Assembly (NCBI GenBank): GCA_017795005.1
Contig: CP051242.1
Location: forward strand, 1,054,001 to 1,118,000
Origin: Balneolaceae bacterium
GTDB taxonomy: Bacteria; Bacteroidota; Rhodothermia; Balneolales; Balneolaceae
Reading direction: 5' to 3'
Length of the DNA stretch: 64,000 nt
The number at the start of each line of letters is the position of its first letter. Within the stretch, counting starts at the first letter, position 1. The notes under the pieces were generated by a model. The model was not told where the DNA came from. It saw nothing but the letters and a program-made list of their open reading frames with translations, and made no database searches. Positions 1-64,000 of this stretch are shown here, one piece after another. Both the position numbers and the translations under genes were made by a program.

Positions 1-1414
1 TTGCTGTAACCAGCGTGATACAAAACGGGTTTGGAATTTCATCTTCACTGGAATAAGAAGCGATTTGTTTGCCTTCAGGATTATAGACGGTTATTCCTTT
101 GTTACTCCCAATCCATAGATTGCCATCATGATCAAAGGTTATTCCACGTACGTAATTATCATGAAGTCCGTTTTCTGTAGTGAATTTTGGGATAATTTCG
201 GTGCCTTCAATTTTAAATACTCCAGATCCTTGTGTTCCAATCCAGAGATTTCCTTCTGAATCAACAGTTCCTGATTGCGCATACCCATTTGTTATTGACG
301 GGGGATTATCTACTGAAACCCAGTTATCATCTTCAAGATAGCGATACCCTTTGCCATACGTACCTAGCCATAGTCGGTTATTTCCATCAAGATTTAGGGT
401 TACAGCTTCGTCTCTGAATGGTATTTTTTTATCCAGAGAAAGCGTCTTAAACGTTTTAGGTACTAAAACGGAAAGTCCATCTTCGGTACCAATAAACAAA
501 ATACCATCGTCATTTCTATAAATACTATTAATTGAACTAGATATTAGCCCATTCTCAAGTGTAATGGTTTCAATCTCACCTTTATCGTAAATAGAAATCC
601 CTCCTTCAAGTGTTCCAATAAGCACACGTCCATCATTTAATTGTAGAATCGAGTTTACAATATTACCGGGAAGTCCACTGTTAGTATTTAAGTATTCTTT
701 TGGTTCACCATTTTTAAAGATGACGATTCCTTCATTGTCTGTTCCTACCCAAACTTCTCCATTTTTTAAAAATTCAATAGAACGAATGTTGTTATAAGGA
801 AGTCCATTTTCTGTAGTAAAATTTTTAAACGTATTTCCGTCAAAAATACTCAGACCTGAATTAGTGCCGATCCACAATCGGTTATCAGGATCTTTTTTTA
901 TTGTCCAGATTTCATTTCCTATTAACCCATTTTCAGTAGTTAATTGATTAACGACTGAGTCTTTGACAAGCATTTTTAATCCTTCTCCATACATTCCAAG
1001 GAATAAGGTATCCCCTTTGGATTCAATGCTTTTTACAAGGCTTCCAGTTAATTCAGAAAAGGATTGGAGAGAATCGTTCTCGAAAAGGTACAGTCCATTC
1101 CCAATTGAAGGAATCCACGTTCTGCCATCAGAAGCAGTATGCATTTGGTAAAAAGTACCCCCTTTATTCCCTCTTTTTATTTCTTTTATACCGAGTCCGT
1201 CAAAACGTAAAAACTGACGGTTACTAACCAACCAGATAAACCCTTCTTCATCTTCCTTAATATCATAAACTTGTTGAGAAATGAGCCCTTCATTTACTCC
1301 ATAATTCAGAATTAAAAACTGATCCCAAAAAGAGTCAGATTCAGATACAATCTGACCAAATGATGGAGAACAAACCAATCCCAAAAAACCCAAAAAAGCT
1401 AATCTTTTTAACAT
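1..1414 (-). CDS. Two-component propeller sensor histidine kinase, N-terminal part (cut by window edge)
   Basis: The frame is open from an ATG at 1412-1414 to base 1 with no stop, giving about 471 residues. It opens with a signal peptide (MLKRLAFLGFLGLVCSPSFG) and continues as repeated propeller blades. The recurring words are LWIGTNSGLSIFDG, TENGLPYN and VWVGTDNEG, typical of the periplasmic reg_prop sensor domain. The kinase half lies outside the window, so the kinase call rests on its close likeness to the next gene upstream (stop at 1500), which has the same signal peptide and the same blade order. The 85-base gap suggests a tandem duplication that kept the leader: both starts follow a TTAAGG...GTGCATG stretch. 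The ligand is unknown. Confidence 0.85.
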   Translation of the reverse strand, partial: MLKRLAFLGFLGLVCSPSFGQIVSESDSFWDQFLILNYGVNEGLISQQVYDIKEDEEGFIWLVSNRQFLRFDGLGIKEIKRGNKGGTFYQMHTASDGRTWIPSIGNGLYLFENDSLQSFSELTGSLVKSIESKGDTLFLGMYGEGLKMLVKDSVVNQLTTENGLIGNEIWTIKKDPDNRLWIGTNSGLSIFDGNTFKNFTTENGLPYNNIRSIEFLKNGEVWVGTDNEGIVIFKNGEPKEYLNTNSGLPGNIVNSILQLNDGRVLIGTLEGGISIYDKGEIETITLENGLISSSINSIYRNDDGILFIGTEDGLSVLVPKTFKTLSLDKKIPFRDEAVTLNLDGNNRLWLGTYGKGYRYLEDDNWVSVDNPPSITNGYAQSGTVDSEGNLWIGTQGSGVFKIEGTEIIPKFTTENGLHDNYVRGITFDHDGNLWIGSNKGITVYNPEGKQIASYSSEDEIPNPFCITLVTA

Positions 1415-1499
1415 GCACTAATACCCTTAATACTAAAACTATACCTTTGGTGATAATAAAAAAGAGTGGGTTTAATTAAAAAAAAATCGACCTGACCCT

Positions 1500-4484
1500 C
1501 TAAAAAGTGAGTAGTATGGAAGTTCCTTTATTCTGTCGACTTGTAATGAGAATTGTAGCTCCCATTAAAGCAGCTCGCTCTCTCATGTTTACTAATCCAT
1601 TACCTGTTCCAATTTCAGTATTTGTATCCATGCCAACACCATTGTCTTTTAAACTAATAGAAACAGAGTTATTCTTTTGAGAACATTCGATAATGAAAAA
1701 AGAAGCTTCAGCATATTTATTGGTATTGTTCAGCGCTTCCTGAATTATTCGGGTAAGGTTGAGCGATTGGGTTGGGTTTAATATAAATCGAGGACTTACG
1801 CTTGAGCGAACTTCCACTTTCAGGTTTCGAAGATATCTTTTCTGGCGTTTGAGGTATCCATTTAGATGTTCTAAAAAAATACCGAATTCAACTTTTTCTT
1901 TATCTAAAAGCCAAATCGTTTCTCTTAAATCTGTCATAGCTCCACGAGCATCTTCATCAAGAGTTTTTAGCAATTTTTTTGCTTTACCTTGGTCGTTTTC
2001 ATCCAAGTGAAGGTTACTAATTTCAATGCCTGTAATTAAGTTTGAGATTTGAGACCCTACATTATCATGTAGTTCTCTGGAAATCCGTTCTCTTTCTTTT
2101 TGGATTTTTTGCTGAGTTTCCAGTTCTCTATTCAACGCCTGAAGTTTCATATTAGAACGGATTTGTACCCCTCCAGCACCTAGCCCAGCAAAACCAAAAA
2201 GGCAAAGCCCAATAAACCACCAGGTTTTATAGAAGGGGGGAAGTACGGTAAAATCTATGGAAGCTTTTTTTTCGCTCCATTGACCATCCGGACCTATTGC
2301 TGATACATGAAAGGTATAATTTCCATCGGGTAGGTAATCGTAATATGCGGTTGTTCTGTTTTCCACATACACCCAATCTTCATCAATACCGTCAAGTTTT
2401 ATTCTGAACTTAGTCTTTTTCGGGACTCGAATATTTAGCGCTGAATAACCAATTTCGATTTTTTTATCCTCTGGATTAAGTTTTCTTAGGTTTGATATAT
2501 CCAGAGATTTTTCATCAACAATAAATTGGTCTATGTAGGAATAAAAACTGTTCGTGTTTAAATCAATTTTCTCAGGATTTATTACAGTTACTCCCTTTAC
2601 ACTAGCGAAAATCAGTTCTCCATTTTTCAGCTTCTCAACCGTTTTTCCATTAGCAGGTTCCATTTCTTTAGTAGGAAGTCCGTCTTCGGTAGTCAACTCA
2701 ATAAATTCAATTTTTTCTCTTGTACCATCTAAAATTTCATTTAAGTCTGATGGATTAAAACTAAAAATTCCATTTCCTGTTGCACACCATAAGTTTCCAT
2801 TCTTGTCTTCAGCCATACCTGATATTGTTCCAAGTGGTATTCCATATTCAACTCCAAAATAATGCATCCTATTTCCATCGAAGTATGTTATTCCGGAGCC
2901 GTTTGTACCTATATAGATTCCCTCATTCGAGTGCTCTAAAAAGCTGAAAACCTGAGAATCATTTAGTCCATTTGAAGTATCATAAATGGTAATTTCATTA
3001 TTTTCGATAAGTGATATTCCCCCACCATAAGAACCATGCCAAATTCTTCCTTTCGAGTCTGCCAACATCGAAATTGTGAAATTATTTGGAAGGCCATTTC
3101 CTTCTGTAAATTCATTGATCACTTCTCCCTTTTGATTAACTACAGATATTCCCACATTAGTACCAATCCAAATATTATTATCAGGGTCAACAACTAATCC
3201 CCTTGCAAAATCATCCAAAAGACCATTATCGGATGTGATGTGCATTACAACTTTAGTATCAACTATTTTTACAACTCCAGTGCCCTGAGTAGACATCCAT
3301 AAATCTCCATTCCGGTCTATTGTGGAGGATGCTGCATAGCCATTAGTAAACTCAGTTGGAAATTCAATTGTATTCCAATTTCGATTGGATAAATATTTAA
3401 AGCCGTTTCCATCAGATCCTAACCATACTGTACCATTGCCATCTTGTATAACAGTAGTAATTGCAGGTTGATCAATTCCGGGAGTATCCTCATCAATTAC
3501 TTTTACAATTTTGTTAGTAAGAACAGACATACCTGTTTCGTGACCTACATACGCCGTCCCATCTTCAGAAAAGCCAACATATGTAAGGTAATTAGATAAA
3601 AGACCGTCTTCTTCAGTAAGGTTTTCAATTTTTCCTTCATGATAACGATCTAAACCATTTCCATGGTGCGCAATCCAAATAGAACCATCAATAGGGTGCT
3701 CTGCAAAATATTGAGGAAAGGCACCGCTCAGACCATCTTTTAGATGTATATTCTGAAAAGGTATTTGATCTCTGAAAATAGCAATTCCTTCTTTATCTGT
3801 ACCAATCCAAATATCGCCATTTTTCATTTCTGTTAGTCCACGAATTGTGTTGTAAGGTAACCCATTATCGGTTGTAAAATTTGTGAAAGTATCTCCTTCC
3901 AGAATGCTCAATCCATCATTTGTTCCAATCCATATTCTACCATCTTTATCTTCAATGACTTTCCAAATTTCAGTGCTTATCAGGCCATCTTCTTCCGTAT
4001 ATGTTTTTGTAACTTTATCTCCGTCAAATATTGATAAACCTGTACCATACAAGCCCAAATAAGAAATACCAGTTTTAGTAATTACCATCGTTTTTACAAA
4101 ACCATTTGGTGAAGGGAGTTCATCCTTATACTGAAGTAAGGTGTCTCCTGTAAATTTATAAACTCCTTGTCCTATTGATGGGATAAGAAAATCACCATTC
4201 GCATCTTCATATATTTCATAAAAAGTACCGCCTTTGTTTCCTTTATTAAATACTCGGAGATTGAGACCATCATATCTGACTAGCCCGTCAATATTTGCTA
4301 TCCAAATAAAGCCCGATGAGTCTTCATGGGTATAGAAAACTTGTTGCCCGGGCATTCCATCTTCTGTATCAAGATTACGAATTAAATAATTATCCCAATA
4401 AGACTCATAATTAACAATTGATTGGCTAAAACTAGGTTGATAAACCAATCCTAGAAGACCCCAAAAAGCTAATCTCTTTAACAT
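1500..4484 (-). CDS. Hybrid propeller sensor histidine kinase (reg_prop, Y_Y_Y, HisKA_3, HATPase)
   Basis: This 994-residue membrane sensor kinase starts with a signal peptide (residues 1-21). About a dozen reg_prop blades follow (roughly 25-620, with repeated W-IGT-GLS and TEDGL words), then a Y_Y_Y domain (about 670-755) and one transmembrane helix (about 762-785, around WWFIGLCLFGFAGLGAGG). The cytoplasmic part is a NarL-type kinase: RELHDNVGSQ places the phospho-acceptor at His806, the N-box region is near 918-925, and the G-box DNGVGMD is near 947. There is no fused receiver or DNA-binding domain, so a separate LuxR/NarL-type regulator is expected; none with a receiver is adjacent. It is a paralogue of the truncated gene downstream. 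Such sensors often respond to glycans or other extracellular compounds, but nothing here identifies the signal. Confidence 0.93.
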   Translation of the reverse strand: MLKRLAFWGLLGLVYQPSFSQSIVNYESYWDNYLIRNLDTEDGMPGQQVFYTHEDSSGFIWIANIDGLVRYDGLNLRVFNKGNKGGTFYEIYEDANGDFLIPSIGQGVYKFTGDTLLQYKDELPSPNGFVKTMVITKTGISYLGLYGTGLSIFDGDKVTKTYTEEDGLISTEIWKVIEDKDGRIWIGTNDGLSILEGDTFTNFTTDNGLPYNTIRGLTEMKNGDIWIGTDKEGIAIFRDQIPFQNIHLKDGLSGAFPQYFAEHPIDGSIWIAHHGNGLDRYHEGKIENLTEEDGLLSNYLTYVGFSEDGTAYVGHETGMSVLTNKIVKVIDEDTPGIDQPAITTVIQDGNGTVWLGSDGNGFKYLSNRNWNTIEFPTEFTNGYAASSTIDRNGDLWMSTQGTGVVKIVDTKVVMHITSDNGLLDDFARGLVVDPDNNIWIGTNVGISVVNQKGEVINEFTEGNGLPNNFTISMLADSKGRIWHGSYGGGISLIENNEITIYDTSNGLNDSQVFSFLEHSNEGIYIGTNGSGITYFDGNRMHYFGVEYGIPLGTISGMAEDKNGNLWCATGNGIFSFNPSDLNEILDGTREKIEFIELTTEDGLPTKEMEPANGKTVEKLKNGELIFASVKGVTVINPEKIDLNTNSFYSYIDQFIVDEKSLDISNLRKLNPEDKKIEIGYSALNIRVPKKTKFRIKLDGIDEDWVYVENRTTAYYDYLPDGNYTFHVSAIGPDGQWSEKKASIDFTVLPPFYKTWWFIGLCLFGFAGLGAGGVQIRSNMKLQALNRELETQQKIQKERERISRELHDNVGSQISNLITGIEISNLHLDENDQGKAKKLLKTLDEDARGAMTDLRETIWLLDKEKVEFGIFLEHLNGYLKRQKRYLRNLKVEVRSSVSPRFILNPTQSLNLTRIIQEALNNTNKYAEASFFIIECSQKNNSVSISLKDNGVGMDTNTEIGTGNGLVNMRERAALMGATILITSRQNKGTSILLTF

Positions 4485-4585
4485 GCACCCGATACCTTAA
4501 GCCTAAATGTTTACTTAAATAATAAATGAAGAAATATAAAAATTAGTTTATAATCAGCTAGTTATCACAAACCAAATATTTTATT

Positions 4586-4708
4586 ATGAACGTTTCAGTA
4601 TATGATGATCTATTTTCTGGTGCAAATTCGAGTTACGATCCACCTGTTTACGATGATCCTTTTGATAAACCCGGATTTCTTGATTGGTTTTTAGCCCTTT
4701 TTGGTTAG
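4586..4708 (+). CDS. Candidate 40-residue acidic small protein
   Basis: An ATG at 4586 opens 40 codons ending in TAG at 4706-4708. The peptide is acidic with two related words, YDDLF and YDDPF, a proline-rich middle, and a hydrophobic tail (FLDWFLALFG). A perfect TATAAT lies at 4549-4554, 32 bases before the ATG, although no good -35 partner is evident. The last 18 bases overlap the 3-prime end of uvrA on the other strand. The region is otherwise the promoter side of the propeller kinase, so chance is possible. No family is recognised. Confidence 0.35.
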   Translation: MNVSVYDDLFSGANSSYDPPVYDDPFDKPGFLDWFLALFG

Positions 4709-7534
4709 AAGTAGCCGATCAAACTCCTGCTTCAAAAACTTTCCGGTTTCGGAACTTTTGTGATTGGCAAGTTCTTTCGGTGTTCCTTTTGCAATGATTT
4801 CTCCACCGCCACGTCCGCCTTCCGGACCAAGATCAATAATCCAGTCGGCCGCTTTTATTAAATCCAGATTATGTTCTATTACCATCACTGTATTTCCTTT
4901 ATCTACTAACTTTTGAATTACATTGATCAACATACGAACATCCTGAAAGTGGAGTCCGGTTGTGGGTTCATCCATCACATATAAAGTATCACCGGTTCCG
5001 ATTTTTGAAAGTTCTCTGGCAAGTTTGATTCTCTGTGCTTCACCTCCGGAAAGGGTGGTACTTGATTGACCAAGGGTAAGATATCCCAATCCAACGGAAG
5101 TTAAGGTGTTCAGTATCCTTGAAATAGTAGGTTGAGCATCAAAGAACTCTGCTGCATCACTGATTGGCATATTCAATACATCAGAAATATTCTTCTTTTT
5201 ATAATAGATTTCGAGCGTTTCGCGGTTATAACGTTTGCCGTTACAGGTTTCGCAGGTTACATAAACATCCGGAAGGAAGTTCATTTCAATTTTACGAACT
5301 CCATCTCCCTGACAAGTTTCGCAGCGACCACCTTTAACATTGAATGAAAAACGCCCCTGATCGTAGCCACGGATTTTTGCTTCAGGAAGTTCAGAAAATA
5401 GTCGTCGTACATGGTCGAAGACTTTGGTATAAGTACCGGGATTGGAACGGGGAGTTCGACCGATCGGGCTTTGATCTATGGAGATGATTTTATCAATATT
5501 ATCCAACCCTTCTACAGTATCATAAGGAAGAGGTACGCTTTTCGACTTATAAAAATGATTTGAAAGTATTGGAACCAGTGTTTGATTAATGAGTGAACTT
5601 TTTCCACTGCCACTTACACCGGTTACAGAAATAAACTTACCCAGTGGAACTTCCAGATCAACGTTTTTCAGATTGTGTCCACGAGCATTTTTAATAGAAA
5701 TCTTCTTTTTATTCCCTTTTCGATATTCTTCCGGAAGTTCAATTACCTCCTCATCACGGAGAAACCGAGCAGTCATAGAATCTTGTTTTAATTCCTCAGG
5801 CTTACCGGCAGAAACGATGTGTCCACCATTTACTCCTGCTTCAGGGCCTAGATCAACGACAAAATCAGCATGTTCAATGGTTTCCCGATCGTGTTCTACA
5901 ACAATCACACTGTTCCCTAAATCACGCAGTGTTTCCAGAGAATTAATCAGCTTGATATTGTCACGTTGATGAAGTCCAATACTAGGTTCATCCAGAATAT
6001 AAAGTACCCCAACTAACTGAGTTCCAATTTGAGTTGCTAATCGAATTCGTTGAGCTTCACCACCACTCAATGTTTGTGCTTCCCGATCCAGATTTAAGTA
6101 ATTCAGTCCTACATTTAGAAGGAAATCGAGCCGGTCTCTGATTTCTTTGAGAACCTGATTTCCTATAAGTTGTTGTCGCTCTGTTAGTTTGATAGAATAC
6201 AAGGCATCTCGTAATCCCTGGATGTCAAGCTTCACCAAATCATGAATATTGTATTCATCAATTTTATAGGAAAGAGCTTCTTTATTGAGACGTCCACCAT
6301 CACATTCAGGACAAACAACTTTGCTCATAAAAGCTTTCGCTTTATCACGTTGTTTTGGAGACTTACTGTTTTCGTATTGCTCTATGATTGTTCGTCTCAG
6401 ACCTTCAAATTTATGCTGGTAAGTAACAGAGTTATCTTTGAAGTCGTAGCTTACGGCATATTTCTGTTCCCCGGAACCACGCATTAATATTTGACGCAAA
6501 TCCTCCGGATACTTTTCGAACGGGGTATCAAAATCAAGATTAAAGCTCTCCAACACAGCTTTTAACTGTTTAAAAGCAAATATATCCCGGGGCGGTCCGA
6601 GGTATCGTATCCCACCACCATTCACACTTTGGGACTCATTTGGAACTAGTAAATCCCAGCTTACGTCGTAAGTATAGCCCAAACCATCGCATTCCGGGCA
6701 GGCACCATAAGGAGAATTAAATGAAAATAAATTGGGTGCGGGGTCTTCATAAGCGAGTCCACTTTCCAAATCGAATAATTTCTGAGAGAAGAGTCGATTT
6801 TTGAAAGAACCATCTTCTTGCTGAACAGCGAGTACAACATTCCCATCTGCCATTTCCAAAGCCATTCTGATGCTGTCAGCAATTCTTTTTTCACTTTTAG
6901 GGCTGATTACAAACCGATCTACAACTACTTCAATATTATGAGTTTTATATCGGTCAACCATCATGCCTTCGGTAAGTTCGGTAAGTTCTCCATCAATTCG
7001 GGCACTTACAAAGCCTTGCTTAATGGTTTGCTCAAAGAGTTCACGGTAATGTCCCTTTCTACCACGCACAACCGGAGCCAGACAGTAGGCTTTACTCCCT
7101 TGGGGCATATCCATCACAGCTGCAACAACCTGATCAGCAGTTTGTTTTTCCATTTTATTTCCACTTACATACGAGTAAGGGATACCAATTCTGGCATACA
7201 GAAGTCGCAAAAAATCATAAATCTCTGTAACAGTGCCTACCGTTGATCTCGGATTCCTGTTAGTAGTTTTTTGATCAATGGAGATAACAGGGGAGAGGCC
7301 ATCGATAAAATCAACAGCGGGGCGCTCCATCATTCCCAAAAACTGACGCGCATAAGCAGAAAGTGACTCCAGGAATCTTCTCTGTCCTTCAGCATAAATA
7401 GTATCAAATGCCAACGAAGATTTCCCGGATCCGGAGAGCCCGGTTATTACAACCAGTTGATCCCGTGGTATATCGATATCAAAATTTTTAAGGTTGTGTT
7501 CGCAAGCGCCTTTAATGACGATATTCTGCTGCAA
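4691..7534 (-). CDS. uvrA: Excinuclease ABC subunit A
   Basis: UvrA is the damage-sensing ATPase of nucleotide excision repair; it dimerises, loads UvrB at lesions and is then released. The 947-residue length is normal. Visible parts are Walker A GLSGSGKSS (residues 32-40) and a second GVSGSGKSS, two ABC signatures of the form LSGGEAQRI, and CxxC zinc modules (CPECDG twice, CETCQGDG and CETCNGKR). The start codon is TTG at 7532-7534: an in-frame TGA lies just upstream, and the usual UvrA opening (IVIKGA-EHNLKN) follows it directly. The gene stands alone, downstream of the cyclase gene on the same strand, and is well conserved throughout. Confidence 0.98.
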   Translation of the reverse strand: MQQNIVIKGACEHNLKNFDIDIPRDQLVVITGLSGSGKSSLAFDTIYAEGQRRFLESLSAYARQFLGMMERPAVDFIDGLSPVISIDQKTTNRNPRSTVGTVTEIYDFLRLLYARIGIPYSYVSGNKMEKQTADQVVAAVMDMPQGSKAYCLAPVVRGRKGHYRELFEQTIKQGFVSARIDGELTELTEGMMVDRYKTHNIEVVVDRFVISPKSEKRIADSIRMALEMADGNVVLAVQQEDGSFKNRLFSQKLFDLESGLAYEDPAPNLFSFNSPYGACPECDGLGYTYDVSWDLLVPNESQSVNGGGIRYLGPPRDIFAFKQLKAVLESFNLDFDTPFEKYPEDLRQILMRGSGEQKYAVSYDFKDNSVTYQHKFEGLRRTIIEQYENSKSPKQRDKAKAFMSKVVCPECDGGRLNKEALSYKIDEYNIHDLVKLDIQGLRDALYSIKLTERQQLIGNQVLKEIRDRLDFLLNVGLNYLNLDREAQTLSGGEAQRIRLATQIGTQLVGVLYILDEPSIGLHQRDNIKLINSLETLRDLGNSVIVVEHDRETIEHADFVVDLGPEAGVNGGHIVSAGKPEELKQDSMTARFLRDEEVIELPEEYRKGNKKKISIKNARGHNLKNVDLEVPLGKFISVTGVSGSGKSSLINQTLVPILSNHFYKSKSVPLPYDTVEGLDNIDKIISIDQSPIGRTPRSNPGTYTKVFDHVRRLFSELPEAKIRGYDQGRFSFNVKGGRCETCQGDGVRKIEMNFLPDVYVTCETCNGKRYNRETLEIYYKKKNISDVLNMPISDAAEFFDAQPTISRILNTLTSVGLGYLTLGQSSTTLSGGEAQRIKLARELSKIGTGDTLYVMDEPTTGLHFQDVRMLINVIQKLVDKGNTVMVIEHNLDLIKAADWIIDLGPEGGRGGGEIIAKGTPKELANHKSSETGKFLKQEFDRLLLTKKG

Positions 7535-7625
7535 TGGTACTCATTTTAAAATTCAGATCAACTTGAAAGGTACCAAACAGCGCACAGAAATACTTCATTC
7601 CTTCGCAACAAATATTAGTCTCTTT

Positions 7626-7757
7626 TTATGATTTTGCTACGAAATTATATTCCCGAATGAATAGTCTGTTCGGAATTATCCCATACTCATCTTCAGAAAA
7701 GTCTGGATTAATTCGTTTTAGAAAATACATAGGTACTTTGCCAATGTTTTAGCTTCA
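7626..7757 (-). pseudogene. Detached C-terminal tail of the response-regulator adenylate cyclase
   Basis: The cyclase gene ends at the TGA at 7755-7757. Reading on in the same frame past TGA and TAA (7749-7751) gives NIGKVPMYFLKRINPDFSED and then a short run to a TAA at 7626-7628. This matches the usual class III cyclase ending (E-I-E-x-K-x-x-G-K-x-x-M/T-Y-F-L). The missing link REIEAK is present in another frame at 7748-7765, directly after the codons for HEE. Loss of two bases in an AG run and one base in an A run would explain both stops. It could be a natural tail truncation or an assembly error. Part of the 220 bases between uvrA and the cyclase gene is thus accounted for; I see nothing else there. 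Confidence 0.6.
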
Positions 7758-8909
7758 ATTTCTCTCCTCGTGGTTCACACTCAAAAGATCTTTCAGACGA
7801 TCATATGTATCCTGAGAAATATTAATAGCATTAGAATCAGAGTGTTGTTCCATCCTCGAAGCCAGATTTACAGCTTCACCCCATACATCATAAGCAAATC
7901 TTCTTTTACCAATAACACCAACAACAGAATGTCCTGTATGTATCCCTATTCTCAGAGGGAAAAAAGGAATCGATTCGGGCAAGGAATCTTCAAGATTGGA
8001 GACGAAAAATCTCATTTTTAAAGCAGCAAGAGCAGTATCAATAGCATGGGTTTTATTTCTTTCTGGAATTCCGCCCGCCGCCATATAACTATCTCCAATA
8101 GTTTTGATTTTTATGATATTATGTTGAGATATGAATTCATCAAACTTGTCGAAGTAAAAGCTTAAACTTTCAATGAGTTCTTCCGGAGTGAGATCCGGTA
8201 CAATTTTACTAAACCCGTCGAAATCAGTAAAAAGAAAGGTTGCGTCTTCATATCGTTCAGGAGTTACAGTTCCATACGCAAGTAAACCATCTGCTATCTT
8301 TTTTGGGAAGATATTCTGCAGAAGTTCTTCGTGTTCTTTTTTTGTAAGCTCTAATTCTTTATTAGCAGCATTAAGCCCCGATTGCATTTGCTCAAGGCGC
8401 GCATTTTGACCTAATGTATTTTTATAGGTTGATATAAGTAAACTGACCAGGTAACTGTAGTCGGCCTTAACATTAAATTCTTTGCCTTCTATTGTGACAG
8501 GTACCGTTTCTTCTACATCAGAGATCGCAATAGGATTACTCAAAAGTTCATTGACCTTTGAAAAAAGAGTATCATCATCGTAGGGTTTTGTGAGATAATT
8601 ATCAGCTCCAGCCTCAATTCCTTTCATCAGACTTTCAGCTTCGATTCTTGAGGTAACAAGAATCACAGGAATGGTTCTTAGTTTTGGACTTTCTTTAATT
8701 TTACGACAAAGCTCATACCCGTTCATTAAAGGCATTTCAACATCAGTAATTACCAAATCAGGGAAATCGGATTCAACAAGTTCTAATGCATCCACACCGT
8801 TTTGTGCAGTAATTACCTCATAACCATGCTGTAACAGTTTATGTCGTGTTATGGTTACAAGAGCCGGGTAGTCATCGACGACAAGTATTCTTGGTTTGGT
8901 TTCAATCAT
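7755..8909 (-). CDS. Response regulator fused to class III adenylate cyclase
   Basis: The protein has 384 residues. An N-terminal receiver domain (about 7-125) has Asp12/13, phospho-acceptor Asp56 (VITDVEMP) and Lys108 (LTKP). A coiled-coil linker follows (about 165-205), then a class III nucleotidyl cyclase domain (about 218-375). The metal-binding aspartates are Asp229 (FTDFDGF) and Asp273 (IGDSYM). The base-recognition pair Lys269 and Asp341 (AYDVWGEAVNLASR) and the transition-state residues Asn348 and Arg352 fit an active adenylate cyclase making cAMP. It is likely cytosolic and driven by phosphorylation from an unlinked histidine kinase. The C-terminal beta segment is cut off by apparent frameshifts (see 7626-7757), which might reduce stability or activity. 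Confidence 0.92.
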   Translation of the reverse strand: MIETKPRILVVDDYPALVTITRHKLLQHGYEVITAQNGVDALELVESDFPDLVITDVEMPLMNGYELCRKIKESPKLRTIPVILVTSRIEAESLMKGIEAGADNYLTKPYDDDTLFSKVNELLSNPIAISDVEETVPVTIEGKEFNVKADYSYLVSLLISTYKNTLGQNARLEQMQSGLNAANKELELTKKEHEELLQNIFPKKIADGLLAYGTVTPERYEDATFLFTDFDGFSKIVPDLTPEELIESLSFYFDKFDEFISQHNIIKIKTIGDSYMAAGGIPERNKTHAIDTALAALKMRFFVSNLEDSLPESIPFFPLRIGIHTGHSVVGVIGKRRFAYDVWGEAVNLASRMEQHSDSNAINISQDTYDRLKDLLSVNHEERN

Positions 8910-9026
8910 AGGATGTAAATAAATGCCAAGGAATATAGAGGATAGAGATCAACATTGGTATTTAGATTTTTTAAAGCTTTAACTAAAAAAAGCCTTAAGT
9001 TTATGCTTTCAAATTCACTCATTGTC

Positions 9027-10385
9027 ATGGAAGATACTTTAAAAAAAAACTGGAGCCCTACAAGCTGGTTAGATAAACCAATCAAGCAACTGCCAGAATA
9101 TCCCAATAAAAAGGAACTGGACGATAGTTTCGAGACTCTTAAGAAATTACCTCCTTTAGTTACTTCGTGGGAAATTGAAGCTCTAAAAAATAAACTGGCA
9201 CAGGTTTCGGCTGGAAAATCATTTTTGTTACAAGCTGGTGATTGCGCAGAAAGTTTTAGTCTTACAAATTCACCAAAGATCGTAAATACCGTTAAAGTAT
9301 TACTTCAAACCAGTTTTATTTTAATTCATGAACTTGGTGTACCGGTAGTAAGGCTTGGCAGAATAGCAGGCCAATATGCAAAACCTCGGTCACAGGATTT
9401 TGAAGAAGTAAATGGGGAAATGATTCACAACTATCGGGGTGACCTGATCAATGGTTTTGAGCCAACTAAGGAAGCTCGTACTCCCGATCCTCAACGCCTA
9501 ATTGAAGGGTACCATAAAGCTGCATTAACGTTGAATTTTGTCAGAGCACTTGCAGACGAAGGCTTTGCGGATCTTCACCACCCAGAGCAGTGGGAACTCG
9601 ATTTCATGAAGAACAATGAGTATTACAAAGAATACGAAGCGATGGTGGAATCGATTACTAAAGCGGTAAAGTTTGTGGATGCTATTTCACCGGATCGTTT
9701 TTCCAGTTTTCAGAAAGTGGATATTTATACTTCTCACGAAGCTTTAAATTTATATTACGATTCAGCTCAAACCCGTAAAGTACCTCGTAAGACAGATTTC
9801 TTTAATTTAAGCTCACATATGGTGTGGCTCGGTAATCGTACACGTGAACTTGATGGAGCTCATGTTGAATATTTGAAGGGTATTACCAATCCAATTGGTA
9901 TAAAGGTTGGCCCTCCTTATACCATCGATGATACGCTAAAATTGATTGAGAAGCTGAATCCAACTCATGAGGCAGGTAAAATGGTGTTGATTACCCGTTT
10001 TGGGAAATCTGTAATTGAAGATGAACTACCCGGATTGATTCGTGCGGTAAGAAGAGAGGGCTTTCCGGTTGTTTGGAGTTCAGATCCTATGCATGGTAAT
10101 ACATTTTCTTCTTCAAATAATTATAAGACTCGTAATTTCGATCATATTCTTCAAGAAATTAAATCTGCTTTTGCTATCCATAGAGCTGAAGGAAGTTATC
10201 TTGGAGGTGTACACCTCGAACTAACCGGTGATAATGTAACTGAGTGTGTAGGCGGGGCAAAAGGATTAAACGAAGAAGGATTGGATCATAATTATGAAAC
10301 CTTCTGCGATCCACGCTTAAATTACGAGCAATCTCTGGAAATGGCATTTCTGGTAGCCAAAGAATGGAAGCAAAGCTATTCTTGA
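9027..10385 (+). CDS. aroG: Class II 3-deoxy-7-phosphoheptulonate synthase
   Basis: DAHP synthase joins phosphoenolpyruvate and erythrose 4-phosphate in the first step of the shikimate pathway to aromatic amino acids. The class II (plant/mycobacterial) type is shown by WSPTSW near the start, LLQAGDCAESF, RLGRIAGQYAKPRS, SHEALNLYYD, GNRTRELDGAHVEY, KVGPP and WSSDPMHGN. I chose the ATG at 9027, giving 452 residues, because class II enzymes begin just before the W-P-S-W motif. A longer in-frame TTG start at 8955 would add an atypical 24-residue leader. It is divergent from the cyclase gene with about 117 bases between them. A strong inverted repeat follows the stop. No other aromatic pathway gene is nearby. 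Confidence 0.96.
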   Translation: MEDTLKKNWSPTSWLDKPIKQLPEYPNKKELDDSFETLKKLPPLVTSWEIEALKNKLAQVSAGKSFLLQAGDCAESFSLTNSPKIVNTVKVLLQTSFILIHELGVPVVRLGRIAGQYAKPRSQDFEEVNGEMIHNYRGDLINGFEPTKEARTPDPQRLIEGYHKAALTLNFVRALADEGFADLHHPEQWELDFMKNNEYYKEYEAMVESITKAVKFVDAISPDRFSSFQKVDIYTSHEALNLYYDSAQTRKVPRKTDFFNLSSHMVWLGNRTRELDGAHVEYLKGITNPIGIKVGPPYTIDDTLKLIEKLNPTHEAGKMVLITRFGKSVIEDELPGLIRAVRREGFPVVWSSDPMHGNTFSSSNNYKTRNFDHILQEIKSAFAIHRAEGSYLGGVHLELTGDNVTECVGGAKGLNEEGLDHNYETFCDPRLNYEQSLEMAFLVAKEWKQSYS

Positions 10386-10390
10386 ATTAT

Positions 10391-10474
10391 AAATTCAAAA
10401 TTAAGAATTAAAAATTTGGCATAAATATCTGATGCTGCCAAATTTTTAATTTTAAATTCTTTCATTTTGAATTT
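10391..10474 (+). terminator. Long AT-rich inverted repeat / terminator after aroG
   Basis: The outer arms AAATTCAAAA (10391-10400) and TTTTGAATTT (10465-10474) are exact complements. Inner arms around 10405-10421 and 10436-10452 pair through AATTAAAAATTTGGCA and TGCCAAATTTTTAATT. The stem begins six bases after the aroG stop and would end its transcript. It is built from repeating short words, like the inverted repeats at 30908-30992 and 35674-36077. Confidence 0.7.
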
Positions 10475-10501
10475 TCTTCTCTGTCATTTTTTACAGCATT
10501 C

Positions 10502-10514
10502 TGTCTATGCGACA
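10502..10514. promoter_or_regulatory. Palindrome TGTC-N5-GACA upstream of the sigma-54 promoter
   Basis: TGTCTATGCGACA is an interrupted palindrome about 100 bases before the sigma-54 core. Its distance suits an activator (enhancer-binding protein) site. A second palindrome of the inverse type, TGACGAGCTGTCA, lies at 10577-10589. Which protein binds, if any, is unknown. Confidence 0.35.
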
Positions 10515-10576
10515 AGCCGGTGCTGACATCATTTCTTTACCCTAAAAATCAGTCTGAATTTTTTTCATTTCAATCT

Positions 10577-10589
10577 TGACGAGCTGTCA
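10577..10589. promoter_or_regulatory. Palindrome TGAC-N5-GTCA upstream of the sigma-54 promoter
   Basis: TGACGAGCTGTCA is an interrupted palindrome ending 22 bases before the -24 element of the Hsp20 promoter. Together with the element at 10502-10514 it could form a pair of regulator sites. Its function is inferred only from symmetry and position. Confidence 0.35.
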
Positions 10590-10611
10590 GAAGCTTTTAT
10601 TTAAATCCCAT

Positions 10612-10627
10612 TGGCACGTCCGTTGCA
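10612..10627 (+). promoter_or_regulatory. Sigma-54 (RpoN) -24/-12 promoter of hsp20
   Basis: TGGCACGTCCGTTGCA matches the sigma-54 consensus TGGCAC-N5-TTGCW at every defined position, with the required GG-to-GC spacing (GG at 10613-10614, GC at 10625-10626). Transcription would start near 10638, leaving a leader of about 40 bases that carries AGAGGA before the ATG at 10678. Sigma-54 control implies an ATP-dependent activator, and heat-shock genes are more often under sigma-32 or HrcA control, so this is noteworthy. Confidence 0.8.
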
Positions 10628-10677
10628 AAATTATTGGCGAACATTAAGCTAATAATTAAACAAAAGAGGATTCAATT

Positions 10678-11109
10678 ATGGCACTTATTAAATATAACCG
10701 ACCAGGTTCAGATCTTTTTTCAAAAAACTTCAATGAGATAGTTGATGAATTTTTCAACAACGCAACTTCTAACTATCGTCGTGATAGTTTCATGCCAAGT
10801 GTTGATGTTTCTGAAACAGATACCCAATTCGAAGTTTCTGTAGAACTGCCCGGATTGAAGAAAGAAGATATACACGTAGATCTTGAGAAGGGTCGTTTAA
10901 CTATAAGCGGTGAAAGAAAATTCAAGAACGAGGAAGAAGGTAAAAATTTCCACAGAGTTGAAACTCAATATGGAAAATTCAGCCGATCATTCTTCTTGCC
11001 AGATTCTATTGACGAAGAAAGCATTGCTGCAAAATATGAAGATGGGATTTTGAATATCACTATTAATAAAAGTGATGAGAAGGTTAAAAAACAGATCGAA
11101 ATAGCATAA
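10678..11109 (+). CDS. Hsp20 / alpha-crystallin family small heat shock protein
   Basis: This 143-residue ATP-independent chaperone holds unfolding proteins for later refolding. The alpha-crystallin domain spans about 40-130: PSVDVSETDTQFEVSVELPG, the conserved L-x-I-S-G-E-R strand, and A-x-Y-E-D-G-I-L-N-I before the C-terminal tail. Its first residues (MALIKYNRPGSDLFSKNFNE) resemble the usual short N-terminal arm of bacterial class A members. It has its own sigma-54-type promoter and a strong terminator after it (11132-11165), so it is monocistronic. HtrA and ClpB downstream make this a protein quality-control neighbourhood; ClpB and Hsp20 are known to act together in disaggregation. Confidence 0.96.
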   Translation: MALIKYNRPGSDLFSKNFNEIVDEFFNNATSNYRRDSFMPSVDVSETDTQFEVSVELPGLKKEDIHVDLEKGRLTISGERKFKNEEEGKNFHRVETQYGKFSRSFFLPDSIDEESIAAKYEDGILNITINKSDEKVKKQIEIA

Positions 11110-11131
11110 AATCGACTGTTAGGTTAAGGTA

Positions 11132-11165
11132 AGCCGGAGTCATTGAACAGACTCCGGCTATTTTA
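11132..11165 (+). terminator. Intrinsic terminator after hsp20
   Basis: AGCCGGAGTC (11132-11141) and GACTCCGGCT (11150-11159) form a perfect 10-bp stem with an 8-base loop, followed by ATTTTA. It lies 22 bases after the stop codon. Confidence 0.85.
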
Positions 11166-11250
11166 GTAACAAAATGTAAAGCTGTACAATTTTTGAATTG
11201 GACAACGTTGTAGCAACCAAATCAAAACTATCATCAAAAATTTAAAGACA

Positions 11251-12741
11251 ATGAATACTGCTGTTAAAAATTTTTTTGGTATCGCAGCTGCAATTATAGT
11301 TTTATTAGGGATGAATGCAGTTAATAATAATTCATCAGTAACTCTTCCCGATTACGATACCACAGTCACTACTTCAGAGGAAAGGTCGGTGGCTACTCTA
11401 AAGGATTTAAATGATGCGATTGTTGATATCGCCGAAAAAACGAATCCTGCGGTTGTAACTATTACAACAGAAAAAACACAACAGATTCGTAGAATGGATC
11501 CCTTTTCTATGTTCTTCGGAAATCCAAACAGTAGAAATGGAGACACTCAGGAATACGTGCAACGTGGATTGGGATCTGGTGTAATCGTTTCTGAAGAAGG
11601 CTATATCCTTACAAATAATCACGTAATTGATAATACGGATGAAATTAAAGTTCGATTATTTAACGGTGATGAAATCGAAGCAGAATTAATCGGGGCTGAC
11701 CCGGAGACTGACATCGCAGTTCTAAAAGTAGCAGTAGAAAATCTTCCAACAGTTACTCTGGGAAATAGCGATGATGCAAAAGTTGGTTCTTTTGTATTAG
11801 CAATTGGGAGTCCGTTAAGTGCAGATTTGGCTCATACAGTTTCTTTTGGAATTGTAAGTGCGAGAGGACGTACAATTGGTGTTATCAGAAACGAAAGAGG
11901 ACAACCTTTTGGGTTTGAAGATTTTATCCAAACCGATGCCGCAATAAACCCTGGAAATTCAGGAGGAGCACTAATCGATATGAATGGCGAATTGGTAGGT
12001 ATTAATTCTGCAATTGCATCTCGTTCAGGAGGAAATGATGGTATTGGTTTTGCAATACCTATTAATCTTGCTAAAAGAATTATGGACGATTTGATTGCAG
12101 ACGGGACAGTTTCAAGAGGATACCTGGGAATGTATTATGCAGGAGAAGTCGATCAAACTATGGCTGATGCTTTGGGATTAGATACAAAAGGAGGAATTAT
12201 AGTAGGACAAATCGAAGAAGATGGACCTGCAGATAAAGCCGGACTTAAAGAGGAAGATATAATTATTTCGATGAACGGAAATAAAATTAAAGACTGGGAT
12301 GCATTCCGTCTTGAGATTGCAAATCTAAAACCTGGTAAAAAGATTGATCTTCAAGTAATTCGGGATGGGAAAGATCAGAAAATATCAGTAACTTTGGGAA
12401 GTCGTCCGGGTACCGAAATAACTTCTAATGAGTCAGTTAAAGAAGATATTGCAGAGAGACTTGGCTTTAAAGTGACTGATCTTACTTCCGATGTAAAAAG
12501 ACAACTTAACATAATGAATGATGTTGAGGGAGTTGTTGTTAATGAAATAAGAGAGTCAAGTAACGCTTATGAAAGAGGACTCCAAAAAGGAGATGTAATC
12601 ACAGCAGTTAAGCGAAAAAAAGTCTCAAACGCTGAACAATTTTATGAAGAAGTTGAGCGTAGTACTGAGAAAGGCGATCAAGCAATTTTATTGACCATTG
12701 AAAGAAATAATTTGAAACAATTTATTGCTTTCAGACTTTAA
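11251..12741 (+). CDS. htrA: HtrA/DegP-type periplasmic serine protease with two PDZ domains
   Basis: This 496-residue trypsin-like protease degrades misfolded envelope proteins. An N-terminal hydrophobic segment (about 8-22) is a signal peptide or membrane anchor. The catalytic triad is visible: His124 (ILTNNHVID), Asp154 (ETDIAVLKV) and Ser237 (NPGNSGGALID). Two PDZ domains follow at about 290-380 and 400-490, giving the DegP/DegQ layout rather than the single-PDZ DegS. The stretch between residues 75 and 105 is a longer, less conserved loop, as in DegP. It is transcribed alone between two good terminators (11132-11165 and 12781-12815). A CAACGTTG palindrome lies in its upstream region, but I could not recognise a standard promoter. 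Confidence 0.96.
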   Translation: MNTAVKNFFGIAAAIIVLLGMNAVNNNSSVTLPDYDTTVTTSEERSVATLKDLNDAIVDIAEKTNPAVVTITTEKTQQIRRMDPFSMFFGNPNSRNGDTQEYVQRGLGSGVIVSEEGYILTNNHVIDNTDEIKVRLFNGDEIEAELIGADPETDIAVLKVAVENLPTVTLGNSDDAKVGSFVLAIGSPLSADLAHTVSFGIVSARGRTIGVIRNERGQPFGFEDFIQTDAAINPGNSGGALIDMNGELVGINSAIASRSGGNDGIGFAIPINLAKRIMDDLIADGTVSRGYLGMYYAGEVDQTMADALGLDTKGGIIVGQIEEDGPADKAGLKEEDIIISMNGNKIKDWDAFRLEIANLKPGKKIDLQVIRDGKDQKISVTLGSRPGTEITSNESVKEDIAERLGFKVTDLTSDVKRQLNIMNDVEGVVVNEIRESSNAYERGLQKGDVITAVKRKKVSNAEQFYEEVERSTEKGDQAILLTIERNNLKQFIAFRL

Positions 12742-12780
12742 GCATTTGTTGACCAATTTATTGTACCCCGAAAAAGCCAA

Positions 12781-12815
12781 AGCCTGGACCCTGATACGGT
12801 CCAGGCTTTTTTATT
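12781..12815 (+). terminator. Strong intrinsic terminator after htrA
   Basis: AGCCTGGACC (12781-12790) pairs perfectly with GGTCCAGGCT (12798-12807) and is followed by a T-rich tract on the plus strand. A-rich sequence precedes it, so it may also work for the convergent gene ending at 12824. Confidence 0.92.
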
Positions 12816-12823
12816 TTGTTCTA

Positions 12824-13396
12824 TCAAATAAGGACAAAATCTCTTTCTTTAAAAAAAGGACTTAAGTCTTCAGGTGGAGGAAAATATTTGCCTCTGAAGT
12901 CGTTAAAGAAATCCAGAGTTTCATTACTCATCAATTGAATAATCTCATCCATCGCTTCTCCTGAAATCATAAATGGAGTTCTTTCAAACAACATGAGATT
13001 ACCCAAACACTGAGCACTAATTTGGAATTGAGCACATTCTTCAATAGATGTTCCTTTAATAATACATTTTGAAACCCATTCTGAAGCATCAAAATTTTGG
13101 TTTGTTCTAAGACTATTTTGATAAGAGAAATCCATATGCTCCTGAAAGTACTCAGTCATTTTTCGTTCAGATTCTTCTGAATACTCATTCATCTGAACTT
13201 TCATGCAATCAGTACAAATAGCAAACTCCCATACCAGGTCTTTTGTGTTTACTCCAGGGTAATTCGTAAAAGCCTTCTCAATAACATACTCCTCTTTATC
13301 GAGTAAATATTTTTCACAAACCAAACATTTTTCAATGGGTGTTCCGGTTTCGGAGGAGTAAAATAATTCGGGAATTTCTGCAAGCGTTGGATTCAT
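12824..13396 (-). CDS. Hypothetical protein with CxxC...CxxC metal-binding module
   Basis: I do not recognise the family of this 190-residue protein. It has no signal peptide or membrane helix. Two CxxC pairs, Cys24/Cys27 (KCLVCEKY) and Cys61/Cys64 (ICTDCMKV), are spaced like a treble-clef or ribbon-type zinc site. Three more cysteines lie around 108-130 (SKCIIKG, EECAQF, AQCLG). The C-terminal half is helical and acidic and ends FFKERDFVLI. It is transcribed towards htrA and lies next to clpB on the other side, which starts 90 bases away in the opposite direction, so the two share a divergent control region. A link to protein quality control is only suggested by position. Confidence 0.85.
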   Translation of the reverse strand: MNPTLAEIPELFYSSETGTPIEKCLVCEKYLLDKEEYVIEKAFTNYPGVNTKDLVWEFAICTDCMKVQMNEYSEESERKMTEYFQEHMDFSYQNSLRTNQNFDASEWVSKCIIKGTSIEECAQFQISAQCLGNLMLFERTPFMISGEAMDEIIQLMSNETLDFFNDFRGKYFPPPEDLSPFFKERDFVLI

Positions 13397-13485
13397 ATTT
13401 TAAGGATACTGCAATTCCGTCATAAGCACAATTCGGGCATGATTTTGGTCATTACAAAATCAAATATTAGGGAGGATGTTAAATT

Positions 13486-16134
13486 ATGAATCTGAATAAA
13501 TTTACACTCAAAGCTCAGGAAGGTATCCAAAAGGCACTGGAATTAGCTCAGTCTGGTAATAATCAGGCATTAGAACCTGCGCATGTGTTAAAGGCATTTT
13601 TAATTGATGGTGATAACATTGTTATCACTCTTTTAAATAAGCTTGGAGCTAGTATGAAAGTGGTTGAAGTAACTACGGACAGCGCCTTAAATAAACTACC
13701 TAAAGTTCAGGGTGCTTCAGTTTCCGGACAGTATTTATCTGCTACAACCAAAGAAGCATTTGATATTGCTCAGAAAGAATCTACTGCTCTGGGAGATGAG
13801 TATATCAGTTCGGAACATGTGCTGTTAGGAATGGTGCAGACCAAAGGAGAGATAGCAGATATACTAAATGATCAGGGAGTTACTAAAGATAATATCCTGA
13901 AGGTACTGAACGATGTAAGAGGTGGACAAACCGTTGATGACCCAAATGCGGAAAGTCGATATGGAGCACTTAAGAGATATGCCCGGGACTTAAATGAACT
14001 GGCGGAAAAGAATAAACTTGATCCTGTAATTGGTCGAGATCAAGAAATTCGGCGTGTCATGCAAATTCTTACACGCCGAACAAAAAACAATCCGGTTCTT
14101 ATTGGAGAACCTGGTGTTGGTAAAACGGCAATTGCAGAAGGAATGGCACTTAGAATTGTCCGCGGTGATGTTCCTGAAGGTCTTAAATCAAAAAGAATTG
14201 TAGCTCTTGATATGGGCGCCCTGGTAGCCGGTACCAAATTCAGAGGGGAATTTGAAGAGAGACTTAAAGCAGTTGTAAAGGAAGTGACAGAGTCTGATGG
14301 AGAACTTATTTTGTTTATAGATGAGATTCATACTCTGGTTGGTGCGGGTTCGGCGGAAGGTTCGATGGATGCGGCTAATATCCTGAAACCAGCACTGGCA
14401 CGAGGCGAAATGCATGCTATTGGTGCGACAACTTTAGATGAATACCGAAAATATATCGAAAAAGACAAAGCGCTGGAACGCCGACTTCAAACCGTGTTAG
14501 TAGGGGAGCCATCTGTCGAAGACACCGTTTCAATTTTGCGTGGATTACAGGAACGCTATGAAGTACATCATGGAGTTCGGATAACAGATGCAGCAATTAT
14601 TGCGGCTGCAGAATTATCTCATAGATATATTTCAGATCGTTTTCTTCCGGACAAAGCGATAGATTTAATAGATGAAGCAGCTTCCAGGTTGAGGCTGCAG
14701 ATTGATTCTTTACCCGAAGAATTGGATGGTATTGAACGTCAAATTCGGCAACTCGAAATTGAAAGAGAGGCATTAAAAAGAGAAAAGGATCAATCCAAAA
14801 TAAAAGGTATTGAAAAAGATCTTGCTGATTTGGAAGAGCAACGTAATTCAATGCGGGTTCAGTGGGAGCAGGAAAGAGATCTGATCCAAAAGGCTCGTGA
14901 GCTTAAACAAGCTATTGAAACAACCCGCAATGAAGCTGATAAAGCAGAACGCTCTGGAAACTATGAAAAAGTAGCTGAGCTCAGATACGGAACGATCACT
15001 CAACTTGAAAAAGATTTAGAATCTGCAAAAAATCAGTTGGATGAAATGCAGGAACGTAAAGCTTTACTGAAGGAAGAAGTGGACGGTGAGGATATTGCGG
15101 ATATCGTTGCAAGATGGACAGGTATTCCGGTAAAAAGAATGTTGCAAAGCGAGCTACAAAAATTACTCTTGCTTGAGGAAGAACTTCATAAAAGAGTGAT
15201 TGGTCAGGATAAAGGAATCGAGGCAGTTGCAAATGCAGTCAGAAGATCAAGAGCAGGATTACAGGATGAAGATCGTCCGATCGGTTCTTTTTTCTTTCTA
15301 GGGTCAACAGGTGTTGGTAAAACCGAACTTGCCCGTTCGTTAGCTGAATTTCTTTTCAACGATTCGAATGCCATGATTCGTATTGACATGAGTGAGTACA
15401 TGGAAAAGCATAGCGTAAGCCGTTTAGTTGGTGCACCTCCGGGTTATGTTGGGTATGATGAAGGCGGGCAACTGACAGAAGCAGCTCGAAGACATCCTTA
15501 CTCCGTAATATTATTGGACGAAATTGAAAAAGCACATCCGGATGTATTTAATATTCTTCTTCAGGTACTCGATGAAGGTAGATTAACAGATAACAAAGGA
15601 ACTACGGTCGATTTCAAAAATACCATTATAATTATGACCAGCAATATTGGTTCGCACCTTATCGTAAACGAAATGGAAAAGTCCGGAGGAGAATTAACGG
15701 ATGATCAATACGATACTCTTCAGCAACAATTGATTGATCAGTTGAAAATTACGATTCGCCCCGAATTTCTGAACCGAGTAGATGACATCATTGTATTCCA
15801 TCCACTTGGAAAAGAACACATTCGCAAGATTGTAGATATTCAACTCAAAAGAGTTCATCAACTGCTGGCAAAGAATCATGTTAAGCTCAGTATTTCTGAA
15901 CAAGTTAAAGACTGGTTAGCAATTCGGGGATATGATCCGGTATATGGGGCAAGACCTTTAAAGCGTGTGATTCAGCAAAGCATTACTAATACTCTTGCAA
16001 CACAATTATTGATGAGAGACTCAGAAAGACCTGTCGAGTATGAAGCTACTATCAATAAAGCCAAAGAGGGAATTGACTTTGCGGAAGTGGTGAGTGATCT
16101 GGACGAATGGGCGGAAAAAAAGGCCGAAAATTGA
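13486..16134 (+). CDS. clpB: ATP-dependent chaperone/disaggregase ClpB
   Basis: ClpB (882 residues, normal length) is a hexameric AAA+ unfoldase that pulls polypeptides out of aggregates together with DnaK. Domains in order are the Clp N-domain (about 5-145), AAA1 with Walker A GEPGVGKT (207-214) and Walker [10 protein letters not shown], the coiled-coil middle domain (about 400-525) characteristic of ClpB as opposed to ClpA/C, AAA2 with [10 protein letters not shown] and [14 protein letters not shown], and the D2-small domain ([18 protein letters not shown]). The start at 13486 is preceded by AGGGAGGATG, a good ribosome site. No ClpP-binding loop is expected or obvious. Confidence 0.98.
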
Positions 16135-16192
16135 GGAATAGAGATTTAAGATTGAAGAAATACGATTCTTCTCTCTAAAAATCACCAAATCC

Positions 16193-16221
16193 GTCATCCT
16201 GAGGATACTTCCGAAGGATCT
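16193..16221. repeat. REP-like intergenic palindromic element
   Basis: GTCATCCTGAGGATACTTCC runs on into GAAGGATCT. Nested complementarity (ATCCTGAGGAT, CTTCCGAAG, and the outer ATCCT/AGGAT) makes a compact hairpin. The TCATCCTGAG...GAAGGATCT pattern is familiar as a short dispersed intergenic repeat in many bacterial genomes. There is only one copy in this window, lying between the convergent clpB and tpm genes, where it could act as a terminator stem. Confidence 0.5.
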
Positions 16222-16264
16222 AATTGGGTACTGGAGTAGAAAAAGTGATCATTTTTTGTTCTAT

Positions 16265-16903
16265 TCAAATAGAACTAAGCTTCCAAACGTTCTCATAGGC
16301 GTTAACCTGCCCCTTCAATCCACCCGGCATCTCAACACTTTCCAGTAGTTGAATGGTATAATTTTCTAAGTAATGTTGATGGATCTCTTCTTCAGTAATT
16401 GAAAATGGAGGTCCGGATACAACTTCCTGATCATACTCAAATACAATCAGTAATTGCTGGGCATTATTTGTGATTCCCATTAAATGTGGAGCGTATTCTT
16501 TTCTCATCTCCAAAGGTAGAGCGACTAATGCAGCCCGATCATAAATAGCATCTACCTTGCCGAGTAACACAGAAGTGAGGGCAAAGAAATCACCCACGAA
16601 AACAATTAATCCATCAGAAGAATAAACTTTAAAGTCATTAGCTTCTGAAATCTCTGGTTTAACCGAAAGTTCCTGGAAAAGTTCTTTAACTGCTGTTTCA
16701 CTCAATTCCACCCCTACAACTTCAAACCCTTTAGAAAGAAGCCACGCTACATCGATAGTTTTGCCAGTTAAAGGAACAAACACTTTATCACCGGATTTCA
16801 GGTGTAAAGAATTAAGATGCTTAACAAGAAATGGATTAGGTTTCGATTGATTAAAACCAATCTGTCGAAGCGCCCATTTTTCGTGCCAGAATTCAGGATT
16901 CAT
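16265..16903 (-). CDS. tpm: Thiopurine S-methyltransferase family protein
   Basis: This 212-residue SAM-dependent methyltransferase belongs to the TPMT family, which transfers methyl groups to thiols and, in bacteria, to selenium or tellurium oxyanions. The family opening is visible (FWHEKWALRQIGFNQSKPNP), followed by motif I-like VFVPLTGKTIDVAWLLSKGF, the acidic residue in EVVGVELSE, and YDRAALVALP. The native substrate cannot be read from sequence. It is the last of a group of minus-strand genes and is followed by the REP-like element at 16193-16221. The gap to the next upstream gene is about 43 bases, so co-transcription is possible. Confidence 0.92.
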   Translation of the reverse strand: MNPEFWHEKWALRQIGFNQSKPNPFLVKHLNSLHLKSGDKVFVPLTGKTIDVAWLLSKGFEVVGVELSETAVKELFQELSVKPEISEANDFKVYSSDGLIVFVGDFFALTSVLLGKVDAIYDRAALVALPLEMRKEYAPHLMGITNNAQQLLIVFEYDQEVVSGPPFSITEEEIHQHYLENYTIQLLESVEMPGGLKGQVNAYENVWKLSSI

Positions 16904-16946
16904 AGGAGATTCTTTTTAATAATTACTAATTGATTAGTTCTATTAA

Positions 16947-17807
16947 CTAAATCTTATACTTGGCATATAAATCATCTTCAAATACAAGCATATTATATCG
17001 TTCTATAAGCTCATCTACTTTTTTGAGACCTTTTTTTGTTTTAAAAAAGGAAGTAGCATTTTCAGGGGTATCAACGAAATTACAAATTTCAATCGCAGTA
17101 AAAGTTGAATATGTTAAACAATCCGAAATTAGTCGTAAGTAATGGGCTCTCTCAACAATCTCTTTCTCTTTTGAGTTACGACTTTGCCTCTCTTGAATTA
17201 TGGAAATACCAGTCTCATCACCATGCATTACATGACTACTCATTCTATAAGTATGTAAAAGGGGTATAATAGCTTCAAATTCAGAACTGTTATAATTTTT
17301 AGAAACATGATTTATAATCTCTGTAAAGGACCAATTTTGTTCAATTTTTCTTCTTTTCTTTTTTGGCCATTTTTCTCTCAATTGATTTTCTTCTACTTCT
17401 GATAAAACTAAAGGAGAATAGGCTAATCTATGTATTTCTAAGTCACCAAGTATTTTTAAATTCCTTTTTGCTTGTTCAGACTGCTTTATTCTATTTATCT
17501 CGCTAAGTGAGTTCCAAAATTCTTCAATTTTTGTTTTTTGTTCATCTTTCTTTGATGATGTTATGAAAAGAAGTTTTGTGTAAGTTTCTAATGCAGATCT
17601 TAAGACTATTTCAGCGTCCCATAGTCTATCCATCAATGTAAGAGTAGATACCGTCTCTAATCTAGAGATAATAAAGTCTACAAGAGGAATTAGCCTTATT
17701 AATGGATTAAAGTGTTCTTTAATCAATCCATATAACATTGTGTTATTTTTGTTAATTGCACCGAAGTATTGCGTAGTAATAGTCTCTTTGTCTTCTTCCC
17801 AATTCAT
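16947..17807 (-). CDS. DUF5677-like helical protein of unknown function
   Basis: The 286-residue protein is predicted to be mostly helical, lysine- and glutamate-rich, and without a signal peptide. The word pattern RLWDAEIVLRSALETYTKLLFI near residues 60-82 and the later MSSHVMHGDE (about 205-214) resemble DUF5677/abortive-infection-like helical proteins, where a conserved His-Gly motif packs against a membrane- or nucleotide-associated helix bundle. That assignment is tentative. Its base composition is more AT-rich and its codon use plainer than its neighbours (long runs of A and T), which may signal recent arrival. It starts 12 bases after the acetyltransferase gene ends, so the two are probably co-transcribed. 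Confidence 0.8.
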   Translation of the reverse strand: MNWEEDKETITTQYFGAINKNNTMLYGLIKEHFNPLIRLIPLVDFIISRLETVSTLTLMDRLWDAEIVLRSALETYTKLLFITSSKKDEQKTKIEEFWNSLSEINRIKQSEQAKRNLKILGDLEIHRLAYSPLVLSEVEENQLREKWPKKKRRKIEQNWSFTEIINHVSKNYNSSEFEAIIPLLHTYRMSSHVMHGDETGISIIQERQSRNSKEKEIVERAHYLRLISDCLTYSTFTAIEICNFVDTPENATSFFKTKKGLKKVDELIERYNMLVFEDDLYAKYKI

Positions 17808-17819
17808 ATGACTTTTTAA

Positions 17820-18323
17820 TTATAGGTAGTCCTTTTCCAAACTCATCACCATACATTCATCTTCTCCAAAAGTTCTGTATTCAACGAATTTAAAACCAAG
17901 TCGCTTATAAAAACGAATGGCTCCTTTATTAGAAACTAACGGGTCAATAATAATTGCGCTGATATTCGGTTCCGAAAAACATTGTTCAATAGCCAGCTTC
18001 ATCATTTGGGTTCCAAAACCTTTATTCAAATAGTCTTTTTCTCCAATCCAGATATCGATGGCACGGAGGTTTTCTTCTACATCGCCCCAGTAATGAGTTT
18101 CTTCGAGTTGTGGGTCAATTATTTGTAGGAAACCAATTGGTTTTCCATTTACTTCTGCTATAAGTTGTTTCCTCCATTCAGGTTGAGGTTTCGAAAGATC
18201 TTCTTCCCAACCCCAGTAATCATTTGGATCTGATGCCAAAACATGTGGTTGTTCGTCCCAATATCTGAGTAAATCCAGATCACCGAGAGTGGCATTCCGA
18301 AAAGAAACAGTTGATTCATTCAT
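17820..18323 (-). CDS. GNAT acetyltransferase, AAC(6')-like
   Basis: This 167-residue N-acetyltransferase uses acetyl-CoA. The order of motifs matches the Acetyltransf_8/aminoglycoside 6'-N-acetyltransferase branch: a central IDIWIGEKDYLNKGFGTQMM (acetyl-CoA-binding Q/R-x-x-G-x-G/A region), then IIIDPLVSNKGAIRFYKRLG (motif B, DP-x-x-x-N-x-x-A-I-x-x-Y-x-x-x-G-F). Sequence alone does not show that it modifies aminoglycosides; the family also contains enzymes acting on amino sugars, siderophores and protein N-termini. The ATG at 18321-18323 is preferred over a GTG one codon upstream. It sits directly before the DUF5677-like gene on the same strand. Confidence 0.88.
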   Translation of the reverse strand: MNESTVSFRNATLGDLDLLRYWDEQPHVLASDPNDYWGWEEDLSKPQPEWRKQLIAEVNGKPIGFLQIIDPQLEETHYWGDVEENLRAIDIWIGEKDYLNKGFGTQMMKLAIEQCFSEPNISAIIIDPLVSNKGAIRFYKRLGFKFVEYRTFGEDECMVMSLEKDYL

Positions 18324-18359
18324 CACTCAAAATAGAAATTTGAGTTTATGTCTTGCTAC

Positions 18360-18647
18360 TTATTTCAAACAAAAAAAGTGATGGTGATGATGTCCGAATA
18401 ATAAATGACTAGCATAGGGCTCTGCATAAGCGGCACCGGCAGCTAATAAAAGTACTACAATTAGTCCGGTTGTTCTTCTGTTTTGTTTTGAAGAGTTTTT
18501 CAACGTCCATGCAATAAATGCAAACAAGCCTACAATTACTATTTTAAATAAGCGCTGTTCCCAGCTCAGGTAAGGATTGAAGCCTCCGATGATCCAAAGA
18601 AAAAGAAGGGAAGCTCCGGTTAAGAAAAAAGCTTTAGAGTTTTTCAT
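18360..18647 (-). CDS. Small membrane protein with natural polyhistidine tail
   Basis: The 95-residue protein has three predicted hydrophobic segments (about 7-25, 32-50 and 62-80) and no recognised family. The C-terminus after the last helix reads LLFGHHHHHFFCLK, a run of five histidines followed by aromatic residues and one cysteine. Such a tail could bind Ni, Zn or Cu, or simply be a surface feature. A two-hairpin terminator region separates it from the small membrane gene upstream. The stop is 33 bases before the acetyltransferase start, so it may lead that transcript. Confidence 0.7.
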   Translation of the reverse strand: MKNSKAFFLTGASLLFLWIIGGFNPYLSWEQRLFKIVIVGLFAFIAWTLKNSSKQNRRTTGLIVVLLLAAGAAYAEPYASHLLFGHHHHHFFCLK

Positions 18648-18691
18648 AGTAGGATAGATTATTAAAGTGATTAATTGATCACGGACGAAAA

Positions 18692-18725
18692 TAAAAAAGG
18701 TTTCGCCCAGTCAAGAGCGAAACCT
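18692..18725 (-). terminator. Intrinsic terminator between two small membrane protein genes
   Basis: On the minus strand, GGTTTCGC (18724-18717) pairs with GCGAAACC (18706-18699), followed by a T-rich run. A second small hairpin (AACCCA-GGA-TGGGTT, about 18724-18741) lies just upstream. It would end transcription of the gene at 18748-18933, and could alternatively attenuate the gene at 18360-18647. Confidence 0.8.
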
Positions 18726-18747
18726 GAACCCAGGATGGGTTTTATAA

Positions 18748-18933
18748 CTAACTAATCTTGTTGAAAAGCAATGTTTTTGCTTCCCGTAACACTAAAACTG
18801 TTGCGAAAATTAGTCCAACAAAAATGGCTTTTACTGCCATTTCAACAATTGTTACGTCCGGAGCTAATCCTCCTAAAATTCCAAAAAGTGTAATGCTGAT
18901 AACGGTGATGATGATGTATTTTGCGATTTCCAT
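18748..18933 (-). CDS. Small two-helix membrane protein
   Basis: This 61-residue protein has two hydrophobic segments (about 5-24 and 33-50) linked by the short polar turn APDVTIVE, then a basic tail. No family is recognised. It is supported as a real gene by its own ATG, by clean hydrophobic periodicity, and by the terminator right after it (18692-18725). It may be related in kind to the 95-residue membrane protein that follows: both contain I-x-G-G in the first hydrophobic stretch (WIIGGFNPYLSWEQ and GILGGLAPDVTIVE), followed by K-x-x-I/A-x-V-G-L. This suggests they are diverged paralogues. Confidence 0.65.
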   Translation of the reverse strand: MEIAKYIIITVISITLFGILGGLAPDVTIVEMAVKAIFVGLIFATVLVLREAKTLLFNKIS

Positions 18934-19040
18934 GATGTAATACCTGTGAATTATGTTTTCTCAGATGACCAACACTAAGACGAGACTAAAAAGGAAAAAG
19001 TGACAAAGATTTTTTAAGAAAAGCGTTTTTTTGTGAGATT

Positions 19041-20000
19041 TTACATCTCCTTAACATCTTTACGCCAATATCCCGCAAGAATAGAACCTGTAATATTCTG
19101 AATTATACTGAAGAGTGCGGGTGCCAGTCCCATAGTTGCAAGTTTTCCCATTTCAACGGCAATACCTGATGCCAGCCCTGAGTTTTGCATTCCAACTTCG
19201 AAGGCAATAGTCCGGGCAGATTTTTTATCTATTCCTAAAACCCTGATTATCCAATAGCCAAGACTGTAACCAATCAGATTGTGAAGTACCACTATTCCAA
19301 TCAGTAAAAAACCTATTGTCAAAAGAGAATCTCTTCCCGAAGCTGTAATGATGGCAATAATAAGTGCGATACCTGCCATCGATATCACAGGCATAATTTT
19401 TTCAAGTATTTTAAATCTTTCATAAAAGAAATAATTGAATAAAAGTCCTGCAATTATGGGTAGAATTACAATTTTAGTTATGCTCCAAAACATAGCTAAC
19501 ACATCGATTGGTACATAACTACTCGCAAGGAATTTCATAAGTATGGGTGTTAGAAATGGAGCGAGTATTGTTGCAAAAGCAGTAAGAGTGATCGAAAGAG
19601 CAACATTTGATTTCGAGATATAGCTCATAACATTAGAAGCTAATCCACTGGGAGAAGAACCTACTAAAATAACCCCTGCTGCAATTTCATCTGGTAGTCC
19701 TACAACTAAAACCAGAAGCAAACCAACAAAAGGCATAATTGTGAATTGACAAAGAAGCCCTGCTAAAATTGCTTTGGGCATTTTAAATACTCCGGCAAAG
19801 TCACTAATACTCATAGTAGTTCCCATACCGAACATAATGAGCATCAACAAAGGAATGATCAGAGAGCTTACATTAAAACTTCCCCAACTTGTAAAATGAG
19901 TTGGAAAAAGAAGCCCCCAAGTTACTGCAACCAGAACTGCGAGCGTAAAAGCCAGATTTCTAAAGTGAAGTCTTTGGGATGTTTTTTTCATAAAGGGCAT
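19041..20000 (-). CDS. Bile acid:sodium symporter family transporter
   Basis: The 319-residue integral membrane protein has about ten hydrophobic helices. Family signs are the FGMGTTMSISDF segment, the crossover SSPSGLASNVMSYISKSNVALSIT, and a second crossover with EVGMQNSGLASGIA; both carry the polar residues that bind sodium in ASBT-type folds. Bacterial members move pantothenate, pyruvate, 2-keto acids or other organic anions as well as bile acids, so the substrate is open. It is the last gene of a compact minus-strand run starting at 24573, with a 30-base gap to the VOC gene upstream. An alternative start three codons later (19991) is possible. Confidence 0.93.
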   Translation of the reverse strand: MPFMKKTSQRLHFRNLAFTLAVLVAVTWGLLFPTHFTSWGSFNVSSLIIPLLMLIMFGMGTTMSISDFAGVFKMPKAILAGLLCQFTIMPFVGLLLVLVVGLPDEIAAGVILVGSSPSGLASNVMSYISKSNVALSITLTAFATILAPFLTPILMKFLASSYVPIDVLAMFWSITKIVILPIIAGLLFNYFFYERFKILEKIMPVISMAGIALIIAIITASGRDSLLTIGFLLIGIVVLHNLIGYSLGYWIIRVLGIDKKSARTIAFEVGMQNSGLASGIAVEMGKLATMGLAPALFSIIQNITGSILAGYWRKDVKEM

Positions 20001-20030
20001 TTATAGAAGTATACAAAACCTCTGACCCTG

Positions 20031-20459
20031 TTACCCCATCATATTAAGAGCATCGTCAGTACCTATTTTTTCATACTCCTCATCATTGGGTTCCCAAAGT
20101 TCAATTTTATACCCATTGGGGTCCATGATCCAACCAAACTTCCCATATTCGAAGCTTTCTATTTCACCGACTATTTCAACTCCCTCTTTTTTAAGAGTAG
20201 CTAGTAATTCTTCAAGATCTTCAACACGATAGTTAATCATCGCATCTTTTTTACTGGGATTTGTATAAGTAGTATCACTTTTAAAAATACTCCATGCGGT
20301 AAATCCTTTTTTGGATTCATCTTCTCCATGTCGCCATTCAAAAGTTCCGCCCCACTGACCTGATTTAATTCCCAGATGCTTAGCGTACCATTCATTGGTT
20401 GCTTTGGGATTATCTGCTTTAAGGAATACTCCTCCGATACCGGTTACTCTTCTTTTCAT
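20031..20459 (-). CDS. VOC (glyoxalase/bleomycin resistance) family protein
   Basis: The protein has 142 residues and two beta-alpha-beta-beta-beta modules. The first reads VTGIGGVFLKADNPKATNEW followed by LGI, and the second contains VEDLEELLATLKKEGVEIVG with the family ending GKFGWIMDPNGYKIELWEP, whose Glu is normally a metal ligand. It could be a lyase, a dioxygenase or a binding protein. The long insertion WGGTFEWRHGEDESKKGFTA between the modules is common in uncharacterised VOC proteins. It is separated by 18 bases from the membrane gene upstream and is part of the putative operon 19041-24573. Confidence 0.92.
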   Translation of the reverse strand: MKRRVTGIGGVFLKADNPKATNEWYAKHLGIKSGQWGGTFEWRHGEDESKKGFTAWSIFKSDTTYTNPSKKDAMINYRVEDLEELLATLKKEGVEIVGEIESFEYGKFGWIMDPNGYKIELWEPNDEEYEKIGTDDALNMMG

Positions 20460-20477
20460 AATTATAACTCCATCATT

Positions 20478-20909
20478 TTAAGTTGTTCGAATTTTATTAA
20501 TCTTGTTGGCTAAGGTGTGTCCATGAAAGATTCCAAAAGGAACAATTATTAGTAATAATATCCACATCCATAAAGGAGTGAAATTTGAAAAATCTGAGAA
20601 AAAAGCTCCATAACTTAAACCTGCAAACTGAACTATAGTCAGAGTTATTATAGTGATCTTACTAACATTCTTTGCTATATAGGTAGCTATAAGGCCACCG
20701 CAGAGTGAACCAATAAATGTATATAGAATTTTTGCTCCTAAAATCCAGGGTCGATTTCTTATCTCGAAATATTCATCCTGATATGAACTCAGGTAATCAA
20801 AAGAATGACCACTTACTACTTTTACAATCATAAATTCCACGACCTCTGTGAGAAGTGTAATAGTAATCATACCTAATAAGAAGGCAACGATAAAGCGTAT
20901 AAATTTCAT
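20478..20909 (-). CDS. Four-helix integral membrane protein, unknown function
   Basis: The 143-residue protein has hydrophobic helices at about 5-24, 58-80 (with LCGGLIATYIAK), 86-106 and 112-130. The first helix is followed by a polar extracytoplasmic loop containing SYQDEYFEIRNRPWILG, a pattern seen in small uncharacterised membrane proteins of this phylum. I cannot name a family. It lies 5 bases after the VOC gene stop at 20915, so translation is probably coupled within the operon. Confidence 0.8.
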   Translation of the reverse strand: MKFIRFIVAFLLGMITITLLTEVVEFMIVKVVSGHSFDYLSSYQDEYFEIRNRPWILGAKILYTFIGSLCGGLIATYIAKNVSKITIITLTIVQFAGLSYGAFFSDFSNFTPLWMWILLLIIVPFGIFHGHTLANKINKIRTT

Positions 20910-20914
20910 TTCAA

Positions 20915-21271
20915 CTACTCGTTATGCTGGTCAAATAAAATCTGATTACCATCCGGATCTTCAATACAGAAATGACAAGGTCCTTTCTCATCTTTAATAG
21001 AGGGTGATTCCATCAAAAAGCTGACACCTTTTTCTTTCAGATCAGAATGAATAGTTCGGGCATCGGTTGGATTGAAAGTGATAATGTTCTCTTCAAACAT
21101 ATCCTGAAAAAGCCCGATTTTATAATCTCCTCGTTTCATGATCAGCCATTTTTCTTCGACTGATCCAAAGTCTGTTAATGCCTCAAATCCCAGCTTTTCA
21201 TAAAACTCCTTCGAAGCTTTTATATCTTTTACCGCAAGGGATAGGGAATGAATCCCAAATTGATCGCTCAT
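20915..21271 (-). CDS. VOC family protein (glyoxalase-like)
   Basis: The 118-residue protein starts at the ATG 21269-21271; a longer frame to 21337 would overlap the gene upstream by 65 bases and adds a non-family leader. It contains IHSLSLAVKDIKASKEFYEK, a central IGLFQDMFEENIITFNP, and the second-module end CHFCIEDPDGNQILFDQ. Several VOC relatives with this pattern are annotated as lactoylglutathione lyase-like. Metal ligands expected at His/Glu positions are plausible (His8 region and the Asp of LFDQ), but the final residue is Asp instead of Glu, so a catalytic role is unsure. It is 1 base away from the stop of the preceding gene. Confidence 0.9.
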   Translation of the reverse strand: MSDQFGIHSLSLAVKDIKASKEFYEKLGFEALTDFGSVEEKWLIMKRGDYKIGLFQDMFEENIITFNPTDARTIHSDLKEKGVSFLMESPSIKDEKGPCHFCIEDPDGNQILFDQHNE

Positions 21272-21272
21272 A

Positions 21273-21740
21273 TTATTCTTTTTTTCGTTGATAAATTGCT
21301 TTTCCAAATTGTGCGTACTCTCCATTTCTGAGTACAAAATCAGTCACTTCCATTTCATCTGAGTTAAGAAGGGTGTATTCGGTTCTTCCTTGTTCAAAAT
21401 CTACAGTACCCCAGTAGATGGTTAACGTCAGATTATCCAAGGTTCCTGAAAGAGGGAATGAAACCCCACGGGAGTCCAGCCAATAACCGGTTACTGAATC
21501 ACCTTCAATTTGATAATAGCCATGTGCAACCATGCTAAATGCTCCATTATTGAGAGCATTCATAAAATCCAGACGATAAAACTTGTTATTCAGTACTTTT
21601 TCCCATTCCATGCCGAAGGTAGCTTCTGTATTGTATAAACTTCCTGATCCTTCCCATTTTCCAAGGAAAGATTCCGGAAGTTGTGCTTTTGCAGAAATAG
21701 TGATTAATCCGGCAATTAAAATGAGAATAGTTTTTTTCAT
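21273..21740 (-). CDS. Secreted lipocalin-like (DUF1579-type) protein
   Basis: The 155-residue protein has a clear signal peptide (MKKTILILIAGLITISAKAQ). The mature part begins LPESFLGKWEGSGSLYNTE and goes on as alternating beta strands, with W-x-G near the start and GYWLDSRG in the middle. This resembles the heme- or lipid-binding lipocalin-like barrels grouped as DUF1579 and relatives. It probably sits in the periplasm or on the surface. It lies between the DUF6265 gene (2-base gap) and a VOC gene (1-base gap), so all three are surely co-transcribed. Its function is unknown. Confidence 0.82.
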   Translation of the reverse strand: MKKTILILIAGLITISAKAQLPESFLGKWEGSGSLYNTEATFGMEWEKVLNNKFYRLDFMNALNNGAFSMVAHGYYQIEGDSVTGYWLDSRGVSFPLSGTLDNLTLTIYWGTVDFEQGRTEYTLLNSDEMEVTDFVLRNGEYAQFGKAIYQRKKE

Positions 21741-21742
21741 TG

Positions 21743-22189
21743 TTAATCAAATTTGGTTTTAGTCCAGGTCCATTGCATTCCTTTTTCACCAGATTTGTCC
21801 TCTATTCTTGCCGTAAGTGAGCTACCATCACGGGAGTAGATAATTCGTTGAGGAAAGTCATTCTCCATGTTTTCAAACACGACCTTATTTTCAGATACTT
21901 CAGTGAGTGTAAACGGAGTTGGAGTCTGACCTCCGGGACTTGCTAAATAGACAATTTTTTCTTCTGATTCGACTATGCGTAGAAATTCAAATGAGCTTCT
22001 TCCATTCGGATATACTCCACGGTTAACTCCAATCATCATCCCACCGGCTGCAGTTGACCATAGTTCCTCAGAGGAGCTTCCGTTTTCCTGATTAGTCCAG
22101 TATCCATTCATCCAGCTAAGATCGGAAAGCGACTGCGCGGTTACTGAAGTTGAGAGAAATAACAAGAGTATAAAAGTGATTGTTTTCAT
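21743..22189 (-). CDS. Secreted DUF6265 family protein
   Basis: From the ATG at 22187-22189 the protein has 148 residues and starts with a signal peptide (MKTITFILLLFLSTSVTAQS). The longer frame up to 22264 uses a GTG and would bury the signal peptide, so it is rejected. The mature part matches DUF6265: LSDLSWMNGYWTNQENG, EELWSTAAGGMMIGVNRGV, FEFLRIVE, and the C-terminal strand FPQRIIYSRDGSSLTARIE. The fold is probably a lipocalin-like barrel. The function of the family is unknown. It follows the AraC regulator gene by about 76 bases and precedes the lipocalin-like gene by 2. Confidence 0.88.
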   Translation of the reverse strand: MKTITFILLLFLSTSVTAQSLSDLSWMNGYWTNQENGSSSEELWSTAAGGMMIGVNRGVYPNGRSSFEFLRIVESEEKIVYLASPGGQTPTPFTLTEVSENKVVFENMENDFPQRIIYSRDGSSLTARIEDKSGEKGMQWTWTKTKFD

Positions 22190-22265
22190 TATTCGGTTTT
22201 TAAATTGAGATTGATTCTCAAAATTAAAATCAGGAAAGCGATATGTATTGGAAAAAACCGACACT

Positions 22266-23081
22266 TTAGTTTACAAAAGGGCGTTTTAAAAAGAAATTGG
22301 CCATGTTTTCATCTTCAAAGAAATAAGAAGAGGGGTCCTCACCGGTAAACTCCTGAAAATTATTGATGAAATGGGATTGGTCATAAAATCCGCTTAGATG
22401 AGCAACTTCACTCCATGACAGTTTTTTCTTTTGAATAAGCTGAAAAATATAATTGAAGCGGATAATTCTAGTGTAGAATTTTGGGGAAAGCCCTACATAC
22501 TTATCAAACAGGCGCTCAAGCTTTCTTTCACCTACAGAGAGAATACCAGCCAGGTCTGAAACAGAAATAACACCATCTTTTTCAAAAATAAGTTCAAGTG
22601 CTTTTTCTACAAGTAAATCATTTTTCTTTTCAGCTGATTTCCGTTCAGAAAAAAACTTATTGAGCGAATCCACCTTTTCGAAATAAGGAGTGGGGGAAAG
22701 GAGATGTTCAGTAAGAAATTTAAATTCTTCTTTAAGATATGAATTCAAATTCACCACCTTATCCGTTAGATCACTCATTTCAATTCCGAAAAGGCGGGTT
22801 AATCCGGAAGGTTTGAACTTAATCCCAATCATTCCGGAACTCCCTGTATTTTCTAACAGGAAGTGGTTTCGAATTTGTCCGGCAAGTAAGCATGTTTCCT
22901 GGGTTTCCCATTTACCGGAGATATTAATTCGGTAGGGGTCACGATAATGGAATATTATCTCCGGGAATCCATCCGGTATGATTTTCTGCTGATGGGGTGT
23001 ACGATCATTACTTTCAATTACCCAATAGCAATCAATGAAATTGGTTAGGGTAAAGTAAGGTTCAATTCGATCGTACAACAT
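22266..23081 (-). CDS. AraC family transcriptional regulator (DUF6597 sensor domain)
   Basis: The N-terminal DUF6597-type domain of this 271-residue regulator (about 1-140) carries KIIPDGFPEIIFHY and GIKFKPSGLTRLFGI. The C-terminal AraC HTH pair (about 165-255) has VSDLAGILSVGERKLERLFDKYVGLSPKFYTRIIRFN and then SWSEVAHLSGFYDQSHFINNFQEFTGEDPSSYF, the standard second-helix signature. It lies inside the run of small stress-type genes and is likely their regulator, though no operator could be recognised. It starts 11 bases after the SRPBCC gene stop. The effector is not apparent. Confidence 0.93.
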   Translation of the reverse strand: MLYDRIEPYFTLTNFIDCYWVIESNDRTPHQQKIIPDGFPEIIFHYRDPYRINISGKWETQETCLLAGQIRNHFLLENTGSSGMIGIKFKPSGLTRLFGIEMSDLTDKVVNLNSYLKEEFKFLTEHLLSPTPYFEKVDSLNKFFSERKSAEKKNDLLVEKALELIFEKDGVISVSDLAGILSVGERKLERLFDKYVGLSPKFYTRIIRFNYIFQLIQKKKLSWSEVAHLSGFYDQSHFINNFQEFTGEDPSSYFFEDENMANFFLKRPFVN

Positions 23082-23092
23082 TGCGCTAAATT

Positions 23093-23527
23093 TTATTGTT
23101 CTTCAGCTGCGGACTTGAAAGCATCCAGATATTTCTGACTTTGCTTTTTAAGTGCTCCGCCCATAAAGAACGACATAATTTTCATAAAACCAGAAAACTG
23201 GAAGTCATTATGGTTTATAATTTTTGTTGATTGCTCATCTATTTCAGAAAACTCAAATTCAACAGTATGGATCATTCCCGGGGTATTATATTGGACAGCA
23301 TGCTTATGAGGAAAGTCACTGATTAATACGGCTTCCTTTAACTCCATTTCTCTGCCTTTCATATCAAATACGAAGACAGATTCGGTTCCTTCTTCACCAT
23401 GGCTTCCTTTTATATTTCGGTGTTCCTTCAAACCTTCCATCCACAACGGATATTTCTCCGGATTTTTATAAAAAGTAATTACCTCATCAAGTGGCTTATT
23501 GATGGTGGCTTCAAGTGTATGATTCAT
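23093..23527 (-). CDS. SRPBCC (START-like) ligand-binding protein
   Basis: The 144-residue protein starts at the ATG at 23525-23527; the frame extends two codons to a TTG. The pattern is that of polyketide cyclase/SRPBCC proteins: a first strand HTLEATINKPLDEVITFYKN, the helical pair KYPLWMEGLKEHR, curved sheet strands around 60-115 (VEFEFSEIDEQSTKIINHND), and a long C-terminal helix (GALKKQSQKYLDAFKSAAEE). Such proteins bind hydrophobic ligands in a deep cavity. There is no signal peptide. Its place among DUF1801 and AraC genes is a combination often seen in uncharacterised stress loci. Confidence 0.87.
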   Translation of the reverse strand: MNHTLEATINKPLDEVITFYKNPEKYPLWMEGLKEHRNIKGSHGEEGTESVFVFDMKGREMELKEAVLISDFPHKHAVQYNTPGMIHTVEFEFSEIDEQSTKIINHNDFQFSGFMKIMSFFMGGALKKQSQKYLDAFKSAAEEQ

Positions 23528-23557
23528 GATCAATTAGTTTGAGAGTCAGGTACTCTG

Positions 23558-24013
23558 TTATCGTTTGATTGCTTTTTCATAGATGTTTATCCATTCCTGA
23601 ACTGTCATCTTGGTAGCAAGTTCTGCGATCAAATCATAGGGAATTTGCTCAGGCTTCTTGAAGCGAATACAACTTTTACCCATATCGAGCTTGGTTTTAA
23701 CATGATTCGGATAGTCTTCCACAAACCAGTTAAGTAGTTCCTCATTAGCATAAATACCTAAATGGTATAATGCGATATAATTCTTTTGAGAAGCAATATT
23801 TATAAAAGGGAGCGGGAGTTTTGGATCACAGTGATATCCATCCGGGTAAATACTCTGTGGAACAACATATCCTATCATTCCATAATTAATACATTCTTCA
23901 AACCCTTCCGGCAAGTTTTCCAGAAGAACCTGACGAAGCTTTTCCATAGGTTCTTTTCTATCTACTGGTACTTTTTCCAAATATTCTTCGGGGGTGTTGG
24001 CTTTAATTTGCAT
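23558..24013 (-). CDS. DUF1801 (YdhG-like) domain protein
   Basis: Signature parts of this 151-residue cytosolic protein are EYLEKVPVDRKEPMEKLRQV, the central GFEECINYGMIGYVVP, INIASQKNYIALYHLGIY, and CIRFKKPEQIPYDLIAELAT near the end. DUF1801 proteins have a YdhG-like fold and no proven biochemical role; relatives include putative iron chaperones and stress proteins. It abuts the DUF4199 gene (2-base gap) and is followed by the SRPBCC gene after 30 bases. Confidence 0.92.
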   Translation of the reverse strand: MQIKANTPEEYLEKVPVDRKEPMEKLRQVLLENLPEGFEECINYGMIGYVVPQSIYPDGYHCDPKLPLPFINIASQKNYIALYHLGIYANEELLNWFVEDYPNHVKTKLDMGKSCIRFKKPEQIPYDLIAELATKMTVQEWINIYEKAIKR

Positions 24014-24015
24014 AG

Positions 24016-24573
24016 TTATTCAGGTTGAGTAGTTAATTCTTCAGATTTCAGGAAATTTGGAAATACACTAAACAGTCCTGCGCTTACGAGAGAAAAAAGG
24101 AGTCCTACGGGGAAGATTTCCGTGAAGGTAATAGGAAGTCTATAGAGAGGATTTCCATAATTAGCTTTCATCTCCTCCATTTTCTGAATGGTTTCATTTA
24201 GTTCTGTCTCACTAGCTCCGGATTCACGTGTCTTTTCAATAATTGAATCCGTGTATTCCTGTATGAAGGCATAGTCAGTCGCATAGAGATTCACTTCCCA
24301 CGCTAACACATATACTACCCCTGCAATTAAGGAGATTCCCAAACCGACTTTTAAAGCAGTTTTAAATTTGATAACCCCACCCAATTCCTGATCCCGGTAA
24401 TTCTTAGTAGCAACAAAGATCATTGAAAAACCGATGATCATAATGGAGTAACCGATGGCCTCGGAAGCAAAGAAGGAATTTGCACCGGAACTGGCTGCCC
24501 AGATTCCCAGCATCATACTTCCTATAATAACGGCTCCGGTAATAGAGCCATAAACAAGTATTATTCTGTTCAT
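24016..24573 (-). CDS. DUF4199 membrane protein
   Basis: The protein has 185 residues and four predicted transmembrane helices (about 5-28, 36-55, 72-95 and 145-170). The sequence around NYRDQELGGVIKFKTALKVGLGISLIAGVVY is the DUF4199 hallmark. A long extracytoplasmic or cytoplasmic helical loop (about 105-140, with EKTRESGASETELNETIQKMEEMK) lies between helices 3 and 4. The function is unknown. It appears to be the first gene of the compact minus-strand run. About 150 bases separate it from the LuxR gene, including a hairpin at 24690-24718, so it probably has its own promoter. Confidence 0.92.
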   Translation of the reverse strand: MNRIILVYGSITGAVIIGSMMLGIWAASSGANSFFASEAIGYSIMIIGFSMIFVATKNYRDQELGGVIKFKTALKVGLGISLIAGVVYVLAWEVNLYATDYAFIQEYTDSIIEKTRESGASETELNETIQKMEEMKANYGNPLYRLPITFTEIFPVGLLFSLVSAGLFSVFPNFLKSEELTTQPE

Positions 24574-24689
24574 AATTTTGATATTAGTGTTGGTTTAACT
24601 GGCAAAAAGAAAAGGAATACCCCAACTAATTCCGTCACCCGAAAGTATGATTTTGCGAAAATCATCCCAAAAGGTGAATTAATAAGATG

Positions 24690-24718
24690 AGTGATGAGTG
24701 AGTTTCATCACCTTTCAC
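24690..24718 (-). terminator. Word-repeat hairpin after the LuxR gene
   Basis: On the minus strand, just after the TGA at 24722-24724, GGTGATGA pairs with TCATCAC(T/C) about 15 bases on. It is surrounded by repeats of GTGA and TGAG words. It could end the transcript of the membrane LuxR gene. The T tract is poor, so terminator strength is uncertain. Confidence 0.5.
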
Positions 24719-24721
24719 CTC

Positions 24722-25138
24722 TCACTTAATCAATTTAAGTGACTTAGCCTTTTCCACAGCCTGAGTTCTGCGATTGACTTCCAGCTTTTCGTATAACCTT
24801 GAAAGATGAGTTTTTACAGTGTTGATGGAAACAAATAATTTCCCGGCAATTTCCTGGTTCGAAAGTCCTTCTGCTACCAGTTCTAATACTTCCAGCTCCC
24901 GTTCACTGATGCCCAGGTAATTGAGTGCTTTTTCATTTTTCTGAAATTCTACGCTGACTTTTTTTGGAGAAGTAAGTTTTTGCCCAACCCAGAGTCCGAA
25001 TCCGGCAAACATCAGGGCTATAATAAAAATAAAGGCTTCCTCAGAAAGGTCACGAACAAAATAACGGTACTCGAAATACTCGAGAAGGAAAACGAGAACA
25101 GCGAGAACAAGTCCATATAAGAAGATGGTTTTCTTCAT
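24722..25138 (-). CDS. Membrane-anchored LuxR-type transcription factor
   Basis: Two transmembrane helices of this 138-residue protein (about 4-22 and 33-52) are followed by a linker and a complete LuxR/FixJ HTH domain (about 70-135: ISERELEVLELVAEGLSNQEIAGKLFVSINTVKTHLSRLYEKLEVNRRTQAV). It has no receiver domain, so it is not a classical response regulator. A DNA-binding domain tethered to the membrane by two helices suggests direct sensing in or near the membrane. The start codon overlaps the stop of the upstream 164-residue gene (ATGA), so the two are translationally coupled. DUF4199 starts about 150 bases downstream and is a possible target. Confidence 0.9.
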   Translation of the reverse strand: MKKTIFLYGLVLAVLVFLLEYFEYRYFVRDLSEEAFIFIIALMFAGFGLWVGQKLTSPKKVSVEFQKNEKALNYLGISERELEVLELVAEGLSNQEIAGKLFVSINTVKTHLSRLYEKLEVNRRTQAVEKAKSLKLIK

Positions 25139-25629
25139 TCATCCTCTAAAAATATTTCTACTTCTTTTTCAATACTACCATTATTCGAAAATAAAATCAG
25201 CTCTTTATTATTTTCGAGTTTTTTTGTCTCATAAGTATCATAAACCATGTAGCAATTGATATTTATAAAATTCAATTTAGATAGAGTTTTTAGTTCTTGT
25301 TTACAAAAACTAAGCCCACACTGAGCTGCATAATTGTATGATAAGTCAAAGCTTGAGTCTTCGATTTTAAAATCATCTGCTAAAGCTTGAATTTTTATCG
25401 CTAGTTCTACAATTCGAATTAGTTCTAGGTTATCCTGAACGAGTTTTTCATTTCTAAATGAAATAGTCGCAGTAGAGATTTCAATTTTTTCTCCTTTTCT
25501 ATGGCTTTTCTTGTAATAATCACCTCGAAGAGAAATTTCAGAAAAAGTAAAACCCAATTTATCTTCAATTAATGTAGGAATAAAATCTCTTCCCGATACG
25601 GAATAGTAAATACTGGTACCGATAATCAT
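25135..25629 (-). CDS. Hypothetical protein coupled to the membrane LuxR gene
   Basis: I do not recognise this 164-residue protein. It starts MIIGTSIYYSVSGRDFIPTL without a convincing signal peptide. The middle is mixed alpha/beta with two nearby cysteines (AAQCGLSFCKQEL, about 109-116). The C-terminal strand region ends in an acidic stretch (EVEIFLEDE). The ATGA overlap with the LuxR gene points to a joint function, for example as partner or modulator of that regulator. It is more AT-rich than the genes on either side. Confidence 0.78.
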   Translation of the reverse strand: MIIGTSIYYSVSGRDFIPTLIEDKLGFTFSEISLRGDYYKKSHRKGEKIEISTATISFRNEKLVQDNLELIRIVELAIKIQALADDFKIEDSSFDLSYNYAAQCGLSFCKQELKTLSKLNFININCYMVYDTYETKKLENNKELILFSNNGSIEKEVEIFLEDE

Positions 25630-25653
25630 AAAAGCTTTTTTAAAATAAAGTCA

Positions 25654-26757
25654 TCAATCAAGCAGTTTATCCGGATTTAATCCTTTCAGATCATCTACTA
25701 CAAACTCACGCCCTTTTCTGATTAGTTCGCCATCCAGATACACATCCGCGCCAATGCATACTAAATCCCAATGGATGTTACTCGAGTTTCCGTTTGGAGC
25801 GATTTCATAGTCTTTACCCAAAGTAAGGTGATTAGAGCCATAGATTTTTTCATCAAAGAGGATATCATACATCGGCTTTTCAATAATGGGATTGGTTCCA
25901 AAACTGAATTCTCCGAATCGACGGGCACCTTCATCCGTATCAAGAATGTCTTTTAATGCATCATTGTTGGAAGAGTCGAAATCAACAACCACACCATTTT
26001 CAACAACCAGTTTCACAAATTCAAACGGTTTTCCCTGATATACCGATGGAGCATAGGTAATATGGCCATTTACGGAATCCCGAACCGGTGAGGTAAACAG
26101 CTCGCCATCAGGAATATTATGTGATCCAAAACATGGCACCCAATTCTGTCCTTTTACCGAAAAGCTGATGTCTGTTCCTTCTCCCTTAAGATGAATCATA
26201 TTTGTTTTTCGAAGTCGGGCTTCCAGTGGCTCCATTGCATTTTTGAGCTTTGCATAATCGACCAGACAAGCATCATAATAAAACTTGGTAAATTCACTTG
26301 TTGGAAGTTTGGCGTTCATTGCAAAAGCAGGAGAGGGATAGCGCATGATACACCATTTGGTGTTATTAACACGCTCATCAAAATGAACAGGTTTCAGGAA
26401 GTGTTCTGAGTAAGCTTTATTGGCCTCTTTACTTGCCTGTGAATTCTCATAAATATTTTCAGAAGCACGGATTCCAATAAATACATCCATTTGTTTCATT
26501 AAGGGAAGCTGATCAACCTTAGCCTGGTTTTTCCAGAAGTCTTCATTTCCATTTTCGATGAGGATTCGCTGCGTTTCGGAATCTTCAATTTGAACAAAAG
26601 GATGGGCTCCTTTATCGCGTATTTGTTGAACCAAAGCACGAAGTAAACTAATCCCGTTTAAACCAATAAGTTGAACCATAACATTTTCGCCCGTTTTGAG
26701 CTGAGTTGAATGTTCAAGAATGAGAGTTGCAAGGTTTTGGTCGTTATGAGAAATCAC
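25654..26757 (-). CDS. M29 family aminopeptidase
   Basis: This 367-residue metallopeptidase resembles AmpS/AmpT and removes N-terminal residues from peptides. Family markers are NIPDGELFTSP near 220 (metal-binding Glu), GARRFGEFSFGTNPII near 280 (Glu ligand), EKIYGSNHLTLGKDYE near 310 (His ligand) and SNIHWDLV near 332 (His and Asp ligands). The start codon is GTG at 26755-26757; no in-frame ATG lies closer. It stands alone with gaps of about 25 and 90 bases to its neighbours, all on the minus strand. It acts in the cytosol, as it has no signal peptide. Confidence 0.93.
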   Translation of the reverse strand: MISHNDQNLATLILEHSTQLKTGENVMVQLIGLNGISLLRALVQQIRDKGAHPFVQIEDSETQRILIENGNEDFWKNQAKVDQLPLMKQMDVFIGIRASENIYENSQASKEANKAYSEHFLKPVHFDERVNNTKWCIMRYPSPAFAMNAKLPTSEFTKFYYDACLVDYAKLKNAMEPLEARLRKTNMIHLKGEGTDISFSVKGQNWVPCFGSHNIPDGELFTSPVRDSVNGHITYAPSVYQGKPFEFVKLVVENGVVVDFDSSNNDALKDILDTDEGARRFGEFSFGTNPIIEKPMYDILFDEKIYGSNHLTLGKDYEIAPNGNSSNIHWDLVCIGADVYLDGELIRKGREFVVDDLKGLNPDKLLD

Positions 26758-26848
26758 TATATGAAATGTTAAATGATGAATGTTTGAATTTTAAATGTAA
26801 GAAAAGAAGCATTTAAACAAATATCGAATAAGGAATAACCATTTACCA

Positions 26849-27469
26849 TTAACCATTAACCAAATTCACCACATTATCACACAGTTCAATTTCTTTAGTA
26901 TCATTAGAAGCGAGAATCACTAAAGTTCCTTTTTCTTTCTGATCAGTGACAATCTTTTTAACTAACTCATGACCCTTTTCATCCAAATTGGACCCTGGTT
27001 CATCCAGAAATAAAATCTGTGGGTTTGTAATCAATGAAGAAGCCAGTTTTACTCTTTGTCGTTGCCCTGTTGAAAGTTCTTTAAACAATTGATCTCTGAA
27101 ATCTCCCATCTGCACATACTCTAAAGCCGAAGTAATCTCTTGAGGGCTCACATGATGTCCGCCTACTTTTCTAAGAAATTCCAGATTTTCATATGCTGAA
27201 AGTTCATCATACAAATTGATATATGGAGCTGAAAAACCTAAGAGCGGTTTTATTTGTTCTTTTGAGAATACTTCAACACCAAGTTTCCAGATAAGTGTTC
27301 CGGATTTGGGTCGTAAAAGCCCGGCCATACATTTCAGTAAAGTAGATTTTCCACTTCCGTTGGAACCGGAAATACCCAAAACTCCTTCGGAATGAGTAAA
27401 TGTAAGGTCACTAAAAACTATTCTCCGGTTGTATGTTTTGGAAAGCTGCTCTGCCTGTACTGAAATCAT
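26849..27469 (-). CDS. ABC transporter ATP-binding protein (CcmA-like)
   Basis: The 206-residue protein starts at the ATG 27467-27469. It has Walker A GSNGSGKSTLL (about 35-45), the Q-loop replaced by FSAPYINLYDELS, the signature LSTGQRQRVKLA, and Walker B ILFLDEPGSNLDEKG. Its small size and the T-G-Q signature resemble the heme-exporter ATPase CcmA, but no ccmB/ccmC permease is adjacent, so the partner is not known. The final codons lie in a repeat of the word GGTTAAT that continues past the stop (GGTTAATGGTTAATGG...). It is divergent from the gene at 27598 with about 128 bases between them. Confidence 0.9.
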   Translation of the reverse strand: MISVQAEQLSKTYNRRIVFSDLTFTHSEGVLGISGSNGSGKSTLLKCMAGLLRPKSGTLIWKLGVEVFSKEQIKPLLGFSAPYINLYDELSAYENLEFLRKVGGHHVSPQEITSALEYVQMGDFRDQLFKELSTGQRQRVKLASSLITNPQILFLDEPGSNLDEKGHELVKKIVTDQKEKGTLVILASNDTKEIELCDNVVNLVNG

Positions 27470-27597
27470 GCTGGAAGGTAGCAAGATCGAAGAAAATAAC
27501 AGAAGACAAATTTCTTCATCAAACCTGAATAATTATTACAGTTAATAGGTTGTAAAGCGATAGAAGACCTCCTATTTTCACCGCATATAAATCCTCT

Positions 27598-29349
27598 ATG
27601 CAAAAAGTAATCGATCAAATAACAGATCAACTGGTATCACTCGTTAAAAGCGAAAAGGTGGACTACAATCCCAATGAACTACTTAAATCAGGTATTCCTT
27701 CATTTGTAGTTGAGCGCATTCGTTTATTTCTGGAAGATAAGGTTAAAGAAGAGGTTAATGTTTCTAATTCTAAATGGTATGATGGAAAAGCGAAACTTGT
27801 TGAAGATGCTTATCAGGATTTCATTCGTTCTGCAATAAGCACATCCAGGATTCCTAAAGAAGAGCTCTACCAGGTTGTCCATACAGTTGTACAAGATATT
27901 ATTTTGGTTTTTATCGAGCCCAGAAAGAATATCGCAGAGTATCTTTTCAGGGATGATGAAGAACTTCAGTTTCAGGAGATTCAGGAGCGTTGTTCCCGGC
28001 TTACAATTTATAAGCACTTTGGAACAGCAATTCCTTTGTACATGGAAAAAAGAGATCTTGATTCTCTCACAAAGGAAAGGTGTAAGCTTCTTATCCAGAA
28101 ATTAGATGCCAAACTTGTGGCATCTTACACCCCTGAAGATTGGGCACAAAAGCTGGAACAATTATTCGTGCTCTTTGGTGGTAAAGTTCACCCAATGTTA
28201 TTATCTACATTTTTTGAAGATAAGGGCCTATATGGATTAGCTGGAAAGTTCGAAGGGTTAGATCACACTCTTAGCAAATCAGATTTTATTCAAATTATTT
28301 CTGATGAAGACCTGGCTGTTTTTGTTGCAGAGCAAAATGTGTCAGAAACTTCAGACTCTGAATCTGAAAAACAAGAGAAAGAGACTTCAGAAGGGAAAAA
28401 TATTGAGAGTCTTTTCAGGAATATTAATGATGATTCTGATAAAGATGAAACCACTGAGGAAACACTTGCTGATCACTTTCAAGAAATGAGTCTCTCAGAC
28501 GAAGAGATGTCGGAATTACTTTCAGATATAGCCAGCGATGGTGTGGTTGAGGTAGATAATTTTGAGCAAGTGGACTCACTAAATCAACTTTTCTCTTTAG
28601 GATCAAAAGAAGGTGACGAGGAAAGCGAAACCTCAGAAACTTCGGAAGAAATTGCTGCCAAAATAAAACAACAGAAAGAAGAAGACACCGAAGGAATAAC
28701 TGAGTTCCGGGAAAACCTGATTTCTATTCTCGATCAGGCAAAAAATTCTTTCGAAACTATCGAAAAGAAAGATGACGATACCGAAATTGAAGTAGAAGAA
28801 GACATTGCAGATGTTTTTTCTGATGATGAAGAAGAGGAAACGGTAGAAACTGGTATGGAAGATATTTTTGAAGAGGAAAAGTCGGTTACTACTGAAGAAA
28901 ATATTGATGGGAACTCAGAAGAAAAGCCCATGTGGGCTCAATTTCTGAATGAAGATCAAATGGATGTTTTGATGGGTGGTGAACGTAATGCTTCTAAAGA
29001 CTCTGAGCTGGTTGATGAGTACGAAGAGGAGATTGAAGTAGAGGATGCATTTTCGGGTGATTCGGTGATTGAAGACGAGAATGAAGCAGAATTCTTTGTG
29101 CCTCAAGTCGATTTCGATATGCTGCTGAATGATCGCAGAGAAGAGTTTATTGAAATCATTTTTTCAGGTTCTGAAAAGAAATATGAAAAAGCACTCGAAA
29201 AGATTTCCCAATTTGATAGCTGGAAAGAAACTTCAGCATTTATCCAAAAAGATATTTTTAAAAAGAATAACGTTGATTTGTTCTCTGGTGCAACAGTGGA
29301 TTTTACAGACCGGATGCACCAGTATTTTAACGAAAAAAGGAATAGTTAA
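27598..29349 (+). CDS. Large acidic protein of unknown function, coupled to acyl-CoA carboxylase
   Basis: The 583-residue protein has three parts. A helical globular N-terminal domain (about 1-245) contains [14 protein letters not shown] and [21 protein letters not shown] long low-complexity acidic region (about 250-500) is rich in Glu, Asp and Ser, with recurring [18 protein letters not shown] and DIF/DVF words. A compact C-terminal domain follows (about 505-583: [20 protein letters not shown] to [15 protein letters not shown]). No signal peptide, membrane helix or enzyme motif is visible. The next gene begins 8 bases after its stop, so it is expressed with the carboxylase; a scaffold or regulator role is a guess. 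I recognise no family. Confidence 0.88.
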
Positions 29350-29357
29350 GGAGTTAT

Positions 29358-30908
29358 ATGGAAAGCAATGAAAAAGTAGAACGCCTGCTGGAACTTCGGA
29401 AAGAAGTACTGAAAGGAGGGGGAGAGGCTCGCATTGAAAAACAGCACGATAAGGGAAAGCTTACAGCCAGAGAAAGAGTTAATTTGCTTCTTGATAAAGG
29501 TAGTTTCGAAGAGATTGATGCTTTCGTAACTCATCGTAGTACTGCGTTTGGATTGGATAAACAAAAGTTTCTTGGGGATGGAGTTATTACCGGTTTTGGT
29601 AAAATTCACGGTAAACCTGTGTATGTATTCAGTCAGGATTTTACTGTTTTTGGAGGTTCTCTTTCTGAAACTCACGCAGAGAAGATTTGCAAGATTATGG
29701 ATCTGGCTATAAAAAATGGAATTCCGGTTATTGGATTAAATGATTCAGGTGGTGCGAGAATCCAGGAAGGAGTGACATCTCTTGGAGGGTATGCTGAAGT
29801 ATTCTGGAGAAATACAATGGCTTCAGGTGTAGTTCCCCAAATTTCAGCTGTGATGGGACCTTGTGCTGGTGGAGCGGTTTATAGTCCCGCGCTTACTGAT
29901 TTTATTTTTATGGTAGAAAATACCAGCTATATGTTTGTTACGGGACCAAATGTGGTAAAAACTGTGACTCATGAAGAGGTAACTTCTGAAGAACTTGGAG
30001 GAGCTCAAACACATAACACCAAATCAGGCGTGGCTCATTTTGCTACTCCAAATGATGCGGTTTGTCTTCAGGATATCAGAAAACTGATGAGCTATATTCC
30101 TCAAAATTGTGAAGAGAAAGTACCAAACATCCCATCAAAAGATCCTGATTCTGCCAAAGCTAAAGCTTTGGATTCGATTGTTCCTCTGAATCCAAATAAA
30201 CCCTATGACATGCATGATGTTATTCAGGGGATTGTAGATAAAGACTCTTTCTTTGAAGTTCAGAAAGACTATGCTGAAAGTATCATTGTAGGGTTTGCAA
30301 GATTGGGAGGAAGAAGTGTTGGTGTAGTGGCTAATCAACCTCTTTCGATGGCAGGTGTACTTGGAATTCGGTCTTCATTGAAGGGAGCCAGATTCGTTCG
30401 GTTTTGTGATGCGTTTAACATTCCATTGGTAGTGTTTGAAGATGTCCCCGGATTTTTGCCGGGCACAGATCAGGAATGGGGAGGAATAATCAAACATGGC
30501 GCAAAATTATTATATGCTTTTTGTGAAGCTACCGTTCCAAAAATGACTGTAATTACCCGAAAGGCCTACGGTGGAGCTTACGATGTAATGAACTCCAAAC
30601 ATATCCGGGCCGATTACAATGTTGCCTGGCCAACCGCAGAAATTGCAGTTATGGGAACAAAAGGTGCGGTCGAAATCATTTTTAGAAAAGAAATTTCTAA
30701 AGCGGATGATCCTGCTGCCAAACAAAAAGAACTGGAAGCTGAATATTCAGAAGAATTTGCTCATCCATACAAGGCTGCAGCACGAGGATTTATAGATGAT
30801 GTAATTCTTCCTTCAGAAACAAGAGAAAAACTGATCAAAATGCTGGAGGTTACTCAGCATAAAGTGGACAGTGTTCCCAAGAAGAAGCACGATAATTTAC
30901 CGCTTTAG
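29358..30908 (+). CDS. pccB: Acyl-CoA (propionyl-CoA) carboxylase carboxyltransferase subunit
   Basis: The 516-residue subunit transfers CO2 from carboxybiotin to acyl-CoA, most likely propionyl-CoA to give methylmalonyl-CoA. The two crotonase-like halves are evident: the N-half with [27 protein letters not shown] and [17 protein letters not shown], and the C-half with [21 protein letters not shown] and [16 protein letters not shown]. The length and [23 protein letters not shown] fit PccB/AccD5-type subunits rather than AccD. The biotin carboxylase/BCCP partner is not in the window. Its place before the fatty acid degradation genes suits disposal of odd-chain products. Confidence 0.95.
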
Positions 30909-30992
30909 AACATTGAACGTTCAATAAGGAACATTGAAAGAAAAGCAGTTTGATTAAAATGCTCGAAGTTCTTTGGTCAACGTTCAATGTTC
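30908..30992. repeat. Inverted repeat between convergent pccB and thioesterase genes
   Basis: GAACATTGAACGTT (30908-30921) and AACGTTCAATGTTC (30979-30992) are perfect 14-bp complements. The word GAACATTGAA recurs inside at about 30929. The left arm includes the last base of the pccB stop codon and the right arm enters the coding end of the thioesterase. It could be a shared terminator or the scar of an element like the one at 35674-36077. Confidence 0.65.
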
Positions 30993-31408
30993 ACAATCGC
31001 CAGCGTACATCGGGAAGTACAAATCAGCTTTCCCCGTTCGTCTTCAATCTTTGTTTCCCATACGTGAATGGTTCTTCCAATTTGAATCGGAATTGCTGTT
31101 CCCGTTACCTTCCCACCTTCTTTTACAGGTCGGTGGTGGTTTGCGTTAATCTCAATTCCTACAGCTGTTTTATTCTCAGGAAGATGAACCCAGGCTCCTA
31201 CAGAACACAAAGTTTCTGCCAAAGATACAGATGCGCCGCCGTGTAAAACCCGAAAAGGTTGTACCGTTCGTTCATCAACAGGCATTTCAGCAATCATCTC
31301 CTCTCTGCTGATTTTTAAGAACTTAATACCAATAGTTGTCCCCATATTAGCTTCGTTCCTTTTCAGGAAAAGCTGAACTCTTTCTTTAATCGAATTTTCT
31401 ATGACCAT
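30977..31408 (-). CDS. PaaI-type hotdog thioesterase
   Basis: The 143-residue protein has the hotdog-fold acyl-CoA thioesterase motifs. VQPFRVLHGGASVSLAETL (about 45-63) holds the catalytic HGG-x-x-x-x-x-x-E segment, followed by VGIEINANHHRPVKEGGKVTGTA and the closing strand RGKLICTSRCTLAIV. Substrates are typically aromatic or short acyl-CoA esters. It is divergent from fadD and would act beside the beta-oxidation enzymes to release CoA from dead-end esters. The intergenic region between them contains two palindromes (31452-31479 and 31488-31502). Confidence 0.93.
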   Translation of the reverse strand: MVIENSIKERVQLFLKRNEANMGTTIGIKFLKISREEMIAEMPVDERTVQPFRVLHGGASVSLAETLCSVGAWVHLPENKTAVGIEINANHHRPVKEGGKVTGTAIPIQIGRTIHVWETKIEDERGKLICTSRCTLAIVNIER

Positions 31409-31451
31409 GCACTTGCTTAACAGTGTTAAGTTGAGTATTTATTTGTTGGAA

Positions 31452-31479
31452 ACGCTTTCATATTTAAAACTGAAAGTGT
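31452..31479. promoter_or_regulatory. Inverted repeat in the divergent fadD/thioesterase region
   Basis: ACGCTTTCA (31452-31460) and TGAAAGTGT (31471-31479) match as an inverted repeat at eight of nine positions, with a 10-base AT-rich centre. It is a plausible operator for a fatty acid-responsive repressor controlling both directions; the protein is not identified. Confidence 0.4.
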
Positions 31480-31487
31480 ATCTATAT

Positions 31488-31502
31488 AGTTACAATGTAA
31501 CT
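31488..31502. promoter_or_regulatory. 15-bp palindrome just upstream of fadD
   Basis: AGTTACAATGTAACT has 7-bp perfect arms around one base and ends 13 bases before the fadD ATG at 31516. Its position would let a bound protein block initiation or early transcription of the fad operon. Confidence 0.45.
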
Positions 31503-31515
31503 TTATCAGGAATGT

Positions 31516-33303
31516 ATGAAATATGAACCAGCAGTAGTACCTCTTTTACTGGAAGAGGGAATGAAAAAAAATAAGTTAGGGATTCTTTCTGCTGTAAAAC
31601 GGAAAGGGGAGTGGATTGAAACGTCCGTTGAGGAGTTTAAAACTAAGGTTCGGCATTTAGCGCTTGGATTATATCAGCTTGGAGTACGAAAAGGAGACCG
31701 AGTTTCGATTCATTCTGAGAATAGCACGGAATGGTTACTTTGTGACCAGGCTGTTCTTTCGTTAGGTGCTGTGAATGTAGCAGTTTATACCACTCAGCCT
31801 GCTGATCAGATTAAATACATACTGGAAAACTCAGAAGCGAAAGTTCATATCGTTTCAAATGATGATTTATTTGAGGAGACGAAACCACTCATAAAAGCTA
31901 TAACATCAGTACAAGCAGTGATAAGTATTCAACCTTCATCTCATCAAAAACTAAAAGGTTTTGAAGAAGTAATTGGGATGGGTGAATCTCTTCAATCAGA
32001 GCAACCTGAGTTATTCGATGAGCTTAGAAATACTATCGAACCTGACGATTTAGCTAATATTAATTATACATCAGGTACAACAGGAGTTCCGAAAGGAGTA
32101 ATGCTAAGTCATATGAATCTGGCATCTAATGCATTAGCCTCATTGGAACGAATGCCATTTTCAGCAGATCAATTCGATTCACCGAAAATACTTTCTTACC
32201 TGCCTTTAGCGCATATGCTGGAGCGTATTGCTTCTTACCTGTATATATGTTCCGGAGCATCGATTTACTATGTGGAAGATGTCCAGGATTTTAAAACTGA
32301 TTTAATTACTATAAAACCTATTTATTTCGCTACAGTCCCAAGGCTTCTTGAAAAAATTATGACCGGTATAAAAGTACGGGGTCAGGAGCTTTCCGGAGTT
32401 AAAAAGAGGTTGTACTATTGGGCGATAAAGTTTGCTGAGGATTATGATCCTGAGCATCCTCCTTCGGGATTAAAAGCTTTCGAATGGAAACTCGCCGATA
32501 AACTTGTTTATTCAAAAATCAGAGAAGGAATGGGGGGGAATTTAGTTGGTACTACGGTAGGCGGCGCTGCACTCGCCCCTCCGGTAATGCGCTTCTTTAA
32601 CGGAATCGGATTGAAATGCGGAATGGGTTATGGATTAACAGAAACTTCTCCTGTTATGACCTCCAGTTTGCCTGATGTGATCAGAATCGGTTCCGCCGGT
32701 AAACCATTGGAAGACGTTGAAATCAGAATAGCAGAGGACGGAGAGATTGAAACCCGTGGGCCAAACCTGATGCAGGGTTATTATAAAATGCCGGATAAGA
32801 CCGCTGAAGTAATGACGGAAGATGGCTGGTTTTGTACAGGAGATATTGGTTATATAGATGACGAAGGCTGGTTATTTATTACAGATAGAAAGAAATCTTT
32901 GTTTAAACTTTCAACAGGTAAATATGTTGCCCCTCAACCCATTGAAAACGCTTTGATTAATAGTGGTTTTATTGACCAGGCAATGGTAGTTGGAAGTGAA
33001 GAGAAATTTTGTGCGGCTTTAATTGTTCCTGATTGGACAAATATGGAGAAAAGGTTTAAACAGAAAGGAGAAACCTATCCTACCGAGAACCTTACAGCGA
33101 ATGAACTGATTCTGGAGAAAATTCAGCTCGAGGTGGATAAAGTAAATAGAAAACTTCCACACTGGGAACAGGTTAAGAAATTTGCATTGCTGGAAAACCC
33201 CTTTAGTATTGATAGAGGGGAGTTAACTCCCAAAATGAGTGTAAAGAGGAGTGTAGTAAAAAAGAACTATGCTGATGAGATTAAATCAATTTATGCCGAA
33301 TAG
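31516..33303 (+). CDS. fadD: Long-chain fatty acid--CoA ligase
   Basis: This 595-residue AMP-forming ligase activates fatty acids with ATP and CoA for beta-oxidation. Motifs visible are INYTSGTTGVPKGVMLSH (P-loop, about 178-195), the ACS core GYGLTETSPVMTSS, GWFCTGDIGYIDDEGWLFITDRKK, and the catalytic lysine near the end (RGELTPKMSVKRSVV). The longer C-terminal domain and the YLPLAHMLERIASYLYIC helix are typical of the eukaryote-like long-chain synthetase group. It leads the plus-strand cluster fadD-fadN-(four-helix gene)-fadA-SDR, with only 12 bases to fadN. Confidence 0.94.
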   Translation: MKYEPAVVPLLLEEGMKKNKLGILSAVKRKGEWIETSVEEFKTKVRHLALGLYQLGVRKGDRVSIHSENSTEWLLCDQAVLSLGAVNVAVYTTQPADQIKYILENSEAKVHIVSNDDLFEETKPLIKAITSVQAVISIQPSSHQKLKGFEEVIGMGESLQSEQPELFDELRNTIEPDDLANINYTSGTTGVPKGVMLSHMNLASNALASLERMPFSADQFDSPKILSYLPLAHMLERIASYLYICSGASIYYVEDVQDFKTDLITIKPIYFATVPRLLEKIMTGIKVRGQELSGVKKRLYYWAIKFAEDYDPEHPPSGLKAFEWKLADKLVYSKIREGMGGNLVGTTVGGAALAPPVMRFFNGIGLKCGMGYGLTETSPVMTSSLPDVIRIGSAGKPLEDVEIRIAEDGEIETRGPNLMQGYYKMPDKTAEVMTEDGWFCTGDIGYIDDEGWLFITDRKKSLFKLSTGKYVAPQPIENALINSGFIDQAMVVGSEEKFCAALIVPDWTNMEKRFKQKGETYPTENLTANELILEKIQLEVDKVNRKLPHWEQVKKFALLENPFSIDRGELTPKMSVKRSVVKKNYADEIKSIYAE

Positions 33304-33315
33304 AAAAATATAAGT

Positions 33316-35661
33316 ATGAAAAAAATACGAAAAGTGGCAGTATTAGGTTCTGGTGTAATGGGCAGCCAGATTGCTGCGCACTGTGTTAATGCCGGGCTAG
33401 AAGTGCTTTTACTTGATCTGAAAAGTGACGACCCAAAACGACCAAACAAAATTGTCGAAGAGAGCATTAAGAAAATTCAGAACCTGAAGCCTGCTCCATT
33501 CGGTCTTCTAAAGTTTGCTTCAAGGATTCAGGTTGGGAATTTTGAAGATGATTTCGGTCAACTTAAAGAAGCTGACTGGATTTGTGAGGTAATTATTGAA
33601 CGAATGGACATCAAGAAAGAAATGATGTCCAGATTAGATTCAATAAGAAGCCCAAGAACAATCGTAAGTTCAAATACATCTGGTTTACCAATTTCTGAAA
33701 TTAGTTCAGATTGTTCAAAGGACTTCAAAGAACATTTCCTGGGAACACATTTCTTCAATCCTCCAAGGTATATGAAATTACTGGAGATTATTCCGACGGA
33801 ATCAACATCTGAAAAAGTAATTTCACATATGAAACGATTTTCGGAGAAAGTGTTAGGAAAGGGAGTAGTTCTCTGTAAAGATACCCCAAACTTCGTCGCT
33901 AATAGAATTGGTGTTTTTTCAATGGCATCAATAATGCCTCATTTTTTTGAGGGAAATTTTCGGGTTGAAGAAATTGATGCATTAACAGGAACTCTTACCG
34001 GTTATTCAAAATCTGCAACTTTCCGAACCGGTGATATCGTTGGGCTGGACGTGATGGCACACGTTTCACGGAATATTCATCCACTTATTCAAGAGGATGA
34101 AATGAAAGATGTTTTTAATCTTCCCGAGAAGTTTGGAGAGATGATTTCGGAAGGAAGATTAGGAAATAAAACGGGACAGGGATTTTATAAAAAAGTTCAA
34201 ACGGAGAAAGGAAGAGAATTTCATGTACTAAATCCTGAGACTCTTGATTATGAACCTCAGAACGAAATTAATAATGAAGTAATAAGTGAAGCAAAAAGCA
34301 TTCGAAAAAAAACAGATCGGTTAAAGTTTCTGAGTTTTCATGAATCTGAAGTAGGTAGTTTTGTTTGGGAAACTCAAAGAGATTTATTGTTATACGCCGC
34401 AAACAGAGTTCCCGAAATATCTGATTCTATTGAATCAATAGACCGGGCAATGAAATGGGGTTTTAACTGGGAGATGGGACCTTTCGAGCGTTGGGATGCC
34501 CTTGGGGTACAAACAGTTGTAGAAAGGCTGACATCAGAAGAAAGAAAGATTCCAGTATTAATTTCAGAATTGAAGAATGCTGGATTTAATTCTTTTTATA
34601 AGGATGGGAAAGTCTTTGATCCTGTTACCAAAACTATGGTAGATCAAACACCGAATGCTGAAGGTGAACTTACAGTAGCAGAAGTAAGGGCATCAAGTCA
34701 CCCTTTTTTCGAAAACGACTCGGCTGCACTGCTGGATATGGGTGATGGAATAGCATTATTTGAATTCAAAACAAAAAATGCTACCCTCGGTTTTGAACTA
34801 GTTAAATCACTTGAAAACTGTCTGGCTTCCGTAGAAAAGCATTTTAAAGCGCTTGTAATAAGTCATGATGGAGATAATTTTGCTTACGGAGCTAACCTGA
34901 TTGAAGCAGTACAGGCAGTTCAGTCAGGTAAATTTGAAGATGTTGTAGCTGCGGTTACAAATTTTCAAAGAACAGCTATCAAATTGAAATATGCTTCCTT
35001 CCCAGTTGTAGCTGCTCCGTTTGGAAGAACTCTGGGTGGAGGAACAGAATTTGTGTTGTATTCTGATCGGGTTGTTGCTCACCATGAATTATATATGGGT
35101 TTGGTTGAGGTTGGTGTAGGCTTGATTCCAGCTGGAGGTGGAACAACAGAGCTTTTGAAAAGAGCAATGAATAAACTTGAGTCTGAAGCAGATCCAATTC
35201 CATTCATTAAAGAAGTTTTTAAAACAATTGGATTAGCAAAAGTCTCAGACAGCGCATTCAGAGCAAAAGAATTAGGATTTTTGAGAGATGAAGATTTGAT
35301 AATTATGAATCGAAATCTTCAACTGGCACTGGCTAAAAAAGAAGCACTTTCAATGGTAGTATCCGGATATCAGCCACCAGCTAAAGAAGAAGTATTAGTT
35401 CTGGGAGAAAAAGTACTTGGTATTTTGAAAACGATGCTTTACGTGATGCATGAGGCTAAATTTGCTACCGATTATGATAAAGTTGTAAGTGGGCGAGTAG
35501 CTAATGTGCTATCTGGTGGTGATTTAAGTGAGCCTCAAATAGTTTCGGAAGATTATCTGTTTAAGCTTGAAAGAGAAGCAATTCTGGAATGTTTTAATGA
35601 TAAAGGTACTCATGCAAGGATTGAACATATGCTTAAAGCAGGTAAACCTCTTAGGAATTAG
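33316..35661 (+). CDS. fadN: FadN-type 3-hydroxyacyl-CoA dehydrogenase / enoyl-CoA hydratase
   Basis: This 781-residue bifunctional beta-oxidation enzyme has the dehydrogenase domain first: Rossmann motif GSGVMGSQIAAHCVNAG near residue 12, SSNTSGLPISEIS, and HFFNPPRYMKLLEIIP with the catalytic His. A second dehydrogenase C-terminal domain follows (about 345-400). The crotonase-type hydratase domain comes last (about 475-700: FPVVAAPFGRTLGGGTEFVL, VEVGVGLIPAGGGTTELLKRA). This order is that of FadN and is the reverse of E. coli FadB. It works with the thiolase FadA downstream. An unusual gene for a four-helix protein lies between the two. Confidence 0.95.
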   Translation: MKKIRKVAVLGSGVMGSQIAAHCVNAGLEVLLLDLKSDDPKRPNKIVEESIKKIQNLKPAPFGLLKFASRIQVGNFEDDFGQLKEADWICEVIIERMDIKKEMMSRLDSIRSPRTIVSSNTSGLPISEISSDCSKDFKEHFLGTHFFNPPRYMKLLEIIPTESTSEKVISHMKRFSEKVLGKGVVLCKDTPNFVANRIGVFSMASIMPHFFEGNFRVEEIDALTGTLTGYSKSATFRTGDIVGLDVMAHVSRNIHPLIQEDEMKDVFNLPEKFGEMISEGRLGNKTGQGFYKKVQTEKGREFHVLNPETLDYEPQNEINNEVISEAKSIRKKTDRLKFLSFHESEVGSFVWETQRDLLLYAANRVPEISDSIESIDRAMKWGFNWEMGPFERWDALGVQTVVERLTSEERKIPVLISELKNAGFNSFYKDGKVFDPVTKTMVDQTPNAEGELTVAEVRASSHPFFENDSAALLDMGDGIALFEFKTKNATLGFELVKSLENCLASVEKHFKALVISHDGDNFAYGANLIEAVQAVQSGKFEDVVAAVTNFQRTAIKLKYASFPVVAAPFGRTLGGGTEFVLYSDRVVAHHELYMGLVEVGVGLIPAGGGTTELLKRAMNKLESEADPIPFIKEVFKTIGLAKVSDSAFRAKELGFLRDEDLIIMNRNLQLALAKKEALSMVVSGYQPPAKEEVLVLGEKVLGILKTMLYVMHEAKFATDYDKVVSGRVANVLSGGDLSEPQIVSEDYLFKLEREAILECFNDKGTHARIEHMLKAGKPLRN

Positions 35662-35673
35662 GGTTGAGTATTG

Positions 35674-35697
35674 AGTTAGGAGTTCAGAGTTATGAGT
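35674..35697. repeat. Left arm of perfect 24-bp inverted repeat around the four-helix gene
   Basis: The 24 bases are exactly complementary to 36054-36077. The arm begins 13 bases after the fadN stop, contains AGTTAGGAGTTCAGAG, and includes the ATG (35692-35694) of the four-helix gene. In RNA the start codon and the ribosome site would lie inside the stem. Confidence 0.95.
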
Positions 35698-36042
35698 GAT
35701 TATAAAAAGCTTGAGATTTGGAAGAGGTCAGTTGTATTAGCCACAGATATCTACAGGCTTACAAGTTTTTTTCCAAATGAAGAAAAGTTTGGATTGACTT
35801 CTCAAATGAGAAGAAGTGTAGTTTCAATCTCTTCTAATATTGCTGAAGGTTCAGGAAGAGGATCAAAGAAGGAATTCATCCAGTTTTTGAATTACGCTTA
35901 TGGATCCGCTTCTGAACTTGAGAGTCAGCTATTGATTTCATCAAATCTTGAGTTTACTACTAAGGAAAATTTTGTAAGTCTGTCTAAAGAACTTGATGAA
36001 ATACAAAAAATGATTTTCGTATTCAGAAATACGCTAAAATGA
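35692..36042 (+). CDS. Four-helix bundle protein (23S rRNA intervening-sequence protein family)
   Basis: The 116-residue protein has the family pattern DYKKLEIWKRSVVLATDIYR at the start, FPNEEKFGLTSQMRRSVVSISSNIAEGSGR in the middle, and a C-terminal helix pair (FLNYAYGSASELESQLLIS and LSKELDEIQKMIFVFRNTL). This small basic helical protein was first seen encoded in intervening sequences of 23S rRNA genes in spirochaetes and Coxiella. Its function is unproven. Here it sits between fadN and fadA and is bounded by a perfect 24-bp inverted repeat, so it looks like a discrete inserted unit that shares the operon transcript. Confidence 0.95.
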   Translation: MSDYKKLEIWKRSVVLATDIYRLTSFFPNEEKFGLTSQMRRSVVSISSNIAEGSGRGSKKEFIQFLNYAYGSASELESQLLISSNLEFTTKENFVSLSKELDEIQKMIFVFRNTLK

Positions 36043-36053
36043 AACGACTACAA

Positions 36054-36077
36054 ACTCATAACTCTGAACTCCTAACT
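36054..36077. repeat. Right arm of perfect 24-bp inverted repeat around the four-helix gene
   Basis: This arm is the exact complement of 35674-35697, starting 11 bases after the stop of the four-helix gene and ending 16 bases before the fadA ATG. The arms would fold the transcript into a long stem closing a loop of about 356 bases, resembling the RNase III-processed stem of rRNA intervening sequences. Confidence 0.95.
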
Positions 36078-36093
36078 AAAAACCTCATAGCTC

Positions 36094-37278
36094 ATGACTA
36101 AAGAAGCATTTATCGTAGTTGCAAAAAGAACTGCATGTGGAAAAGCCAACAAAGGATCGCTTAGGTTTACTTATCCAGACACTCTTGGAGGAGAGGTCAT
36201 TAAAGATTTATTAAAAGAAGTACCCAATTTAGCTCCGGAAGATATTGATGATGTAATCATGGGCTGCGCCTTTCCCGAAGCTTCTCAGGGTCTTAATATT
36301 GCACGACAAATTGCTCTTTTAGGTGATTTACCAGATTCAGTGCCTGGAGTAACCATCAATCGTTTTTGTTCATCAGGTTTACAAACTATCTCAATGGCTG
36401 CTGAACGAATAATAGCAGGTGGAGCAGATGTAATTGTTGCAGGTGGAGTGGAATCTATGAGTATGGTCCCAATGGGAGGGGTATCATTTCAACCCAACCC
36501 AAGATTAGTGGATGACAGACCGGAAGTGTATATCAGCATGGGGCTTACCGCAGAAAATGTTGCAGAGAAATATAAAATCAGTAGAGAAGACCAGGATGCA
36601 TTTGCATATAAAAGTCACCAACGCTCCATCTCAGCGTGGGAGCAAGGAAGATTTAATGACCAGATTACTCCAATTGAAGTTGTTGAAAAGAAAGTCAGTG
36701 CAGAGGGAGAAATCCTTAAAGAAACTTATACCTTCAGTACTGATGAAGGTCCAAGAGCGGATACTTCTATAGAAGTTTTGAATAAACTACGCCCGGTTTT
36801 TAAAGCAGGAGGAAGCGTAACTGCCGGAAACTCATCTCAAATGAATGATGCTGCTTCAGCTGTTTTAGTGATGAGTGGAGATAAAGTAAAGAAACTAGGA
36901 TTAAATCCTATTGCAAGATATGTAGCTTTTGATGTTGCGGGAGTGGCGCCTGAATTTATGGGGATTGGTCCTGTTGAGGCAGTCCCAAAAGTTTTAAAAA
37001 GGGCAGGACTGTCTCTTAATGATATCGATTTAATCGAGCTTAATGAGGCCTTTGCTTCCCAGTCTTTAGCAGTAATACATGAGTTAGGTTTAGATCAGGA
37101 AATTACCAATGTGAATGGAGGTGCAATAGCAATGGGGCATCCTCTTGGATGTACAGGGGCTAAACTTACGACTCAAATTTTACACGAAATGCAGCATAGA
37201 AAATCGAAATATGGTTTAGTAACCATGTGTATTGGTGGAGGAATGGGAGCTGCAGGAATTTTTGAAAATCTAAGTTGA
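36094..37278 (+). CDS. fadA: Acetyl-CoA acyltransferase (thiolase)
   Basis: This 394-residue thiolase cleaves 3-ketoacyl-CoA with CoA in the last step of beta-oxidation. The active cysteine lies in NRFCSSGLQTI (Cys near 92), the His in GGAIAMGHPLGCTGA, and the second Cys in VTMCIGGGMGAAG. AGNSSQMNDAASAVLVMSG and LNEAFASQSLAV are standard. The length and motifs fit the degradative FadA type that pairs with FadN, rather than the biosynthetic PhbA type, but the two are close. The SDR gene starts 4 bases after its stop. Confidence 0.95.
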   Translation: MTKEAFIVVAKRTACGKANKGSLRFTYPDTLGGEVIKDLLKEVPNLAPEDIDDVIMGCAFPEASQGLNIARQIALLGDLPDSVPGVTINRFCSSGLQTISMAAERIIAGGADVIVAGGVESMSMVPMGGVSFQPNPRLVDDRPEVYISMGLTAENVAEKYKISREDQDAFAYKSHQRSISAWEQGRFNDQITPIEVVEKKVSAEGEILKETYTFSTDEGPRADTSIEVLNKLRPVFKAGGSVTAGNSSQMNDAASAVLVMSGDKVKKLGLNPIARYVAFDVAGVAPEFMGIGPVEAVPKVLKRAGLSLNDIDLIELNEAFASQSLAVIHELGLDQEITNVNGGAIAMGHPLGCTGAKLTTQILHEMQHRKSKYGLVTMCIGGGMGAAGIFENLS

Positions 37279-37282
37279 AAAT

Positions 37283-38137
37283 ATGTTTACAGAAGATACT
37301 TTAAGTGGTAAAACCATTTTAATAACAGGGGGAGGAAGTGGTCTTGGTTTGGCCATGGCAAAAGGTTTTGCAAGATCAGGAGCAAATATTGCAATTTGCG
37401 GTAGAACGGAAGAAAAGCTTTTAAAGGCTGTAGACGAAATTAAAAGTGAAAGGGACGGGGCTATTGCCAGATACTACATCACGGATGTAAGAGACCATGA
37501 ATCTGTTAAAATTATGGTTTCTAAAATTGTGGATGATTTTGGTTCAATGGAAGGCCTGGTAAATAATGCTGCCGGTAATTTCTTGTCAGCTTCTGAGGAT
37601 CTTACTCCAGGAGGTTTTAAAGCTATAGTCGATATCGTGCTCCATGGGAGTTTTAATTGTACACATGCATTCGGTAATTATTTGATTGATAACCAAAAGG
37701 AAGGGTCCATTCTTAATATTGTGACAACCTACGCAGAAAGTACTGGATGTGCTTTTGTATTACCTTCAGCATGTAGTAAAGCTGGTGTACTTGCTATGAC
37801 TCGATCATTAGCTTTTGAATGGGCAGAATATGGAATCAGAGTGAATGCAATTGCCCCGGGACCGTTTCCAACAAAGGGAGCATGGTCGCGCTTAGTCCCC
37901 GATAAAATGATTGAAAAATTGTTTATCAAAAAAATCCCAATGAAGAGATATGGAAAACATGAGGAACTTGCCAACTTGGCTACATTCCTCATGTCTGACC
38001 TCGTTCCCTATATTACAGGGGAATCTGTAGTAATTGATGGGGGAGAACGTTTGCAAGCAGGTCAGTTTAATTTTATAAATGACCTAATGTCTCGTAAAAA
38101 GTTAAAAGCAGCATTCAAAGCAATGAAGCCCAAATGA
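37283..38137 (+). CDS. SDR family oxidoreductase, 2,4-dienoyl-CoA reductase-like
   Basis: This 284-residue NADP(H)-dependent enzyme has the cofactor motif TGGGSGLGLAMA (about 15-26), NNAAGNF near 95, and the C-terminal EELANLATFLMSDLVPYITG. The usual SDR Tyr of YxxxK is absent: the position reads SACSK, as in mitochondrial-type 2,4-dienoyl-CoA reductases (DECR), where a different Tyr/Ser arrangement is used. With fadA only 4 bases upstream, the likely job is reducing dienoyl-CoA intermediates of unsaturated fatty acid oxidation. The 187 bases after it hold no gene or clear terminator. Confidence 0.88.
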   Translation: MFTEDTLSGKTILITGGGSGLGLAMAKGFARSGANIAICGRTEEKLLKAVDEIKSERDGAIARYYITDVRDHESVKIMVSKIVDDFGSMEGLVNNAAGNFLSASEDLTPGGFKAIVDIVLHGSFNCTHAFGNYLIDNQKEGSILNIVTTYAESTGCAFVLPSACSKAGVLAMTRSLAFEWAEYGIRVNAIAPGPFPTKGAWSRLVPDKMIEKLFIKKIPMKRYGKHEELANLATFLMSDLVPYITGESVVIDGGERLQAGQFNFINDLMSRKKLKAAFKAMKPK

Positions 38138-38324
38138 TCTAATCTTATATAAAAAGGGCTATAGATATAATTATCACTATTAAACTTAGGTAAAAGACAT
38201 TAGTATATAGTGTAGGTTTGTGTAACCCTAAAAGTCTTTTATTAATAAAGTGTTCCAATCCTAATTTATAGTAATTATTATATAAACTGGTCTTCATTCT
38301 AAACTCAGTTATACTGCAAAGATA

Positions 38325-38720
38325 TTATTCCAGATCCTGAACTTTTTTCTCTAAGGCAGCGATACGGTCTTCAAGTCTTTTGACTGTTAACTCGTATTTG
38401 TCAACATGGAGAACTTTTCCATCTATGATGGTCTCTACCCAAACTTGTTCACCCTTGTCATATTTTGCAGAAGTGATCAGCTCGAAAGAATTTCTGTCAT
38501 AAAGCTTCCAAATACCATGAGGTTTAAATCTTTCGCCGATTTTTAAATATTGACCTTCCTGGAAAATGTTTCCTTTTGCATCTTTATAGATTACATCGTA
38601 GTGATTTCCAATTACATGTGTTACAACTTTACTTTCTTTAGGAGTTTCAATGTGTTGTGCATTGGTAGCTGTAAAAGCAGCAACGATTGAAAAAATGAGT
38701 GTAAAAGTAATTTTTTTCAT
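38325..38720 (-). CDS. Small secreted protein with coiled-coil tail
   Basis: The 131-residue protein starts with a signal peptide (MKKITFTLIFSIVAAFTATNA). The mature part is a short beta region with a MORN-like pattern (VIYKDAKGNIFQEGQY, HGIWKLYDRNSFELITSAKY, WVETIIDGKVLHVDKY), and the end is a heptad coiled coil (VKRLEDRIAALEKKVQDLE). It probably sits in the periplasm and oligomerises through the tail. I recognise no family. It is monocistronic and convergent with the SDR gene. Confidence 0.82.
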   Translation of the reverse strand: MKKITFTLIFSIVAAFTATNAQHIETPKESKVVTHVIGNHYDVIYKDAKGNIFQEGQYLKIGERFKPHGIWKLYDRNSFELITSAKYDKGEQVWVETIIDGKVLHVDKYELTVKRLEDRIAALEKKVQDLE

Positions 38721-38810
38721 GGTAATACCTCTCTAAATTTGTTACCGATCCAATGTTACCAAATTGTTAACAGAAAGTAAAGTAAATATTACCTTAATGT
38801 TTCTTAATTA

Positions 38811-39665
38811 TTAGGAGAATTGTTTTAATCGTTGTTCAACTTTATGGATATGAGTAGATAACCTAAGAGCATCATAGCTGGAATAGACAGATTCTCTGTT
38901 CATTTGAATTGATTTTAAGAATAAAAGCGCCGCCTTTTCTGCAGAGGTAGCGGGATCAAAAACTTGTTTTTCGAAATAAAGTCTGTTGGATTCATTAATT
39001 CTTCCAAGTCTGATGATTTGATTAGGAACATCGCATTCAAGAATCTCATTTTTGTTAGAAATTATTCTTTTGTGCCTATTCTCTGAAGCGCCGGAATACA
39101 CACTTATTGATGCAGAAGCACCATTATCGAATCGTAGGAAGAGATGAATAATTATGGGATAGTTTTCACTGAGATTAATTTTCTTAGCTTCGATGTGATG
39201 AATGCCGCTGTCAATCCATTTTAAACATAACCCAAATTCATCAATCCATAAGTGTTTAAACTCTGTTTCAACATCTACCAGCTGGTTTTTATTAATTTCT
39301 TTTTCAATGTGGATGAAATTTGGGCGCGGCATTTTATCCATCATCCACTGAGTAGCAGGTGCTAATGTAGGCCAATGAGCAAATTGAATAATTACTCCTG
39401 CTTCTTTAGCAGCTCGGTGAATTTTTTCTAGTCGTGTTGTATCCGTGGGTGGCTTTGCAATAAAGAAACAATTAAAACCTTTTTGAATCGCCTCTAACAA
39501 GATATTTAGATTATTCTCGGACTCATCCAGAATAAGACAGGCATCAACAGAGTCTAAATCTTTTAAGGATGGGGTAAGGTCAACTTGACGTACAATACTA
39601 TGAGGTCTTAAATGACCCTCCCAGGCAAGTCCCCTTGTAGCGTCTCCAACAATTCCTACTTTCAT
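38811..39665 (-). CDS. Gfo/Idh/MocA-type oxidoreductase
   Basis: The N-terminal Rossmann half of this 284-residue protein starts MKVGIVGDATRG. The lysine motif FFIAKPPTDTTRLEKIHRAAKEAGV is the E-K-P-like catalytic segment, with A-K-P in place of E-K-P. The C-terminal half has the alpha/beta domain with DSGIHHIEAKKI, where the paired His of the family (D-x-x-x-H) is kept. It is shorter than typical family members (about 330-380), and the first glycine motif is degenerate (GIVGDATRG), so dinucleotide binding may be weakened. The substrate is unknown. Confidence 0.8.
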   Translation of the reverse strand: MKVGIVGDATRGLAWEGHLRPHSIVRQVDLTPSLKDLDSVDACLILDESENNLNILLEAIQKGFNCFFIAKPPTDTTRLEKIHRAAKEAGVIIQFAHWPTLAPATQWMMDKMPRPNFIHIEKEINKNQLVDVETEFKHLWIDEFGLCLKWIDSGIHHIEAKKINLSENYPIIIHLFLRFDNGASASISVYSGASENRHKRIISNKNEILECDVPNQIIRLGRINESNRLYFEKQVFDPATSAEKAALLFLKSIQMNRESVYSSYDALRLSTHIHKVEQRLKQFS

Positions 39666-39738
39666 AAATAAACAGTTTAGTTCTGCTTAAGATGCGTAGG
39701 GTGAGTTAATTTTACAAAAAATTGGTAGATAGGGAATT

Positions 39739-39927
39739 TTAATCGGGCATTACGATGGCTAGAATAAAATAAGCCAGTATAGTAGAGCCGTACATGAAGG
39801 CAAAAATGATGAATAGTATTCTTACAATGGTTGGGTCCCATCCAAGGTAATCTGCTAATCCAGCGCATACTCCGGCAATCATTTTGTCCTTCTTGGATTT
39901 CCTTAATTTAGCAGGCATAACAAACAT
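39739..39927 (-). CDS. PspC domain protein
   Basis: This 62-residue membrane protein is essentially one PspC domain: KLRKSKKDKMIAGVCAGLADYLGWDPTIVRILFIIFAF followed by a second hydrophobic stretch ending in AIVMPD. PspC proteins take part in the phage shock (envelope stress) response. A start four codons in (39918, MPAKLRKS) is equally likely. It stands alone between the oxidoreductase gene and the M56 gene; no pspA is nearby. Confidence 0.93.
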   Translation of the reverse strand: MFVMPAKLRKSKKDKMIAGVCAGLADYLGWDPTIVRILFIIFAFMYGSTILAYFILAIVMPD

Positions 39928-40024
39928 GTTTGGTTTAGATCTCGGGACTGTTACGAGACATCAAACAAGATGTTACAAAAAAAAAGTTTAATTCAAATAA
40001 GAAGAATTAAAAGTGCATTTAGTT

Positions 40025-41773
40025 CTAATCTGTATCACTTAGCCTGAAAACAATTGGAAGTGAATATTGAACTTTTACTTCTTTTCCTCTTTGAATGCCT
40101 GGTTCAAATTTAGCCTCTCTAATAACCCGGAGCGCTTCTTCGTCAGCACCTCCACCAATACCACGTACAATTTTAGGGTCTAGTACATCTCCATTTTCAT
40201 CTACTATAAATTGAAGGATTACTCGCCCCTCGATCCCTGCTTTTCTAGCCTCTTCAGGATATTTTATTTTACTTTGGACCGATCTTATTCCACCTACAAG
40301 TTTTGGCATTTCTTCTACAACAACAAAGTGATCTCCATTATCACTCAATCCTGTATTTTCTGAACCAAAAACTTTTGCAAAACTTAAATCATTTGGGTTC
40401 GGAAATGCAGCCATACGAATGGATCCTTTTAAGCCGGGTTCATGCTTAACCCATAAATCAGCCTCACGATTATTTTCAAGAATATTAGATGCGGCTACCA
40501 TTTCTATTTTAAGTTCATTTATTTCAATATGAATAACATTTTCTGATATAGATCCTGCTAAAGCTGCTCCATCAAACTTTCTGAGCGAAAAAATAAACGT
40601 CCCGTAATTATCTGGTTGAACTCCAATAGCTCCAAGACCAGATACCGAAATTGAACCTGTACCCGAGTTATTGTTATTCAGAACTTCTACACCATTTACA
40701 GATACAGAAAGATTCTCCAAAGTTATTTTTTCACCCTGAATATCTTCAGCACTAAGTGTATCAGGTCCTCTTAAATCCGAGCAGGCAATAGGTAAAGTTA
40801 CTGCCAGAATCATTGTAAAAAAGAAAAGGATACTTCTCTTGATGGAGGTATTATAAAGATTGTGGTATTTCATGGTTTCGATGCGATGTCTTAATGTGGA
40901 TTGTTTAACCGCCATGCTAACTGAAAAACTACCCAGCTCTCTATTCAGGGGCATTAGTTCATATAACATGGAAGCATATTCTTTTAAAGAAAAGCCGGAG
41001 GTACTCAATACTTGCTGGTCGCAGGATATTTCCCGGTATGTTTCTATCTCTCTTGACCCAAAGTGAATCAGCGGGTGAAACCAGAAAATAGATTCAATCA
41101 CAGAGAGTCCGAGTTGTAACAGGTAATCTCCACGTTGAATGTGAACCAGTTCATGCTGAATAGCCATCCGGACTTTCTCATGGTCATCCTTAATATGTTC
41201 TGGGAGAACAATAACCGGAGAATTCCATCCAAATGTGAAAGGAACCATAGGATGTTCATAAAAAGAGAGTTTTATGTGTGCATGTTCTGGAAGGTCAAAT
41301 TCGGAAATGTTCCCAAGCTTTGTTTTTGAAAGGGTAGTATGAAGTTTTCTTAGTCTCAGATAGCTCACCAGCAATCGGAAAATCATGATAAAGCTTACAG
41401 CAAAAATAAATGCCGTTATGAGTCCTATTAAGAAATTAGGCTCGAACCAGTTTGGCGTAAATTCAGACACTTTGTAGCTTGTATCGAGAAAAAAAACTTT
41501 TGGAGCTTCTACCACAAATACGGCCGGATCAAAACGCTCGGCTTCAGTAATTCTAATCATTTTCTGAATAATAAAAGAAGAAAGAAGTCCGACCGGTATA
41601 GCCGCAACTGTAGCCACTCTAAGGTGATAGAGATATATTGGATTTAGCCTTTTGATAGACTTAAGAGTTAGAAAAACAGCTAAAGCAATTAAAGTCCAGA
41701 TAAGTGTTGGAAACCAAAATGAATCCAGGCTTTCCATTCCTATTAATTGTAGAGACTCATACAAAGATTGCAT
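40025..41773 (-). CDS. BlaR1/MecR1-like M56 peptidase with TonB C-terminal domain
   Basis: I start this gene at the ATG 41771-41773 because GGAGG lies 6 bases before it and the stop of blaI 1 base away; the frame extends six codons further to 41791. The roughly 582-residue protein has several N-terminal transmembrane helices and a zinc peptidase motif HELVHIQRGDYL (about 210). A final helix runs into the lipobox-like LPIACSDLRG, then a periplasmic region, and a TonB C-terminal domain at the end (EEARKAGIEGRVILQFIVDENGDVLDPKIVRG). By family, signal sensing leads to cleavage of the BlaI repressor encoded just upstream. Confidence 0.93.
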   Translation of the reverse strand: MQSLYESLQLIGMESLDSFWFPTLIWTLIALAVFLTLKSIKRLNPIYLYHLRVATVAAIPVGLLSSFIIQKMIRITEAERFDPAVFVVEAPKVFFLDTSYKVSEFTPNWFEPNFLIGLITAFIFAVSFIMIFRLLVSYLRLRKLHTTLSKTKLGNISEFDLPEHAHIKLSFYEHPMVPFTFGWNSPVIVLPEHIKDDHEKVRMAIQHELVHIQRGDYLLQLGLSVIESIFWFHPLIHFGSREIETYREISCDQQVLSTSGFSLKEYASMLYELMPLNRELGSFSVSMAVKQSTLRHRIETMKYHNLYNTSIKRSILFFFTMILAVTLPIACSDLRGPDTLSAEDIQGEKITLENLSVSVNGVEVLNNNNSGTGSISVSGLGAIGVQPDNYGTFIFSLRKFDGAALAGSISENVIHIEINELKIEMVAASNILENNREADLWVKHEPGLKGSIRMAAFPNPNDLSFAKVFGSENTGLSDNGDHFVVVEEMPKLVGGIRSVQSKIKYPEEARKAGIEGRVILQFIVDENGDVLDPKIVRGIGGGADEEALRVIREAKFEPGIQRGKEVKVQYSLPIVFRLSDTD

Positions 41774-41774
41774 T

Positions 41775-42152
41775 TCAGTCCTCCATCCCATCGATTAACT
41801 TTTTGATCTGAGCTCGTTCTTCTTCACTTAAATTTTCATTTTTAACAAGCGTTTGAACTAGAGCAGTGGGAGAGCCTTTAAATACTTTTTCGATAAGCTT
41901 ACCAATCAGATTGAATTGTACACTTTCAGGTTCTTGTGCAGCACTATATACATAAGTTACCCCATCTTTTCTGTATTTGAGATACCCTTTATCATTCAGG
42001 TTTTTCATTATGGTCATAACAGTGGTATAAGCCACTTTTCGATCCGAAAGAATTCTTTCCTGTACATCCGCAACAGTTGCTTCCCCCAATTCCCAAACGT
42101 GGTGGAGTATTTCCATTTCAGTTTCACCCAGTGGAGTAAGTGATTTCTTCAT
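41775..42152 (-). CDS. BlaI/MecI family transcriptional repressor
   Basis: The N-terminal winged-helix domain of this 125-residue protein reads LTPLGETEMEILHHVWELGEATVADVQERILSDRKVAYTTVMTIMKNLNDKGYLKY. The C-terminal dimerisation helix holds the usual protease-sensitive region. It represses the M56 operon until the peptidase partner cleaves it. A perfect 20-bp palindrome lies 19 bases upstream of its ATG (42171-42190), the expected operator. The gene is directly followed by the M56 gene and divergent from the photolyase gene at 42257. Confidence 0.95.
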   Translation of the reverse strand: MKKSLTPLGETEMEILHHVWELGEATVADVQERILSDRKVAYTTVMTIMKNLNDKGYLKYRKDGVTYVYSAAQEPESVQFNLIGKLIEKVFKGSPTALVQTLVKNENLSEEERAQIKKLIDGMED

Positions 42153-42170
42153 AATTAAAACGATTTAGTT

Positions 42171-42190
42171 AATACTATTATAATAGTATT
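42171..42190. promoter_or_regulatory. Perfect 20-bp palindrome, likely BlaI-type operator
   Basis: AATACTATTATAATAGTATT reads the same on both strands over all 20 bases. It lies 19 bases upstream of the blaI-like start and 67 bases upstream of the photolyase start, so a bound dimer could control either or both. BlaI/CopY proteins bind palindromes of similar length (core TACA/TGTA in known cases; here TACTA/TAGTA). Confidence 0.75.
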
Positions 42191-42256
42191 TAATTCAAAT
42201 GCAAAATTAGAATTTAATTCAGGAACTAAACTCGGTTCAATTTCAATTTCTTAGAC

Positions 42257-43828
42257 ATGAGCAACAGAGCATTTTTAGATCAGATCGATAGTAAAATTTC
42301 AAAAGGTAATCCTTCAGAGTATTCGAAGGTTGTGTTTATTCTTCATGACCAGTTAAATCTGGAAGTTTGGCCGGATTGGGTAAAAGTAGAGAAGCCGCTT
42401 TTGATTTTCGTCGAGTCAAAAGAGAAAGGGGAATCACTTCCTTATCATAAAAAGAAACTCATTTACCTGCTTAGCTCGATGAGGCATTTTGCATTGGAGT
42501 GTCATGAAGAGGGGTACCCTGTTTTTTATCATTCGACAAAACAACATTATGATGGGGCATTAAAAGATATTCTTGATTCAAATCATGAACTATCTCTGAC
42601 TTTCATGACTCCATCAGAATGGGATACAAGAGAACGATTAAGATCATTGAAAGATATTTTTGAACAGAGAGTTACTGAGATTCCGAATACTTTTTTCCTT
42701 GCTAATGCTGATGAGTATAAGGATAAGATTGGGCCTGGCTATCGTATGGAATACTTCTATAGAGATATGCGTAAAATGACAGGGTACTTAATGAACGCAA
42801 ATAATCCGGAAGGTGGGGAATGGAACTATGACGAGGAGAATCGGAAAAAACTCCCCAAAAATATAAAGCCACCCGAATGGGCTGGCACCGAAGCAGATGA
42901 TATTACAAAGGAAGTAATAGACCTAATCGAAGCTGGTTTCTCATCTCATTTTGGGGAATTGAATGATTTCGATTATGCAGTTACACGAAGACAGGCTTTA
43001 TATCGCTTAAACGATTTTATCGATAGAGGACTTGATCAATTCGGGCCATATGAAGATGCAATGGCTACCGATGAATTTGTTCTCTTTCATTCTAATCTTT
43101 CTATGTATTTGAATAATGGCTTACTACTTCCAAAAGAGGTTTGCGATAAAGCACAGGAGGCCTATGATACTGGAAAGGCGAGACTTAATTCCGTAGAAGG
43201 GTTCATTCGTCAAATTATAGGATGGCGGGAATTTATAAGAATCTATTATGAAGCAATGATGCCGGATGTAAGAGAAGCAAATCACTTTGGATTTGAAAAA
43301 AATCTTCCGGAAATGTATTGGAGTGGTGAAACGGAAATGCGTTGTATGAAGGAATGTTTAAAGCCGGTAATTAAAGATGGATATTCACATCATATTCCAA
43401 GATTGATGGTATTAAGTAACTTCAGTAATCTAACTGAGACTGATCCCAGAAAACTAAACGAGTGGTTTTGGCTGGCCTATACTGATGCGTATGAATGGGT
43501 GGTGCTTCCAAATGTATTGGGAATGTCAACTTTTGCGGATGGGGGAGTGTTAGCTTCAAAACCTTACGCCGCTGGAGGAAATTATATTAATAAGATGAGT
43601 AACTACTGTAAGAGTTGTTCATTTAAAATCAGCAAGAAAACGGGAGAGGAAGCCTGCCCCTTCAATTATCTCTACTGGAATTTCATAGATGAACAGAGAG
43701 AAACTTTCATGGAAAATGGAAGGGCCAATTTTATGGTAAATATGTTCGATAAAAAGTCTGACGATGAGAAAGAGGCTATTAAATCAAGTAGCAGAAAATT
43801 TATTGAAGCTTTGGAAAGAAGAAAATAG
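42257..43828 (+). CDS. Iron-sulfur bacterial (6-4) photolyase / cryptochrome (FeS-BCP)
   Basis: The protein has 523 residues. The N-terminal alpha/beta domain (about 20-150) binds the antenna pigment, and the helical C-terminal half binds FAD. Four cysteines at 363, 451, 454 and 467 (MRCMKEC, NYCKSCSF, EACPFN) have the spacing 88-3-13 known for the [4Fe-4S] cluster of this family (PhrB of Agrobacterium). The length and motifs (GWREFIRIYYE, LVLSNFSNLTETDPRKLNEWFW) agree. The family repairs (6-4) photoproducts using light. It is the first gene of a UV-repair block and may share control with the divergent blaI operon. Confidence 0.95.
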   Translation: MSNRAFLDQIDSKISKGNPSEYSKVVFILHDQLNLEVWPDWVKVEKPLLIFVESKEKGESLPYHKKKLIYLLSSMRHFALECHEEGYPVFYHSTKQHYDGALKDILDSNHELSLTFMTPSEWDTRERLRSLKDIFEQRVTEIPNTFFLANADEYKDKIGPGYRMEYFYRDMRKMTGYLMNANNPEGGEWNYDEENRKKLPKNIKPPEWAGTEADDITKEVIDLIEAGFSSHFGELNDFDYAVTRRQALYRLNDFIDRGLDQFGPYEDAMATDEFVLFHSNLSMYLNNGLLLPKEVCDKAQEAYDTGKARLNSVEGFIRQIIGWREFIRIYYEAMMPDVREANHFGFEKNLPEMYWSGETEMRCMKECLKPVIKDGYSHHIPRLMVLSNFSNLTETDPRKLNEWFWLAYTDAYEWVVLPNVLGMSTFADGGVLASKPYAAGGNYINKMSNYCKSCSFKISKKTGEEACPFNYLYWNFIDEQRETFMENGRANFMVNMFDKKSDDEKEAIKSSSRKFIEALERRK

Positions 43829-43917
43829 AGAAATAAAACAGCTCACATTTTTATGCCATATCCGGTATTTGCTTCCGGAGCTAAATTCTGGTAACCATTA
43901 AGTTATCGGAGCGGGTC

Positions 43918-44610
43918 ATGAAAAAAACAAATATTCTATTTCTGGTACTATTATTAACCACCGGCAATGCTGCCTCACAAGGATTTAATTTTGATATTGG
44001 ATTTGCGATGGGGACACCTCAAGGGAGTTTTCAGCAGTCTTTAGACAGAAACTCGTATGGAATTGATGGATCAATTACTTACCAAATTCCATACACACCT
44101 ATTCATTTTGGAATTGGAGGAGTGTACCAAAATTTTGGGTGGTCAGAGCGATCCGAATACTTCAGTCCTGATATTCAGGAAGTGAGAGTAAAAGTTAGAA
44201 CCACCAATAATATGTTTACACCTCATTTGATTATGCGTTTTGAACCGGACTATGGATTAATAAAACCATTTGTAGAAGGTTTAGTGGGCTTTAATTACTT
44301 GTATACAGAAAGTAGTGTGGTGGATGATTGGGATGAACATGAACTCGCCAGTACAGTTAATTTCGATTACTATACTCCAAGCTATGGAATAGGTGGAGGT
44401 TTGAAATTTAAGTTATACGAAGGGTATGATGATGACGGTGATTACGTTGGTTTTTCGTTAGTTGTGAAAGCCAAACATATGTTAGGTGGAGAAGCCGATT
44501 ATCTTAAAGAAGGAGATCTTATAAGATCACGAAGAGGAATTGATTATAATATTTCCCGATCCCGAACCGATCTTACTACATTCAATTTAGGATTCGTGTT
44601 CAATTTCTAA
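43918..44610 (+). CDS. Outer membrane beta-barrel protein
   Basis: The 230-residue protein has a signal peptide (MKKTNILFLVLLLTTGNAAS). Alternating strands rich in Gly, Tyr and Phe follow, with two acidic loops (SSVVDDWDEHELASTV, EGYDDDGDYVGF). It ends in a C-terminal Phe (TTFNLGFVFNF), the usual barrel insertion signal. It resembles small OmpW/porin-like opacity proteins, but no precise family is clear. It lies between two photolyase genes, with gaps of about 90 and 39 bases; no functional link is evident. Confidence 0.88.
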   Translation: MKKTNILFLVLLLTTGNAASQGFNFDIGFAMGTPQGSFQQSLDRNSYGIDGSITYQIPYTPIHFGIGGVYQNFGWSERSEYFSPDIQEVRVKVRTTNNMFTPHLIMRFEPDYGLIKPFVEGLVGFNYLYTESSVVDDWDEHELASTVNFDYYTPSYGIGGGLKFKLYEGYDDDGDYVGFSLVVKAKHMLGGEADYLKEGDLIRSRRGIDYNISRSRTDLTTFNLGFVFNF

Positions 44611-44649
44611 AAGTGGAATGCAGTTCTTTTTATATCGGTTTGCTTATTT

Positions 44650-46140
44650 ATGCAGACCGATATAAAAAATATAAACAGCTATCGCAGATTTACCAGAAAC
44701 GAAAACAAACCAAATGAAAGTGGGGATTATGTGTTGTACTGGATGCAAACCAATCGACGCTTTCAGTATAATTATGCTCTGGAATACGCTGCTGCATGGG
44801 CAAATAAGCTGGATAAGCCTCTTCTTATTTATGAAGGTTTAAATGTAGATTATCCATGGGCGAATGACAGATTTCATACTTTCATTATGCAGGGAATGAA
44901 GGAGAATCTGGAATTTGCTAGGTCAAAAAACCTGAATTTCTTTAGTTATATAGAGCCAAAAAGCGGGTCAGGGAAAGGATTGTTATACGCTTTAGCGGAA
45001 AAAGCATCTTTAGTTATTTCCGATGAATATCCTGTATTTATTATCCGAAAGCACAATGAGTCGGTTGGGAAGAAATTAAATATTCCATACATCACCATAG
45101 ACTCAAATGGATTAATTCCTCTAGGCATAACAGAGAAAGATCCCTACTCAGCATATTTGTTTCGAAAAGTAATGCAGAAGCATTTTATCGAGGCTTATAC
45201 AAATCCCCCAAAACAAAACCCGTTGGATGATTTAGAAAATCGATCTGAAATACCTTTATCAGATAATTTTCTAAAAAAGTATCCCCGGGCAGATAAAGTA
45301 TTATCAGATATTTCAAAAGCTGTAGCTGACTTAATTATTGATCATTCGGTAAGTACCGTTGATATGGATGGAAGTCGGCAAGCTGCTCTTGGTAAACTAG
45401 GGAATTTTATTGCTCACGGATTGATGGACTATGACGAAAAGAGAAACCATCCGGATGAGAAAAAAACAAGTGGTTTAAGTCCATGGCTTCATTTTGGGAA
45501 AATAAGTGAATATGAGATTGTACACTCGGTCTTGGGTCATCAACCTAAAGATTGGGATTTAGATTCAATTACTCCAAATGGAGGTAAGAATTCAGGCTTC
45601 TTTAATGGCGATCCCAACATTGAAAGTTTTTTGGATGAAGTAATAACATGGAGGGAAGTAGGATTTCATTATGCACATCATCGCCCTGATTACGACAAGT
45701 TTGAAAGCTTACCGGATTGGGTTAAAGAGACAATGGATGAGCACCGAAATGATGAACGCGCATATGTGTATTCGTTGGAAGAATTTGAGCAATCTAAAAC
45801 TCATGATGAACTTTGGAATGCAGCACAAACTCAACTCAGAGAAGAAGGTATTATCCATAATTATTTACGCATGTTGTGGGGCAAAAAAGTTATTGAGTGG
45901 ACGCCAGATTACCGAACTGCTCTTGAATATTTAATAGAGTTAAATAATAAGTATGCACTGGATGGAAGAGATCCAAATAGCTACTCAGGTATTTTCTGGG
46001 TTCTTGGTCGATTTGATCGCGCCTGGCAGGAACGGAATGTGTTTGGGAAATTGAGGTACATGACTAGCGAAAGTACACGGAAAAAGGTGCGACTAAATCA
46101 GTATTTGGATAAATATGGAAGTCAGAAAAGTCTGTTATGA
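44650..46140 (+). CDS. phr: Class II deoxyribodipyrimidine (CPD) photolyase
   Basis: This 496-residue photolyase splits cyclobutane pyrimidine dimers in light using FADH-. Class II is shown by GDYVLYWMQTNRRFQYNYAL at the start, SGLSPWLHFGKISEYEIV, FLDEVITWREVGFHYAHH, and the end LRMLWGKKVIEWTPDYRTALEYLIELNNKYALDGRDPNSYSGIFW with the conserved FGRPW-like RFDRAWQER. Together with the (6-4)-type enzyme 0.8 kb upstream it covers both main UV lesions, which implies life in sunlit surface water. The gene ends about 50 bases before rarA. Confidence 0.97.
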   Translation: MQTDIKNINSYRRFTRNENKPNESGDYVLYWMQTNRRFQYNYALEYAAAWANKLDKPLLIYEGLNVDYPWANDRFHTFIMQGMKENLEFARSKNLNFFSYIEPKSGSGKGLLYALAEKASLVISDEYPVFIIRKHNESVGKKLNIPYITIDSNGLIPLGITEKDPYSAYLFRKVMQKHFIEAYTNPPKQNPLDDLENRSEIPLSDNFLKKYPRADKVLSDISKAVADLIIDHSVSTVDMDGSRQAALGKLGNFIAHGLMDYDEKRNHPDEKKTSGLSPWLHFGKISEYEIVHSVLGHQPKDWDLDSITPNGGKNSGFFNGDPNIESFLDEVITWREVGFHYAHHRPDYDKFESLPDWVKETMDEHRNDERAYVYSLEEFEQSKTHDELWNAAQTQLREEGIIHNYLRMLWGKKVIEWTPDYRTALEYLIELNNKYALDGRDPNSYSGIFWVLGRFDRAWQERNVFGKLRYMTSESTRKKVRLNQYLDKYGSQKSLL

Positions 46141-46190
46141 CTTTGACTCGCAATAACATATATTGCACATATTTTAATTAATCCATATGT

Positions 46191-47573
46191 ATGGACCTGT
46201 TTCAGGATAAAAATCAGTCAGGATTTAGAGTAAAGGAGCCTGATACTACTGATTACCATCAACCATTGGCAACTCGCATGCGTCCTAATTCACTCGGGGA
46301 GTTTGTAGGGCAAGAACATCTAGTAGGGGAAGGAAAAATGCTTCGGCGCATGATTGAAAGTGGGGTGATTGGGTCGCTTATATTTTATGGCCCACCAAGT
46401 TCTGGTAAAACCACTTTAGCACATGTAATTTCAAAAGAAATAAAAGCCGCATTTGAAGTAATTAATGCTGTTTTAGATGGAATAAAAGAGCTTCGAAATG
46501 TGGTTGAAAAAGCCGAAAAGCTTCGAAAGCTAAATGGCAGAAAAACTATTTTATTTGTTGATGAAATTCATCGTTGGAATAAAGCGCAGCAAGATGCCTT
46601 ATTACCTCATTTGGAAAGTGGGATAATTACTCTGGTTGGGGCAACTACGGAAAATCCATTCTATTCACTCGTTAATCCTTTACTATCAAGATGTCAGCTA
46701 TTTGAGTTGAAACCTTTGTTGAAGGAGAATGTGGAGCAAATGATTGATAGAGCTTTAAAAGATGAGAATAAGGGATTAGGGGATAAGAACATTAATGTTG
46801 ACCATGATGCGATAGATCATTTTGCAGATTATGCGGGTGGGGATGTTAGAAATGCCTTGAATGCATTAGAAGTAGCTGTTCTATCGAGTAAAGCAGAGGA
46901 TAACGGCGATATTCATATTAATCTGGAAATTGCAAAAGAAAGTATTCAACGCAGAACAGTTAGATATGATAGAACCGGCGACGAACATTATCATTATATC
47001 TCGGCATTCATAAAGTCTGTTCGTGGGTCAGACCCTGATGGGGCATTGTATTGGATGAATGCAATGCTGGAAGGTGGGGATGATCCGAACTTCATTTTTC
47101 GGCGTATGTTTATTTTGGCAAGTGAAGACATAGGTTTAGCTGAGCCAAATGCAATTACTATTGTAAACTCATGCCATGAAGCGTTTATGAAATGCGGAAT
47201 GCCGGAAGGTATGTTCTTTCTATCTCATGCAGCTTTGTATCTGGCTATGTGCCCCAAGAGTAATAGTACACTGGGGATCTTCAAGGCAAGCAGTGAAATC
47301 AAAGAGAAAGGGGTTGGGAATGTTCCACCCTATTTAAAGGATAAAACAGCTAACAAATTATCTGCCCGTTATCAGGATATCGAGAACGCTTCAAAAGATT
47401 ATAAATATCCACACAATCATCCTGGTAATTGGGTAGATCAGCAATATCTTCCTGATCATTTAAAAAATAACAATTTTTATGAAGCCGGAGTGGAAGGAAG
47501 AGAAGGGTTATTGAAAAAACGATTAGATGAAATAAAGAATGCGCATAAAAAAGCTGAAGAAAAAGATCAATGA
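46191..47573 (+). CDS. rarA: Replication-associated recombination protein A
   Basis: This 460-residue AAA+ ATPase, related to DnaX clamp-loader ATPases and to yeast Mgs1 and human WRNIP1, acts at stalled forks. It has LATRMRPNSLGEFVGQEHLVGEGKML, Walker A YGPPSSGKTTLAH, Walker B ILFVDEIHRWNKAQQD, sensor 1 GATTENPFYS, and the tetramerisation region (HYISAFIKSVRGSDPDGALYW to YKYPHNHPGNWVDQQYLP). The C-terminus overlaps the end of the convergent M23 gene by 7 bases. Confidence 0.97.
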   Translation: MDLFQDKNQSGFRVKEPDTTDYHQPLATRMRPNSLGEFVGQEHLVGEGKMLRRMIESGVIGSLIFYGPPSSGKTTLAHVISKEIKAAFEVINAVLDGIKELRNVVEKAEKLRKLNGRKTILFVDEIHRWNKAQQDALLPHLESGIITLVGATTENPFYSLVNPLLSRCQLFELKPLLKENVEQMIDRALKDENKGLGDKNINVDHDAIDHFADYAGGDVRNALNALEVAVLSSKAEDNGDIHINLEIAKESIQRRTVRYDRTGDEHYHYISAFIKSVRGSDPDGALYWMNAMLEGGDDPNFIFRRMFILASEDIGLAEPNAITIVNSCHEAFMKCGMPEGMFFLSHAALYLAMCPKSNSTLGIFKASSEIKEKGVGNVPPYLKDKTANKLSARYQDIENASKDYKYPHNHPGNWVDQQYLPDHLKNNNFYEAGVEGREGLLKKRLDEIKNAHKKAEEKDQ

Positions 47574-48376
47574 GAGACAGTATCGCCCTTCTTTAATTCG
47601 TTTCCCTCAACACGTTCAAATGTAACTGGAAAACTTTTAGCCCCATCATCTGTGGGTATAATTGTGTTAAAATGAAGGTGTGCTCCGCTTGAAAATCCAG
47701 TATTTCCGGACAGCCCAATAGGTTGATATTTCTTTACGGTGTCTCCAACTTCTACAAAACTACCTTTATGCTTTAGGTGTGTATATTGAGACATAGTACC
47801 GTCGCTATGAAAAAGTGTAATATAATTGGCGAATGGACGGTACTTTCTGGAAGAACCGCCAATGTTATAGTTTTCAATTACTCCAATTACGACTCCATCA
47901 AGAGCTGCGGTGACAGTATCTCCTATGCTCATATCAAAATCGACTGCATACCGAGAGTATTCTGATGTGTGCGAAAACTTACCATTGTACCCCTGCATTA
48001 TTTTATAGCCTTTTCCTTTAGGGAATGGGAATGCATATCTAAATGAGGTGTCAGCTAAACTGCTTGTTGGATCACCAAAAGTGATAAAATAGTCAAGATC
48101 TTTAGCAGTTGTGCTATCAACATATTTGTAGTGATATGTCAACGTGGTATCACCGTAACCAGGGAGTAAGGTTCTAACTAACGAAGAATCAGAGTTTTCT
48201 AATTGAAGGTTTATTCGAATCGGAGCAGCTACAGGATTAACAAGTTCAATGAATACTGAATCCCCATCTTGATATGAGTTTTTTTGAAAAGTGAACTGAG
48301 AATATCTCTGTTCAGGAAGAGGGGCGCAGTTAATACTGAAGTAAAAAATAGTGATGACCAGACTAAGATATTTCAT
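47567..48376 (-). CDS. M23 (LytM-type) peptidase
   Basis: The 269-residue protein has an N-terminal signal of 17-19 residues ending at Cys18 (FSINC), a possible though imperfect lipobox, so it may be a lipoprotein. The M23 domain is about residues 130-265: a His followed by YAVDFDMSIGDTVTAALDGVV (metal-binding His and Asp), then YTHLKHKGSFVEVGD and the HxH motif GAHLHFNTI. Intact zinc ligands suggest an active peptidoglycan endopeptidase or a close relative. It is preceded by a leader with a strong terminator (48401-48437) and structured RNA (48438-48530), suggesting attenuation control. Confidence 0.92.
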   Translation of the reverse strand: MKYLSLVITIFYFSINCAPLPEQRYSQFTFQKNSYQDGDSVFIELVNPVAAPIRINLQLENSDSSLVRTLLPGYGDTTLTYHYKYVDSTTAKDLDYFITFGDPTSSLADTSFRYAFPFPKGKGYKIMQGYNGKFSHTSEYSRYAVDFDMSIGDTVTAALDGVVIGVIENYNIGGSSRKYRPFANYITLFHSDGTMSQYTHLKHKGSFVEVGDTVKKYQPIGLSGNTGFSSGAHLHFNTIIPTDDGAKSFPVTFERVEGNELKKGDTVSH

Positions 48377-48400
48377 TCATAAAGAATATGAAAAGACTGA

Positions 48401-48437
48401 TAAAAAAACAGGCGAAGAGGATCAGCACTTCGCCTGT
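48401..48437 (-). terminator. Strong terminator in the leader of the M23 peptidase gene
   Basis: On the minus strand, ACAGGCGAAG (48437-48428) pairs perfectly with CTTCGCCTGT (48417-48408), with the 10-base loop TGCTGATCCT, followed by a run of seven T. It lies only 25 bases before the M23 start at 48376, in the position of an attenuator. The loop is complementary over 7 bases to GGATCAG at 48495-48489 upstream in the same RNA. Confidence 0.9.
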
Positions 48438-48530
48438 TGTTGTTGGAGTCACTAATACTACCGGAAGGTGAATCGCAGCCTAACCAACCTGATCCCCCCG
48501 GCAATGTATTAGGCGGAATAAAACATGATA
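48438..48530 (-). ncRNA. Structured leader RNA, candidate attenuator or riboswitch
   Basis: This stretch has no reading frame, is GC-rich compared with its flanks, and has nested complementarity. CTAATAC (48512-48506 on the minus strand, in GCCTAATAC) pairs with GTATTAG (48458-48452). CCGG (48501-48498) pairs with CCGG (48464-48461). Between them, AGGT and ACCT can close a further loop. GGATCAG (48495-48489) can pair with the loop of the following terminator. I find no match in memory to a known riboswitch class. About 200 AT-rich bases from 48531 to 48745 show nothing else clear and must contain the promoters for this RNA and for the gene at 48746. Confidence 0.55.
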
Positions 48531-48745
48531 CAAATAGTTTAATGTATTTGTAACTAACACATAAAATGATACGGACAAATTCAATTAAAGCAAAACTAAT
48601 TTAGGTTAAATTATTGTTTTGTTTTAATAAAAGTGTATTTGACAGGGAAAAGCGCTTACAAATTTAAGCCATATAAATATTTATATTAGAAGGAATGATT
48701 TTTTAAGCTAAATAGTGTTTCAGAAAGAAAGTTTATAGGACTAAA

Positions 48746-49288
48746 ATGAATTTAAAAATTATCAGCGGCACCGATATGGCAAACTCTAAGGCATTAGAGG
48801 TGTCAACCTATTTGAAAAGATTATACCAGCAGTTGGGAGTAGATGCGGAGGTTATTGACATGGCTGATTTCCCTTTATCTGATGTTGTTGGAGGTAAGTA
48901 TATGGAAGAAATCCAATCCATAAATGAATTCAGAGAACCCGTTCTTAAAGCTGATGCATTATTGTTTGTAATTCCTGAATACAATGGAAGCTTTCCCGGA
49001 ATTTTAAAAATGTTTATTGACTATTTGCCTTACCCAAGTGCTTTAGTGGAAAAGCCTATTGCTTATGTTGGAATTGCTGGTGGAGCTTTTGGCGGATTAA
49101 GACCTGTTGAGCAATTTCAAATGGTAGCTAATTACTTAAATGCCCATCAATTCCCTGAGAGAGTTTTTATAAGCAGGGTTCACAATATGTTTGATTCCGA
49201 AACGGGAATTAAAGATGAGTTCCAGCAAAAACTACTGATCTCACAAACTGAGGGTTTCATCAAATTTATAAAAGCGCTGAAGAGATAA
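48746..49288 (+). CDS. NAD(P)H-dependent FMN reductase family protein
   Basis: The 180-residue flavodoxin-like protein has an N-terminal nucleotide-binding turn (IISGTDMANSKALEVSTYL), VIDMADFPLS, and the family core PEYNGSFPGILKMFIDYLPY followed by KPIAYVGIAGGAFGGLRPVEQFQMV. These fit the SsuE/ArsH/azoreductase-type reductases that supply reduced FMN or reduce quinones and azo compounds. There is no signal peptide. It is a single gene facing a two-component operon; the stop is 6 bases from the stop of the response regulator. Confidence 0.92.
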   Translation: MNLKIISGTDMANSKALEVSTYLKRLYQQLGVDAEVIDMADFPLSDVVGGKYMEEIQSINEFREPVLKADALLFVIPEYNGSFPGILKMFIDYLPYPSALVEKPIAYVGIAGGAFGGLRPVEQFQMVANYLNAHQFPERVFISRVHNMFDSETGIKDEFQQKLLISQTEGFIKFIKALKR

Positions 49289-49294
49289 CAGATA

Positions 49295-49999
49295 TTACGT
49301 TGTCTTTAACAGATACCCAACCCCGTGTAATGTGATTAAATATCGTGGATCATCCGGATGTAATTCAATTTTAGCCCTTAGTTTCGAAATATGAACATCA
49401 ACGGTTCTGGTATTAGTACTGTATTCGTATCGCCATACTTTTTCAAGTAATTCATCTCTGGATACAGGTTCTCCGCCGGCGCTGAGCAGATAACGAATTA
49501 GTTCTACTTCCCGCGCTGTAAGTTCATTCACCTTTCCATCCGGAAACAATACTTCCGATTCGAGTAAATCAATTTTTACTTCACCTAATGTTAGAATTTC
49601 AACTTCACTTGATGAGGAGTAAGTGCCGGCTCTTCTCAATCGAGCCTGAATTCTTGCAAGAAGTTCTTTTACTCCAAAAGGTTTAGTTAAATAATCATCA
49701 GCACCAAGATTTAGACCTTTTACTTTATCAATCTCCTGATCTTTTGCAGTAAGCATGATGATCGGAAAGGTGTATTTCAAAGCACGTACTTCTTTACAAA
49801 TATCATACCCACTTTTACCAGGTAACATGATATCGAGAATCATTAAATCAGGCGAATGCTCTTGTACAAGTTCAACGGCATGTTCGCCATCTTCACTTAC
49901 AATTACCTGATAACCTTCGCTTTCCAGGGTGTCACGAAGAGTAAATATTAAACTGGGCTCATCTTCAACTACAAGAATCTTTAAGGTCTTATTAGGCAT
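49295..49999 (-). CDS. OmpR-type response regulator
   Basis: The receiver domain of this 234-residue regulator (about 5-118) has the acidic pair in VVEDEPS, phospho-acceptor Asp in LMILDIMLPGKSG (near 55), and Lys in YLTKPF. The C-terminal winged helix (about 135-230) shows ELTAREVELIRYLLSAGG, VSRDELLEKVWRYEYSTNTRTVDVHISKLR and the final hairpin HGVGYLLK. It overlaps the histidine kinase gene upstream by 8 bases, forming a two-component operon. The extra acidic linker (YSSSSEVEILTLGEVKI) is typical. Targets are unknown. Confidence 0.96.
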   Translation of the reverse strand: MPNKTLKILVVEDEPSLIFTLRDTLESEGYQVIVSEDGEHAVELVQEHSPDLMILDIMLPGKSGYDICKEVRALKYTFPIIMLTAKDQEIDKVKGLNLGADDYLTKPFGVKELLARIQARLRRAGTYSSSSEVEILTLGEVKIDLLESEVLFPDGKVNELTAREVELIRYLLSAGGEPVSRDELLEKVWRYEYSTNTRTVDVHISKLRAKIELHPDDPRYLITLHGVGYLLKTT

Positions 50000-51698
50000 A
50001 CTCAGAAGTATTGATCATGTTTGTGTTTGAGGATTCAGATGTCTTTTTTGAGCTAACTTTCTCCTTATTTCGGATAAAAATAGGAAATCTTAGCGTGAAA
50101 GTTGTGCCCTTTCCAACTTCACTTGCCACATCAATAGTTCCACCATTTAACTCAATTAGATTTTTAACAATGCTAAGCCCAAGTCCGTGACCTTTAGTTT
50201 TAGCACTAAGTGAATCTTCAACTCTGTAGAATTTTTTAAAGATATTTTTCTGATGTTTTTTTGGGATTCCAATTCCAGTATCAGAAATATGTAAAAGCAT
50301 ATTCTTTGGATCCGAATCCACTTCAATTTTAATCACTTTTTTACGCTTATCTGAAGAATATTTTACTGCATTTTCTGTGAGATTACTTAACACAGTCTCC
50401 AAGTGCGACCGGTCAACCATTATCAAAGCCTGACTCATACTATGTTTAAAAGATACTGCAAAACCTTTTTCTTCAAGATAGCTCCGGTTTTCTTTTAGAT
50501 ACTCCTTAACAAGCTCATTCAGGTTAGAAGGAATAGCTTTAATAAGTGTTTGTCCGGAATCCGTTTTAGCAACATCCAACAATTTTTCGATCATCCCCCT
50601 CAACCGAATGGATTCATTATAAATGTGATTCCCGTATTGTTTAAGTCTCTCTTTTTCTGTTACTCGTCCGTCGGATATATTTTCACCAGCTGCCTGCATA
50701 ACTGCCAATGGTGTTTTAAGTTCGTGAGTTACATTTGCAAGAAAACCAGCCTGACGTTGAGATAGGTTCCGTTCTTTTTGAGCTGTAAAAAACATAAATA
50801 ATAATGCTCCAATAACGAAAAGCATGGCTACCCCAAGAACAATCAGATTTTTTAAAAGGGTATCATTATAGATAGTGCCTACAGGATTTTCTATAAATCC
50901 AACTTTTACATTCCAATTTTCAAACATATCACCCGGAAAAAACTTCCGGGCATCCATAAGGTCACGATTATAATTAACAGAAGGATTATTTGTTGCGAGA
51001 ACATCGTTATTCGCCCAGTCATGTAACCAAAGTACAGTGCCTGGATTGGTTTTTGGATCAAAATATTCCATAAACATCGGAGCGATTACATCATTTACGA
51101 TATAATCTTTATTCATAGAAACGGACAAATAACCAATAATGCGGTTTTCAGATAAATTGATAAATCCAATGTTCATGGTGCGATGCGCATCAAATTCTAC
51201 ATTATTATTCCACCGATAATCAAAACTATTTAATTCGATTCTGGCTTTAGTTCTCGCCAAGCCAACACCGTCACAAAGATTAGAAGGGTAATTTTCTGTG
51301 TACTCCATAATTTGGGTACTGTAATTATATACATACACCTTAGATCCTTCAATACAGGGATCTGTACCTTCAGGAGTGTAATAAAGCCCGTCAAAAAGGG
51401 GGCTCTCAGCTGCACTGATTATTTTTTCATGTAATTGTGGAGGAAATTTCCCTGAAGTTTCTATAGTACGTTCAGTAGGCTCAAGCTCAAGGGTTCCTAA
51501 TCCTTCAAAAGGTTGATAAATTTGTCTCCAAACATTTCGGGTTAACTCATCAACAAGTGAAAGTTGGCGCTCTTCTTCTCCGTCAACCATACGGTCCCGG
51601 ATATCATATAAGGAGTAAACATTCATTCCTGTTAGGGCAATGATTGCTAAAAGCCCGATACCTAAAAGTGCCCACCTAAAAGCTTTACTTGTGAACAT
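49992..51698 (-). CDS. Membrane sensor histidine kinase
   Basis: I start this 568-residue kinase at the ATG 51696-51698 (the frame reaches a TTG three codons earlier). One transmembrane helix (about 7-27) is followed by a large periplasmic sensor region of about 250 residues with Cys in EGTDPCIEGSK and YPSNLCDGVG that may form a disulfide. A second helix lies near 285-305. In the cytoplasm are HisKA (FLANVTHELKTPLAVM with the phospho-His) and HATPase_c (NLTENAVKYSSD, DTGIGIPKKHQKNIFKKFYR, KGHGLGLSIVKNL). It pairs with the overlapping OmpR-type regulator. The signal is not known. Confidence 0.96.
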   Translation of the reverse strand: MFTSKAFRWALLGIGLLAIIALTGMNVYSLYDIRDRMVDGEEERQLSLVDELTRNVWRQIYQPFEGLGTLELEPTERTIETSGKFPPQLHEKIISAAESPLFDGLYYTPEGTDPCIEGSKVYVYNYSTQIMEYTENYPSNLCDGVGLARTKARIELNSFDYRWNNNVEFDAHRTMNIGFINLSENRIIGYLSVSMNKDYIVNDVIAPMFMEYFDPKTNPGTVLWLHDWANNDVLATNNPSVNYNRDLMDARKFFPGDMFENWNVKVGFIENPVGTIYNDTLLKNLIVLGVAMLFVIGALLFMFFTAQKERNLSQRQAGFLANVTHELKTPLAVMQAAGENISDGRVTEKERLKQYGNHIYNESIRLRGMIEKLLDVAKTDSGQTLIKAIPSNLNELVKEYLKENRSYLEEKGFAVSFKHSMSQALIMVDRSHLETVLSNLTENAVKYSSDKRKKVIKIEVDSDPKNMLLHISDTGIGIPKKHQKNIFKKFYRVEDSLSAKTKGHGLGLSIVKNLIELNGGTIDVASEVGKGTTFTLRFPIFIRNKEKVSSKKTSESSNTNMINTSEYA

Positions 51699-51800
51699 TG
51701 TATTCAATTACTTAATCAGTGAATTATAAAATACCAGATGAGAGGTTTACATCCAGCAGAAAAAAGTAAAACTTCGTGAATCAGAATTTATTTTCTGAAA

Positions 51801-52181
51801 TCAATGATGACCAAAGTTTCTTTCTAAGGATTCCTTCAGATCGTTAAATTCGATTGGCTTAACCAGGTAGTCAACGTAATTAGTTTCTTTGGCACGTTGC
51901 ACATGATAAGGATCAGAATTACCAGTGATATAGATTACTGGTACATCAGAAAATTTTCTTATCTCAGTCATGGCATCAATGCCATCCATTTCACCTTCTA
52001 AAGAAATATCCATTAAGATAAGATCAGGGCTAATTCTTTTAGCTACTTCGATGGCAGTTTTGCCATACACAAGTTCTCCCTCTGCGTCATACCCTAACTT
52101 CTCAAGATAGCTTTCATACAGAAGATTAAGTATCAGATCGTCTTCAACGATCATCACTGTTTTTTTCTGAGATTTTTCCAT
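51801..52181 (-). CDS. Single-domain response regulator
   Basis: The 126-residue protein consists only of a receiver domain: VMIVEDDLILNLLYESYLEKLGYD, phospho-acceptor Asp in PDLILMDISLEGEMDG (near 57), Thr in VIYITGNSD, and Lys in YLVKPIEF. With no output domain it may act as a phosphate sink, a CheY-like modulator or a phosphorelay step, possibly serving the unlinked kinases of this window. It lies about 100 bases upstream of the histidine kinase gene on the same strand but is not overlapped. Confidence 0.94.
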   Translation of the reverse strand: MEKSQKKTVMIVEDDLILNLLYESYLEKLGYDAEGELVYGKTAIEVAKRISPDLILMDISLEGEMDGIDAMTEIRKFSDVPVIYITGNSDPYHVQRAKETNYVDYLVKPIEFNDLKESLERNFGHH

Positions 52182-52303
52182 TTCTAAACGTTCGTCATTC
52201 CTTTGCTTTAACCCTTCCCCGTAATAATCAAAAATAGCATTGAATAATTACAAAATGAAATTTAAATACAAAAAGAATTTGTTTAAAATTTGATTGAGAA
52301 TCA

Positions 52304-52336
52304 TAAAAAAAGCCTGATAAAATTAATTATCAGGCT
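52304..52336 (-). terminator. Intrinsic terminator after tRNA-Leu
   Basis: On the minus strand AGCCTGATAA (52336-52327) pairs with TTATCAGGCT (52320-52311), followed by TTTTTTT. It lies just 5 bases after the tRNA 3-prime end, as expected for a tRNA transcript. Confidence 0.92.
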
Positions 52337-52340
52337 TATG

Positions 52341-52428
52341 TACCGCAGGCCGGACTCGAACCGGCACGGGCATTTAAATACCCATTGGATTTTAAGTCCA
52401 ACGTGTCTACCAATTCCACCACTGCGGC
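52341..52428 (-). tRNA. tRNA-Leu (anticodon UAA)
   Basis: The 88-base class II tRNA has an acceptor stem GCCGCAG/CTGCGGT with a discriminator A, D-loop TGGTGGAATTGGTAGACAC, anticodon stem TTGGA/TCCAA with loop CTTAAAA (UAA anticodon), a long variable arm (TGGGTATTTAAATGCCC) and a TPsiC arm CCGGTTCGAGTCCGG. The CCA end is not encoded (CAT follows). A duplicated 5-prime fragment of the same gene lies ten bases upstream. Confidence 0.97.
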
Positions 52429-52437
52429 AAAAAACCG

Positions 52438-52486
52438 AACGTGTGTACCAACCTGCCTTTAGGCAGAAAGGTTCCACCACTGCGGC
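52438..52486 (-). repeat. Interrupted duplicate of the tRNA-Leu 5-prime end
   Basis: On the minus strand GCCGCAGTGGTGGAA and TTGGTACACACGTT repeat the first 29 bases of the adjacent tRNA-Leu with one change (TAGA to TACA). A 20-base insert, CCTTTCTGCCTAAAGGCAGG, splits it inside the D-loop region and contains the hairpin CTGCC-TAAA-GGCAG. It is not a functional tRNA because it lacks the anticodon half. The upstream 160 bases to 52619 show no further feature. Confidence 0.85.
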
Positions 52487-52619
52487 TTTCTTTACATTGG
52501 CTTGTAGAACAGCAAATATACAACTTAATCTATCACTACTTCAATCAATTTCTACTAAAAAGTTATTGATTACTTTAACGGTTTTGTACATTCCTTTAAA
52601 TCAAAAAAATTACTTTTTC

Positions 52620-53180
52620 ATGAAGAGATTTATTGCCCCGATAGTACTTTTTTTAATCATAATGTCATCACCCATATATGCTCAATTGGAAATTGGTGCA
52701 TCATATGAACTAAGAGATGAAGACCCTCAAAGTGGATTCGGACTAAGAATAGAAAAAGGATTTCTTGAACAACTTCCACTTGCTCAGGTTTCGATGAGAG
52801 CACATTTCAGCTTTTTTAGTGAAGAAAATAATGTTGATGAAGGTGGAATTAGTTATTCGGAAGAATTAACTAACTATGATTTTGGAGTAGCTATTATTGG
52901 TGGAGTTTCAGTGGGATTGATGGAACCTTATATAGGCTTAGGTCTTGGTTCTACAACGCTGGATATTAATCGAAGCGATGTGGTTGGAATTCCAGCAGAT
53001 GAGGAGGAACAGAACGAATCTAATATTTACTGGAATGGCATTATTGGAGCAAAGGTCACCATAATTCCGATTTTGAAACCTTTTGTTGAGTTCAGGTATT
53101 CTGATACTTCCCTGAGTGAACCAGAGGTAGCAGAAGTAACAACGGGGAGGATTATTTTCGGGGTGTCTCTAAGTTTTTAA
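52620..53180 (+). CDS. Outer membrane beta-barrel protein
   Basis: From the ATG at 52620 the protein has 186 residues, starting with a signal peptide (MKRFIAPIVLFLIIMSSPIYAQ). The in-frame upstream extension to 52290 crosses the tRNA gene and is not real. The mature part has eight or so amphipathic strands (EIGASYELRDED, QVSMRAHFSFFSEE, YDFGVAIIGGVSVGLMEPYIGLGLGS) and ends in GRIIFGVSLSF with a terminal Phe, so it is a small OmpA/OmpW-sized barrel. The stop is 79 bases before the rel gene. Confidence 0.88.
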   Translation: MKRFIAPIVLFLIIMSSPIYAQLEIGASYELRDEDPQSGFGLRIEKGFLEQLPLAQVSMRAHFSFFSEENNVDEGGISYSEELTNYDFGVAIIGGVSVGLMEPYIGLGLGSTTLDINRSDVVGIPADEEEQNESNIYWNGIIGAKVTIIPILKPFVEFRYSDTSLSEPEVAEVTTGRIIFGVSLSF

Positions 53181-53259
53181 AAAAAAGGAAGCGAAAGAGC
53201 TTATTTAATCCCTTTTAAGTACATTAAGAGCAGCACACTTCTCTTTCGAAAGTCAACAG

Positions 53260-55503
53260 ATGGACAAAATAACTGCCATAGAAAAATATAATCTGGATGA
53301 GTACATCTTAGAAACAACCCAGCAACAGGATCTGGATCAGTTACTAGAGGTTTGTCGAATACATATGGATTCTGTTGACGAGGATATGGTTTCAAGAGCG
53401 TTCAAATTATGTTATTTGTCACATAAAGATGGGAAAAGAGCCTCAGGAGAACCCTATTACTATCATCCTGTAGAAGTAGCCAAAATTGTAGCTCAGGAAA
53501 TTAATATTGATGACGTTTCAGTAGTTGCTGCACTTCTTCATGATACTGTAGAAGATACCGAAGTAGAACTCGAGGATATTAAGTTTTGGTTTGGGGATGA
53601 TGTGGCCGTAATAATAGACGGTGTCACAAAAATTGCCGGAGTTTTTAAAAGTAGAGATAGTAAACAGGCAGAAGCTTTTATGAAGCTGTTACTCTCGATG
53701 GCAGAAGATATTCGGGTAATTTTGATCAAGTTTGCAGACCGGCTCCATAATATGCGAACTATTCAACACTTGAGAAGAGAGAAACAGATTAAAATCGCTT
53801 CCGAGACAATGGATCTTTATGCTCCATTAGCTCATCGCTTTGGTTTGTTTAATATTAAAAATGAGTTGGAGGATCTTTGTTTTAAAGCAATCGATCCGAC
53901 CTCTTTTAAATTCGTTGCCCGAAAACTAAGAGAAAAGAAAGAATCCCGAGAGCTTTTTATTGACGAGTTTATGATGCCGGTAGGACGGCAACTTATCCAG
54001 CAAAATTTCAAATTCGAAATTAAGGGAAGGCCGAAGCATATTTACTCCATCTATAAAAAAATGCAAAGGCAGCAAAAACCTTTTGAGGAGATTTACGATC
54101 TTTTTGCCATTCGTATAATACTGGAAACCCCTCATACTAAAGAGGATTGCTGGAGGGTATATTCCATTATTACAGATTGGTATACTCCAATCCCGGAACG
54201 TTTCAGGGATTTCATCTCAGTCCCCAAAGCAAATGGTTATCAATCTCTACATACCACAGTAATTACAAAGCAGGGCAAAAAAGTGGAGGTTCAAATACGA
54301 ACCCGCCGAATGGATGATATCGCGGAAAAGGGATTAGCTGCGCACTGGAAGTATAAAGAAGGTGAAGGTGAAGGAAGTGAAACGCTCGATAAATTCGTGA
54401 ATTGGGTTCGGGATGTACTGGATAACCCACGACCGGATTCCACCACTGATTTTGTAAAAGACTTTCAGCTTAATCTTTATCAGGATGAAATTTATGTATT
54501 CACACCCAAAGGAGAGTTAAGAACACTTCCGAAAGGTGCGACCCCAATCGATTTTGCATTCGAAATTCATAGCGAGATTGGTGAGCGGGCTATGGCTGCT
54601 AAGGTAAATGGGAAAATGGCTCCACTACGTCAGAAGTTAAAAAATGGAGATCAGGTTGATATCATTACAGGGAACAAGATTAATCTGAACCCCGACTGGA
54701 TGGATGATGTGGTAACTCACAAAGCTAAATCCAGAATTCGACAGTTCATCAAACAGAAAAGAAGAAAAGTTGCCGAAGAAGGTCGGGAAATCTGGGAAAA
54801 AAGAGCGGCGAGAGGAAAAGTTGAGATTACTGATCAGGATCTTACCAAAATTGCTAAACGGTTTAAATATGAATCGACTCAGGGTTTGTTTTATGATTTA
54901 GGGCTTGGCTCTTTAGACGTGAATATTCTTTTTAGAGAGGTTAAGAAGTATAAAAGTACCGGGAGAATTGAAGGAGAAGGGGCTGAAACGACTACAAAAA
55001 CAGAAGAAGAAATTCAGGAGACGTACATCTCGGCGGCCAGGGCGATGGGAGATGGTAAATCACTTATTTTGAACGGAGAAATAAGTGATGTAAAATATAC
55101 ATACGCCAATTGTTGTAGTCCAATACCTGGCGATAATGTAATTGGTTTTATTAGCAGAAACGGAGATGTAAAAATCCATCGTGCTATGTGCAATAATGCC
55201 CAGCACCTTATGAAAACAGAAGGCGATCGGATTGTAGATGTAAAATGGGCTCGAAATATTGATAATAAATTTCTTGTTGCAGTAAGAGTAATTGGAGAAG
55301 ACAGAGTAGGTATGATTAATGACTTAACCGATGTGTTATCAAAATCACTTTCTACCAATATGAAGAGTATTAATGTATCCAGTGATGAGGGGATGTTTGA
55401 AGGGATTATTACCGTTTACGTGGATGGTATTTCACATTTGAATAAAATTATGAAAAGGCTGGAAAAAGTTGAAGGAGTAAAGAACGTACTTCGTTACGAA
55501 TAA
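53260..55503 (+). CDS. relA/spoT: Bifunctional (p)ppGpp synthetase/hydrolase (Rel/SpoT)
   Basis: This 747-residue protein makes and degrades (p)ppGpp in the stringent response. The hydrolase domain (about 50-200) keeps the HD motif (ALLHDTVEDTE, His94-Asp95) and FADRLHNMRT. The synthetase domain (about 240-360) has YDLFAIRIIL and RFRDFISVPKANGYQSLHTTV, with an R-x-R/K-D charge motif as in bifunctional enzymes. TGS (VFTPKGELRTLPKGATPIDFA), a zinc-finger-like segment (NCCSPIPGDNVIGF) and a C-terminal ACT domain (VAVRVIGEDRVGMINDLTDVLS) complete it. As the only such gene here it is probably the main Rel of the organism. Confidence 0.97.
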   Translation: MDKITAIEKYNLDEYILETTQQQDLDQLLEVCRIHMDSVDEDMVSRAFKLCYLSHKDGKRASGEPYYYHPVEVAKIVAQEINIDDVSVVAALLHDTVEDTEVELEDIKFWFGDDVAVIIDGVTKIAGVFKSRDSKQAEAFMKLLLSMAEDIRVILIKFADRLHNMRTIQHLRREKQIKIASETMDLYAPLAHRFGLFNIKNELEDLCFKAIDPTSFKFVARKLREKKESRELFIDEFMMPVGRQLIQQNFKFEIKGRPKHIYSIYKKMQRQQKPFEEIYDLFAIRIILETPHTKEDCWRVYSIITDWYTPIPERFRDFISVPKANGYQSLHTTVITKQGKKVEVQIRTRRMDDIAEKGLAAHWKYKEGEGEGSETLDKFVNWVRDVLDNPRPDSTTDFVKDFQLNLYQDEIYVFTPKGELRTLPKGATPIDFAFEIHSEIGERAMAAKVNGKMAPLRQKLKNGDQVDIITGNKINLNPDWMDDVVTHKAKSRIRQFIKQKRRKVAEEGREIWEKRAARGKVEITDQDLTKIAKRFKYESTQGLFYDLGLGSLDVNILFREVKKYKSTGRIEGEGAETTTKTEEEIQETYISAARAMGDGKSLILNGEISDVKYTYANCCSPIPGDNVIGFISRNGDVKIHRAMCNNAQHLMKTEGDRIVDVKWARNIDNKFLVAVRVIGEDRVGMINDLTDVLSKSLSTNMKSINVSSDEGMFEGIITVYVDGISHLNKIMKRLEKVEGVKNVLRYE

Positions 55504-55665
55504 GGTACTTAACAACTTTTAAGTAGACTTTAGTTGAAAGTATCTTTAAACTCTATATGACATTCGCTTTAGGTAAAAATGCTTAAAAAAATAAAAGCAG
55601 CGAATTAAAGGAAGGACAACAAATAAGCACAAATAGTGCTTTTAATATAAAAATGACTAGAAGTT

Positions 55666-55980
55666 ATGATGACTTACACTAAACGTGATATAGTTCGTCG
55701 TGTCGCTGAGGCAAACGATGAGCCAATGATCAAAGTAGAACCTTGGGTAGATTCAGTAATTGTAGCAATGCGCGAAATTATGATGTCTGCAGATACCGAG
55801 TGCCGTATCGAAATACGCGATTTTGGTGTTTTTGAAGTTAAGGAGACTAAGGCAAAGCCAAAGGCTCGTAACCCCAAAACAAATGAAGTGATTTACGTAC
55901 CAGCACACCGTAAAACCCATTTCAAGCCAAGTAAATTGTTAAAATCTTTTTTACGTCAACCGTTGGAGGACGTAAAATAA
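55666..55980 (+). CDS. HU/IHF family DNA-binding protein
   Basis: The 104-residue histone-like protein has MTYTKRDIVRRVAEAND at the start, the dimerisation helix (PWVDSVIVAMREIMM), a beta arm IEIRDFGVFEVKETKAKPKARNPKT with the conserved R-N-P tip that inserts into the DNA minor groove, and a basic tail. ATG codons at 55666 and 55669 are both possible. The ruvX gene starts 13 bases after its stop, so the two probably share a transcript, with def and fmt following. Confidence 0.95.
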   Translation: MMTYTKRDIVRRVAEANDEPMIKVEPWVDSVIVAMREIMMSADTECRIEIRDFGVFEVKETKAKPKARNPKTNEVIYVPAHRKTHFKPSKLLKSFLRQPLEDVK

Positions 55981-55993
55981 TAACAGAGTTACA

Positions 55994-56416
55994 GTGCAGG
56001 AGTATTCACGTCTGGTCGGTATTGATGTTGGAAAAAAACGGATTGGTATCGCCCAGACAGATCTCCTTAAAACGATAGCTTCCCCTGTAGGTACATTTCC
56101 TCCTGAAGAAGTTTTTGCTCACCTAAAAAAAATTACCACTCAATCTTCGGTAGATAAATTTATCGTAGGCTGGCCTCTTATGCCCGATGGTTCAGAAGGG
56201 AGTTCCATCGAGATGGTAAAGGAATTCATAAAAAAACTGGAAAACGAATTCCCGGAAATCGATGTTTACCGAATGGATGAACGCAATACTTCTACTAAGG
56301 CTATGCAACTTATGGTAGAAGCCGGTATATCAAAAAAGAAAAGAAGAGAAAAAGAACGGGTGGATAGAATTGCTGCAGCAGTTATCTTACAGAATTACTT
56401 AGATGAAAATTATTAG
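55994..56416 (+). CDS. ruvX: Putative pre-16S rRNA nuclease / Holliday junction resolvase (YqgF)
   Basis: The 140-residue protein starts with GTG (55994-55996). The RNase H-like fold is shown by LVGIDVGKKRIGIAQTD (first catalytic Asp), FIVGWPLMPDGSEGSS (G-W-P-L, the family hallmark), and MDERNTSTKAMQLM with the second acidic residue, ending RIAAAVILQNYL. YqgF matures the 16S 5-prime end in E. coli; the resolvase role is less certain. It overlaps nothing but lies 13 bases after the HU-like gene and 5 bases before def. Confidence 0.95.
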   Translation: MQEYSRLVGIDVGKKRIGIAQTDLLKTIASPVGTFPPEEVFAHLKKITTQSSVDKFIVGWPLMPDGSEGSSIEMVKEFIKKLENEFPEIDVYRMDERNTSTKAMQLMVEAGISKKKRREKERVDRIAAAVILQNYLDENY

Positions 56417-56421
56417 TACGA

Positions 56422-56976
56422 ATGCCCATACTACCAATAGTAACTTATAACGATCCTGTACTTAGACAAAAAGCAGAACCTGTCGCTGAGCTTAATAATG
56501 AAGTACAAGTATTTATCGACGACATGTTTGAAACAATGTATAATTCGGATGGTGTTGGTCTAGCGGCTCCTCAGGTTGGAAGTTCTCTTAGAATTTTTGT
56601 GTTAGATGCAGACAACATGATGGACGATGACGAAGAGAAACCAGGACCAATGGCATTCATTAATCCTGAGATTGTTGAAAAAAAAGGAATGAAAATTCCT
56701 ATGGATGAAGGTTGTTTGAGTATTCCTGAGGTTACCGACAAAGTTATCAGACCGGAAACCGTTGTGATCAGATATAAAGATGAAGATTTCGAAGATCAGG
56801 AAATTGAAGCGTCGGGGTGGTTGGCACGGGTAATTCAACACGAATACGATCACCTGGAAGGTATTCTCTTTATTGATTACCTGAGTGTATTCAGGAAAAG
56901 AATGCACAAAGCAGATTTGAAAGAAATTGAAGACGGGGAAAGAGAAACCAGATATCCAATCAGACCTAAAATTTGA
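56422..56976 (+). CDS. def: Peptide deformylase
   Basis: This 184-residue metalloenzyme removes the formyl group from nascent proteins. The three motifs are GVGLAAPQVG (about 45-54), EGCLSIP (about 93-99, Cys metal ligand) and QHEYDHLEGILFIDYL (about 138-153, HExxH). A short acidic insertion (DADNMMDDDEEKPG) lies between motifs 1 and 2. It is the first of the def-fmt pair, which carries out removal and addition of the formyl group, and is separated from fmt by 24 bases. Confidence 0.98.
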   Translation: MPILPIVTYNDPVLRQKAEPVAELNNEVQVFIDDMFETMYNSDGVGLAAPQVGSSLRIFVLDADNMMDDDEEKPGPMAFINPEIVEKKGMKIPMDEGCLSIPEVTDKVIRPETVVIRYKDEDFEDQEIEASGWLARVIQHEYDHLEGILFIDYLSVFRKRMHKADLKEIEDGERETRYPIRPKI

Positions 56977-57000
56977 CAGAATTTCTAAAACCTTAGAAGA

Positions 57001-57915
57001 ATGAATATTGTTTTTATGGGGTCTCCAGACTTTGCAATTCCAAGTCTTGAAGCTATCCATCATTCATCACATACCATCAAAGCGGTTGTTAGCAATATTG
57101 ACAAACGCAGAGGAAGGGGTTCTGAGACCGCACCAACTCCTGTTAAAGCTAAAGCGCTGGAATTAGGACTCTCGGTTATTGAAGTCGAGGATTTAAAGTC
57201 AGATGAGTTTTCAAGTCAGCTAAAGCTACTTGAAGCAGATTTATTTGTTGTGGTTGCTTTCAGGATACTTCCAAAAAAAGTACTAGAGATTCCAACTATT
57301 GGCTCTGTAAATCTGCATGCTTCTCTTCTTCCAAAATATCGGGGTGCGGCGCCTATTCACTGGGCAGTAATGAATGGAGAAGATAAAACGGGGTGTACCA
57401 TTTTCTTTTTAGATGAAAAGATGGATACCGGAAAAATTATCCTGCAGGAGGAAATCCAAATCGATGACAACGAGACTACCGGGGATGTTTATACTCGTTT
57501 AATGATCAAAGGTAGCCAGGTTTTACTTAATGCTATAAATCAAATTGAAGAGAATTCTTATAGTACCATTGAACAGGATGACTCTCTTGCTACACCCGCA
57601 CCTAAAATCTTCCGTGATGATTGTCATGTTAATTTTAATAAACCGGCTAAAGAAGTACATAACAAAATAAGAGGGCTTAGTCCTTTTCCAACTGCCTGGG
57701 CTACATTGAATGGAGAGAAATTTAATATGTACAAATCAAAGCTGGGAGTATTTGCAAATATAGACCCGGGAGAATTATTAGTTAAAGATGGGAAACTATT
57801 GGTCGGGTGTGTAGACGGGACCATTGAACTATTAGAGATTCAGCTTCCCGGAAAAAGAAAAATGCAGACAGAAATTTTTCTAAAAGGAAATAGTATTGAA
57901 GGCACACTCAAATAA
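57001..57915 (+). CDS. fmt: Methionyl-tRNA formyltransferase
   Basis: This 304-residue enzyme formylates initiator Met-tRNA using 10-formyltetrahydrofolate. It has IVFMGSPDFAIPSLEA at the start, LVVVAFRILPKKVLEIPTIGSVNLHASLLPKYRGAAPIHWAVMNGE (the formyl-folate-binding and catalytic Asn/His region; the usual VVAYG is VVAFR here), and the C-terminal domain beginning near DDSLATPAPKIFRDDCHVNFNK. The length is normal. The gene follows def, an arrangement seen in many bacteria. Confidence 0.97.
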   Translation: MNIVFMGSPDFAIPSLEAIHHSSHTIKAVVSNIDKRRGRGSETAPTPVKAKALELGLSVIEVEDLKSDEFSSQLKLLEADLFVVVAFRILPKKVLEIPTIGSVNLHASLLPKYRGAAPIHWAVMNGEDKTGCTIFFLDEKMDTGKIILQEEIQIDDNETTGDVYTRLMIKGSQVLLNAINQIEENSYSTIEQDDSLATPAPKIFRDDCHVNFNKPAKEVHNKIRGLSPFPTAWATLNGEKFNMYKSKLGVFANIDPGELLVKDGKLLVGCVDGTIELLEIQLPGKRKMQTEIFLKGNSIEGTLK

Positions 57916-57990
57916 ATTAATATAAATTTAGTTTGAGATAGTGAATCCGTTTTTTATCATCCCGCAAAATTAACAGACAATTTCATAGCT

Positions 57991-58692
57991 ATGGATCCTT
58001 TAGAACTCATAACCGCTGCAAAAAATGGCGATTTAGAAGAAGTCAAAAAGCTTCATAAAGGAAAAGCCGATCTTAATGGTACTAATAGTAGCGGTGCTTC
58101 AGCATTAATTGTTGCCGCAGAAAAAAATCATTTTGAGATAGTTAAGTATTTAGTGAATGAAGGAGCTGATCTGAATATTGAAACGAAAATGGGTGGGACA
58201 GCTCTGAACCGTGCTGCAGAGAATGGCAATATTGAGATGATTAATTTCCTTCTGGACAAAGGTACTAAGATCGGAAATTTAGCACTTATAGTTGCTGCCA
58301 GAAACGGTCATCTTGAAGTTGTTACTTTGTTAGTTGAAAAAGGAGCGGACGTCGATTTCCAACAGCGTTGGGGACATACCGCATTAATGGTTGCAGCTAA
58401 AAGCGGACATACAGATGTTGTAAAATACTTGCTTGCTCAGGGAGCAAATGTATATCTGAGGGATCGAAATGGCGATACTGCTATGATGATTGCCAATGAA
58501 AATGATCAGGAGGATATTGTTCTTATCCTAAGAAGAGCAGGAGCGATAGCTGAAACTAAACCTAAAAAGGAAAAGGCAGCTGCTCCAGTTGAGGATGAAG
58601 ACGACGATGACGATTCTATCGACGATACACCGGATGTGGATGAATTAGTATCGGATGATGATGCTCCAGATGAAATTGACCTTGATGATTAA
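57991..58692 (+). CDS. Ankyrin repeat protein with acidic tail
   Basis: The first 180 residues of this 233-residue protein form about six ankyrin repeats (for example GASALIVAAEKNHFEIVKYL, ALNRAAENGNIEMINFLLDK, ALIVAARNGHLEVVTLL, GHTALMVAAKSGHTDVVKYL), which make a helical protein-binding stack. The tail (about 195-233) is strongly acidic (EDEDDDDDSIDDTPDVDELV). There is no signal peptide, so it is cytosolic. The partner is unknown. It ends one base before the convergent gene that stops at 58693. Confidence 0.93.
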   Translation: MDPLELITAAKNGDLEEVKKLHKGKADLNGTNSSGASALIVAAEKNHFEIVKYLVNEGADLNIETKMGGTALNRAAENGNIEMINFLLDKGTKIGNLALIVAARNGHLEVVTLLVEKGADVDFQQRWGHTALMVAAKSGHTDVVKYLLAQGANVYLRDRNGDTAMMIANENDQEDIVLILRRAGAIAETKPKKEKAAAPVEDEDDDDDSIDDTPDVDELVSDDDAPDEIDLDD

Positions 58693-59496
58693 CTACTCTC
58701 TTAGATCGTTTTTTAAACCGGATTTTTTCTCTTCTTCGTTGATGTAAATATCTTCGGATTCAATTTCGATTTCACCTGTATCTTTTTTCACTTTTCTTAT
58801 AGAAGCTTTCGCGGGTATCTGATCAACGATTTTATTTACAAGTTCTTTAAGTTTTCCAAGTTTCTTCTTGCGCCAGGCTACATCCAGTGTGTAAACCAAA
58901 ATGGAGCTAATGGTAAATAAAGAAGCAAATAAACCGGCACCTTCAAATGGAGTTGGGTCAAAAACTCCGAGTCCGATTCCGAATAAAATGGCTGCAAGAA
59001 TTCCACCATACATCACTCCCTCGGTTAACGAACTTGCAAGGCCAACTCTTTGTGAAACTCTTAGTCGTACTCCATGTTCACGTTTGGTTAAACTTGCAAC
59101 CGTTTCAATACCGGATAGAGAAGTATTTACCCACTCTTTTTTTGAATAGTCTTCTTTGGTTTTGCCAAAAGTATCGCCTCCTACATGATGTTTTAAATCG
59201 GTAGTAACTTCGTTCCAGATATCATCCATCAACGCTTCGGTGTTAATTTCCCGTTCTTCAAAAATATGCGTATCGGTTAATCCAGATCTTCGGGTGATAT
59301 TTTTTTCCCGGTATTCAAGGGCAGCTGTTTTTATAAAATCCATATCCAGACCCGCATCATCCCCAATTTGAAGAAGCTCGTCTATGGTAAGTCCCTTTTC
59401 TTTTTTAGAAGAATTTTCCTGCTCTAGTTTTTGAAGCTCAGCTGCTCTTTTAATAATAAGCTGGATTTCTTCTTCGGAATAAACTTTATCTGGCAT
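58693..59496 (-). CDS. Hypothetical protein with two membrane helices
   Basis: The first 70 residues of this 267-residue protein (EEEIQLIIKRAAELQKLEQE, LTIDELLQIGDDAGLDMDFIKTAALEY) form a helical module like the SHOCT/DUF1707-type linkers, placed before a beta-rich middle (about 90-150, with SKKEWVNTSLSGIETVASL). Two hydrophobic segments follow near 165-185 and 195-215 (GVMYGGILAAILFGIGLGVF, GLFASLFTISSILVYTLD), then a basic helix (VAWRKKKLGKLKELVNKIV) and an acidic C-terminus. I know no function. It faces the ankyrin gene tail to tail. Confidence 0.85.
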   Translation of the reverse strand: MPDKVYSEEEIQLIIKRAAELQKLEQENSSKKEKGLTIDELLQIGDDAGLDMDFIKTAALEYREKNITRRSGLTDTHIFEEREINTEALMDDIWNEVTTDLKHHVGGDTFGKTKEDYSKKEWVNTSLSGIETVASLTKREHGVRLRVSQRVGLASSLTEGVMYGGILAAILFGIGLGVFDPTPFEGAGLFASLFTISSILVYTLDVAWRKKKLGKLKELVNKIVDQIPAKASIRKVKKDTGEIEIESEDIYINEEEKKSGLKNDLRE

Positions 59497-59644
59497 ATTG
59501 TTGGTTTTTCAAGGAATATACAATGTTAGAATAGACCTCGCACTAACCAATTAAGTTTGCGAACCTCCATAAATAATTAGCAAATTTTTATCCTGTATGA
59601 TAGGTATGGTATTAATGAAGTCAGTGAGATATATTATGAGTGAT

Positions 59645-61732
59645 ATGAATAAAAAATATACACTTAGATTAGTTATAGTTTTTAGCTGGGTTTTATTTTT
59701 AAGTTACTCTGTTAGTGGTCAAATCTGGCAATCAATAAACGGTCCAATAGAATCTGATATAAGAGATATAGAAATTGTAGGTGATTCAGTTTTTGTTGTT
59801 GGGTATGAGGGAGGAATTTTTAAAAAACTAATCACTGACAAATCCTGGACTTATATAAAAACCGACTACGCTACTAACCTGAGTTTCTTAAAAACAGAAA
59901 AATTTTATTTAGCTGGAACTGCTGGTGTAGTTTTACTTTCGAATGGATTGGCCGTTAATCAACTTTTTATTTCATACGATTTCGGGAAGACCTGGAACTG
60001 GTTTGAAGACGGGTTACAAAACTGTCATTCGGTTTCTGAATTATTGGAAACGAGTTTAGATGATGTGCTTGTTGGTTGCGGCTCATTGTACATGTATAAC
60101 GACTCTTCCAAGACATTTCAGGATTTACTTCCCGGAATTGGAGGAAGAATTCAATTTATCAGGGAAATAAACAACCAGGTATTCTCAGGAACTACAAATG
60201 GTGTATTCATCTCTGAAAACCAGTTGATTGACTTCGAGTTGTTTGGACTGGACAGCCTTACTGTGTATGACATGACGGAAAGAAATGATAGCCTATTTTT
60301 TGTAACAAGCAATGGAATAAGTAGTTACTTCGGCGAAAGCTGGAAACTTTATGAAAATCAAGATGAGTTAGAATTTCTCTTTATTGAGGTTCTCGAAGCA
60401 AAGCTCATCGTTGGTACTGAAGAAGACATATACTATTTCTCAAGCTTAGAAAATGAGTTAACCCCTGTATTTGAAAACCAAATTGAGGGAACTATTAACC
60501 GGATTGAAGTTCATGAGGAAGCATTATTTGTTGCAACAACAAAAGGACTATATGAATGTGTAACAGAAACAGATACCTGTACAAACATGGAGATTCCAAA
60601 TTCATTTGTTTACTCTATATCACTTAGTGATAATGATCATTTATTTGCAAGTACTTTTTTTGGTTTGTACCGGTACAATATCGAATCTGAATTATGGGAC
60701 GAATCTCACATCCCGACAGATTCACACAGAAAAATACTATCGATTAACAGCGATTCATCATATAGCCATCAATACCATTTTATATATACTTGTAGTTTTC
60801 GTAACTCCAGCTGTAATTCAGTACAAGTAGATTCCGGCTTTCCTTTGTTTGATTTTGCTATTGATGAGGCTGGTGTTTTCTATGCGGCATCAAACAGAAA
60901 AGTCTTTCGGTCTGAGGATGCCAAAGTATTTGAAGAAATTGAATTCAATGAAAACAGAACGAATAGAAAACTTTTTACTATTGGGGATTCATTGCTGTTT
61001 ATTGGAACCAATGAAGCATTAATTAAAAAGGAAATTCAATCAGGAGATACGACTCAAATTAAATTTAACGGATATGGCGGAGGTCATTTTGCACACACAA
61101 AAGAGGGAGTAATTATAACCTATGCCTCGGGTGGTTTGTATCGAAGTAATGATTTTGGAAAAACCTGGAAAAAAATATTCAACGATTCACACATTTTAGT
61201 GGATGAATTTATTTCGAGCTCCACAATAACCAGTGATGGTAATTCTATTTTCCTTTTCACCACTTTTAATAGAATATTTGTTTCAAATAATTCGGGAACC
61301 AGCTGGGGAATTTTTGAAGATCAATTTAATGCCAGAGTTCGCACGTCTTTAATAAAGAACGATGAAAGTTTATTTGTGGGGACTTGGGGTGGTGGTGTTT
61401 TTGAATTTTCTTTACCTCTTGAACCACCAATTACCATATCCAATGAACAGGAGGCTCCTTCAACTCCCGGAACTTTTGTATTGTATCAAAATTATCCAAA
61501 CCCTTTTAATCCTTCCACAACGTTTTCGTTTGAGTTAAATAAGTCTGAATCCGTTTTAGTGGATGTTTACAATTCCTATGGACAACAAATTTTTTCCAAG
61601 AACCTTGGAAGATTAGGTTCAGGACTTCATTCAGAAACGGTTAACCTGTCAGAGTATGCAAGTGGAGTATATTTTGTAAAAGTTTCTGCCGGTAACGAAT
61701 CTCAAGTTATTAAGATGATGCTTATCAAATAA
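59645..61732 (+). CDS. Secreted propeller-type protein with type IX sorting domain
   Basis: I prefer the ATG at 59645: MNKKYTLRLVIVFSWVLFLS with VSGQ forms a clean signal peptide; the frame reaches 59597 (earlier ATGs at 59636 and 59615). The roughly 695-residue product has propeller-like repeats (I-x-VGDSVFVVGYEGGIF, GTTNGVFISENQ, VGTWGGGVFEF; photosynthesis-stability/sortilin-like blades) over about 20-600. It ends in a type A C-terminal sorting domain (VLYQNYPNPFNPSTTFSFEL to VIKMMLIK). It is probably exported by type IX secretion and attached to or released from the surface. The ligand is unknown. Confidence 0.9.
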   Translation: MNKKYTLRLVIVFSWVLFLSYSVSGQIWQSINGPIESDIRDIEIVGDSVFVVGYEGGIFKKLITDKSWTYIKTDYATNLSFLKTEKFYLAGTAGVVLLSNGLAVNQLFISYDFGKTWNWFEDGLQNCHSVSELLETSLDDVLVGCGSLYMYNDSSKTFQDLLPGIGGRIQFIREINNQVFSGTTNGVFISENQLIDFELFGLDSLTVYDMTERNDSLFFVTSNGISSYFGESWKLYENQDELEFLFIEVLEAKLIVGTEEDIYYFSSLENELTPVFENQIEGTINRIEVHEEALFVATTKGLYECVTETDTCTNMEIPNSFVYSISLSDNDHLFASTFFGLYRYNIESELWDESHIPTDSHRKILSINSDSSYSHQYHFIYTCSFRNSSCNSVQVDSGFPLFDFAIDEAGVFYAASNRKVFRSEDAKVFEEIEFNENRTNRKLFTIGDSLLFIGTNEALIKKEIQSGDTTQIKFNGYGGGHFAHTKEGVIITYASGGLYRSNDFGKTWKKIFNDSHILVDEFISSSTITSDGNSIFLFTTFNRIFVSNNSGTSWGIFEDQFNARVRTSLIKNDESLFVGTWGGGVFEFSLPLEPPITISNEQEAPSTPGTFVLYQNYPNPFNPSTTFSFELNKSESVLVDVYNSYGQQIFSKNLGRLGSGLHSETVNLSEYASGVYFVKVSAGNESQVIKMMLIK

Positions 61733-61736
61733 AAAA

Positions 61737-61760
61737 AGCCCTGGTTGAATAACCAGAGCT
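61737..61760 (-). terminator. Terminator between convergent type IX protein and P5C dehydrogenase genes
   Basis: AGCCCTGGTT (61737-61746) and AACCAGAGCT (61751-61760) form a stem with one mismatch. On the minus strand a run of T follows (bases 61736 to 61730), making it a good terminator for the dehydrogenase gene. The plus-strand side is weaker. Confidence 0.8.
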
Positions 61761-61787
61761 TTAAAATAAACATTCTGAATTTGAAAG

Positions 61788-63404
61788 CTATTTTTCTGAA
61801 GCGTATTCAAATTCATGTACATCCAAATCCACTCCATCACTAGGTCTGACAGTCATAGACTTGGGTTCAAGGAAGTATTTCAGGTAATCTCTTCCTCCGG
61901 CTTTTGCATCAGTTCCACTCATTTTGAATCCGCCAAATGGCTGTGCACCAACTAATGCTCCTGTACATTTTCGATTGATATATAGGTTACCAACTTTAAA
62001 CTTCCGTAATGCATTTTCAATCTTTTTAGGATCCTGAGAGAAATAAGCACCGGTAAGTCCGTAATCGGTACTATTTGCAATTCGAAGAGCATCTTCGGTG
62101 TCCTTCGCTTTGATGAAAGCTGTAACAGGACCAAAAATCTCTTCCTGAGCAATGCGTGCATTTTCATCCACATCAGCAAAAACTGTTGGTTCGATATAGT
62201 AACCCGGATTTTCAGTATCCGCTAATTTTCCTCCAGCCATTAGCTTTGCTTCGGATTTCCCAATCTCGATATAGCTCATAATTTTATCTACAGCTTTTTG
62301 ATTTACTACCGGACCGGAAGGGAAATTATCTTTCGCATCTCCAACTTTAAGTGCCTTTGTTTTCTCAACCACTTTCTGAAGTACTTCATCATAGACTGAT
62401 TCCACCACAATAGTTCTGGAACCAGCAGAACATTTTTGTCCCTGAAATCCAAAAGATCCTTTCACGATTTCCTCAGCTGCTCTGTCCAGATCCGCATCTG
62501 CATCTACAACAGTGGCATTTTTACCACCTAGCTCACATACCAGACGCTTTAAGAAATTTTGACCTTCAACCACTTTTCCGGCAATTTCTGCCATGTGTAG
62601 TCCTACTGCTTTCGAACCTGTAAAACTAATGAACCGGGTTTTAGGACTGGTAGTCAGAGCCTCACCCACTTCAATGTTATCTCCGGTAACAAAGTTGAAT
62701 ACACCTTTAGGTAATTCCACTTCCTCAAAAATTTCAGCAACGATATGCCCCATTTTTGGAGTATCAGGAGCTGGTTTAGCAACAACAGTATTTCCCGCTG
62801 CAATTGGAGCAGCTGCCATTCCCAGGTAGATTGCAAAAGGGAAGTTCCATGGAGAAATCGAAACTCCGGCTCCAATAGGCATATAAATGGTTTTATTGGC
62901 ATCGCCCCATGTATCTTTAACGGGCATCCCTTTATCCAAACGCATTGCTTCGTACGCGTAATAGATCAGGAAGTCGATTCCTTCAGCAGTATCTGCATCA
63001 GCTTCCAGGTAATTTTTACCGGCTTCGCTAATCATCCACGCATTTATTTCCATTCTGCGTCGCTTAACCACATTGGCAGCTTTAAGCAAATATTCAGCTC
63101 TTTCTTTAGCAGGAGTATACTGCCAGGTTTCGAATGCTTCCCAAGCCGAATCCAGTGCACCAAGTGCTTGCTCGGTACTAGCCATTTGAAAGGTGCCGAT
63201 TACTTCATTAGTATTTGATGGGTTATAACTTTCGAAGGTTCCGGAATCTCCTTTCACCCATTCGCCATTAATATATAAATCGTACTCTTGCCCGAAATTA
63301 GAGCGGGCATTTTCTAACGCTTTTTTTTGAGCAGAGTCTATGGTAGGATCAGAGAAGTCGAGATATTCTTCGTTTTTAAATTTTTCTAGTGTGATATCAG
63401 ACAT
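61788..63404 (-). CDS. rocA: 1-pyrroline-5-carboxylate dehydrogenase
   Basis: This 538-residue aldehyde dehydrogenase oxidises glutamate semialdehyde (from proline or arginine) to glutamate with NAD+. Family motifs are NFPFAIYLGMAAAPIAAGNTVVAKPA, SFTGSKAVGLHMAE, the catalytic Glu in VCELGGKNATVVD, and the catalytic Cys in GFQGQKCSAGSR. The C-terminal NRKCTGALVGAQPFGGFKMSGTDAKAGG is typical of the monofunctional RocA/PruA group. No proline dehydrogenase is next to it. It is divergent from gap with 246 bases between, in which no other gene is seen. Confidence 0.96.
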   Translation of the reverse strand: MSDITLEKFKNEEYLDFSDPTIDSAQKKALENARSNFGQEYDLYINGEWVKGDSGTFESYNPSNTNEVIGTFQMASTEQALGALDSAWEAFETWQYTPAKERAEYLLKAANVVKRRRMEINAWMISEAGKNYLEADADTAEGIDFLIYYAYEAMRLDKGMPVKDTWGDANKTIYMPIGAGVSISPWNFPFAIYLGMAAAPIAAGNTVVAKPAPDTPKMGHIVAEIFEEVELPKGVFNFVTGDNIEVGEALTTSPKTRFISFTGSKAVGLHMAEIAGKVVEGQNFLKRLVCELGGKNATVVDADADLDRAAEEIVKGSFGFQGQKCSAGSRTIVVESVYDEVLQKVVEKTKALKVGDAKDNFPSGPVVNQKAVDKIMSYIEIGKSEAKLMAGGKLADTENPGYYIEPTVFADVDENARIAQEEIFGPVTAFIKAKDTEDALRIANSTDYGLTGAYFSQDPKKIENALRKFKVGNLYINRKCTGALVGAQPFGGFKMSGTDAKAGGRDYLKYFLEPKSMTVRPSDGVDLDVHEFEYASEK

Positions 63405-63650
63405 TTTGTAGGTACTGGGTTTCGGTAGTTAAAATTTTTTATGTATCGGGTGAATTTCGAAGCCTAAATATAGCCAGAAAAGCGCTCCCAATTCAAAGAG
63501 CTTGTAAACTGTTTTTAAGTTAGTGTAAAGCCATTGAAAATGGGACTTAGTAATGGTAGTTTTACAGTCTATTAAGAACTTTATTTGATTGTGATTGGTT
63601 CCTAAATAGGGATTTGTTCATAATTATTCATTACAAAAAAAGGATTCGAA

Positions 63651-64000
63651 ATGTCAAAAATTAAAGTCGGAATAAATGGTTTTGGACGTATCGGTAGAAT
63701 GGTTACTCGAGCTATTCTTGCGAAGTACGCCGATCAAATTGATATCGTTGGTGTAAACGATCTTACCGATACTAACACGCTAGCTCATCTTTTTAAATAT
63801 GATTCGTCTCAGGGGATGTACAACGGAAATGTTTCTGTTGATGGAGATACCATTACTATTGATGATTTGAGCTTCAAAGTTACAGCTGAGCGTGACCCTG
63901 CTAACCTAAACTGGGGTGATCTTGGTGTTGATGTAGTAATTGAATCAACAGGATTTTTCGTTGATAAAGAAAGTGCAAGCAAACACCTGACTGCAGGAGC
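63651..64000 (+). CDS. gap: Glyceraldehyde-3-phosphate dehydrogenase, N-terminal part (cut by window edge)
   Basis: The reading frame from ATG 63651 is open to the end of the window (116 complete codons). It begins MSKIKVGINGFGRIGRMVTR, the classic NAD-binding opening of GAPDH, and goes on with DIVGVNDLTDTNTLAHLFKYDSSQG and VDVVIESTGFFVDKESASKH, the standard adenine- and nicotinamide-side segments. The catalytic Cys region lies beyond the edge. It performs the glycolytic oxidation of glyceraldehyde 3-phosphate. An A-rich stretch with AAAAAAAGGA precedes the start as a ribosome site. Confidence 0.98.
   Translation, partial: MSKIKVGINGFGRIGRMVTRAILAKYADQIDIVGVNDLTDTNTLAHLFKYDSSQGMYNGNVSVDGDTITIDDLSFKVTAERDPANLNWGDLGVDVVIESTGFFVDKESASKHLTAG

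Follow-up and report, generated by a model that had tools for sequence, protein, structure and literature searches.

A four-helix (S23/IVP-type) gene between inverted heptad arrays at the fadN-fadA junction of a Balneolaceae bacterium

Four-helix-bundle proteins of the S23/IVP type are best known from rRNA, and to our knowledge no function has been assigned to them. In a 64,000-nucleotide stretch of a Balneolaceae genome (contig CP051242.1, positions 1,054,001 to 1,118,000; hereafter the window), a gene of this family lies between two genes of β-oxidation, fadN and fadA, and is enclosed by a long inverted repeat. The question raised by this locus is what such a unit represents within a protein-coding operon, and at which level, RNA or DNA, its arms act. 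With moderate confidence, the unit is read here as one copy of a widespread, transposase-less palindromic cassette that would act at the level of (single-stranded) DNA and that rides, in this case, on the fad mRNA.

The unit and its junction in relatives

The features of the window that are discussed below are as follows.

33316–35661, + strand: fadN, 3-hydroxyacyl-CoA dehydrogenase / enoyl-CoA hydratase, the upstream flank (stop codon at 35659–35661)
35667–35697, + strand: left arm, heptads AGTATTG-AGTTAGG-AGTTCAG-AGTTATG-AGT, with a perfect core at 35674–35697
35692–36042, + strand: four-helix-bundle gene (PF05635/TIGR02436), 116 aa
36054–36077, − strand: right arm, perfect reverse complement of 35674–35697, with complementarity reaching 36083
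36084–36093, + strand: outer end of the right array, pairing with 35661–35668 in the RNA fold
36094–37278, + strand: fadA, thiolase, the downstream flank
10383–10474, no strand: heptad hairpin lacking a gene, composed of an array (10383–10418) and its inverted partner (10448–10474)

An earlier note on this DNA had described a four-helix IVP gene between fadN and fadA, surrounded by a perfect 24-bp inverted repeat with the start codon of the gene in its left arm, and this description was borne out. The gene scores well above the cut-offs of the Pfam model 23S_rRNA_IVP (E 8e-41, 139 bits versus 33.8) and of TIGR02436 (133.7 bits versus 24), and the solved structures closest to its product are PDB entries 2gsc (E 1.4e-23) and 2rld. 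The Pfam domains of the flanking genes, 3HCDH and ECH on one side and thiolase on the other, identify FadN and FadA. By sequence comparison, 35674–35697 and 36054–36077 are exact reverse complements (24 of 24 nucleotides), the pairing widens to 30 nucleotides at 93% (35668–35697 with 36054–36083), and the ATG at 35692 falls within the left arm. The 24-mer has no second site in the window with up to three mismatches allowed, and shuffled windows contained no such 24-mer repeat.

The left array, detected by its self-match at a lag of seven at 35664–35700, starts six bases past the fadN stop, and the right arm is the complement of its last three and a half heptads. A weaker outer helix follows, the last base of which directly precedes the fadA ATG. 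As RNA, the unit is predicted to fold at −134 kcal/mol (z −6.6). Neither a sigma-70-like promoter at the unit nor an intrinsic terminator (stem plus T run) between 35500 and 36200 was found. The window copy also lacks the TGTAAGG-type promoter box described below, and it is therefore probably expressed as part of the fad operon mRNA. Elsewhere in the window, a second solo 7-bp array (ACCATTAACCATTAACCA) is located at 26826–26867 and has no clear inverted partner.

The fadN stop and the fadA ATG are separated by 432 nt in the window genome and by 1 nt in a congener (G002), an empty site of the kind that the earlier note had proposed to look for. In a second congener (G001), the gap of 195 nt holds a truncated, decayed four-helix gene with arms that are still recognisable, and the junctions of G014, G011 and G026 measure 1–3 nt; overall, the gap is empty in a congener and in many genera. 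In other Balneolaceae, it contains four-helix genes with wholly different arms, or a hairpin- or arm-like spacer of 30–110 nt. No target-site duplication was seen by comparison with the empty congener site. Presence of the unit is thus patchy, and complementarity of the arms is kept while their sequence is not, which differs from the fixed, vertically inherited unit with unconserved arms that the earlier note had named as the contrary case. A different type of palindrome, ACACGGATGACGCAGATTT ... ATCTGTGTT, is observed in the fadN-fadA gap of G012 (L026), where there is no four-helix gene.

Copies, arms and a promoter-like box

A protein search of the same genome returned 12 matches. Owing to an overlap of the contig ends, two of these represent a single gene, which leaves about 10 further distinct copies besides that of the window. 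The first 20 kb of the contig (G000:C1, 1–20000) are identical to 3722685–3742684, as fits an untrimmed circular overlap of ~24.4 kb; this overlap doubles the gene counts in the contig-end region, and the identical copies L009 and L010 were rejected as a duplication on the same grounds. Most of the copies have inverted arms, the sequence of which is different in each, so the search suggested earlier for further copies with identical arms found that every copy has arms of its own. The closest paralogues in the genome are only 59% identical; no recent copy pair was found there and transposition was not seen. None of the 12 loci has an rRNA match, and no rRNA intervening-sequence copies are present among them. 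At one locus (L008), the four-helix gene (1435–1758) is found directly before a small SRP RNA gene (RF04183, 1830–1938). Gene-less hairpins of like design are also observed between other genes of this genome.

The same anatomy is a property of the family. Among 137 Balneolaceae four-helix genes, the pairing score of a copy's own flanks has a median of 18, and a score of at least 15 is reached by 75% of them, compared with 8% and 2% of control ORFs of small and large size, respectively (p 4e-40); mismatched pairs and the control ORFs rule out a mere effect of composition. Self-match at a lag of seven is 0.34–0.36 in the flanks versus 0.24–0.25 further out in Balneolaceae, and 0.39–0.41 versus 0.25 in 67 phylum-wide loci. 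Arms of other sequence recur across Bacteroidota, in which 232 of 296 genomes encode four-helix (S23/IVP) proteins. In other phyla, a small sample of 41 loci found through a single protein yielded 36 usable loci with an own-arm median of 22 versus a cross median of 10; Planctomycetota, Cyanobacteria, Chloroflexota, Omnitrophota, Clostridia and Hydrogenedentota are represented. Some dialects of the arms use 8-bp units. Copies favour gaps between co-directional genes. The median dN/dS of orthologous four-helix pairs is 0.05, which corresponds to strong purifying selection and indicates that the protein matters. In a literature search of partial coverage, inverted heptad arms flanking four-helix genes were not found described.

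Comparison of arms between copies shows how they change. A left arm fits the right arm of a different copy only when the two proteins share more than ~60% identity; below 55% identity, the cross-copy match is at background, whereas own arms stay at 18. Own arms match better than cross arms in 886 of 937 decided pairs (51 opposite) at 55–65% protein identity, and in 135 of 182 (47 opposite) at 65–75%. Among orthologues more than 75% identical, own and cross arms are equal and there is no general compensatory signal, so that concerted change must be slow or episodic. At one orthologous site in genus g17 (proteins 95–98% identical), five pairs of a 30-bp stem have changed on both sides, with unpaired intermediates. 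In shuffles of this site, the covariation score was reached in 3 of 500 and the number of such pairs in 58 of 500; the alignment suggests a modest compensatory signal, in that site set only. Unrelated copies have unrelated arms, yet the arms match within each copy, which indicates that the two turn over in concert, and the comparisons over protein identity classes indicate divergence in the short term and joint renewal in the long term.

Many Balneolaceae copies have, in addition, a promoter-like box, TGTAAGGA-N15-GTCTTAC, which accompanies 35 of 40 antisense, 8 of 11 convergent and 17 of 77 sense copies; the sense copies that lack it lie close behind the upstream gene. The pattern was tuned on four-helix leaders and then searched genome-wide. 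In the window genome, TGTAAGG-N14..17-(G/T)TC(A/C/T)TA(C/T) has 10 matches versus 1 for the reversed pattern, and in genus g17 a stricter two-part form occurs up to 19 times per genome versus 0 reversed; control upstream regions contain no box (0/259). The individual sites of the motif in G000 and genus g17 are loci L327–L336 and L337–L366. The 27 g17 box loci with an ORF comprise only four-helix, RAYT/IS200-like, GIY-YIG, DUF559, GxxExxY, radC, ssb and recA genes. In the window genome, a surface-type protein and a nucleotidyltransferase-like gene also follow the box; some of the genes behind it were named by sequence reading only. The two-part box precedes radC in 7 relatives, with variants of 1–3 mismatches in most other family members. 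It is less regular at recA, where the strict form is seen in 1 of 30 relatives and variants of 1–2 mismatches in four more, so the membership of recA is partial. The late-competence genes of pneumococcus include radC, ssbB and recA (PMC6560143). From its gene content, we infer that the box set, seen in Balneolaceae only, may be controlled by an alternative (ECF-like) sigma factor and serve DNA uptake or repair, possibly as an undescribed ECF-type regulon that palindrome-associated genes have joined. Other small genes also have strongly matched inverted flanks: a GIY-YIG nuclease (GTCATTCCCGCGAAGG palindromes), a Y1/RAYT transposase (CGAAGGGTTGAAACCCTTCG), GxxExxY and a DUF559 nuclease (L316:18320-18628, L322:17377-17820, L307:15454-15882 and L330).

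RNA, host-gene and attenuator readings

The closest known counterpart of the unit is the intervening sequence (IVS) of 23S rRNA with an S23p/IVP gene, as found in Coxiella and Leptospira. The two have in common PF05635, a size of ~400 nt, terminal inverted repeats of 24–30 bp and a patchy distribution. By analogy, the arms would pair once fadN-fadA is transcribed, the resulting stem would be cut by RNase III, the four-helix part would be removed or degraded, and the fadN and fadA messages would be separated and tuned. Protein family, size and stem length are indeed as in the IVS of Coxiella, which measures 428 nt and has a 28-bp stem that is cut by RNase III (PMC4990558), and the stable predicted fold of the unit is in keeping with such a role, as is the orientation of copies outside Balneolaceae, nearly all of which are sense and placed between co-directional genes (78 sense, 4 antisense). 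Long-stem terminal inverted repeats do surround an IVP gene here, but the insertion is in a protein-coding operon, with fadN and fadA as flanks, rather than in an rRNA helix, and the arms, unlike those of the rRNA elements, are heptad arrays that differ from copy to copy. The need to express the protein would explain the sense bias equally well, and most of the Balneolaceae copies in antisense (40) or convergent (11) position have retained inverted arms.

The mismatches within the stems also bear on this reading. A stem kept at the RNA level should show more wobble-compatible mismatches than incompatible transitions on the transcribed strand. In sense copies, 147 mismatches are G-U-compatible and 160 incompatible; in antisense copies, where the reverse is expected, the numbers are 53 and 44. 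The lack of a G-U preference, again a departure from the 23S rRNA elements, argues against an RNA-maintained stem. In 39 copies, moreover, the promoter-like box of the copy itself stands downstream of the left arm, and the arms nevertheless match (median 19). Taken with the gene-less hairpins, these comparisons favour a DNA-level role for the arms. The earlier note had suggested that the operon mRNA might be cut or folded at the unit. RNase III may also act on the fad transcript, but such cleavage is not the preferred main function, and an RNA-level intervening sequence is considered rather unlikely.

A domesticated host gene is an improbable reading as well. Here, the four-helix protein would be inherited vertically in β-oxidation operons, for example in a regulatory or accessory RNA-binding role, and a local control hairpin would be formed by the arms. 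The low dN/dS is in line with this proposal, as is the recurrence of the gene beside thiolases: by flank labels, 19 of the 137 Balneolaceae copies are placed at fadN-fadA and 12 ahead of a second thiolase. Outside the family, among 30 FadA loci picked regardless of four-helix genes, such a gene is found beside FadA in seven (directly upstream in three and directly downstream in four, most of them from one family), and a Chitinophagales genome has the order fadN-4HB-fadA, with a protein 52% identical. On the other side, 83 of the 137 copies have no match to the fad references on either flank, the congener and many genera have an empty site, and gene-less hairpins occupy fadN-fadA gaps, including several of those outside the family, as judged by eye. 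A single ancestral copy inherited vertically at fadN-fadA was rejected because the four-helix tree, which is built from short proteins and weakly resolved, scatters the fadA-site copies, requiring 11 label changes, at least three of which are forced by supported branches. In genus g17, as many as four four-helix genes from different subfamilies occupy consecutive gaps of the second thiolase (β-oxidation) operon (L182–L186), with gains and losses among species.

A translational or transcriptional attenuator, in which the hairpin sequesters the four-helix start codon and adjoins the fadA start, would suit an ATG inside the stem and an outer helix that stops one base before the fadA ATG, but it is very improbable given that there is no terminator-like site and that the arms of many other copies are located either 60–150 nt from the start codon or beyond the promoter box on its upstream side.

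A candidate palindromic cassette

The palindromic cassette favoured at the outset would account for the unit as follows. A four-helix (IVP/S23-type) gene between inverted arrays of 7–8-bp units entered the tight fadN-fadA junction and, in sense orientation, would have its protein made from the fad mRNA. The arms would fold as hairpins in single-stranded DNA during replication, repair or DNA uptake, and each arm would be copied or repaired against its partner, by template switching or repair, such that complementarity is kept while sequence turns over. A pentamer of the four-helix protein may bind the arm hairpins and help the cassette to persist or spread, in a way reminiscent of RAYT proteins and REP palindromes but with no transposase domain. 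If the fad mRNA is cleaved within the stem, this would be a by-product. The earlier note had proposed a mobile or modular element. A modular, mobile-like element that resembles 23S rRNA intervening sequences is supported by patchy occurrence of the junction in empty, decayed, gene-less and re-occupied states, by the other copies and by recurrence at fadN-fadA in other classes. No transposition was seen, and it is from sequence comparison that we infer movement of the cassettes. Further points count against the cassette reading: no known enzyme is encoded in it, and a domesticated host gene would likewise be expected to show the strong purifying selection that is observed, in some genera, at fixed sites.

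Several known systems resemble the cassette in part. Similar to REP/REPIN sequences and their RAYTs, it comprises a small gene in inverted palindromic repeats, gene-less hairpins are found elsewhere, and a promoter type is held in common in Balneolaceae. Unlike them, it has no Y1 transposase, PF05635 being the only domain in the gene, and its arms are not one sequence shared genome-wide. It differs from insertion sequences and transposons in lacking a transposase and in the target-site duplication not being seen. TAACTGA and other heptamer direct repeats have been described in Beggiatoaceae, Cyanobacteria and Bacteroidetes (MacGregor 2015, PMC4679880). These are also short intergenic 7-bp arrays, often beside start codons and in some of the same lineages, and might be linked to the four-helix cassettes; they differ in being direct repeats, with only one inverted set, and four-helix genes are unmentioned in that work. 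The Avd protein of diversity-generating retroelements has a homologous four-helix fold (PMC10053308). The Avd model scores 23.2 bits on the window protein versus a cut-off of 80, and the unit has β-oxidation genes as neighbours and no reverse transcriptase beside it.

More tentatively, PF05635 cassettes could as a whole constitute a distinct, cross-phylum class of transposase-less mobile DNA, in which the pentamer acts on single-stranded heptad hairpins and each arm serves to rewrite the other. In Balneolaceae, a single dedicated promoter type would turn on these cassettes along with RadC, SSB, RecA, RAYT and small nucleases when cells enter a competence-like or DNA-damage state; this wider proposal is possible and speculative. 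The placement of most four-helix genes within inverted heptad arrays of their own, the co-evolution of the arms and the promoter-like box that they have in common, in one family, with recombination genes provide a concrete, testable hypothesis for the function of these proteins. The cassette view offers an explanation for many otherwise unexplained short-repeat hairpins between genes, including some that separate genes within one operon, and points to a type of small mobile DNA that has been little described.
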